This document shows, one piece after another, positions 1 to 35,982 of a DNA stretch of 35,982 nucleotides. The notes beneath the pieces were generated by a model. It was not told where the DNA came from, did not search any database, and saw only the letters and a list, made by a program, of their open reading frames with translations. This DNA comes from Tepidibacillus decaturensis (GTDB taxonomy: Bacteria; Bacillota; Bacilli; Tepidibacillales; Tepidibacillaceae), in NCBI RefSeq assembly GCF_001561915.1, contig NZ_LSKU01000001.1:1271579-1307560 (forward strand), in the 5' to 3' direction. Made by a program: the position numbers and the translations under genes. Every line of letters starts with the position of its first letter. The stretch's first letter is position 1.

Positions 1-258
1 GTTAAAAATTAAAAAATAAAGAATAAAGCATTTTAAAAATTCCTCAACCACCGCTGTACTCAAAATGGGCAAATTCCAGTGGGCTAGTCCTTCTTGAATC
101 ATTCTCTCAAAAACATAAGCTGGAAAAACTAAAATTGTACCTATTATAAACATTTTGATGATCAAATGTAGAGGTTCTAATTCATATTTATCCTTTAAAT
201 ATATGAAACTAAGTAAAGCAATCCCTGGTGCAAATGCACCGCTAATCAGTGTAATCAT
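1..258 (-). CDS. prsW: PrsW-type membrane protease, 5' part only (runs off window)
   Basis: This is an open frame of 86 codons from an ATG at 258 to the window edge, preceded by a clear AGGAG at about 265-270. PrsW is an intramembrane-type protease that in Bacillus subtilis makes the first cut in the anti-sigma factor RsiW. The visible N-terminus is a hydrophobic segment with APGIALLSFIYLKD, followed by an acidic YELEP stretch and a second hydrophobic segment. A VVEEFLK motif near residues 70-76 matches the EExxK/R signature of the PrsW/CPBP-like families. The rest of the protein lies outside the window. In B. subtilis prsW also lies close to gudB, which supports the call. The family is fairly secure; the exact substrate is not. 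Confidence 0.75.
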   Translation of the reverse strand, partial: MITLISGAFAPGIALLSFIYLKDKYELEPLHLIIKMFIIGTILVFPAYVFERMIQEGLAHWNLPILSTAVVEEFLKCFILYFLIFN

Positions 259-270
259 AAAAAAACTCCT

Positions 271-298
271 TTGATTCATTCTGATGTTATCGTATCAT
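271..298 (+). promoter_or_regulatory. Possible sigma-A promoter for ansA
   Basis: A TTGATT box (271-276) and a TATCAT box (293-298) are separated by 16 bp and end about 40 bp before the asparaginase start codon. The spacing and match are acceptable but not strong. The 79-bp gap between the divergent prsW and ansA genes must hold promoters in both directions. Confidence 0.3.
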
Positions 299-337
299 GT
301 AATTAAATGTAACTTCAATAGTAACGGAGGGTAAATA

Positions 338-1315
338 ATGTCAAAAGTGGTTATTATCACAACTGGCGGTACAATAGCAATGAGTGAGGACCTTAAAACA
401 AAAACAGTAAAACCACTTGATCAAGATACACTCGATTTTTTTCTTCCGTTTTTAGAAGAATATGTGAATGTAGAAATGGAGCATTTTATGAATATTCCTA
501 GTCCACACATGACACCAGAGAAAATGTATCAATTGGCTCTTCACACTAAAAAATATCTAGAGGATGACGAGGTACTGGGAATTGTCATCACTCATGGGAC
601 TGATACACTTGAGGAGACGGCTTATTTTCTAGACCTTTTGCTAACAAGTGATAAGCCAGTCGTTTTAACTGGTGCAATGAGAAGTAGCAATGAATTAGGG
701 GCAGATGGGCCAGTTAATTTAGTAGGTGCGGTTCGTGTTGTAGCAGATCCCTCTTCGACTGGAAAAGGTGTTCTTGTTGTATTTAATGATGAAATTCACG
801 CAGCTCGTTATGTAACCAAAACCCACACCAGCAACGTTGCAACATTTCAGTCCCCAGAAAATGGGCCGATTGGAACAGTGACAAAAAAGGGTATTCGTTT
901 TTCACATGCCCCTTTACTAAGAGATAATTATGAGCTCTCTCCTCCAAATACAAAGATTGGATTGGTTAAAGCTGCAGCAGGAATGGACGATTTACTCATT
1001 AACACATTGATTGAACATGGGTATGAAGGAATCGTTATTGAAGGACTTGGACAGGGGAATTTACCTCCAGAAATGCTAGGGGGAATTAAAAAGGGGATCG
1101 AGAAAGGAATCCCAATCGTATTGGTTTCAAGATGTTTTAATGGTTTTGTAGATGCTGTTTATGGGTACGAAGGCGGAGGAAAACAATTAAAAGATTTAGG
1201 TTTAATCTTTTCTAATGGGTTAAACGGTCAAAAGGCTAGAATTAAATTAATGATAACAATCAACCTTTTTAAAAAGGATCCATCTATCAATTTACAACAA
1301 TATTTTGATGTATAA
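338..1315 (+). CDS. ansA: L-asparaginase, cytoplasmic type
   Basis: The 325-residue protein hydrolyses L-asparagine to aspartate and ammonia. The asparaginase signatures are intact: the TTGGTIA nucleophile motif at residues 8-14 (catalytic Thr9), the second motif THGTDT at 85-90 (Thr88, Asp89), and the lysine in VTKTHT (Lys161). There is no signal peptide, so it should act in the cytoplasm, unlike the secreted AnsZ type. Length matches the family. The start has a GGAGGG ribosome binding site. It is the only plus-strand gene in the window. It is convergent with gudB across a shared terminator, so it is transcribed alone. The ammonia it releases links it to the nitrogen-metabolism neighbours gudB and codY, but that grouping is an inference. 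Confidence 0.92.
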   Translation: MSKVVIITTGGTIAMSEDLKTKTVKPLDQDTLDFFLPFLEEYVNVEMEHFMNIPSPHMTPEKMYQLALHTKKYLEDDEVLGIVITHGTDTLEETAYFLDLLLTSDKPVVLTGAMRSSNELGADGPVNLVGAVRVVADPSSTGKGVLVVFNDEIHAARYVTKTHTSNVATFQSPENGPIGTVTKKGIRFSHAPLLRDNYELSPPNTKIGLVKAAAGMDDLLINTLIEHGYEGIVIEGLGQGNLPPEMLGGIKKGIEKGIPIVLVSRCFNGFVDAVYGYEGGGKQLKDLGLIFSNGLNGQKARIKLMITINLFKKDPSINLQQYFDV

Positions 1316-1347
1316 AGCTCTCTAAGAATTTTTTTAGAGAGCTTTTA
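1314..1347 (+). terminator. Bidirectional intrinsic terminator between ansA and gudB
   Basis: A 10-bp perfect stem (arms 1316-1325 and 1334-1343) is followed by a T run on the plus strand. A matching A-rich flank lets it act on the minus strand too. It lies just after the ansA stop and serves both convergent genes. Confidence 0.85.
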
Positions 1348-1368
1348 TCTAACCTATAAAATCATCTA

Positions 1369-2622
1369 TTATACCCAACCACGGAATCTAGAAGCTTCTG
1401 CCATTTTACGAACGCCAACCATATATGCGGCTAATCTCATATCTACTTTTCTAGAAACGGATGTATTATAAACATTGTTAAAGGATCTAACCATCACTTC
1501 TTCAAGCTTTTGCCAAACTTCTTCTTCTGTCCAATAATATCCTTGGTTGTTCTGTACCCATTCAAAGTAAGATACGGTTACTCCACCAGCACTTGCAAGA
1601 ACATCTGGTACTAATAGGATATCTTTTTCAGTTAAAATTTTTGTTGCTTCAATCGTTGTTGGTCCATTTGCAGCTTCAACAACTATTTTCGCTTTGATTT
1701 TATTAGCGTTTACTGCTGTAATCTGATTCTCAATCGCAGCAGGGACTAAAATATCACATTCTAATTCTAACAATTCTTTATTTGTGATTGTGTTTTTAAA
1801 AAGCTTTGTTACTGTACCAAAAGAATCTCTTCGATCAAGAAGATAATCAATATCTAATCCATCTTCATTATGTAAAGCACCATAAGCATCTGAAATCCCA
1901 ATGACTTTAGCACCAGCATCATACATAAATTTTGCTAAGTAACTACCGGCATTCCCAAAACCTTGAATCACCACTTTTGCGTCTTCAAGCTGGATTCCTT
2001 TTTTCCGAGCAGCCTCACGAATCATTAGAGCAACACCTTTTGCAGTAGCAGATTCACGCCCATGGGAACCACCTAATACTAACGGCTTACCTGTAATAAA
2101 TCCTGGAGAATCGAACTCTCGAATTCGACTATATTCATCCATCATCCATGCCATAATTTGTGAATTTGTAAATACATCTGGTGCAGGAATATCTTTAGTT
2201 GGACCTACAACTTGGCTTATTGCACGAACATATCCTCGGCTTAAACGCTCTAACTCTCTAAAAGACATTTCACGGGGATCACATATAATTCCACCTTTAC
2301 CTCCCCCATATGGCAAATCAACGATACCGGCTTTAAGGCTCATCCAAATAGAAAGCGCTTTCACTTCATCCTCAGTTACATCAGGATGAAAACGAACACC
2401 ACCTTTTGTTGGTCCAACTGCATCATTGTGTTGTGCACGATAGCCTGTAAACACTTTAACCTCCCCGTTGTCCATTCGAATAGGAATGCGCACGGTTAAC
2501 ATACGTAATGGTTCTTTTAATAAGTCATACATGTTTTCTGGATAACCCAATTTTTCTAAAGCTTCTTTAATAACGATTTGGGTTGAAACAAGCAAATTTA
2601 AATTTTCCTGTTCTTGATCCAT
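1369..2622 (-). CDS. gudB: NAD-dependent glutamate dehydrogenase (Glu/Leu/Phe/Val family)
   Basis: The enzyme oxidatively deaminates glutamate to 2-oxoglutarate and ammonia. The chosen ATG at 2622 gives 417 residues and has GAGGTGG upstream; the longer frame to 2646 has no better site. The family motif PTKGGVRFHP (71-80) and the LPYGGGKGG loop with catalytic Lys109 are present, followed by a Rossmann domain with GFGNAGSYLA. The segment EVKALSIWM lacks the three-residue duplication that inactivates GudB in laboratory B. subtilis 168, so this copy should encode an active enzyme. Members of this family that use leucine or phenylalanine look similar in length, but the overall sequence is closest to GudB/RocG. 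Confidence 0.92.
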   Translation of the reverse strand: MDQEQENLNLLVSTQIVIKEALEKLGYPENMYDLLKEPLRMLTVRIPIRMDNGEVKVFTGYRAQHNDAVGPTKGGVRFHPDVTEDEVKALSIWMSLKAGIVDLPYGGGKGGIICDPREMSFRELERLSRGYVRAISQVVGPTKDIPAPDVFTNSQIMAWMMDEYSRIREFDSPGFITGKPLVLGGSHGRESATAKGVALMIREAARKKGIQLEDAKVVIQGFGNAGSYLAKFMYDAGAKVIGISDAYGALHNEDGLDIDYLLDRRDSFGTVTKLFKNTITNKELLELECDILVPAAIENQITAVNANKIKAKIVVEAANGPTTIEATKILTEKDILLVPDVLASAGGVTVSYFEWVQNNQGYYWTEEEVWQKLEEVMVRSFNNVYNTSVSRKVDMRLAAYMVGVRKMAEASRFRGWV

Positions 2623-2648
2623 GATTTTACCACCTCGGAAAAACAAAT

Positions 2649-2674
2649 ATTAGAAATCATCATTAGAAATCATC
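2649..2674 (-). repeat. Two perfect tandem 13-bp copies in the gudB leader
   Basis: The 13-bp unit attagaaatcatc (plus strand) occurs at 2649-2661 and again, directly adjacent, at 2662-2674. It lies in the untranslated leader of gudB, between a possible TATACT -10 box and the ribosome binding site at about 2631-2636. It does not resemble a CodY box. It could be a recent tandem duplication or an operator pair. Confidence 0.8.
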
Positions 2675-2725
2675 TTGTCAGGTTAAGTATACACCCTTGT
2701 TTTTAGATTGAGAAGACATTTTATT

Positions 2726-4219
2726 CTAATCTGCATCTTTTAAAATTTCTGAAAATAATCCTATTGTTTTATTAAAGCTAAACTGTATTTTTCCAATTGA
2801 GCCATTACGATTCTTTTTTAATTCAATAGTGACAAGTGAATTTTCTTCTTTGTTATTTCCTTCTAAATGGATGTAACTATCAATAGAAGCCACTAATTCC
2901 GGGGGGAAATTTTCTTCTTTTCCTGTTGCTGACAGTAAAATAGGTACTCCCCATTGCCTAGACCAATGGTGTAAATTATAGGTTACATGCAGCTGCTGTT
3001 CATGGGCAGGCATTGAAAGCCCTTGTTTTAAATGAATCCTTTGAAGGTGGTCAAAGATTATAACAGGCTTTTTATGTAGCTGAAGTAAAATTTTGTTTAG
3101 AATGATCGCAATATCTTCTAAAGATGTATGAATATTTGCATCTAAGGTCCAAATGTTTTTAGCAAGGGTTGAATAGGTTTGATTTGCTAATTGAATATCT
3201 TGCACGGGAACTTGGCCTGAAAAAATTTGTTGGGTAGAACAACCAGTAAACCTCGACATGCTTCTAACCCATAATTCAAATGAGGTCATATCCCAAGAAA
3301 TATAAAGCACAGGTACATTTGTTGCCATTTGGTCTGTTAATTGTTTTAAGAAGGTTGTTTTCCCAACAGAAACAGCACCACCAACCAAATACAAGCCTTC
3401 TTGTAGTCCCCCTACTAATAATTCATCTAAGGCCTTAAATCCAGTTTTAATTCCACTTAGTTTTTTATTGTATCGTTTGATATATTCTTCTTGAAATAGA
3501 ACTAGATTTGAACTATCTGGAGCAATTGGTGATAACAAGCTTTCTTTCAATGTTTTATTAATTATATTTATAAATTCATCCGAAGGATTTTTCATTCGAA
3601 TAAAGAAGTCATTTACATCTTTGAACCCTTTTGGCAGATGAATAATATACAACTCTTTTATAACTGATTCTAACCATTTTGCCACTCTGATCGTTTCTCT
3701 TCTACCAATTTCATCATTACCAAAACAAATAAAAACTCGCTTATTCTCCATTTTAGTTAGTAATTGATCATTTAATTGGCTGTTTATCATACAAATACTA
3801 GGTAATTTTGCTTGCTCTAAAGACAACACATCAAAAATAGAATTACACAGAATCACATCATCTACCTGTTTTAGAACCATTTCATTAAAAAATACATCCT
3901 CGACACCAATTAAAGATTTAAATTTTGGCTCTCTACCATCGATACTTCTCCCAATTAAATCGACGACATCCTGTTCCATCGTCTGCAAAGGAAAAATTAT
4001 CCGATTGTGAAAATATCCGTTAAAACCTTTGTCATTGGGCTGAAATCCTATCATATCTTTTTCAAAACCAATTAAAAATTTCTCTATTATTTCTGATTGA
4101 ATTCCTCTATCCTTTAAATAATCAAGTGCATCCTGAGTTAATTGGCCACGATAATATTGGACCATTTGAAGTAATTCTTTAGATGAGATGTTTCTTTGCA
4201 TAATTTGATCAAACGTCAT
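2726..4219 (-). CDS. Primase-helicase-like protein (T7 gp4/Twinkle architecture) with degenerate Toprim domain
   Basis: This 497-residue protein joins a DnaG-like core to a DnaB-like RecA helicase domain. Residues about 35-120 follow the DnaG catalytic-core N-terminus (YLKDRGI, then RIIFPL and GRSIDGREPKF). Residues about 121-210 follow Toprim and end in a gp4-like KDVNDFF. There is no N-terminal CHC2 zinc finger. The Toprim site is decayed: the invariant Glu of VEG is replaced in CNSIFD (125-130), and the DxD motif reads GND (167-169), so primer synthesis is unlikely. The helicase part has Walker A GGAVSVGKTT (280-289), Walker B IIFDH (Asp390) and a KKNRNG finger (about 478-483). However, the H1a glutamate is Asp310 and the H3 glutamine is missing (LSATG). 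It has its own GGGAGGG ribosome binding site and a weak promoter, TTGTAC-18-TAAAAT. No phage genes flank it. The cellular role is unknown. Confidence 0.75.
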   Translation of the reverse strand: MTFDQIMQRNISSKELLQMVQYYRGQLTQDALDYLKDRGIQSEIIEKFLIGFEKDMIGFQPNDKGFNGYFHNRIIFPLQTMEQDVVDLIGRSIDGREPKFKSLIGVEDVFFNEMVLKQVDDVILCNSIFDVLSLEQAKLPSICMINSQLNDQLLTKMENKRVFICFGNDEIGRRETIRVAKWLESVIKELYIIHLPKGFKDVNDFFIRMKNPSDEFINIINKTLKESLLSPIAPDSSNLVLFQEEYIKRYNKKLSGIKTGFKALDELLVGGLQEGLYLVGGAVSVGKTTFLKQLTDQMATNVPVLYISWDMTSFELWVRSMSRFTGCSTQQIFSGQVPVQDIQLANQTYSTLAKNIWTLDANIHTSLEDIAIILNKILLQLHKKPVIIFDHLQRIHLKQGLSMPAHEQQLHVTYNLHHWSRQWGVPILLSATGKEENFPPELVASIDSYIHLEGNNKEENSLVTIELKKNRNGSIGKIQFSFNKTIGLFSEILKDAD

Positions 4220-4285
4220 GGTTCTCTCCCTCCCCTTTTTCTCTCCTATTAAGTCTATTTTAGATTTATTTCTATCATGAGTACA

Positions 4286-4318
4286 ATAAAAAAACTGCCC
4301 GTTTGGCAGTTTTTTTAA
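4286..4318 (-). terminator. Intrinsic terminator of the codY operon
   Basis: A hairpin has arms at 4288-4299 and 4305-4316 (AAAAAACTGCC paired with GGCAGTTTTTT) and a short GTTT-type loop. It lies 20 bp beyond the codY stop. The symmetric A/T flanks could allow it to act in both directions. Confidence 0.9.
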
Positions 4319-4336
4319 AATTTATAATATTTTAAT

Positions 4337-5116
4337 TTAAGAGGTGCGAAGTTTATCCAATTCGGTGATTAATTTTTCATTTAATACCTTGATATACGTT
4401 CCTTTCATACCTAATGAACGGGATTCGATCACACCTGCACTTTCTAACTTTCTTAGAGCGTTTACGATGACTGAACGAGTGATTCCAACACGGTCAGCAA
4501 TTTTACTTGCGACTAACAAACCTTCTTTTCCATCTAGCTCTTCAAAAATATGCTCTATCGCTTCAAGTTCACTATATGAAAGTGAGCCGATGGCCATCTG
4601 TACCACTGCTTTACTTCTTACTTCTTCTTCCATCGCTTCAGAACGTTCTCTAAGAATTTCCATTCCAACGACAGTGGCACCATATTCAGCTAAGATTAAG
4701 TCTTCGTCTCCAAATTGCTCACTTAGTCTTCCAAGAATAAGTGTTCCAATTCGGTCACCGCCACCGATGATTGGTACGAGGGTAGTATAACTATCCTTAA
4801 AAATATCCTTCATTTCAGCTGGAAAAGAAGATAGTGGGCTATCAATTCCAATGTTAGTGACAGTCTCATCCTGTTTCATCAATAAAGCATTATATTCTTC
4901 TGGAAATTGCCTTTGTTTAAGCATTTCAGAAATACGTTCATTTTCAATTTCTTGTGCAATAGCCAAACCTAGTAATTTACCTTTTCGGCTCACCACAAAA
5001 ATATTTGCTTCAATCACATCACTTAGGATCTCAGCCATTTCATTAAAATTAACAGCATGACCAGCAGCTTTTTGTAATAATCGATTAATTCTTCTAGTTT
5101 TTGATAAAAGATCCAT
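4337..5116 (-). CDS. codY: GTP- and branched-chain amino acid-sensing global repressor CodY
   Basis: CodY is the global transcriptional regulator that binds isoleucine, leucine, valine and GTP and represses nitrogen and adaptive genes during rich growth. The 259 residues match the usual length. The N-terminal GAF-type ligand domain starts with [15 protein letters not shown]. The C-terminal winged helix has the recognition segment [21 protein letters not shown] (about 202-222), nearly invariant in the family. The ATG at 5116 has TAGGAGGA upstream. It is the last gene of the xerC-hslV-hslU-codY unit, 12 bp after hslU, followed by a strong terminator, exactly as in the B. subtilis codVWXY operon. 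Confidence 0.98.
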
Positions 5117-5128
5117 TGTATAATCCTC

Positions 5129-6523
5129 CTACAATATATACTGAGATAAATCTCGATTCTCTACAATCGTTGAAAGTTTTTCCCTCACATATTCTGGGGT
5201 AATAATGACTTTTTCTAAATGAATGTCTGGAGCCTCAAAGGATAGATCCTCTAGCAGCTTCTCCAAGATTGTATGTAAGCGTCTAGCCCCTATATTATCT
5301 GTGGTTTGGTTCACCTCTGCTGCTAATTTGGCTATTTCATAAATCGCCTCATTTGAAAATTCAATTTCAATTCCCTCAGTTTGAAGTAAGGAAACATATT
5401 GCTTAGTTAGGGCATTTTGGGGTTCTTTTAGTATCTGAACAAAATCTTCAATACTCAAATCTTGTAATTCAACTCGAATTGGAAACCTCCCTTGTAATTC
5501 AGGAATTAGATCAGAGGGCTTTGACATATGAAATGCACCTGCTGCAATAAATAAGATATAGTCAGTTTTAATCGCACCATATTTGGTCATCACTGTTGAC
5601 CCTTCAACAATGGGCAAGATATCTCTTTGAACTCCTTCTCTTGAAACATCAGGTCCTCTTTCTTTTCCAGCAATTTTATCAATTTCATCAATAAATATAA
5701 TACCGGATTGTTCTGCTCTCTCAATCGATTCTTGAATAACTTCATCCATATCGATCAATTTCTGTGCTTCTTCTTGAACAATAAACTTTCTAGCTTCTTT
5801 AATTGGCAATTTTCGTCTTTTGGTTTTTTTAGGGATTAAATTTCCTAATACATCTTGCATATTTAAACCCATTTGTTCTACACCAGAACCAGAAAAAATA
5901 TCAAGCATTGAGGGTGAATTGTCCTCTACTTCGATCTCAATCACTTCATCTTCTAGTTGACCATTTAGGAGCTGAAAACGAATTTTTCTTCTTCTCTCAT
6001 TGATATGATCTTCTTCAACTACATCCTCATGTGTTGGTTCTTGGGTTTGACCTCCAAATAACATCTCAAGTGGGTTTTTCATGTTTCTATTCTTCTTTTT
6101 CATCGGTACTAAAATTTCAACAATGCGATCGTTTGCCAATTCTTCTGCTTTATCCTTAACCTTTTCTGTCTTTTCATTCTTAACCATTCTGATTGAAGTT
6201 TCGATCAAATCCCTAACCATCGATTCTACATCTCGACCAACATACCCTACCTCAGTAAATTTTGTGGCCTCAATTTTAATAAAAGGAGCCCCAACTAACT
6301 TAGCTAATCTTCTTGCAATCTCTGTTTTTCCTACCCCAGTTGGTCCAATCATCAGAATATTTTTTGGAACGATTTCGTCCCGAATCGCTGTATCCAAAAG
6401 ACTTCTTCGGTAACGATTTCTAAGTGCAATCGCAACGGCACGTTTTGCCTGTTTTTGACCTACAATATATTTATCTAATTCAGAAACAATTTCACGTGGG
6501 GTTAAGGATTTATGTCTTACCAT
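5129..6523 (-). CDS. hslU: HslU/ClpY, AAA+ unfoldase of the HslVU protease
   Basis: HslU is the hexameric ATPase that unfolds proteins and feeds them to HslV. Two adjacent ATGs exist (6526 and 6523); the second gives better spacing to the GGGGGG ribosome binding site and 464 residues. It carries Walker A GPTGVGKT (60-67), the charged intermediate I-domain roughly from residue 110 to 250, Walker [12 protein letters not shown], and the C-terminal sensor-2 segment with [19 protein letters not shown]. The C-terminus ends in QYIL, the type of hydrophobic tail that docks on HslV. It starts 14 bp after the hslV stop and is followed by codY. Confidence 0.97.
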
Positions 6524-6537
6524 CATGATTCCCCCCT

Positions 6538-7080
6538 TTATAGTTCTTCTATAATAATCTGATCATTTGTATAAACACAAATCTCTGCCGCAATCTTAAG
6601 AGCAGATTCGGCAATTTCTCTTGCAGATAATTGAGTTGCATGTCTTTTTAATGCCCGACCTGCTGATAATGCATACATTCCACCTGAACCAATGGCCAAA
6701 ATACCATCATCAGGCTCAATCACCTCACCATTTCCAGAGACTAAAAGCAAATAGTCTTTATTCATCACGATGATCATTGCTTCAAGGCGACGTAGTATCT
6801 TATCCATTCTCCATTCTTTGGCTAATTCTACTGCTGCTCTTTGCAAATTACCATGATATTCTTCAAGCTTACCTTCAAACTTTTCAAATAGTGTAAAAGC
6901 ATCTGCAACTGATCCTGCAAATCCAGCAATTACTTCACCGCGATATAGTTTTCGTACTTTTTTGGCAGAATGCTTCATCACCATACTATTACCAAAAGTG
7001 ACTTGACCATCACCAGCCATGGCTGAATGGCCATTATGTTGAATGGCAAAAATAGTGGTTGCGTGAAAGGGTTCTGACAT
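6538..7080 (-). CDS. hslV: HslV/ClpQ, peptidase subunit of the HslVU protease
   Basis: HslV is the proteasome-beta-like peptidase that partners HslU. The protein has 180 residues and keeps the hallmark segments [20 protein letters not shown] and [19 protein letters not shown], as well as the C-terminal [13 protein letters not shown]. As in Bacillus CodW, there are extra residues (MSEPFHA) before the Thr-Thr that is N-terminal in Escherichia coli HslV. Removing Met alone would expose Ser. The B. subtilis enzyme is reported to work as an N-terminal serine peptidase, and the extension here is one residue longer by my alignment. The start has a strong AGGAGG at an 8-nt spacing. It is transcribed between xerC and hslU. 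Confidence 0.96.
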
Positions 7081-7153
7081 CCTTTCATCCTCCTTTATAT
7101 CCTTTTTAAGGAATATATATTCAGAAAATTTACATTTAAATATGATTTCATTA

Positions 7154-7789
7154 CTATGCTCTTGGATGAGTATTTTTATAAATATTTTGCAATCTTTCCT
7201 TAGTCACGTGGGTATAAATCTGTGTTGTTGAAATATTCACATGACCCAATAATTCCTGAACTGAACGCAAGTCTGCTCCTGCATTTAACAAGTGTGTTGC
7301 AAACGTATGACGTAATGTATGAGGACTGACCTTCTTGGAAAATGATAAGCCTCGAACATACTTATCAATCATTCGGCGGACACTTCGATCTGTAAGGCGT
7401 TCCCCATTTTTATTTAAAAAGAGGGCTCGTTCTATTTCAATAGGTTTCAATTTTGGTCTAGCATCTTCTATATAATGATGTAAGGATTGGATTGCAAATC
7501 TACCTAAGGGAACATATCTTTCCTTAGCCCCTTTTCCAAATACTAATGCTGTTCCATTCACCAAATCGATTGAGTTTAAGTCTAGACTAACTAATTCACT
7601 TACCCGAATACCACTAGCATACAGGACTTCAATTATAGCTCTATCCCTAATACCCAAAGGCTTTGTAAGGTTAGGAGCATCAATCAGTTCCTGTATTTCT
7701 TCAGGGTACATAAAATGAGGCAACTTCTTTTCAATCTTTGGTGTTGATACCATTTTAAAAGGATTTGTTTTAAGATAATTCTCTCTCAT
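7154..7789 (-). CDS. xerC: Tyrosine recombinase XerC, C-terminal catalytic part (split gene)
   Basis: This frame of 211 codons carries the whole catalytic domain of XerC (CodV), which with XerD resolves chromosome dimers at dif. All six active-site residues are present in this frame: Arg62 (ASGIR), Lys86 (GKG), His157 and Arg160 (HTLRH), His183 (LGH) and nucleophile Tyr192 (TQIYTH). It begins [12 protein letters not shown], which aligns to the interdomain linker of full-length XerC. Its ATG overlaps the stop codon of the upstream frame as TAATG, with no ribosome binding site of its own. Joined to the upstream frame by a -1 shift it gives a normal 298-residue XerC. It may be made by reinitiation or frameshifting, or the split may be a sequence error. 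Confidence 0.85.
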
Positions 7790-7795
7790 TAAAAA
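7789..7795 (-). other. Frameshift junction in xerC (T TTT TAA)
   Basis: Read on the minus strand, the upstream frame ends GAT TTT TAA. A -1 slip of the last Phe codon within the run of five T gives TTT then TTA ATG AGA, which restores the expected XerC sequence. Adding one T to the run gives the same protein. The stop and the downstream ATG overlap as TAATG. Confidence 0.75.
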
Positions 7796-8049
7796 TCGAA
7801 AAAAGTTCTTAAACTTGAAAGCTTTCTTGCTATTGATTTACGAGCATAATGTTTTTCATTTAGTAAGGCTAAATAATTTCTTACATCAAGATAAGTCACT
7901 TCTTGATAAGTATTTTTTCCTTTTGATGTCATAAATAAAGTGAAGGCCTGTATATCCTTTAAATAATTTTGTAATGTATGAGTAGATACATTTTTTTCAA
8001 TTTGCAAATACCCTTGAAATTCTATTAAATATTGATCGATCTGATTCAT
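7789..8049 (-). CDS. xerC: Tyrosine recombinase XerC, N-terminal core-binding part (split gene)
   Basis: This 86-residue product is the SAM-like core-binding domain of XerC, starting MNQIDQYLIEFQGYLQIEKN and ending in ARKLSSLRTFFDF, which in intact CodV continues as FLMRE into the catalytic part. The start at 8049 has AGAGGGGA at a suitable distance; the longer frame to 8079 has no better signal. The stop falls at the domain boundary, so each frame contains one complete folding domain. It lies 48 bp after trmFO and opens the xerC-hslV-hslU-codY set. Whether the chromosome truly carries the split needs read-level confirmation. Confidence 0.8.
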   Translation of the reverse strand: MNQIDQYLIEFQGYLQIEKNVSTHTLQNYLKDIQAFTLFMTSKGKNTYQEVTYLDVRNYLALLNEKHYARKSIARKLSSLRTFFDF

Positions 8050-8097
8050 TTTTTGTCCCCTCTTATGTAAAGGCAACATAATATTAACATAGTAATG

Positions 8098-9429
8098 TTA
8101 AAAATCACAAGCTAAATTGTGTACGTATTGTGAAAAATTCTGAATTGTCGTTAGTGCTCTTTGGGATAATTGTAAATTTCTTTCGTTTTTGTTTTTTATT
8201 TTCTGGTTTAAACTGGGTAATAGACCAAAATTAGCATTCATTGGTTGAAAGTGTTTGTGATCAGCTGTTGTAATATAGTGTGCCATACTACCTAATGCTG
8301 TTTCGTTTGGAAATATAACAGGCTCTTTTCCTTTAAATAGAAGTGCTGCATTGATTCCTGCTATCATGCCAGAGGCAGCAGATTCCACATAGCCTTCAAC
8401 CCCCGTCATTTGACCCGCAAAAAATAATTGGTCATTTTCTTTAAATTGATACGTTGGTTTTAATACTTTAGGAGAATTAATAAAAGTATTTCGATGCATA
8501 ACCCCATAACGAACGATTTCTGCATTTTCAAGTCCCGGAATCATTTGGATGATTCTTTTTTGTTCCCCCCATTTTAGATGGGTTTGAAAACCAACAATAT
8601 TATATAAAGTTCCCTCCGCATTATCCTGTCTTAATTGAATAACAGCGAAAGGTTGCTTTCCTGTTTTAGGATCTATCAATCCGACTGGTTTCATAGGTCC
8701 AAAGAGAAGGGTTTGCCTTCCTCTTTTTACCATCACTTCTACAGGCATACACCCTTCAAAATAGATTTTCTTTTCAAAGCTTTTTCGTTCTGCAGTTTCT
8801 GCTTCAACTAATGCGTCATAAAATCGATTAAATTCCTCTTCAGTCATTGGACAATTGATATAGGCTGCTTCTCCTTTATCATATCTTGAAGCAATAAAGA
8901 CCTTGTCAAAATCTATACTCTCTTTTTCAATGATCGGTGCCGCAGCATCATAAAAATAAAGATATTCTTCCCCTAACAGTTTAGAAATTTCTTTGGATAG
9001 GTTCTCAGAGGTTAAAGGGCCAGTCGCCACAATTGTAATTCCTTCAGGAATCTCTGTTACTTCTTCATGGATAACATCTATCAATGGATGATTTTTAATC
9101 GTTTGAGTAATCGTCTGCGAGAATAAGTTCCGATCAACTGCTAAGGCTCCTCCCGCTGGTACCGCATATTTATCAGCTGTTTCTATGATAATCGAATGAA
9201 ATTTTCTCATTTCTTCTTTTAGAAGTCCAACAGCATTTGTCAAACTGTTTGAACGTAATGAGTTACTACATACTAACTCTGCAAATTGTGAGGTATGATG
9301 AGCAGGTGAGCTTTTCGTTGGACGCATTTCATATAATTTAACAGGTATTCCATATTTAGCAAGTTGCCATGCCGCTTCACTTCCAGCTAAACCTGCTCCG
9401 ATCACATTCACATTATTCTGTTTCGTCAT
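8098..9429 (-). CDS. trmFO: Methylenetetrahydrofolate-tRNA (uracil-54 C5) methyltransferase TrmFO
   Basis: TrmFO (formerly Gid) makes ribothymidine at position 54 of the tRNA T-loop, using methylenetetrahydrofolate as carbon donor and reduced FAD. The 443-residue protein starts with the FAD-binding Rossmann motif [17 protein letters not shown] (8-24). It has the family hallmark segments [36 protein letters not shown] and [24 protein letters not shown]. Length is normal. The ATG at 9429 follows GGAGG. It lies 12 bp downstream of topA and just ahead of xerC, the standard Bacillales order. Confidence 0.96.
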
Positions 9430-9441
9430 GTTGTGCCTCCA

Positions 9442-11514
9442 TTATTGTACTTCTTCCTTATAATCACACTCAGTACACTGAATTTGTGTACCTTTTTTTG
9501 ATCTTTTTTCCACCATTAAACCGCCACATTTGGGGCATGGTCTGGTAATCGGTTTATCAAAAGAGATAAAATCACAATTTGGGTAATGGTTACACCCATA
9601 GAACAATTTCTTTTTACCTTTTCTTTCGACAATTTCTCCACCACATTTTGGGCAACTAACATCAATGAGTTTTACAATCGGTTTAGTATTTCTACATTCT
9701 GGAAATCCTGAACATGCTAAGAATTTCCCAAATCTCCCCATTTTATAAACCATAAGGCGACCACATTTTTCACATATTTGGTCAGAGATCTCATCTTTGA
9801 TTTCTACTTCTTTCATCTCTTCTTCAGCATGTTTTAATCTTTTTTCAAAATCCCTATAAAAGTTTTCCAATACATCTACCCATTTTAAGTTTCCATCTTC
9901 AATTTTATCCAGCTGATCTTCCATATGTGCGGTAAATTCTACATCAAGAATTTCCGGGAAGAACTTTTTCATTAGAATAATAACGAGCTCACCTAGTTCA
10001 GTGGGGACAAATTTTTTATCTTCTAGTTTAACATAGCCTCTTTTTTGAATGGTTTCTAATGTTGGTGCATACGTGCTAGGTCTACCAATCCCTAGTTCTT
10101 CCATAGTCTTAACCAACCGAGCTTCTGTGTATCTAGGAGGTGGTTGGGTGAAATGTTGTTCTGGGTCTATATTTTTTAGCGTAAGTTCTTGTTTTTCTTC
10201 CAACGGAGGTAAAAAACGTTCTTCATCTTTATTTCCATCATCATTTCCTTCTACGTACAGTTTAATAAACCCGGGAAATTTAATTTTGGAACCTGTTGCT
10301 CTAAATAAAGCATTTCTTTCTCCAATATTAATATCAACCATCATTGTGTCTAAGATCGCTGGTGCCATTTGACTTGAAACAAAACGCTCCCAAATCAGGC
10401 GGTACAACCTTAATTGATCTCTTGATAAAAATGCTTTTAATGAATCTGGTGTTTTGAAGACAGATGTTGGCCGAATGGCTTCATGAGCATCTTGAGCGTT
10501 TTTCCCCTTTTTTGCTGTTCGCGGATTTTTAGGTAAATATTTTTCTCCATATGTTTTTTTGATATATTGCTTTGCTTCTTCTTGTGCAACTTGGGATACC
10601 CTTGTTGAGTCCGTTCGCATATAGGTAATTAGACCTACTGTTCCTTCCTTTCCTAATTCGATCCCTTCATATAATTGTTGTGCAATAGACATTGTTTTAG
10701 AGGCACGGAAATTTAATTTTCGTGCTGCCTCTTGCTGTAATGAACTAGTAATAAATGGAAGTGCCGGGTTTCGGGTTCTTTCACTTTTTTTCACTTCCGA
10801 AATAATGACGGGATAACCTTCAATGCTTTCTAGTAACTGTTTCACTTCTTCATTTGAATGTAACTCTGTTTTTTTGCCATCATATCCAAAGAATTTTGCT
10901 TCAAAGTTTTCCCCATGAGTTTCTAATAACAAAGTAACAGACCAATATTCCTCAGCCACAAATTCTTTAATTTCTTTTTCACGATCATAGATCAATTTTA
11001 CTGCAACAGATTGAACACGCCCTGCACTTAATCCCTTTTTTACTTTTTTCCATAAGAGTGGACTTATTTTGTATCCCACTAATCGATCTAATATTCTTCT
11101 CGCCTGTTGTGCATCTACGAGATCCTTATTTACTTTTCGCGGATGTTTAAAAGCTTCTTTAATTGCATCTTTTGTAATTTCATTAAATACAACACGGCAT
11201 TTTTTATTTTCGTCTATATTTAACGCTCTTGCCAAATGCCAAGCGATTGCTTCCCCTTCTCGGTCAGGGTCAGCAGCTAAGTATACATTTTTCACTTTTT
11301 TTGTAGCATCTCTTAGGTTCTTTAAGACTTCACCTTTTCCTCTTATGGTTATATATTTGGGGGAGAATTGGTTTTCTATTTCAACACCTAATTGACTTTT
11401 TGGTAAATCAATGACATGACCCATGGATGCCTTTACAATATATTTCTTCCCTAAATATTTTCCGATGGTTTTTGCTTTAGCAGGTGATTCTACAATGACT
11501 AGAGAATCTGCCAT
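9442..11514 (-). CDS. topA: DNA topoisomerase I (type IA)
   Basis: The enzyme relaxes negative supercoils by single-strand passage. The 690-residue protein has an N-terminal Toprim domain ([14 protein letters not shown]; acidic triad DPDREGE at 82-88) and the nucleophile motif [10 protein letters not shown] with Tyr298. The C-terminus (about 575-690) carries three four-cysteine zinc ribbons: CEKC...CSGFPEC, CPKC...CNHYPNC and CPKC...CTEC. The start has GGGGAGG upstream, and a good separate promoter lies at 11564-11592. It lies between dprA and trmFO, as in B. subtilis. Nothing is missing from the catalytic core. Confidence 0.97.
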
Positions 11515-11563
11515 ATTTTTTTCCTCCCCTCTTACTCACCACATTTGCGTGTAACATTTCCTA

Positions 11564-11592
11564 TTATTAAATAGTAAACTTCTTTTTGTCAA
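11564..11592 (-). promoter_or_regulatory. Sigma-A promoter upstream of topA
   Basis: On the minus strand a perfect TTGACA (11587-11592) is followed after 17 bp by TAATAA (11564-11569). It lies in the gap between the dprA stop and the topA start, so topA and the genes behind it can be transcribed independently of sucCD-dprA. Confidence 0.7.
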
Positions 11593-11611
11593 ATTTTTCA
11601 GTATCAAAAGT

Positions 11612-12721
11612 TTAGTTTTTTCTCATATAAAAACCGCCGGGAAGTTGTTTAATTTTATCTTTTAATTGTAAAGAGAGTAGAATCTCATAAACTTCTGATA
11701 AAGTTAAAGATAATAAATCGATGATTTCATTGATATGTATTTGGGCGTGAATCATTGAATATATTTTTTCTTCTGATTCACTTAGTTGTACTTCAAGTTT
11801 TGAGTCTTTTCTAGAACTAAATTTTAAATAAGGGAACTCTTCAAGAATATCATTCACTTCTTGAATACATTTTGCTCCTTGTTTAATTAATGCATTTGTT
11901 CCAAAACTTTGCTTAGAAGTAATTGGGCCTGGAACAGCAAACACTTCTCTAGATTGTTCTAATGCATATTGAGCAGTAATTAAAGATCCACTTCTTAAAG
12001 AAGCTTCCACTACAATGGTTCCATAGGTCAAACCACTAATGATTCGATTTCTTTGTGGAAAAAAACCTGGATGTGGTTGTGTACCAGGAGGATATTCTGA
12101 TACAATTAACCCTTTTTCTATGATCGCTTCGTAAATTTTTTTATTTTCTTTTGGATAAATCACATCTATACCATTTCCCAAAACTGCGATTGTTTTACCG
12201 TCAGACTTAAGTGCCCCTTCATGGGCAAAACGATCAATTCCTCTTGCCATTCCACTGGTAATCACCCAACCATATTCACTCAAATCTTTTGCTAATTGCT
12301 CGGCAACCATTCGACCATATGGAGTAGGATTTCTAGTTCCAACGATCGAGATAGATGGAGTTTGGAAAAGTCCTAGATCCCCTCTAGTAAATAAGACCCA
12401 TGACGGTTGAGCAATTTCCTTTAACATTTCTGGGTACGCTTGGTCATGAAAAGTAATAACATCAATACCTAGTTTTCCCCATTCGTTTAATCGATCTAAA
12501 AAATCTAGAAGATCTCTTTCATTTAACTGATTCACAATCTTTTCAGCTACCTTAAAGTCTATTCCTGTTTTCATCGATAATTCTAATGGTTGAAAATCTA
12601 AAATTTCATTTAATGTGGTAAGATTAGCCAAAATTTTGTTTATTGTTCTAGAGCCTACTCCATTCAGACTATGAAGGTAGATCAATAATTCTCTATCATT
12701 TACCAAACCCACTATCCCCAT
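11612..12721 (-). CDS. dprA: DNA processing protein DprA (Smf)
   Basis: DprA binds incoming single-stranded DNA during transformation and loads RecA on it. With the ATG at 12721 (AAAGGG upstream) the product is 369 residues: an N-terminal SAM-like helical domain (about 1-75), the DprA Rossmann fold with SIVGTRNPTPYG, TSGMARGIDRFAH, AVLGNGIDVIYP and EASLRSGSLITAQYALEQ, and a C-terminal winged-helix domain (SEEKIYSMI to the end). The open frame extends 40 codons further upstream across the sucD terminator; that part has no family sequence and is left out. Together with comM it indicates a natural-competence gene set, though both are also kept by non-competent bacteria. Confidence 0.93.
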   Translation of the reverse strand: MGIVGLVNDRELLIYLHSLNGVGSRTINKILANLTTLNEILDFQPLELSMKTGIDFKVAEKIVNQLNERDLLDFLDRLNEWGKLGIDVITFHDQAYPEMLKEIAQPSWVLFTRGDLGLFQTPSISIVGTRNPTPYGRMVAEQLAKDLSEYGWVITSGMARGIDRFAHEGALKSDGKTIAVLGNGIDVIYPKENKKIYEAIIEKGLIVSEYPPGTQPHPGFFPQRNRIISGLTYGTIVVEASLRSGSLITAQYALEQSREVFAVPGPITSKQSFGTNALIKQGAKCIQEVNDILEEFPYLKFSSRKDSKLEVQLSESEEKIYSMIHAQIHINEIIDLLSLTLSEVYEILLSLQLKDKIKQLPGGFYMRKN

Positions 12722-12760
12722 TAAAATAACCCTTTCTATCCAAATATAATACGATATAAT

Positions 12761-12784
12761 AAAGAGGCGTTTAAACGCCCCTAG
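12761..12784 (-). terminator. Intrinsic terminator after sucD
   Basis: On the minus strand GGGGCGT TTAA ACGCCTC forms a 7-bp stem with one G-T pair, followed by the T-rich TTTATTAT. It begins 15-20 bp after the sucD stop and separates sucCD from dprA. Confidence 0.75.
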
Positions 12785-12797
12785 GAATATTAGACTA

Positions 12798-13703
12798 TTA
12801 TTTTTTAGTAATACATTGTTGTAGTAGTCCTTTTTCTTCAAGAACTTGGATTAAAGTTGAACCAATATCAGAAGGGGTTGATGCGACTCGAACTCCTGCT
12901 TCTTCTAATTTAGCAACTTTTTCTTTCGCTGTACCTTTTCCTCCAGAAATAATGGCTCCTGCGTGCCCCATTCGTTTTCCAGGAGGAGCAGTTTGGCCAC
13001 CGATAAAACCAACAACTGGTTTTTTCATATTCACTTTAATCCATTCTGCTGCTTCTTCTTCCGCTGTTCCACCAATTTCTCCAATCATAATCACAGCATA
13101 CGTATATGGATCATCATTAAACATTTTTAAAACATCGATAAAATTCGTTCCATTGACTGGATCCCCACCAATACCTACAGCAGAAGATTGGCCAATTCCC
13201 TTTTGTGATAATTGATGAACAGCTTCATAAGTTAATGTTCCACTTCTCGAAACAATTCCAACATGGCCAGGAACATGAATATATCCAGGCATAATCCCAA
13301 TTTTACACTCCCCAGGTGTTATCACACCGGGACAGTTAGGACCGACTAAACGTGTTTTTTTACCCTCCATGTAACGTTTTACTTTTACCATATCTAGCAC
13401 AGGTATACCTTCTGTAATACATACAACTAGCTCTAATTCAGCATCAACAGCCTCCATAATTGCATCTGCTGCAAATGCAGGTGGAACATAGATAACTGAA
13501 GCGGTTGCTCTTGTTTTTTCAACAGCTTCTTTCACGGTATCAAATACTGGTAGTCCTAGGACTTCTGTACCACCTTTACCAGGTGTAACACCACCAACCA
13601 TTTTAGTTCCATATTCTAAGGCTTGTTTGGTATGAAACATACCAGTTGCACCTGTTATACCTTGAGTAATTACTTTTGTATCTTTATTGATTAGTATACT
13701 CAT
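12798..13703 (-). CDS. sucD: Succinyl-CoA synthetase alpha subunit
   Basis: This is the CoA-binding alpha subunit of the TCA-cycle enzyme that interconverts succinyl-CoA and succinate with nucleotide phosphorylation. The 301 residues show the CoA-binding Rossmann motif [22 protein letters not shown] (about 13-34), the GPNCPG loop and the phosphohistidine motif [14 protein letters not shown] near the C-terminus. Its ATG follows GGCGGGG. It starts 15 bp after the sucC stop, and both subunits end at the terminator at 12761-12784, so they form a two-gene operon. Confidence 0.97.
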
Positions 13704-13718
13704 CTTTTCCCCGCCTTC

Positions 13719-14879
<1,161 letters not shown>

Positions 14880-14997
14880 CCTATTCTCCATCCTCCTATA
14901 ATCAGCTTCGATTTCCACATCTAGTTTTATTCTATAACTTTTAAATAAATCCTGCACAAAATTTTAATTAATTCAATTATTTAGACGATTTTCAACA

Positions 14998-15026
14998 TGA
15001 AAAAACTACCACATATTAAGTAGTTG
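14998..15026 (-). terminator. Terminator after the Cse60-like gene
   Basis: On the minus strand AACTAC (15020-15025) pairs with GTAGTT (15004-15009) around a 10-nt loop, followed by a T run. It lies about 30 bp after the stop of the small gene at 15054. The stem is short and AT-rich, so strength is uncertain. Confidence 0.6.
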
Positions 15027-15053
15027 ATTCATATTTATCAATGAGTTTGTCAA

Positions 15054-15230
15054 TTAAGCTTGAACTTCATATACCATTACAGCAACATATTCTGTCATTC
15101 CTGTGGAGAGTGAATGACTCTGAAACTTAATATCAACAACATTTACTTCAGTTTGTTCCCTTAACCACATATTGATTAGCTCTTCTAAAATATCATTTTG
15201 ATTTGCTTGTAGTATTTTTACTTGATACAT
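15054..15230 (-). CDS. Small Cse60-like sporulation protein
   Basis: The 58-residue acidic protein starts MYQVKILQANQND and contains LEELINMWL, VVDIKFQS and YVAVMVYE. This pattern, with N-terminal and C-terminal beta strands around a helix and the phrase DIKFQS, resembles the Cse60 family, which is expressed only in sporulation in B. subtilis. The chosen ATG at 15230 lies 8 nt after GGAAG; the frame also allows an upstream TTG at 15236. It is a single gene between comM and sucC with its own terminator. Its function is not known. The family call is from memory of short sequence features and is moderate. Confidence 0.55.
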   Translation of the reverse strand: MYQVKILQANQNDILEELINMWLREQTEVNVVDIKFQSHSLSTGMTEYVAVMVYEVQA

Positions 15231-15314
15231 ATTCAATACTTCCTTTCTTTTTCTTCTATATTATATTTTACCGAATAAATAAGATTATGAAAGCTACACA
15301 AGTTTAAGAAGTGT

Positions 15315-16871
15315 TCAATCTCTCTTATCTAACACACGATAATTCAAAGCTTCAGCAAGATGAGCGATTTGAATCGTTTCGCTTTCCTCTAAATCAGCAA
15401 TCGTTCTAGATATTTTTAAGATTCGATCTAAGGAACGGCCACTAAAACCAAATTGATCAAAAGAGCGTTGTAATAGAGATTCAGCTGCTGGTTCAAGCAT
15501 ACAATGTTCCTTAACCTGACTAGTTTTCATTTCACTATTAAATTGAATCTCCTGTTTTTGAAATCTTTTTTCCTGAATTTTTCTAGCCTTTTCAATTTTC
15601 TTTCGCATTTCTTTTGATGATTTTTCTTTCTTTTTATCTCGCAAGGTTTCTATATTCATCCAAGGTACTTCAATATGTATATCTATTCGATCTAGCAATG
15701 GACCAGATAATTTTGAGCGATATCTTTGTACTTCTATCGGGGTACATCGGCACTCATGGTTAGGAACATCTGTGCCATAATATCCACATTTGCAAGGGTT
15801 CATGGCCCCAACCAGCATCACTTGTGAAGGAAAGATATAGTTTGCTTTTGCACGACTAATTGTAACCTTTCCATCCTCTAATGGTTGTCTTAACGATTCA
15901 AGTATACTTCTTGGAAATTCAGGTAGCTCGTCAAGAAATAATATCCCACGGTGAGCTAAACTGATTTCACCAGGTTTAGGCGTTGTTCCACCACCAATCA
16001 TCCCAGCTACTGAAATCGAATGGTGGGGTTGGCGAAACGGCCGCTTTTTTATCAGTGTTCCTCGCTCTTTTAGTTCACCAGCTACACTATATATTTTTGT
16101 CACTTCTAGTACTTCATCCCAGATCAATTCAGGTAATACAGAGGAAATACGTTTTGCAATCATGCTTTTACCAGAGCCAGGAGGTCCAATCATTAAAAGG
16201 TTGTGCATGCCAGCCACAGCCACTTCTATGGCTCGTTTTACTTGATAATGTCCCTTTACATCTGCAAAGTCTTCGACAAATTTTAACTGCTCATCCAATG
16301 TGATATGATCATTTATTTTTATGTTCCGATTTGTTTCATGTATTCTTTTTTCATTTGACAAAAAACTAATTACTTCATTTAGATGAGAAAATCCATAAAC
16401 ATCAATTTCTTGTACAAGATAAGCTTCTCTCAAATTTTCTTTAGGCACTATCAAAGTTTGAAAATGATTTTGTTTAGCTGCAATGGCCATTGGCAAGATA
16501 CCATTAACCGGTTGGATGGAGCCATCCAATAAAAGTTCCCCAATAAAAAGAGTTTTTCCTAGTTCAATGGGTAGGGTACTTTCTGAGATTTGATCACTAG
16601 CTAAAAGTATTCCGATTGCCATTGGAAGATCAAATCCAGAACCTTCTTTTTTTAAGTCTGCAGGTGCTAAATTGACAGTAATTCTTTTCATTGGGAAAAT
16701 ATAGCCTATGTTCTTAATTGCTGCTCTTACGCGATCTTTTGATTCTCGAATGGAGGAATCAGGTAAACCAACGATTTGAAACTGAGGTAACCCGTTTGCC
16801 AAATCCACTTCTATTTCAACGGGATATCCATCAATTCCAACAATAGATGATCCCATTACTTTTGCATACAT
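15315..16871 (-). CDS. comM: YifB/ComM family AAA+ ATPase (Mg chelatase-like)
   Basis: ComM is a hexameric helicase that promotes branch migration during integration of transforming DNA in some bacteria; in Bacillales the role is less studied. The ATG at 16871 gives 518 residues and has GGGAG 8 nt upstream; a GTG nine bases earlier lies too close to the site. The order is an N-terminal Lon-like/ChlI fold (YAKVMGSSIVGIDGYPVEIEVD), AAA+ Walker A GPPGSGKSMIAKR, Walker B GILFLDELPEF, the zinc-like cysteine segment MNPCKCGYYG...CRC, and a C-terminal Mg-chelatase domain ending with SGRSLDRILKISRTIADLE. It lies between the thi operon and the Cse60-like gene and pairs functionally with dprA. Confidence 0.93.
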   Translation of the reverse strand: MYAKVMGSSIVGIDGYPVEIEVDLANGLPQFQIVGLPDSSIRESKDRVRAAIKNIGYIFPMKRITVNLAPADLKKEGSGFDLPMAIGILLASDQISESTLPIELGKTLFIGELLLDGSIQPVNGILPMAIAAKQNHFQTLIVPKENLREAYLVQEIDVYGFSHLNEVISFLSNEKRIHETNRNIKINDHITLDEQLKFVEDFADVKGHYQVKRAIEVAVAGMHNLLMIGPPGSGKSMIAKRISSVLPELIWDEVLEVTKIYSVAGELKERGTLIKKRPFRQPHHSISVAGMIGGGTTPKPGEISLAHRGILFLDELPEFPRSILESLRQPLEDGKVTISRAKANYIFPSQVMLVGAMNPCKCGYYGTDVPNHECRCTPIEVQRYRSKLSGPLLDRIDIHIEVPWMNIETLRDKKKEKSSKEMRKKIEKARKIQEKRFQKQEIQFNSEMKTSQVKEHCMLEPAAESLLQRSFDQFGFSGRSLDRILKISRTIADLEESETIQIAHLAEALNYRVLDKRD

Positions 16872-16948
16872 CGCAAACACTCCCTGACCTGTAATATCTG
16901 ACTCTTATTAAATTTCTTTCAATTTCTCAAAATTCCTTTAATTTTTCA

Positions 16949-16980
16949 TTAAAAAACGTCTAACCATATTGATTAGACGC
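16949..16980 (-). terminator. Terminator of the thi operon
   Basis: On the minus strand CGTCTAA (16973-16979) and TTAGACG (16957-16963) form a perfect 7-bp stem with a 9-nt loop, followed by six T. It lies 14 bp after the thiY stop. Confidence 0.88.
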
Positions 16981-16993
16981 TAATCTTCTTTAC

Positions 16994-17992
16994 TTAGTCT
17001 ATTTCTATAAACATTTGCTCAACTGGCTTTTTATTTTTAATCAGTTGATAACTTTCCATCCAATCTTGGACTTCATTCCATTGTTCTTTATTTTGCCATC
17101 CAAAGGGATGCCCTGAAATCTCCATCAACGGAAGCAAACGTTCCAAACTTTCAGTTTCCACTTGGGGATCTAATGGAGACTCCTTCTGCTGATGATCTAA
17201 TAAGATTTGCAAACTATCCTCGGGATTTTTTTGAACTTCTTCCTGTCCTTTTTGCGCAGCTTTCCAAAATTTTTTCAAAAGATCTGGATTCCTTTTCCAT
17301 TGCTCCTGACTTGTCACAAGTACTAATTCAGCATAATCTGGAACACCATAAGATGGAGGATAAAATTCTCGAACTTTAAACCCTTCTTTATTTAATAAAA
17401 TTTCTTCATGGTTAAGATAACCGCCACTGATTGCATCAACCTTTTTCGTGCTTAATGCAGACATTAAATCCCAACCTACATCAACCATTTTAATCTTTTC
17501 AGGGTTCCCACCGCTATGTTTTATCATCGTTTTAACAAGAGCTTCATTCATTGGGATCGACGGATATCCAATCGTTTTCCCTTCCAAATCCTTGGGAGTT
17601 TTAATTTCACTATTTTCAGGTACTAATAAGACATTTAGTGGATGATTGACAACCGATGCAATGGATACGACGGGAATTCCTTTGTCATTGGCCGAAATCA
17701 CCTCAGGTTGATAACTTAATGCGAGATCTACTTTTTCAGCAGCGACTAACCGCAGAGGATCATTTGTTTCAGCTGGCATAACAAACTCTACATCAATTCC
17801 TTCTTGATCAAAAAATCCTTTCTCTTTAGCCACATATAAAAACGAATGAACTGCATTCGGATACCAATCTAACATCACTTTTAATTTTGTTTTTTCAGTT
17901 TCATTATTATTTGGATTTGAACTACACCCAACAAAAGTAAAGATTAAAGCAAGAATAACAATTGGAACGATATATTTTATTTTTTTATTCAT
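16994..17992 (-). CDS. thiY: Thiamin-pyrimidine precursor ABC transporter, substrate-binding lipoprotein ThiY
   Basis: This 332-residue protein is of the NMT1/THI5-like binding family, expected to capture hydroxymethylpyrimidine or formylaminopyrimidine outside the membrane. The N-terminus is a lipoprotein signal: KK, a hydrophobic stretch, then the lipobox TFVGC with Cys23. The mature part starts with KLKVMLDWYPNAVHSFLYVAKEKGFF, typical of ThiY, including the WYPN segment that lines the pyrimidine pocket. The start follows AAAGGAAG. It is the last gene of the TPP-riboswitch operon, 15 bp after thiX. The substrate assignment rests on family and on the operon. Confidence 0.88.
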   Translation of the reverse strand: MNKKIKYIVPIVILALIFTFVGCSSNPNNNETEKTKLKVMLDWYPNAVHSFLYVAKEKGFFDQEGIDVEFVMPAETNDPLRLVAAEKVDLALSYQPEVISANDKGIPVVSIASVVNHPLNVLLVPENSEIKTPKDLEGKTIGYPSIPMNEALVKTMIKHSGGNPEKIKMVDVGWDLMSALSTKKVDAISGGYLNHEEILLNKEGFKVREFYPPSYGVPDYAELVLVTSQEQWKRNPDLLKKFWKAAQKGQEEVQKNPEDSLQILLDHQQKESPLDPQVETESLERLLPLMEISGHPFGWQNKEQWNEVQDWMESYQLIKNKKPVEQMFIEID

Positions 17993-18006
17993 TATTTTCT
18001 TCCTTT

Positions 18007-18762
18007 CTACCTAAAATACTTTTTAAAAAATAAATTCTGAATAAGCTGTACAGTTCCATGAAGAAACAAGCCTAATAAAGCTAGCAAAATAACAGAAGCA
18101 AAAGCAGAATCAGCTTGTAAATTGGAGGTCATCCTTCTACTATAAAACCCTAACCCTTGATCGCTACCTAACCATTCTCCAAGTGTTGCCCCTATTACAC
18201 TAAAAACTGCAGCCATTTTTACACCTGCTATGATAAATGGCATGGCAGAAGGAATTTCGACTTTCCAAAAAATTTGGCCTTTTGTCGCCCCATAAGATTG
18301 AAGAAGAGCAATGATTTCCCCATCTACCGATTTAAGGCCTTGAAATACATTCATAGTAACTGGAAAAAAACTAATTAAAAAAATAACAAAAACTTTTGCC
18401 CATATACCATAACCTAACCACATGATAATAATAGGAGAAAGTACAATAATCGGAATTGTCTGAGATATAATTATCCATGGATATATGGTTGTTTCTACAT
18501 TTACAGAAATATGCATCATCCAAGCGATCACAAAACCTATTACAATTGAAATGATTAACCCGATCATACTTTCTAACAATGTTAAAGGTAGATGAGTAAA
18601 TAATAAGATTTCTTTTTCTTCCCAGAAAGAATGAATAATATCTAAAGGTGTAGGTAAGATATACGACGGAATCGTAACAACTTTGGGAAGAAGTTGCCAT
18701 ATTATAATACCTAAAATAAAAAGGTAAATCGCTTTATTATAGGTTTTTATCCAATAAATCAA
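18007..18762 (-). CDS. thiX: ABC transporter permease ThiX (thiamin-pyrimidine precursor)
   Basis: This is a 251-residue integral membrane protein of the SsuC/TauC permease class with about six hydrophobic segments. The cytoplasmic EAA-type loop reads SYGATKGQIFWKVEIPSAMPF (about residues 158-178). This loop normally docks on an ATP-binding subunit, but no ATPase gene (thiZ) is present in the operon. The start is a TTG six bases after the thiW stop, with only a modest AGAGAG upstream, suggesting translation coupled to thiW. It forms the transporter core with ThiY. Confidence 0.87.
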   Translation of the reverse strand: MIYWIKTYNKAIYLFILGIIIWQLLPKVVTIPSYILPTPLDIIHSFWEEKEILLFTHLPLTLLESMIGLIISIVIGFVIAWMMHISVNVETTIYPWIIISQTIPIIVLSPIIIMWLGYGIWAKVFVIFLISFFPVTMNVFQGLKSVDGEIIALLQSYGATKGQIFWKVEIPSAMPFIIAGVKMAAVFSVIGATLGEWLGSDQGLGFYSRRMTSNLQADSAFASVILLALLGLFLHGTVQLIQNLFFKKYFR

Positions 18763-18768
18763 TCTAAA

Positions 18769-19281
18769 TCAACTCTCTTGGAATGACATCATTTGCTTTG
18801 CCATCATTTCATTTTTCATTAACAACGAAATCACTAAATAAGCTAGAATTGAACCGCTAATGGTACTAACAAGGAATGAAGGGACAAAAAAGAATACGGC
18901 TACAGATTTTCCTAAAAAGAAGTAGGCAATTGGAACGGAGGCTATTGCTCCAAGAAAACCAGTACCTATGACTTCACCGAATGCTGCCCAGAAAAGTTTT
19001 TTTGTTTTTCGATATAACCAACCTGCAATAAAAGCACCAATCATTCCACCAGGGAAGGCTAATATCGTACCTACTCCTAATATGTTTCGTAATAAACCTA
19101 TTAAAAAAGCTACGGTTATCCCGCCAACAGGGCCTAAGACGACAGCAGAAATCACATTGATCGCATGTTGCATCGGGTATGCTTTGGCAATCCCAGCCGG
19201 GAACCAAATTAAAGTAGAAGTAATCGTTCCAATCGCAACAAGCATCGCCATTAAAGTCAATTGTTTGACTCCCCACTTCAT
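18769..19281 (-). CDS. thiW: ThiW, predicted thiazole (hydroxyethylthiazole) transporter
   Basis: This 170-residue, very hydrophobic protein has about five to six membrane segments. It carries the ThiW-like stretch WFPAGIAKAYPMQHAINVIS and GPVGGITVAFLIGLLRN in its first half. ThiW resembles S components of energy-coupling factor transporters and is found almost only in TPP-regulated operons. It is predicted to take up the thiazole moiety that ThiM phosphorylates, which fits thiM two genes upstream. The ATG at 19281 overlaps the thiE stop as ATGA, with GGGGGG 7 nt upstream. It would need the shared ECF energising module encoded elsewhere. Confidence 0.87.
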   Translation of the reverse strand: MKWGVKQLTLMAMLVAIGTITSTLIWFPAGIAKAYPMQHAINVISAVVLGPVGGITVAFLIGLLRNILGVGTILAFPGGMIGAFIAGWLYRKTKKLFWAAFGEVIGTGFLGAIASVPIAYFFLGKSVAVFFFVPSFLVSTISGSILAYLVISLLMKNEMMAKQMMSFQES

Positions 19282-19913
19282 AATTTCGCCCCCCATCGTT
19301 CTACTAATTCTTTTGCGCTTTGGTAAGGATTGTTGGAGCGGGTGATTGCAGAAACCACAGCTATACTATTCGCTCCATTTTCTTTACACTCAGGAATATT
19401 CTCTTTTTGAATTCCACCAATTGCCACTATAGGTAGGGTTACTGACTGCCTGATCATCTTTAAGCCATCTATTCCAAGCCATTTTGCATCTTCTTTTGTT
19501 ACCGTAGGGTAGATCGAGCCTACCCCGATATAATCAGCACCTTGTTTTTCTGCCTCTATTGCTTCTTTTACAGATCCTGCCGAAATACCAATTTTAAATG
19601 TAGGAGGCACTAATTTTTTTCCTTCTTCGATTGGAATGTCATCTTGGCCAAGATGAACACCATCAGCTTCTAGAATTTGGGCTAAGTCAAGACGATCATT
19701 AACAAAAAATAGTGCATGATATTCTAATGTCAATTTTCGAATTTCTTGTCCAAATTGGATAATTTCACGCATGTTACCCTTTTTTTCTCTTAACTGAATG
19801 GTTTTTACTCCTGCAGATAAAGCTTGTTTCACTACTTCTATTGGAGGATGAATCGTACAATCTTTGCGCCCTATCACTAAGTAAACAGCTAATTGATCAA
19901 TCCAATTCATCAT
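19278..19913 (-). CDS. thiE: Thiamine-phosphate synthase
   Basis: ThiE condenses hydroxymethylpyrimidine pyrophosphate with thiazole phosphate to give thiamine phosphate. The protein is a TIM barrel of about 211 residues. Characteristic segments are TIQLREKKG (pyrophosphate site), FFVNDRLDLAQILEADGVHLGQDDIP (metal site), IGVGSIYPTVTKEDA and VAIGGIQKENIPE. Two neighbouring ATGs (19913 and 19910) are possible; the first overlaps the thiM stop as ATGA. An in-frame start at 19925 exists but lacks a ribosome binding site. The overlap on both sides shows tight coupling in the operon. Confidence 0.95.
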   Translation of the reverse strand: MMNWIDQLAVYLVIGRKDCTIHPPIEVVKQALSAGVKTIQLREKKGNMREIIQFGQEIRKLTLEYHALFFVNDRLDLAQILEADGVHLGQDDIPIEEGKKLVPPTFKIGISAGSVKEAIEAEKQGADYIGVGSIYPTVTKEDAKWLGIDGLKMIRQSVTLPIVAIGGIQKENIPECKENGANSIAVVSAITRSNNPYQSAKELVERWGAKL

Positions 19914-20716
19914 TTTTTCACCCATTCAATCTTTGCCATCGTGTCTATATCTGAAATTGGTAATTGATATAGTTCATCCATTAAATAAGCAGCAAAGGTT
20001 CCTGGACCTTGAGTTTTGGCTGCAGCTTTTTCAGCAGCGATTTCATAATACGTCAATGCCGCAACTGATGCGATAAAGGCATCTTCTTCTACTGCGATCG
20101 TCGCCCCTATAATCGCAGTTGCTAAACAACCTGTCCCAGTAACGGTAGATAATAAAGGGTGCCCATTCGCAATCACTGCTGTCCGTTCTCCATCAGTTAC
20201 AATGTCTTTCTCACCCGTAATTACTGCAACAGTTTGGTATTTCTCTACTACTTTTTTAGCCACCTCAAAGCGGTCTCCACCTTCTCCAACAGAATCAACC
20301 CCTTTAATCTGCCATGGTATACCAGCCAATTGAGCCATCTCTGCAGCATTTCCTCTAATTACTGCGGGCTTAAAAGTATCCATCATCCGTTTCACTACTT
20401 CTGTACGGTACGTTGTTGCACCGACACCAACGGGATCTAGAATGATGGGGACACCTACACGATTCGCCTCTTTTCCTGCTTTTTCCATCGCTGTAACCAT
20501 CTCTGGTGTAATCGTCCCCATGTTAATTACAAGCCCATTAGCAACTCTCACCATTTCCTCCACTTCCTCCACAGCATTTGCCATAATCGGGGAAGCTCCA
20601 TAGGCAATGGTTCCATTTGCTGTAAAGTTTGTGACAACTAAATTGGTTAAATGATGAATCAGTGGTTTTTTCTCTTTTACTTTTAAAACTACTTGTTTCA
20701 CTTGATTTAGTTCCAT
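19910..20716 (-). CDS. thiM: Hydroxyethylthiazole kinase
   Basis: ThiM phosphorylates the salvaged thiazole alcohol for use by ThiE. The ATG at 20716 gives 268 residues starting MELNQVKQVVLKVKEKKPL and overlaps the 3' end of thiD by ten bases; AAGGGG lies upstream, inside thiD. Family features are PLIHHLTNLVVTNFTANGTIAYGASPIMA (about 20-48), ILDPVGVGAT and the kinase anion-hole motif TGTGCLATA near residue 200. The frame continues eleven codons further upstream but without a family match. Its presence marks the operon as a salvage route for thiazole. Confidence 0.95.
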   Translation of the reverse strand: MELNQVKQVVLKVKEKKPLIHHLTNLVVTNFTANGTIAYGASPIMANAVEEVEEMVRVANGLVINMGTITPEMVTAMEKAGKEANRVGVPIILDPVGVGATTYRTEVVKRMMDTFKPAVIRGNAAEMAQLAGIPWQIKGVDSVGEGGDRFEVAKKVVEKYQTVAVITGEKDIVTDGERTAVIANGHPLLSTVTGTGCLATAIIGATIAVEEDAFIASVAALTYYEIAAEKAAAKTQGPGTFAAYLMDELYQLPISDIDTMAKIEWVKK

Positions 20717-21525
20717 GCTTCCAACCCCTTTTCTTCTAAATATTTCCAATGGTTGGTTGGACCATGACCTGATCCAATGTTTAATTCATCAGCGCCAAGG
20801 ATGGCCATTTGAATGAATTCTTTGGCGTTTTTAATCGCCTTTTGTAATTCTTTTCCTTTAGCCAATTCTGCTGCAATGGCGGAAGAGTAAGTACAACCTG
20901 TTCCATGAGTATTTTTTGTATTGATTCTTTTCCCAGGAAAAGTAATCCAATGTTTACCATCATATAATATATCAACTGCTTCCTCTACTAAATGACCCCC
21001 TTTGACTAATACAGCTTGAGGTCCTAATTCTATTAATATTTCTGCCGCTTTTTTCATATCCTCTACTGTTTTTATCGTTAGTTTGGTTAATACTTCTGCT
21101 TCAGGAATATTAGGGGTAATTACCGTGGCAAGTGAAAACAATTCTTTTTTGATCTCCTCTTTTGCATCATCAGCTAATAAAGGACTTCCTCCTTTTGCAA
21201 CCATCACTGGATCTAATACGATAGGGATATCTTTGTATTGTTTTAGTTGTTCTGTAACTACTTTGACAATTTCTTTAGAAGACAACATTCCAATTTTAAT
21301 AGCGTCTGTTCCTATATCGGATAGAACCGCTTCGATTTGCTGATCTATGACGTTAGTTGGAATATCATGAATCGCAAAAACACCTTGAGTATTTTGTGCA
21401 GTTACGGATGTAATCACACTTGTTCCATAAACCCCTAGCAAAGTAAACGTTTTTAAATCCGCTTGAATTCCAGCTCCCCCTCCGCTGTCAGAACCAGCAA
21501 TGGTTAGCGCCCGACTTCGTTTCAT
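20707..21525 (-). CDS. thiD: Hydroxymethylpyrimidine (phosphate) kinase ThiD
   Basis: ThiD phosphorylates hydroxymethylpyrimidine twice to give the pyrophosphate used by ThiE. The 272-residue ribokinase-fold protein starts with RALTIAGSDSGGGAGIQADLKTF (5-27), then has VLDPVMVAKGGSPLL and the C-terminal THGTGCTYSSAIAAELAKG anion hole. The ATG follows AAAGGAGG. It is the first gene of the TPP-riboswitch operon, about 65 bp after the leader terminator. Some Bacillales paralogues act on pyridoxal (PdxK-like), but the riboswitch and neighbours favour ThiD. Confidence 0.94.
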   Translation of the reverse strand: MKRSRALTIAGSDSGGGAGIQADLKTFTLLGVYGTSVITSVTAQNTQGVFAIHDIPTNVIDQQIEAVLSDIGTDAIKIGMLSSKEIVKVVTEQLKQYKDIPIVLDPVMVAKGGSPLLADDAKEEIKKELFSLATVITPNIPEAEVLTKLTIKTVEDMKKAAEILIELGPQAVLVKGGHLVEEAVDILYDGKHWITFPGKRINTKNTHGTGCTYSSAIAAELAKGKELQKAIKNAKEFIQMAILGADELNIGSGHGPTNHWKYLEEKGLEAWN

Positions 21526-21590
21526 GATTTAGCCTCCTTTTTTTTAAAATCAATAATAGTGACCCTGTTATTTTGAACTTTTCTTTACAT

Positions 21591-21618
21591 GAAAAAAGCC
21601 CCTGCTTTAGCAGAGGCA
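21591..21618 (-). terminator. Riboswitch-controlled leader terminator
   Basis: On the minus strand GCCTCTGC (21610-21617) and GCAGGGGC (21598-21605) form a stem with a TAAA loop and one G-T pair, followed by six T. It lies between the TPP aptamer and thiD. The 5' arm can instead pair with the end of the aptamer (see findings), as expected for a transcription-attenuating riboswitch. Confidence 0.9.
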
Positions 21619-21648
21619 AAATTTAAAAAGCTATGTAACATTCCTAAA

Positions 21649-21735
21649 ATTCCCTCCGCAGGCATTACCCTGATCAGGTTTAAGGGTCAGGTGCTATTAA
21701 GCCCTTTCTCAGCCCCTTTATAGGAGCTCCCCCTC
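21649..21735 (-). promoter_or_regulatory. TPP riboswitch (THI element)
   Basis: Read on the minus strand, the leader contains the conserved THI-box blocks in order: GGGGGAGCTCC, GGGGCTGAGA, ACCTGATCAGGGTAATGCC and TGCGGAGGGA. These contain the pyrimidine-sensing CTGAGA and the pyrophosphate-sensing helix of the thiamin pyrophosphate aptamer. The terminator at 21591-21618 follows it. When TPP is high the thiD-M-E-W-X-Y operon should be switched off. Confidence 0.96.
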
Positions 21736-21753
21736 AAATATTTAATTATTCTT

Positions 21754-21782
21754 ATTATAGTCCTATAAATGGAAAACAACAA
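21754..21782 (-). promoter_or_regulatory. Sigma-A promoter of the thi operon
   Basis: On the minus strand TTGTTG (21777-21782) and a perfect TATAAT (21754-21759) are separated by 17 bp. Transcription would start near 21746, ten or so bases before the aptamer. The remaining 80 bp up to the yraN stop show nothing recognisable. Confidence 0.8.
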
Positions 21783-21863
21783 GATAAAAAGTTTATTCAT
21801 TTTTGCTGTCGAAAAAAATAGAAATACAATTCTTTTTGCGATGTCCTGGGAAATGAATAGATT

Positions 21864-22223
21864 CTATTGAATTACATTTTTATGATGTCGTAATTGGTAT
21901 ACCCCTTCGTGTTGATCTATGGTTACCACATCAAAACGGATCGGGATTTCCCACCATTGTTTATACCGTAAAAAAGCATTTGCCATTTTCACCATTTGTT
22001 GTTGCTTCTTTTCATTGATTGACTCTATACTAGTGCCATATTTATGACTTCTTTTTGTTCTCACTTCAATAAAGACGAGTGTCTCACGATCCTTCATCAC
22101 GAGATCAATCTCTCCAAGTCGATTTTGCCAATTCCCCGTAATGAAATGATATCCTTGCTTTATTAAATATTCTTTTGCCTTTTGCTCTCCCCATTTTCCT
22201 AAGTTTTTACGTTGATCAACCAT
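21864..22223 (-). CDS. yraN: YraN family (UPF0102) endonuclease-like protein
   Basis: This 119-residue protein has the predicted nuclease fold of the YraN/UPF0102 family, related to Holliday-junction resolvases. Family motifs are LGKWGEQKAKEYLIKQGY near the start, GNWQNRLGEIDLVMKD and LVFIEVRTKRSHKYG. The E...GEID...EVRxK pattern supplies the acidic and lysine residues of a PD-(D/E)xK-type site. The ATG at 22223 overlaps the ylqH stop (ATGGTTGA), with AGGA upstream, so translation is coupled. The in vivo substrate of the family is not established. It ends the rnhB-ylqG-ylqH-yraN run. Confidence 0.88.
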   Translation of the reverse strand: MVDQRKNLGKWGEQKAKEYLIKQGYHFITGNWQNRLGEIDLVMKDRETLVFIEVRTKRSHKYGTSIESINEKKQQQMVKMANAFLRYKQWWEIPIRFDVVTIDQHEGVYQLRHHKNVIQ

Positions 22224-22497
22224 TTTTAAGATTTCCTGCTTTTTGTTCTGCTTGGTATACGAAAGCAAAAATTTCCGCAATCATGGGGTAAAGGGATGGG
22301 GGAATTTGTTCATGTATCTCTAGCTGATAAAGGATTGATGTCAGGGCTTGATCTTCAACTATTTTTACATCATGTTTTTGCGCTTGTTCAATGATCTGGT
22401 CAGCGATATATCCCGAACCCTTAGCAATGACGTGAGGGGCATTGAAATGGGAAGGCTCGTATTTTAAAGCAATGGCTTTTTTTATTTGTTTTTTCAT
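22216..22497 (-). CDS. ylqH: YlqH, FlhB C-terminal-domain-like protein
   Basis: The 93-residue protein matches the cytoplasmic C-terminal part of the flagellar export switch FlhB (and type III secretion EscU/YscU). It shows AIALKYEP, APHVIAKGSGYIADQIIEQAQKHDVKIVED and EIHEQIPPSLYPMIAEIFAFVYQ. It begins just after the position of the autocleavage motif NPTH, so it resembles the fragment FlhB leaves after self-cleavage. It has no membrane domain. It overlaps the ylqG stop by four bases and yraN by eight. Free-standing proteins of this kind are known in Bacillaceae (YlqH), but their role is not clear. Confidence 0.87.
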   Translation of the reverse strand: MKKQIKKAIALKYEPSHFNAPHVIAKGSGYIADQIIEQAQKHDVKIVEDQALTSILYQLEIHEQIPPSLYPMIAEIFAFVYQAEQKAGNLKNG

Positions 22498-23837
22498 ATT
22501 TTGATATCCACTCCCTTATGAGTAAAGGATGAGAAAGGATAGTCGACCTTAGCTTCTCCTTTTGTAAATGGTTGAACGGTTATTCCAGAAGTTTGATAAC
22601 CTTGTTCTTTGATAAAAGCTAAAAAGTTAGGTTCTAATTCTCTAACCAGTTCCTTAATCAAGGGATAATCATTTTGAATTTGAACAAAGATTTGTTTTTG
22701 TAAAATATGCAGATGAACCACTAATTCACCTAGATGATTTAGGCCAAAAAGAAATGCAAAATGAACATCCTTAGGATTGATTGCTCTACCTTCTTCTTTT
22801 TTTGAATGCACTTGGATAAAAACAGGATTGGTTGAAAAGGGCACAAAACTAGGAAATTGAAGTATAAACTGCGAAAATATTCCTTGGTCTGGTGTAATCA
22901 GCAATTGTTGACCTAATATGTGGTCTACTATTTTTTCAAGTCGAGACACCAATTCTTCTGGTAAATGATTCTTGTGACTTAAAAGCTGGGTAATGACCTC
23001 TTTAAGTGTATTCTCATTTTCATTGATTAAAAAGTCTGTCCGATCCGTCATATTCAGTTGAAATTGTTCAATATATTTAACCATCCGATCTAAAAAATGT
23101 TCTGGTTGAAATGGTATTTGCTGTTGAATTTGATTTTGATTTTGATGGATTAATGTTTGTGCATTACTAAGGAATTCATCTATCCGTTGATGTAGATTTT
23201 GGATTTTTGTGGTTATTTCTTTTGAAATAGGAACGTTTTTATGTTGGTTGGACGAAAGCCATGTTTCTGCTAAACGGCTTAAATCAAGTAATTTGGTGAC
23301 AAAACCTTCTCCAAACAAAAATTCATGGGCTGAACGTATATAATTTGCTGTTACGGGTAGATCCTTGGAAATCAACCATTTTACAGCTTGTAATACATCC
23401 GTATCTTCATTTTGTTTCATCATTTTAAGTATCTTAGAAATCTCATCAAAAATTCCTTTTTCAATAGGAAGCTGATTATCTAACAGTTTTAGAAGAAGCC
23501 CACGATTCTCAGGTGAATTTTTGATATTTAACAATTGTAATAACTCTTCTGAAGAAGTGATGGGTTTGCTAGAAGGTGTCGGATCTGTCAATACTTTTAA
23601 TTTTATTTCGTTTCCTATTGACATCACTCGAAAAAAGGCTTGTTGACCTTTGGTTAATTGTACTTCCATTCTAGCAAGCATTTTTGTCCCCTGAATCTGA
23701 ACAATCGCTTGTGTTTCATTTAATATGTTTATCACTTGCCCACGTAAAATTTGCCCAACCTTCAACTGAAAAAGTTGACCTTTCCCTCGGTCAATCATTT
23801 GGTAAATATGTTCTAATCGTGGAATCATAGGAATCAT
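22494..23837 (-). CDS. ylqG: YlqG-like protein with FliK-like C-terminal domain
   Basis: This is a 447-residue, glutamine-rich cytoplasmic protein with no signal peptide. The first 80 residues form a small beta-rich domain (GQILRGQVINILNETQAIVQIQGTKMLARME). The middle is helical and low in conservation. The C-terminal part (about 355-430) reads LNHLGELVVHLHILQKQIFVQIQ followed by a helix and GYQTSGITVQPF, which resembles the hook-length-control domain of FliK. Position and length match B. subtilis ylqG, next to ylqH. The ATG at 23837 follows AAGG inside the rnhB stop region. The FliK relationship is my inference from pattern; no function is known. Confidence 0.65.
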   Translation of the reverse strand: MIPMIPRLEHIYQMIDRGKGQLFQLKVGQILRGQVINILNETQAIVQIQGTKMLARMEVQLTKGQQAFFRVMSIGNEIKLKVLTDPTPSSKPITSSEELLQLLNIKNSPENRGLLLKLLDNQLPIEKGIFDEISKILKMMKQNEDTDVLQAVKWLISKDLPVTANYIRSAHEFLFGEGFVTKLLDLSRLAETWLSSNQHKNVPISKEITTKIQNLHQRIDEFLSNAQTLIHQNQNQIQQQIPFQPEHFLDRMVKYIEQFQLNMTDRTDFLINENENTLKEVITQLLSHKNHLPEELVSRLEKIVDHILGQQLLITPDQGIFSQFILQFPSFVPFSTNPVFIQVHSKKEEGRAINPKDVHFAFLFGLNHLGELVVHLHILQKQIFVQIQNDYPLIKELVRELEPNFLAFIKEQGYQTSGITVQPFTKGEAKVDYPFSSFTHKGVDIKI

Positions 23838-23843
23838 ATTTCT

Positions 23844-24479
23844 CTAACCTTCCATTTTTGTAAAATCCATTTCAAACTCAAATAATGTTTCTTGAAGAAG
23901 ATTTCCTAAAAATGATTGTCTATGTAATGGACTTGGCCCATGAAGTCGAATCATTTCCCTATGTAATTTGGTTGCATATCCTTTATGTTGCTTTATCCCA
24001 TAAAGAGGGTAAAGTTGATCCCATTCTTCACACATTCGATCTCTTGTTACTTTTGCAATAATTGAAGCTGCAGCGATGGACTGACTAACCGTATCACCTT
24101 TGATAATCGACCTTTGTGGAATCGTAAGATCTACCTTTTCTGCATCAATTAACAAAACCTGTGGGGAGATATTCATGATTAATACCGCCTGCTTCATCGC
24201 AAGACGTGCTGCTTGTTTAATGTTAATTTGATCAATTGTCTTAGCATCCACCTTCCCCACGCCGATTGCTATGGCTTGTTTCGTAATTTGATCAAAAAGT
24301 TCCTCTCGCTTTTTTGGTGTTAATTTTTTAGAATCATCGATCCCTTTAATTTCAAGATTTGGTGGCAATATGACACTAGCAGCCACTACATCACCAAATA
24401 AACATCCTCTACCAACCTCATCGATCCCAGCAATAAGCTGGATTCCTTGAGACCATAAGACTTTCTCATGTTCTAACAT
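23844..24479 (-). CDS. rnhB: Ribonuclease HII
   Basis: The enzyme cuts RNA in RNA-DNA hybrids, including single ribonucleotides in DNA. The 211-residue protein carries GIDEVGRGCLFGDVVAASVIL (18-38) with the first two acidic residues Asp20 and Glu21. It also has LLIDAEKVDL with the third acidic residue, SIIAKVTRDRMCEEW, and the C-terminal GYATKLHREMIRLHGPSPLHRQSF. Length is normal. It follows a terminator placed after rbgA and precedes ylqG by six bases, as in B. subtilis. Confidence 0.95.
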   Translation of the reverse strand: MLEHEKVLWSQGIQLIAGIDEVGRGCLFGDVVAASVILPPNLEIKGIDDSKKLTPKKREELFDQITKQAIAIGVGKVDAKTIDQINIKQAARLAMKQAVLIMNISPQVLLIDAEKVDLTIPQRSIIKGDTVSQSIAAASIIAKVTRDRMCEEWDQLYPLYGIKQHKGYATKLHREMIRLHGPSPLHRQSFLGNLLQETLFEFEMDFTKMEG

Positions 24480-24511
24480 GGTTTCTCCTTCCGCTACATT
24501 TGCTCATAAAT

Positions 24512-24539
24512 GTAAAAACGTGCAATAGCACGTTTTTAT
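24512..24539 (-). terminator. Terminator between rbgA and rnhB
   Basis: A 10-bp perfect hairpin (arms 24514-24523 and 24528-24537, loop AATA) ends in T runs on both strands. It lies 12 bp after the rbgA stop and closes the smc-to-rbgA gene block. rnhB must then have its own promoter or depend on readthrough. Confidence 0.88.
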
Positions 24540-24550
24540 TGTAACATAGA

Positions 24551-25405
24551 TTAATCAAGTTGATAGGGTTTTTCTAAGCAAAAAGGGCCTAATTTACCAG
24601 ATCTTAATTCACGAACAATGATTTCTGATGCTTTATCAAAGTCAATCTGTCCACCTGAAACAAGGCAACCTCTTTTACGACCGATTTGCTCAATGATTTC
24701 CACAGGATGTGTTGCTATCTCCGTTAATTTGTAACGTTCTTTTAATCGCTCTGGATAATGTTCCTTAAAAAATTTGACAATAAAGATAGCAATATCATCA
24801 AAATGAAGAATTTGATCTTTGATTGCTCCAGTTGCAGCCAAACGGTATCCTACCTCTTGATCTTCAAATTTAGGCCACAAAATTCCAGGTGTATCAAGTA
24901 ATTCAAGGGATTGTCCTACTTTGATCCATTGCTGCCCTTTGGTTACACCGGGACGATCACCGGTCACAGCAATACTTTTACCAGCTAATCGATTAATTAA
25001 AGAAGATTTTCCTACATTTGGAATTCCAAGAATCATCGCCCTTAATGCCCGTGGTTTAACCCCTTTTTTCATTAAAGCTTCTCTTTTTTCAACCATTAAC
25101 GCTTCAGCTTCTTTTATGATGTTTTGAAGCCCTTTTCCACTTATTGAGTTAATAGGAATTGCCGTTAATCCTTGATCATGGAAATACTGAATCCATTCCT
25201 TTACTATAGATTGATCAGCTAAGTCACTCTTGTTTAACAGAACAAGTCTTGGTTTCTGATTAACGATTTCATCAATCATGGGGTTGCGACTGGAAAGAGG
25301 AATTCTCGCATCTAATAATTCAATCACAATATCAATTAGACTCAGCTTTTCTGTAATTTGTCTCCTGGCTTTAGCCATATGACCAGGAAACCATTGAATT
25401 ATCAT
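24551..25405 (-). CDS. rbgA: Ribosome biogenesis GTPase RbgA (YlqF)
   Basis: RbgA acts late in 50S ribosomal subunit assembly. The 284-residue protein starts [17 protein letters not shown] and shows circularly permuted GTPase motifs: G4 LLNKSDL (about 58-64) comes before G1 [14 protein letters not shown] (about 125) and G3 DTPG. The C-terminal RNA-binding helical domain follows. The ATG at 25405 has AGGTGAG upstream at 7 nt; an in-frame GTG twelve bases earlier overlaps this site and is rejected. It lies downstream of the signal peptidase pair, in the usual place after rplS. Confidence 0.95.
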
Positions 25406-25422
25406 GTAATTACTCACCTACT

Positions 25423-25971
25423 TTATTTACTCGTCAACCATTTTATTTCGGATATAGGCCAAAATGCAAATGCAGCTTTTCCCACGACTTGATCAAACTT
25501 AATGGTACCAATCATTCGACTATCTTTACTATTTCGGCGATTATCCCCCATTACAAACAGGTGGCCTTCTTCTACCTTAACTGGCCCAAAATCGTCTGTA
25601 AGTGTTAATCCTTGAACTGCTAATTGCTTTCTTTCTTCATTTAAATAGGGCTCTTCTACTTTTTGTCCATTAATGTATAGTTGATCATTTTTCACCTCTA
25701 CTACTTCCCCAGGTAAAGCAATAACCCGCTTGATATAATCTTGTTCTTCACTATAACGAAACACGATAATATCACCACGCTTTGGTTGTCCAAAACGATA
25801 TTGAAGCTCATTCACAATTAATCGTTCTCCATTTTCCAAAGTCGGCATCATCGAAGTGCCATCAACAATAAAAGGGGCAAATAGAAATGTTCGAATAAGA
25901 TAAGCAAGGATGATAGCAATCGCAATCGCTTTTGCCCATTCTTTTAATTCTTTATTTATCGAGCTGCTCAT
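25423..25971 (-). CDS. lepB: Signal peptidase I, copy 1
   Basis: This is a 182-residue type I signal peptidase of the short Gram-positive (SipS-like) kind. It has one N-terminal membrane segment (about 14-33) with the catalytic domain outside. The serine motif GTSMMPTL gives Ser40 and DYIKRVIALPGE gives the general base Lys81. The C-terminal box GHLFVMGDNRRNSKDSR is intact. The ATG at 25971 follows GGGAGG. It lies 24 bp after a paralogue of the same architecture (25996-26523). Signal peptides of proteins targeted by Ffh/FtsY are among its likely substrates. Confidence 0.95.
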   Translation of the reverse strand: MSSSINKELKEWAKAIAIAIILAYLIRTFLFAPFIVDGTSMMPTLENGERLIVNELQYRFGQPKRGDIIVFRYSEEQDYIKRVIALPGEVVEVKNDQLYINGQKVEEPYLNEERKQLAVQGLTLTDDFGPVKVEEGHLFVMGDNRRNSKDSRMIGTIKFDQVVGKAAFAFWPISEIKWLTSK

Positions 25972-25995
25972 TGAAAGTTCCTCCCTAAAGAAAAT

Positions 25996-26523
25996 CTAAT
26001 TCCATAACTTTCTGATTTGACTCAGTGGCCAAATAGCAAGATCCGCCCTCCCTATTACCTTGTTAAGAGAAATAGGGCCTATTATTCGGCTATCAGTGCT
26101 ATTTCCTCGATTATCTCCTACCACAAAGATCATCCCATCAGGTACTGTAACAGGAGGAAAGTCTTCAGTAATGATTTTACCCGAATAACGATCTAAATAT
26201 GGCTCTTGTGTGGGTTGATCGTTGATATATAATTGTTGATTTCTAAATTCTACTTTATCCCCTGGTTCGCCGATCACCCTTTTAATATAGTCTTCCTTTT
26301 CAGAGGCATGGAAGATAACGATATCGCCCCGTTTTGGAGCATGTATTTTGTATATGATTTTATTCATGATTAATCTCTCATTGTTTTGCAAAGTTGGTTC
26401 CATTGAAGGTCCACTCACAACAACAACTGCAAACAAGAAAGTATGTATCAGAAATGCCAAAATGACGGCGATGGTTAATGACTTTGCCCATTCAAATAGT
26501 TCTTTTAGTATCTTTGTTTCCAT
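25996..26523 (-). CDS. lepB: Signal peptidase I, copy 2
   Basis: This is a second complete signal peptidase I of 175 residues: one N-terminal membrane segment, SGPSMEPTL with Ser40, EDYIKRVIGEPGD with Lys81, and GMIFVVGDNRGNSTDSR. The catalytic residues fall at the same positions as in copy 1, and the two look like roughly half-identical paralogues from an old tandem duplication. It lies 90 bp after rplS, with a long hairpin between. It is not clear from sequence whether the copies differ in substrate choice. Confidence 0.95.
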   Translation of the reverse strand: METKILKELFEWAKSLTIAVILAFLIHTFLFAVVVVSGPSMEPTLQNNERLIMNKIIYKIHAPKRGDIVIFHASEKEDYIKRVIGEPGDKVEFRNQQLYINDQPTQEPYLDRYSGKIITEDFPPVTVPDGMIFVVGDNRGNSTDSRIIGPISLNKVIGRADLAIWPLSQIRKLWN

Positions 26524-26568
26524 ACAGGTTTCCCCTTATTCTCTCTCATGATAAATGCTGAAAATGGC

Positions 26569-26607
26569 AAAGAAAGGGGCTTGTATATGACAAGATCCCC
26601 TTTCTTT
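26569..26607 (-). terminator. Long hairpin after rplS
   Basis: An 11-bp perfect outer stem (26569-26579 with 26597-26607) encloses a further 5-bp stem (26580-26584 with 26590-26594) and a 5-nt loop. It starts seven bases after the rplS stop. The 3' arm is pyrimidine-rich (CCCCTTTCTTT on the minus strand) but lacks a clean T run, so it may be a weak terminator or a stability element that tunes lepB expression. Confidence 0.65.
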
Positions 26608-26613
26608 AATGAA

Positions 26614-26955
26614 TTACATTTTTTCTTTAATACGAGCTGCTTTACCACGTAAGTTACGTAGGTAATATAGCTTAGCACGACGTACCTTACCACGACGTAC
26701 TACTTCGATTTTGTCAATCTTTGGTGAATGAACTGGGAATGTACGCTCAACACCTACACCGTAAGAAATTTTACGAACTGTATAAGTTTCACTGATTCCA
26801 GTACCACGGCGCTTAATAACAACACCCTCAAACACCTGAATCCGCTCGCGTTGACCCTCGATAACTTTTACGTGTACACGAACAGTGTCACCAGGGCGAA
26901 ACTCAGGAATATCTGTACGTAATTGTTCTCTTGCTATTTCCTGAACTAAATTCAT
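26614..26955 (-). CDS. rplS: 50S ribosomal protein L19
   Basis: L19 lies at the interface of the ribosomal subunits. The 113-residue product starts [20 protein letters not shown] and has [48 protein letters not shown] and the basic C-terminus [23 protein letters not shown]. The ATG at 26955 has AAGGAGGG just upstream; the open frame upstream of it is leader sequence. It is preceded by a structured leader that may be autoregulatory and follows trmD, as in B. subtilis. Confidence 0.98.
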
Positions 26956-26956
26956 T

Positions 26957-27028
26957 GTTGATTCCCTCCTTCCAAACAGACGTTCATCAACTGCATATCT
27001 ACACAGCCAGAGGACCGTCGTAATCAAC
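26957..27028 (-). promoter_or_regulatory. Structured rplS leader, L19-leader-like
   Basis: On the minus strand GTTGATT (27022-27028) can pair perfectly with AATCAAC (26957-26963), the latter lying directly between the ribosome binding site and the ATG. Inside, GACG pairs with CGTC and a further small hairpin is possible. L19 leaders that control rplS are described in Bacillales; the position and closing stem fit, but I did not match the full consensus. Confidence 0.5.
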
Positions 27029-27078
27029 AAAAAATATTGTATCATAATCTATTTATAAAGACAACCTAAAGTTAGTCT

Positions 27079-27819
27079 TTAGTTTTCATGATTTAATTCC
27101 CGTTTGATGGTTTTAATTAAGGCTTGGTCTTTTGCATCAAACTGATGAGCTTGAATCAAATCAGGTCGACGCTGTAAAGTACGCTTTATCGATTCCTTTT
27201 TTCTCCACTCTTCAATTTTTTGATGATGTCCAGATAATAATACTTCTGGAACCTTCCATGTTCTAAATTCTTCAGGTCTTGTGTATTGAGGGTATTCTAA
27301 TAATCCAGAACTAAACGAATCGGTTTCTGCTGATTCCTGATTTCCAAGCACTCCTGGTAACAATCGAACCACACTATCAACAACTACCATTGCAGCTAAT
27401 TCTCCACCTGTAAGAACATAATCACCAATCGATAGCTCGTCTGTGACTAAATGTTCCCTAATTCTTTCATCAAATCCTTCATAATGACCACAAAGAAAAA
27501 TAAGATGTTCTTCCTTTTTCAATTCTTCTGCCTTTTTTTGTGTATAAGGTATTCCTTGCGGGGTCATCATGATGATTCTAGCTTTTTCATAATTTGGGAT
27601 CGATTCTACTGCATAGAAAATTGGCTCTGGTTTAAGAACCATACCATTTCCCCCACCATATGGATAATCATCCACTGTTTTATGTTTGTTGGTAGCAAAG
27701 TCCCGAAAATTAATCGTGTTAATTGTTACTGCGTTTTTTTCTTGTGCTTTTTTTAAAATACTAGATTGTAATATACCTTCAAACATTTCAGGAAATAGCG
27801 TCAATATATGTATATTCAT
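27079..27819 (-). CDS. trmD: tRNA (guanine-37 N1)-methyltransferase TrmD
   Basis: TrmD methylates G37 next to the anticodon, which prevents +1 frameshifting. The 246-residue protein starts [15 protein letters not shown] and has [17 protein letters not shown], the SPOUT-knot segments [13 protein letters not shown] and [15 protein letters not shown], and [20 protein letters not shown]. The ATG at 27819 follows AGGTG at 6 nt; a GTG nine bases upstream overlaps that site. It lies 15 bp after rimM and before rplS. Confidence 0.97.
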
Positions 27820-27834
27820 CTTGATCACCTGAAT

Positions 27835-28359
27835 CTAACTTAATAAACCTTCGATCGGTTCAATGATAATCTTTTTTTCATTTACGTTAACTTCCTTCAC
27901 TATAAGTTCTACATAAGGGATAAGAATCTCTTTTTTCGAAGTGGCATCCTTTACCACCCAAACATCATTAGCGCCAGGGGATAAAATTTCTGTAACCGTT
28001 CCAATTTCTTCACCATCTGTAGAATATACTTTACAACCAATAATTTGATGGAAATAAAACTCCCCTTCTTCCAAATCATGTTGCTGTTCTTTGGAAATCC
28101 ACATATATAATCCTTTATATTTTTCAACTTGATTAATATTATCATAGCCTTCTAACTTGACCAAATAAAGATTCTTATATGGCTTTGCCGATTGAATCTT
28201 CGCAGATTGTTGATTTGGATGATTCTCCGACCCTATAAAAATCTGGTTTCCTTTTTTAAATCTTTCATCAGGAAAATCTGTATGTAAATAAATCTTTAAT
28301 TCACCTTTTATCCCAAATGTATTTACGATTTGTCCAATTTTAAAAAAATGGGTATCCAA
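27835..28359 (-). CDS. rimM: 16S rRNA processing protein RimM
   Basis: RimM helps mature the head of the 30S subunit and binds ribosomal protein S19. The 174-residue protein has the N-terminal barrel (FKIGQIVNTFGIKGELKIYLHTDFP) and the C-terminal PRC-barrel (GCKVYSTDGEEIGTVTEILSPGANDVWVV...LIPYVELIV). The start codon is TTG at 28359, with AGAGGG about nine bases upstream inside the end of ylqD; no ATG is available at the conserved N-terminus. This suggests modest or coupled translation. It sits between ylqD and trmD. Confidence 0.95.
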   Translation of the reverse strand: MDTHFFKIGQIVNTFGIKGELKIYLHTDFPDERFKKGNQIFIGSENHPNQQSAKIQSAKPYKNLYLVKLEGYDNINQVEKYKGLYMWISKEQQHDLEEGEFYFHQIIGCKVYSTDGEEIGTVTEILSPGANDVWVVKDATSKKEILIPYVELIVKEVNVNEKKIIIEPIEGLLS

Positions 28360-28360
28360 C

Positions 28361-28771
28361 TTATTCTACCCTCTTTCTAATTTCTGTTATAATACCATCT
28401 TTAATAATAATTTCATAGCGATGAAAAATTTGATCCCAATGATCACCGACATTTACTTCTATTTCGGTATCTACCGTACTATGAAAGATTTCATCTCCTA
28501 TATTTAGTTTCTCCACTTGTTCTAATTGAACCACCAATTGTTCAAGTTTTTCTTTTCTCTTTTGATGTTCATATCCAATCCGATCTTGAACAATTCTAAC
28601 TGCTTCTTTTCCTTTTTTCTCAGCTTCCGTTAACAATTTCTTTTGTTGAAATTTTAATTGTTCTAACTCAACTTTAATCTGCTTCATTGATTGTTCAATT
28701 TCAGTGACCAACAACTGCTTGGATTGGTTGGTTACAACCATCTTCACTGGAACAGGAATCTTAATTTTCAT
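28361..28771 (-). CDS. ylqD: YlqD family protein
   Basis: The 136-residue protein matches the conserved Bacillales gene between khpA and rimM. The ATG at 28771 follows GGCGGTG. It starts MKIKIPVPVKMVVTNQSKQLL, runs through a long charged coiled coil (about 25-90, rich in Glu, Gln and Lys) and ends in a small beta domain with IEVNVGDHWDQIFHRYEIIIKDGII. No enzymatic motif is visible. The function of the family is not known; the constant place next to rimM suggests a link to ribosome or RNA metabolism, which is inference only. Confidence 0.85.
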   Translation of the reverse strand: MKIKIPVPVKMVVTNQSKQLLVTEIEQSMKQIKVELEQLKFQQKKLLTEAEKKGKEAVRIVQDRIGYEHQKRKEKLEQLVVQLEQVEKLNIGDEIFHSTVDTEIEVNVGDHWDQIFHRYEIIIKDGIITEIRKRVE

Positions 28772-28837
28772 AAAACACCGCCTTTTCAATAAAACTGGTG
28801 GTGATAAGTGATCTGGATGATACTTTCTTTTGATAGA

Positions 28838-28863
28838 GCAAAAGGTGGGGATATCCCCACCCT
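28838..28863 (-). terminator. Terminator-like palindrome between khpA and ylqD
   Basis: A perfect 18-bp palindrome (28844-28861, GGTGGGGATATCCCCACC) is followed on the minus strand by TTTT. It lies five bases after the khpA stop. I see no convincing promoter between it and ylqD, so it may be a partial terminator that lowers expression of the distal genes. Confidence 0.7.
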
Positions 28864-28867
28864 GTGT

Positions 28868-29095
28868 TTAGATGATTTCAATCATCACACGTTTGTTTTC
28901 TTTAACTGCTGCAGCACTCACAACAGTACGAATTGCTTTTGCAATCCGCCCTTGTTTACCTATAATCTTTCCCATATCTTCTGGGGCAACAGATAGTTCA
29001 TAAACAATAGACTTATCACCAGTTATTTCATTCACACGAACTTCGTCAGGATGATCAACAAGTGCTTTAGCCAACACTTCTACTAGTTCTTTCAT
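28868..29095 (-). CDS. khpA: KH-domain RNA-binding protein KhpA (YlqC)
   Basis: The 75-residue protein is a single KH domain with the GxxG loop in [16 protein letters not shown] (about 44-59). KhpA forms a complex with KhpB in Gram-positive bacteria and binds RNA. The ATG at 29095 follows GGAGGT. It lies directly after rpsP, as in other Bacillales, and is followed by the palindromic terminator-like element. Confidence 0.93.
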
Positions 29096-29141
29096 AAGAA
29101 AAGACCTCCAATGGATAAATGATCCATTATTATTGTTCGAC

Positions 29142-29414
29142 TTATTTCTCTTGTTTTAATTCGTGTGCTTTTTTCAAAATTCCAGATTTACTGAATAAGT
29201 TACGAACAGTGTCAGATGGTTTTGCACCAGTTTGCAACCATTTTAAAGCTTTCTCTTCATCAATATTGATTTGCGCAGGTTGTGTTAATGGATTATATGT
29301 CCCAATTTCTTCAATGATACGTCCATCACGAGGAGAACGGGAATCTGCTACAACCAAACGATAGAATGGAGCTTTTTTTGCACCCATGCGCTTTAAACGA
29401 ATACGTACTGCCAT
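29142..29414 (-). CDS. rpsP: 30S ribosomal protein S16
   Basis: S16 is an early-assembly protein of the 30S subunit. The 90-residue product starts [32 protein letters not shown], which is close to invariant, and has [11 protein letters not shown]. The ATG at 29414 follows AAAGGAGGTG. It lies downstream of ffh and ahead of khpA, as in B. subtilis. Nothing unusual is seen. Confidence 0.98.
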
Positions 29415-29455
29415 GTTGTTCACCTCCTTTAGCAAATAAAAATCGTTTAAAATAA

Positions 29456-30802
29456 TTAAATAAAAGGAAATTTAAATCCTTTTTTCTTTTTTCCTTTTGT
29501 CTTTGCCATATTAGAAAATTGCTTCATCATTTTTTTCATATCTTCAAATTGCTTGAGAAGTCGGTTGACGTCTTGGATACTTGTACCGCTCCCATTTGCA
29601 ATACGACGTCGTCTACTTGCGTTTAGGATTTCCGGATGCTGTTTCTCTTCTTTTGTCATCGACTTAATAATGGCCTCAACATGTGCTAATTGTTTATCGT
29701 CAACTTTTAGATCTTTTAGTCCTTTTGCTTTGTTCAATCCTGGGATCATGCCAAGGATTTCATCCAAAGGCCCCATTTTTTTAACTTGTTCTAATTGATC
29801 TAAAAAGTCTTCAAATGAAAATTCTGCACTTCGAATCTTCTTCTCTAAATCTTTAGCTTTTTGAGAATCCACTGTGGCTTGAGCTTTTTCAATAAGAGTA
29901 AGAACATCACCCATTCCGAGAATACGGGAAGCCATTCGATCAGGATAAAAAGGTTCAATTTGATCCAATTTTTCACCCATACCCACAAATTTAATTGGGC
30001 AACCTGTTACTGCTTTAACTGAAATTGCCGCACCGCCACGCGTATCTCCATCTAGCTTTGTCAAAATCACACCTGTTAGCGATAGAGTCTCATGGAAGCT
30101 ATTTGCTACATTCACTGCATCCTGACCTGTCATTGCATCAACAACCAATAATATTTCATGGGGTTTTACTTCATCCCGAATCTGTAGCAATTCATTCATT
30201 AGGGTTTCATCAATATGAAGACGCCCAGCTGTATCAATGATCACCACATCGCGATTTTCTGCCTTTGCATATTCAATACCTTTTTTGGCAATTTCAACAG
30301 GCGATACTTCGTTTCCCATACTAAAGACAGGAATCTTTAATTGTTCCCCTAGTACTTGTAGTTGTTTAATTGCCGCTGGTCTGTAAATATCTGCGGCAAT
30401 TAATAGCGGTTGTTTGTTTTGTTTTTGTAAATATTTTGATAGCTTACCGGTATGGGTGGTTTTACCTGCCCCTTGTAAACCTACCATCATGATGATTGTT
30501 GGCGGCTTGGGGGACATATTTAACTTACTCTGGGTTCCTCCCATCAATTGAGTAAGTTCTTCATTAACCACTTTAATGACCTGTTGGCCAGGAGTTAAGC
30601 TTTTTAGAACTTCTTGACCAATGGCTCTTTCCTTCACTCGAGAGACGAAATCTTTAACCACCTTGAAGTTAACGTCAGCTTCTAATAAGGCCAAACGAAC
30701 TTCGCGCATCATTTGATTAACGTCTTCTTCTGACACCTTGCCTTTACCGCGTAACTTGTTAAAAGTTTCTTGTAGTCGGCCAGCTAACCCTTCAAACGCC
30801 AT
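29456..30802 (-). CDS. ffh: Signal recognition particle protein Ffh
   Basis: Ffh binds signal sequences as they leave the ribosome and delivers the complex to FtsY. The 448-residue protein has the N domain, the SRP GTPase motifs GLQGAGKTT (G1, Lys114), [10 protein letters not shown] (G3) and [12 protein letters not shown] (G4), and the methionine-rich M domain from about 300 with [13 protein letters not shown] for 4.5S/scRNA binding. The C-terminus is short and basic. The ATG follows AGGAGGCGG. It lies 13 bp after ylxM. Confidence 0.98.
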
Positions 30803-30815
30803 TTCTGACCGCCTC

Positions 30816-31151
30816 CTAATCTATTTGTCTTAAAAGATTTATTTTTTCTTTTAATTGAAGGAGAAACTCTCCCTCTTGTCGATCAATAAGCTGTTCCATT
30901 TCTTCTAAAATCTTTGTTCTCTGTTCATATTTTGCAAGAAGCTGAAGCTTACCTTCATATTCTTCTAACAAATTTTCAGATCGTTTGATATGTTCATAAA
31001 CCGCTTGTCTACTAATTCCAAATTCTTCAGCTATTTCACCTAATGAAAAATCATCTTGAAAGTACAATTCCATATATTGTTTCTGTTTCTCTGTTAAAAG
31101 ATCTTGATAAAAGTCGTGAAGCAAAATGAGTCTTGTTGATTTTTCTAACAT
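30816..31151 (-). CDS. ylxM: YlxM-type helix-turn-helix protein, SRP-associated
   Basis: The 111-residue protein has a sigma-70 region-4-like helix-turn-helix: [41 protein letters not shown] (about 18-58), then a coiled coil. The family (UPF0122) is nearly always next to ffh. In streptococci YlxM is reported to bind the SRP and its RNA, so a DNA-binding role is not certain. It has a GAGGTGG ribosome binding site and begins a transcription unit with a strong promoter at 31212-31240. Confidence 0.92.
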
Positions 31152-31211
31152 TTTTGCACCACCTCACTATAAAGAGAGTAATCTGTAAAGACTATTCCCT
31201 TTACAAGAAAT

Positions 31212-31240
31212 ATATTACTGGCTATAGAAAAGAATGTCAA
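31212..31240 (-). promoter_or_regulatory. Sigma-A promoter upstream of ylxM
   Basis: On the minus strand a perfect TTGACA (31235-31240) is followed after 17 bp by TAATAT (31212-31217). It lies within the 102-bp ftsY-ylxM gap, 60 bp before the ylxM start. It should drive ylxM-ffh-rpsP-khpA and, through readthrough, the genes behind. Confidence 0.78.
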
Positions 31241-31253
31241 GCTGTTTTTATTG

Positions 31254-32246
31254 TCAGATTTCTTCCTGGTCTTCTTCAAGAAAACCTTGTGCAAATAATG
31301 CATTGGCAAATTGATCTGCATCAAACTCTTGCAAATCATCCATTTTTTCACCTAAGCCAACTAGTTTAACAGGTATCTGTAATTCATGGTGAATAGCAAT
31401 CACGATTCCGCCCTTTGCTGTTCCATCCAATTTAGTTAAGACCAAACCTGAAACACCTGCAGATTCTTTAAACAATTTGGCTTGTTGTAAGGCATTCTGG
31501 CCAGTCGTAGCATCTAAAACTAATAGAACTTCATGAGGTGCTTCAGGAATCTCTTTTTTAATCACGCGAAAAATTTTATTTAACTCCTGCATTAAATTCA
31601 CTTTGTTATGGAGACGTCCAGCCGTATCACATAGTAGTACATCCACTTGCTTTGATTTTGCTGATTGAATGGCATCGAAAATCACAGCAGCTGGATCAGA
31701 ACCAGCTTGATGTTTAACAACGTCTACCCCTACTCGTTCTCCCCAAACTTCTAATTGCTCAATCGCTCCTGCTCTAAAGGTGTCACCTGCAGCCATCATC
31801 ACCTTTAATCCTTCTTTTTTTAATTTGTGAGCCAGTTTGCCAATCGTAGTGGTTTTCCCAACTCCATTTACTCCTACAAAAAGAATAACGGTTAAACCTT
31901 CAGATTGAATATTTAATTCATTTGATTGCCCATCTTTTAAAAAGTTTACGATTTGTTGAGTTAGAATAGGTTTTAACTGATTTGCATCTTCAATTTTTCT
32001 AGTTTTTACTTCTTTTCTTAATTGTTCGATCAAGTCAAGAACTGTATGAACACCAACATCAGCACCAATTAAAATTTCTTCTAATTCTTCAAAAAATTCT
32101 TCATCAATTTTTTTGGTACGAACGATTAAGTCTTCCATTTTTTCTACAAATGAATCTCTGGTTTTAGATAATCCCTCTTTAAACTTTGAGGTAACTTCTT
32201 GTGTCTTATTGGCAATATTTTCTTTTAATTTCTTAAAAAAACCCAT
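31254..32246 (-). CDS. ftsY: Signal recognition particle receptor FtsY
   Basis: FtsY is the membrane-associated receptor GTPase for Ffh. The 330-residue protein has a short charged amphipathic N-terminus (MGFFKKLKENIANKT), the four-helix N domain, and the GTPase motifs GVNGVGKTT (Lys131), DTAGRLHNK and TKLDGTAKGG. The long acidic A domain of the E. coli protein is absent, as is usual in Bacillales. The ATG follows AGGAGGGA. It lies 12 bp after the smc stop. Confidence 0.97.
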   Translation of the reverse strand: MGFFKKLKENIANKTQEVTSKFKEGLSKTRDSFVEKMEDLIVRTKKIDEEFFEELEEILIGADVGVHTVLDLIEQLRKEVKTRKIEDANQLKPILTQQIVNFLKDGQSNELNIQSEGLTVILFVGVNGVGKTTTIGKLAHKLKKEGLKVMMAAGDTFRAGAIEQLEVWGERVGVDVVKHQAGSDPAAVIFDAIQSAKSKQVDVLLCDTAGRLHNKVNLMQELNKIFRVIKKEIPEAPHEVLLVLDATTGQNALQQAKLFKESAGVSGLVLTKLDGTAKGGIVIAIHHELQIPVKLVGLGEKMDDLQEFDADQFANALFAQGFLEEDQEEI

Positions 32247-32258
32247 ATTTAATCCCTC

Positions 32259-35081
32259 CTAGGCCAATTGCATCGACTTTTCCTTTTCTTCTAATTTGAC
32301 TGAAACCAATCGAGAAACCCCAGATTCCTGCATGGTCACTCCATACAACACATCAGCGCCTTCCATTGTTCCTTTTCGATGAGTTACGACAATAAATTGT
32401 GTATAGGAACAGAATTCTCTTAAATATTCAGCAAATCGATAGACATTTGCTTCATCAAGTGCTGCTTCAACTTCATCAAGAACGCAGAATGGCACTGGTT
32501 TGACGCGAAGGATTGCAAATAATAAACCAATCGCTGTTAAGGCTTTTTCTCCTCCAGATAATAAGGCCAAATTTTGTAGTTTTTTTCCAGGGGGCTGTGC
32601 AACAATTTCTATTCCCGTTTCTAACAATTGATCTGGGTTAGATAATATCAGATCAGCCCTACCGCCACCAAATAGTTTGGAAAAAACGATTTGGAATTGT
32701 TCTCGAATCGCTTCAAAACTCTCAATAAATCGTTTTGCCATCTCCTGATCAATTTCTTTAATCACTTGATATAACGTTTGTTTTGCTTCAACCAAGTCAT
32801 CTTTTTGTGTAGATAAAAATTGATAACGCTCAGATACTCTTTCAAACTCCTCTATAGCTCCGAGATTGACTGAACCTAGACCTTGAATTTTTTCTTTTAA
32901 TTCTTTCACTTGTCTTTTTACCAAGTCGATATTTTCAACTTTCATTACCTGTTGTCGTGCCCATTCAAAGCTCATTTGGTATTCTTCTGTTAATTGTGTT
33001 AATAAATTTTCTAATTCAGTATCTAGGCGACTTATTTTTACTTCGCATTGATGGATACCAGATTCCACTGTCTTTAATTTTTTTCTGATTTCTTTTGCAT
33101 CAAGCTCTTCTGTTTCAATTTCTTGAAGCATTTTTGTACGAACGTTTCGTTTTTCTTCGATTTGTTTTTGGAATTGTTCCTTTGATATTCTTAACTCCTT
33201 AATGGTGTCACTAATTGTAGATTCATCTTGTTTCTGTATGATCAATTCATTTTCTAATTGAATCAAAATTTGTTGTTGTTGTTCTAGTGAAGTTAAGGCC
33301 TCCTTCAAATCTGTATCTAGTCTTACAACTAATGATTGGCTGCTATCCTTTTCTTGTTGCAAACGAGCCAGATCGATTTTTAAATCTGTGATCGTTTTAT
33401 TGGTTTTTTCCTTTGTGGATTCATCTTGTTTTCTAATCGATTCAGCCTCTTCAATATTTTTTTGCAGTAGCTTTTCCTTTTTAACCTTTTCTTCAAGGGT
33501 ATTTTTTAATTCTTCCTCTTTCGTATGATAACTGTTCCATTCGTCTTTTGATTGTTCGATTTCTTGATAGATAATCATCAAACGCTCTTCAATATTTTTT
33601 AATTCAATTTCAATTTGTTTATGCTTTCCAAGAAGTTCTTGTTCTTTGATCCGCTCTTTCTCACCTTGATTACGTATTCTCTCCAATAATTCCTGTGTCG
33701 AATGAATATTTAATTTGATTTTTTCCATATCAACTTTTTGATTGGATAACTCTTTTTTTGTCTGTTCAATTTGCTCTGTCAATTCATCAATTTCTCGTTG
33801 TCGGCTTAATAAATTGATATTTTTTCTTTGCTGGCTTCCTCCAGTCATCGACCCCCCTGGGTTGACAAGATCGCCTTCTAAAGTAACGATGCGATAACGA
33901 TATCCTAATGTTTTTGCTATTTCATTAGCCACTTTTAGATCGGAAGTGATGATTACTTGTCCCAAAAAATATTCGATAATATCCTTGTATTGTATATCTA
34001 CTTCAATTAAATCGATGGCAACGCCAACATAACCATTGATCTGTTGAATTTTACCTAAATCATATTGACTTATTTTCTTGCCTTTGATGACATCGATAGG
34101 TAGAAATGTAGCTCTCCCAAGTTTTTTATCTTTTAAATATTGAATGGCATGTCTGCCAACACCTTCATTTTCTACAACAATATACTGTAAAGAACCACCT
34201 AAAGCGACTTCAATCGCTATCTCATATTTTTTGGGGACCTGAATCAATTCGGCAACTGCACCATGAATACCTTTAAGTTTTTGAGTTTCCCGGATTTTTA
34301 GTATTTCTTTAACCCCTTGGTTAAATCCTGAGAAATCTGCCTGCATTTCCCTTAGTACTTGTTGTCTGGAATTTAAAGCATCTAACTTTTGTTGTTGATC
34401 TAATAATATTGCTTGTTTTTCTTCTTGTTGCTTTCCTAGTTCCCGTTGTAAATGAAGCTGTTCACGATACTGTTCGGAGAGTTGTTCAATTTCGTCCTGA
34501 GTATGTTGGATTTCACGACTAATATTTTCCAACCTTTCAGCATGCAATTTCTTTTCTTTTTCAATTTGCTCTCTCTCTCCATTTAACTTATCAATACGGT
34601 AGGTAAGACTTTCTTTAGAACTCGCCAAATGACGAATCTCATTTCGAACGGTTGCCATTTCATTTAACAGTTCAAAATATTCTTCTTTCAAACCTTCTAT
34701 TTTATCTTCATGATTAGCGATCAGTTGACTTAAGGAACTTTCTTCATTCGCTAGTTGTTGTGAAAGTTGAATGATCTTCTCTTCTATCGTTTCTAGTCGC
34801 TTTTTTTCTTGCTGCAAATGATTTTTAATTTCAATTTTTTTAAATTGGAATTTTTCAAGATTTTGAATCGTTTGCGTTTTTATCGTCTGGTTATTTTTCT
34901 CTCTTTCTCGAAAGACTTCTCTTTTCCCCTCTGTTTTTTCAACTTCTTCACTAATGTTGAGTAATTGTTGCTGGAGTTCATCTAGTTCATTTTCCAGTTG
35001 GTTAATGTGCCAACGTTTTTCTGCAATAATCGCATCCATTTGACTTAACTGGGAAGTGATTTCGATTTGTTCTTTAGTCAA
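32259..35081 (-). CDS. smc: Chromosome condensation protein SMC, hinge and C-terminal part (split gene)
   Basis: This 940-codon frame holds most of SMC, the ATPase that with ScpA/ScpB organises and separates chromosomes. It contains the first long coiled coil, the hinge (about 260-420 of this frame, GIHGAVAELI to NPGGSMTGG), the return coil, and the C-terminal ATPase half with signature LLSGGEKALTAIGLLFAI and Walker B PFCVLDEVEAALDEANV. The frame opens at a TTG (35081) that overlaps the upstream stop, with no ribosome binding site. It is therefore most simply the continuation of the N-terminal frame by a -1 shift, giving about 1190 residues, the normal SMC length. Confidence 0.9.
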   Translation of the reverse strand: MTKEQIEITSQLSQMDAIIAEKRWHINQLENELDELQQQLLNISEEVEKTEGKREVFREREKNNQTIKTQTIQNLEKFQFKKIEIKNHLQQEKKRLETIEEKIIQLSQQLANEESSLSQLIANHEDKIEGLKEEYFELLNEMATVRNEIRHLASSKESLTYRIDKLNGEREQIEKEKKLHAERLENISREIQHTQDEIEQLSEQYREQLHLQRELGKQQEEKQAILLDQQQKLDALNSRQQVLREMQADFSGFNQGVKEILKIRETQKLKGIHGAVAELIQVPKKYEIAIEVALGGSLQYIVVENEGVGRHAIQYLKDKKLGRATFLPIDVIKGKKISQYDLGKIQQINGYVGVAIDLIEVDIQYKDIIEYFLGQVIITSDLKVANEIAKTLGYRYRIVTLEGDLVNPGGSMTGGSQQRKNINLLSRQREIDELTEQIEQTKKELSNQKVDMEKIKLNIHSTQELLERIRNQGEKERIKEQELLGKHKQIEIELKNIEERLMIIYQEIEQSKDEWNSYHTKEEELKNTLEEKVKKEKLLQKNIEEAESIRKQDESTKEKTNKTITDLKIDLARLQQEKDSSQSLVVRLDTDLKEALTSLEQQQQILIQLENELIIQKQDESTISDTIKELRISKEQFQKQIEEKRNVRTKMLQEIETEELDAKEIRKKLKTVESGIHQCEVKISRLDTELENLLTQLTEEYQMSFEWARQQVMKVENIDLVKRQVKELKEKIQGLGSVNLGAIEEFERVSERYQFLSTQKDDLVEAKQTLYQVIKEIDQEMAKRFIESFEAIREQFQIVFSKLFGGGRADLILSNPDQLLETGIEIVAQPPGKKLQNLALLSGGEKALTAIGLLFAILRVKPVPFCVLDEVEAALDEANVYRFAEYLREFCSYTQFIVVTHRKGTMEGADVLYGVTMQESGVSRLVSVKLEEKEKSMQLA

Positions 35082-35830
35082 TTCTTTTTTGCATTTTCAG
35101 TGTTTTGCCATTCCAAATGGGCTTTTTCAATATCATGAACATACCATTGTATATTTAATTCCTTTAATTGATTCGCATAATCTTTATATTGTTTTGCTAC
35201 TTTTGCTTGTTCTTCTAATGGTTCTATTTGATCTTTTAATTCATAGATCAAATCATTAATTCGAACTAAATTTTGCTCTGTCTCATCTAATTTTTTTTGT
35301 GCTTCCTTTTTTCTTGTTTTATATTTAACGATTCCTGCCGCTTCTTCAAAGATTCCTCTGCGATCTTCTGATTTAGAGCTCAAAATCTCTTCGATACGAC
35401 CTTGGCCAATTATGGAATAAGCCTCTTTGCCGAGTCCTGTATCCATAAATAACTCAGTAATATCTTTTAAACGGCAAGGTTGATTATTGATATAATATTC
35501 ACTTTCACCTGAACGATAAAGTCTTCTTGTAACGGTCACCTCAGAATATTCCATATCTAATGAACGATCTTGGTTATCTAATGTAAGAGATACTTCGCTA
35601 TAATTAACAGGTTTTCTAGAATCACTTCCCGCAAAAATGACATCTTCCATTTTTGCGCCGCGGAGGGTTTTGGCACTTTGCTCACCTAGAACCCAGCGGA
35701 TCGCATCCGTGATATTACTCTTTCCACTACCATTCGGACCAATCACTGCTGTAATTCCTGGAACAAATTCAAATTCTGTTCGATCAGCAAATGATTTGAA
35801 CCCCGATAATTCTACTCTTTTAAGGTACAT
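35078..35830 (-). CDS. smc: Chromosome condensation protein SMC, N-terminal ATPase part (split gene)
   Basis: This 250-codon frame starts MYLKRVELSGFKSFAD with GGAGAGG upstream. It includes Walker A GPNGSGKSNI (31-40), the following IRWVLGEQSAK, and the start of the coiled coil (KKEAQKKLDETEQNLVRIND), then stops at TGA 35078-35080. Alone it would be half an ATPase head plus a coil stub, with no hinge and no Walker B. The last codons before the stop are GCA AAA AAG AAT, on a run of six A. A -1 shift there continues into the large downstream frame with the expected coil sequence KKELTKEQ. Confidence 0.9.
   Translation of the reverse strand: MYLKRVELSGFKSFADRTEFEFVPGITAVIGPNGSGKSNITDAIRWVLGEQSAKTLRGAKMEDVIFAGSDSRKPVNYSEVSLTLDNQDRSLDMEYSEVTVTRRLYRSGESEYYINNQPCRLKDITELFMDTGLGKEAYSIIGQGRIEEILSSKSEDRRGIFEEAAGIVKYKTRKKEAQKKLDETEQNLVRINDLIYELKDQIEPLEEQAKVAKQYKDYANQLKELNIQWYVHDIEKAHLEWQNTENAKKN
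35084..35090 (-). other. A AAA AAG slippery heptamer at the smc frame junction
   Basis: On the minus strand the reading frame is GCA AAA AAG AAT TGA. The heptamer A AAA AAG is the same as the -1 frameshift site of E. coli dnaX. Slipping by -1 yields GAA TTG ACT AAA, which continues SMC. I see only a weak stem downstream (35076-35081 with 35040-35045), two bases from the heptamer, and no obvious upstream SD-like stimulator. Confidence 0.7.
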
Positions 35831-35982
35831 GCTTTCCTCTCCTTAAAACCTATTTCAATTCTTTTATTTTATCATAATCATGAATGAAAGCCCACAAAAG
35901 TGACGATTCCCTTCGAAGAATATTCCGGTTACTTTTGCTGGTACCATGATAAAAAGAAATTTATGCTTTCCAATTAAGAAAA
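35831..35982 (-). other. Region upstream of smc, no gene recognised
   Basis: The 150 bp before smc hold an imperfect inverted repeat (arms 35895-35904 and 35928-35937) and an AT-rich zone. A TATGAT box near 35870-35875 with a poor -35 could be the smc promoter. A minus-strand frame is open from the window edge to about 35868, but its translation matches nothing I recognise; in B. subtilis rnc lies upstream, and its C-terminal sequence is not visible here. Confidence 0.35.

Follow-up and report, generated by a model that had tools for sequence, protein, structure and literature searches.

A gp4-type primase-helicase homologue fixed in the chromosomes of several spore-former families, probably with a new function

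The gene and its chromosomal setting

The stretch of DNA analysed here (the window, 35,982 nucleotides from Tepidibacillus decaturensis) carries on its reverse strand a gene for a primase-helicase-like protein, hereafter HEL, which is followed by gudB and a probable promoter of the latter.

2726..4219, minus strand: HEL coding sequence, primase-helicase-like protein of 497 aa, with an ATG start, no interruption, Pfam matches and homologues in Bacilli
1369..2646, minus strand: gudB (glutamate dehydrogenase), conserved downstream neighbour; its true start is probably near 2622
2686..2714, minus strand: probable gudB promoter just past HEL, TTCTCA-17-TATACT, a pattern match only

The reading frame is intact, running from an ATG at 4219 to a stop at 2726 (497 codons), and its product is matched by the Pfam models DnaB_C (4.5e-27), DNAG_N (9.4e-10) and Toprim_2 (4.3e-09), as well as by a PHROG primase/helicase family (1.8e-26). 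The architecture is that of T7 gp4 and Twinkle, with a Toprim primase domain N-terminal to a DnaB-type RecA domain, minus the zinc domain. In other words, only some 50 amino acids precede the invariant G51, and these contain no Cys motif, as against the 77-210 amino acids found ahead of the equivalent position in mobile-element relatives. The initial annotation had described such a layout, and the profile matches bear it out. An N-terminal zinc-binding domain is a feature of gp4 that is absent from metazoan Twinkle.

HEL falls below the cut-offs of the established families to which it might be assigned: 73.5 bits against 385 for DnaB (TIGR00665), 59.9 against 283.6 for DnaG (TIGR01391) and 42 against 403 for RadA. 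Moreover, the chain stops after the RecA domain, with no Lon-like C-terminal domain. The T. decaturensis genome contains a separate, intact dnaG (505 bits) and a 452-aa DnaB-type ORF at C1:2673637, which also matches in the HEL search; HEL is therefore neither the cell's replicative enzyme nor its primase. As regards anti-phage defence, where membership of the known PADLOC proteins requires a full-length model match together with partner genes, HEL is matched only by the DnaG-like part of a reverse-transcriptase-associated model (7.5e-15); no reverse transcriptase is seen among the neighbouring ORFs (from the ORF list, the PADLOC search covering HEL), and HEL does not belong to these proteins. 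Literature searches returned nothing on the family.

Of 399 Bacilli genomes, 19 carry a full-length homologue, as do three Paenibacillus, giving 22 Bacilli members which divide into a main clade (n = 18) and a divergent set (n = 4). Outside the Bacilli, HEL is found in two genomes (G417 and G421, the deep members), each the sole sampled member of its class, which brings the number of members compared to 24. ORF maps and tblastn reveal a conserved gene order, mecB-(ddl)-HEL-gudB-ansA-prsW-sleB-ypeB-pilZ-cmk-plsC-rpsA, in which mecB lies directly or nearly upstream of HEL in 17 of the 18 main-clade members, and gudB downstream in 14 of the 18 and in all three members of family f36; in f48 a prsW match lies 3.3 kb downstream. 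Only in the window does a codY-clpYQ-xerC-trmFO-topA block stand upstream of HEL in place of mecB and ddl. The mecB-(ddl)-HEL-gudB order is ancestral, and the adjacency to codY is a rearrangement in the window's genome. The picture originally drawn of a gene standing alone beside codY is thus accurate for this genome only, and HEL is no orphan, since it has conserved neighbours in mecB or ddl upstream and gudB downstream. The same mecB-(ddl)-gudB site is present without HEL in six relatives (G004, G022, G052, G055, G073 and G093).

Terminator-like hairpins lie between mecB or ddl and HEL in many leaders, and just after the HEL stop many relatives (L031-L038, L068 and L069) contain a TGTATACT or TTATACT element, often GTGTATACT, in which the TATACT looks like the -10 of a gudB promoter. 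With a hairpin ahead of it and this element behind it, HEL has the appearance of its own transcription unit. A functional link between HEL and gudB is unsupported, since gudB is apparently transcribed from a promoter of its own and four main-clade members keep HEL without gudB following. ORFs of ~510 aa in f36, considered as new neighbours, were rejected as they are antisense to gudB.

Elsewhere at these loci, family f11 encodes a short RelA/SpoT-domain protein (about 280 aa) just upstream of mecB (L035, L036, L039 and L070-L072). In the window, a T-run near 7789-7791 carries a frameshift that divides xerC/codV (7154-8079, minus strand) into overlapping ORFs of 96 and 211 aa, reflecting either a pseudogene or a homopolymer sequencing error. 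Just left of the window in the same genome (L041, 8210-9858 and 7484-7987), the prsW matches are spread over two frames that overlap and sleB has a short ORF, a pattern which hints at more frameshifts in the assembly, real or from sequencing.

The Toprim site and the history of the family

The primase half of HEL contains the following features.

3590..4138, minus strand: DnaG-type RNA-polymerase domain including Toprim (aa 28-210), aligned to S. aureus DnaG 4e2k and DnaG 2au3; the model aligns to gp4 from residue 22
3842..3844, minus strand: lost Toprim glutamate position (N126), from alignment of members and relatives
3713..3721, minus strand: DxD remnant G167-N168-D169, first Asp lost, from alignment of members and relatives

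Ten gp4-type proteins served for comparison, drawn from small plasmids, viral contigs, T7 gp4 and a second, 710-aa copy in G026. The Toprim glutamate is present in all ten of these mobile-element relatives and in both deep members, and is replaced by R, N, K, S or G in 22/22 Bacilli members. The first Asp of the DxD motif behaves in the same way, being D in the ten relatives and the two deep members, and G, P or S in every Bacilli member. These two losses (N126 and G167 in HEL) had been read by the initial annotation from the one sequence; the homologues that related genera carry at the corresponding locus have them in common. Alignment with the ten intact relatives rules out catalytic residues that are displaced rather than lost. 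D130, D169 and D201 are retained in HEL, the first two across the Bacilli members. As no Bacilli member retains the metal-binding Glu or the first DxD Asp, the Toprim site appears unable to make primers, and priming by HEL is excluded as far as sequence allows. The emptied metal site carries a nearly invariant R-R-E, and new invariant residues appear, among them W309, W317, E244/E245 and E175.

The 710-aa protein of G026 (L040 7159-9291, on another contig from HEL) has the Toprim E, DND and an ESG loop, together with a long N-terminus bearing a Cys motif, and is probably on a mobile element.

T7 gp4 (5ikn, 1q57) resembles HEL in joining a DnaG-type Toprim domain, a linker and a DnaB-type RecA domain in one chain. 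An AlphaFold2 model of HEL (mean pLDDT 74, built with 7 sequences, most of the first 110 residues being poorly modelled) aligns with gp4 (5ikn_D) over 424 residues spanning 22-495, with Z 23.3; the rmsd of 8.2 shows that the two domains are placed differently relative to each other. HEL differs from gp4 in lacking the zinc domain, the Toprim Glu, the first DxD Asp and the LRGSG ssDNA loop, and in being chromosomal at a conserved place.

In the tree, which is midpoint-rooted only and does not include Twinkle, support of 98/100 sets the HEL clade apart from the proteins of mobile elements, and its grouping is with the plasmid-type branch rather than with T7 gp4. The nearest intact relatives are the plasmid-type 'DnaB-like helicase C-terminal domain-containing' primase-helicases (pSMQ308, pSMQ-316, p29887 and pSTERM02), which share 22-28% identity with HEL over most of its length and, unlike HEL, have the Toprim E, DND, an ESG loop, mostly longer N-termini and a location on small plasmids. 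The Bacilli members form a clade of their own (100/99), outside which G417 and G421 branch, their mutual order being weakly supported (89/85). Both deep members have the Toprim E and DxD intact but are already without a zinc domain and without the ssDNA loop discussed below, and it is these two deep-branching intermediates that order the losses: the simplest account puts the loss of the zinc domain and loop before that of the Toprim site, which would have happened a single time, on the branch leading to the Bacilli. HEL may have been transferred horizontally between classes. In G417 (L117 6845-11186) the deep member follows, on the same strand, DnaB_2 (DnaD-like), IstB/DnaI-like loader and O6-methylguanine methyltransferase ORFs, a setting that may be concerned with replication or repair.

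Identity between HEL and its closest mobile-element counterparts is about 21-29%: a Streptococcus element and plasmid reach about 28% over 95% of its length, and in viral contigs the best match, which covers part of HEL, stands at 29%. The search for close viral or plasmid members turned up no near phage homologue in which the motifs are intact. Given this level of identity, a GC3 (0.249) like that of the neighbouring genes (0.22-0.27) and the age of the synteny, a recent capture from a phage or plasmid is rejected.

The pairs examined are under purifying selection, with dN/dS of 0.05-0.11 for three close pairs and 0.14-0.17 for two pairs in which dS is near saturation, and no internal stop occurs in any of the 24 members. 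In this regard, the low dN/dS indicates that HEL is useful where it is kept. The part in DNA maintenance or stress first proposed for it is a putative one; its frequent losses (it is present in 6/11 genomes of family f11 and 2/39 of f22) show it to be dispensable and, together with the apparently separate transcription unit, argue against a core role. The earlier description of HEL as a retained, domesticated protein, primase-dead by sequence, is upheld by the shared substitutions and the shared locus; HEL is a fixed chromosomal gene in several spore-former families, probably with a new job.

The helicase half and its missing ssDNA-contact loop

The second half of the protein is a RecA domain of the DnaB type, with these landmarks.

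2744..3454, minus strand: DnaB-type RecA domain (aa 256-492), DnaB_C match and fold match to DnaB 4esv
3356..3379, minus strand: Walker A (G281-T288), K287 invariant in 24/24 members
3290..3295, minus strand: W309-D310, family-specific Trp and H1a acid (Glu to Asp), from alignment
3050..3064, minus strand: Walker B (up to D390), D invariant in 24/24 members
2879..2932, minus strand: shortened ssDNA-contact loop (aa 430-447) with no (R/K)ESG motif, from loop lengths and the model
2801..2818, minus strand: KKNRNG arginine finger (R471), from alignment

The Walker A Lys, Walker B Asp and Arg finger of the gp4/Twinkle class are thus all present (K287, D390 and R471), as had been recognised at the outset, along with the Asp at the H1a position (D310). 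The main clade is uniform here: W309 is Trp in 18/18, the H1a acid is kept in 18/18 (D in 15, E in 3) and the finger is Arg in 18/18. Among the four divergent Bacilli members, position 310 is Gln or Gly, and in two of them the finger is K or L. From the motifs that are kept, ATP binding by HEL is probable, and ATP hydrolysis likely in the main clade. The absence of the H3 Gln, also noted at first, is real; as a mark of decay it was dropped, since intact plasmid relatives carry Ser at the same position.

What had been overlooked is that the ssDNA-contact loop is deleted across the family, such that the initial picture of a retained helicase was too generous. The stretch between H3 and the IEQDAD-like motif is 18-23 residues in Bacilli HEL and 23-26 in the deep members, as compared with 29 in plasmid relatives (with FKESGxIE) and 35 in T7 gp4 (with LRGSG), and neither an ESG nor a GS motif is left in any of the 24 members. 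In the HEL model the loop forms a short helix (440-445, pLDDT about 80). The RecA domain of the model aligns with DnaB 4esv over 250 residues (Z 27.9, rmsd 2.6); HEL differs from DnaB in that a Toprim domain stands where DnaB has its N-terminal domain, and in lacking R381/E382/G384, the residues through which G. stearothermophilus DnaB contacts ssDNA (PMC6391071). In Twinkle the contacts are made by G455/S456/A457 of LoopD1 and R440/K441 of LoopD2, and R440A and S456A each abolish DNA binding (PMC9723800). As the loop that holds these contacts in DnaB, gp4 and Twinkle is deleted, normal DNA translocation or unwinding by HEL is improbable.

A proposed role and its competitors

The familiar example of a host adopting a phage-type primase-helicase, and in animals stripping it of priming, is mitochondrial Twinkle; HEL looks like a second, independent and bacterial takeover of this kind that goes further, in that the DNA-gripping loop has gone as well. 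Like HEL, metazoan Twinkle is a gp4-related host protein which has lost its priming site and kept its RecA domain (PMC9723800, PMC3610141); it differs in being a helicase that keeps LoopD1 (GSA) and the R-K contacts of LoopD2, both of which HEL lacks.

The explanation that we prefer, with belief and doubt in equal measure, is that HEL is a domesticated, priming-dead and non-translocating RecA ring or oligomer, switched by nucleotide and derived from gp4-type primase-helicases of plasmids or phages. Such an enzyme, from a small plasmid or phage, would have entered the mecB-gudB interval in the ancestor of several Bacilli families and then been inherited vertically, with many losses. The RecA half would still bind ATP and probably assemble, as suggested by Walker A and Walker B and, in the main clade, by the acidic base and Arg finger, so that the ATP state might set the assembly of the protein with no normal translocation or unwinding. 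The old primase domain, its metal site re-decorated by R-R-E, could then act as the module through which a partner protein or a nucleic acid is bound. A more specific version, offered tentatively and on the unlikely side, is that an undescribed, vertically inherited family has been stripped stepwise from a gp4-type enzyme into an ATP-switched, non-translocating ring, the zinc domain and ssDNA loop going first, then the Toprim metal site, and then, in divergent branches, the ATPase base, and that what was the primase pocket now accommodates a different ligand, for example a nucleotide signal or a replication partner. HEL would in any case offer a tractable model of a replication motor turning into something else, with culturable relatives in, for example, Paenibacillus.

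It is possible, if unlikely, that HEL is a working Twinkle-like helicase with a dead primase, its RecA ring translocating by other contacts during repair or replication restart. Conservation of Walker A, Walker B, the H1a acid and the Arg finger throughout the main clade suggests that hydrolysis is still selected and could drive movement, against the non-translocating reading, and the two-domain fold match to gp4 and Twinkle points the same way. Moreover, metazoan Twinkle, itself primase-dead, acts as a helicase despite its reduced contacts with DNA (PMC9723800), and works with a shortened LoopD2, such that a shorter loop need not abolish DNA binding, for which other surfaces could serve. Against this stand the loss of the ssDNA-contact loop in 24/24 members, the replacement of the H1a acid by Gln or Gly in divergent Bacilli members, with purifying selection persisting in the three that could be tested, and the absence of the gene from most relatives, which makes it no core replication factor.

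It is quite unlikely that HEL is an accessory ATPase like RadA or KaiC, one that takes part in recombination, competence or repair by binding to dsDNA or to a repair partner without unwinding. RadA/Sms shares the DnaB-type RecA core with the HEL model (Z 23.2), and the usual neighbour mecB is annotated as a MecA-type competence regulator. However, RadA and KaiC are among the weaker profile and structure matches, the best being DnaB and gp4; HEL has KNRNG rather than the KNRFG of RadA, and has neither its zinc finger nor its Lon-like domain; and the relation to mecB is positional, with a terminator-like hairpin usually between mecB or ddl and HEL.

The genes sleB, ypeB and prsW at the locus suggest a sporulation or germination protein, which we consider very unlikely. 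All 19 HEL-bearing Bacilli genomes have spoIVA, as compared with 266/399 overall (Fisher p 4e-4, uncorrected for relatedness), but this association is confounded by ancestry. In the same sample, 247 spoIVA-positive genomes are without HEL, the same locus also exists without HEL in spoIVA-positive genomes, and G421 (94% complete) has HEL with no spoIVA match.

Finally, a decaying, functionless relic of a plasmid or phage primase-helicase, as might be supposed from the loss of several catalytic residues and from the absence of the gene in close relatives (5/11 f11 genomes, for example), is largely refuted and highly implausible, given the uninterrupted frames, the dN/dS of 0.05-0.17 and the new clade-specific invariants W309, W317 and E175.
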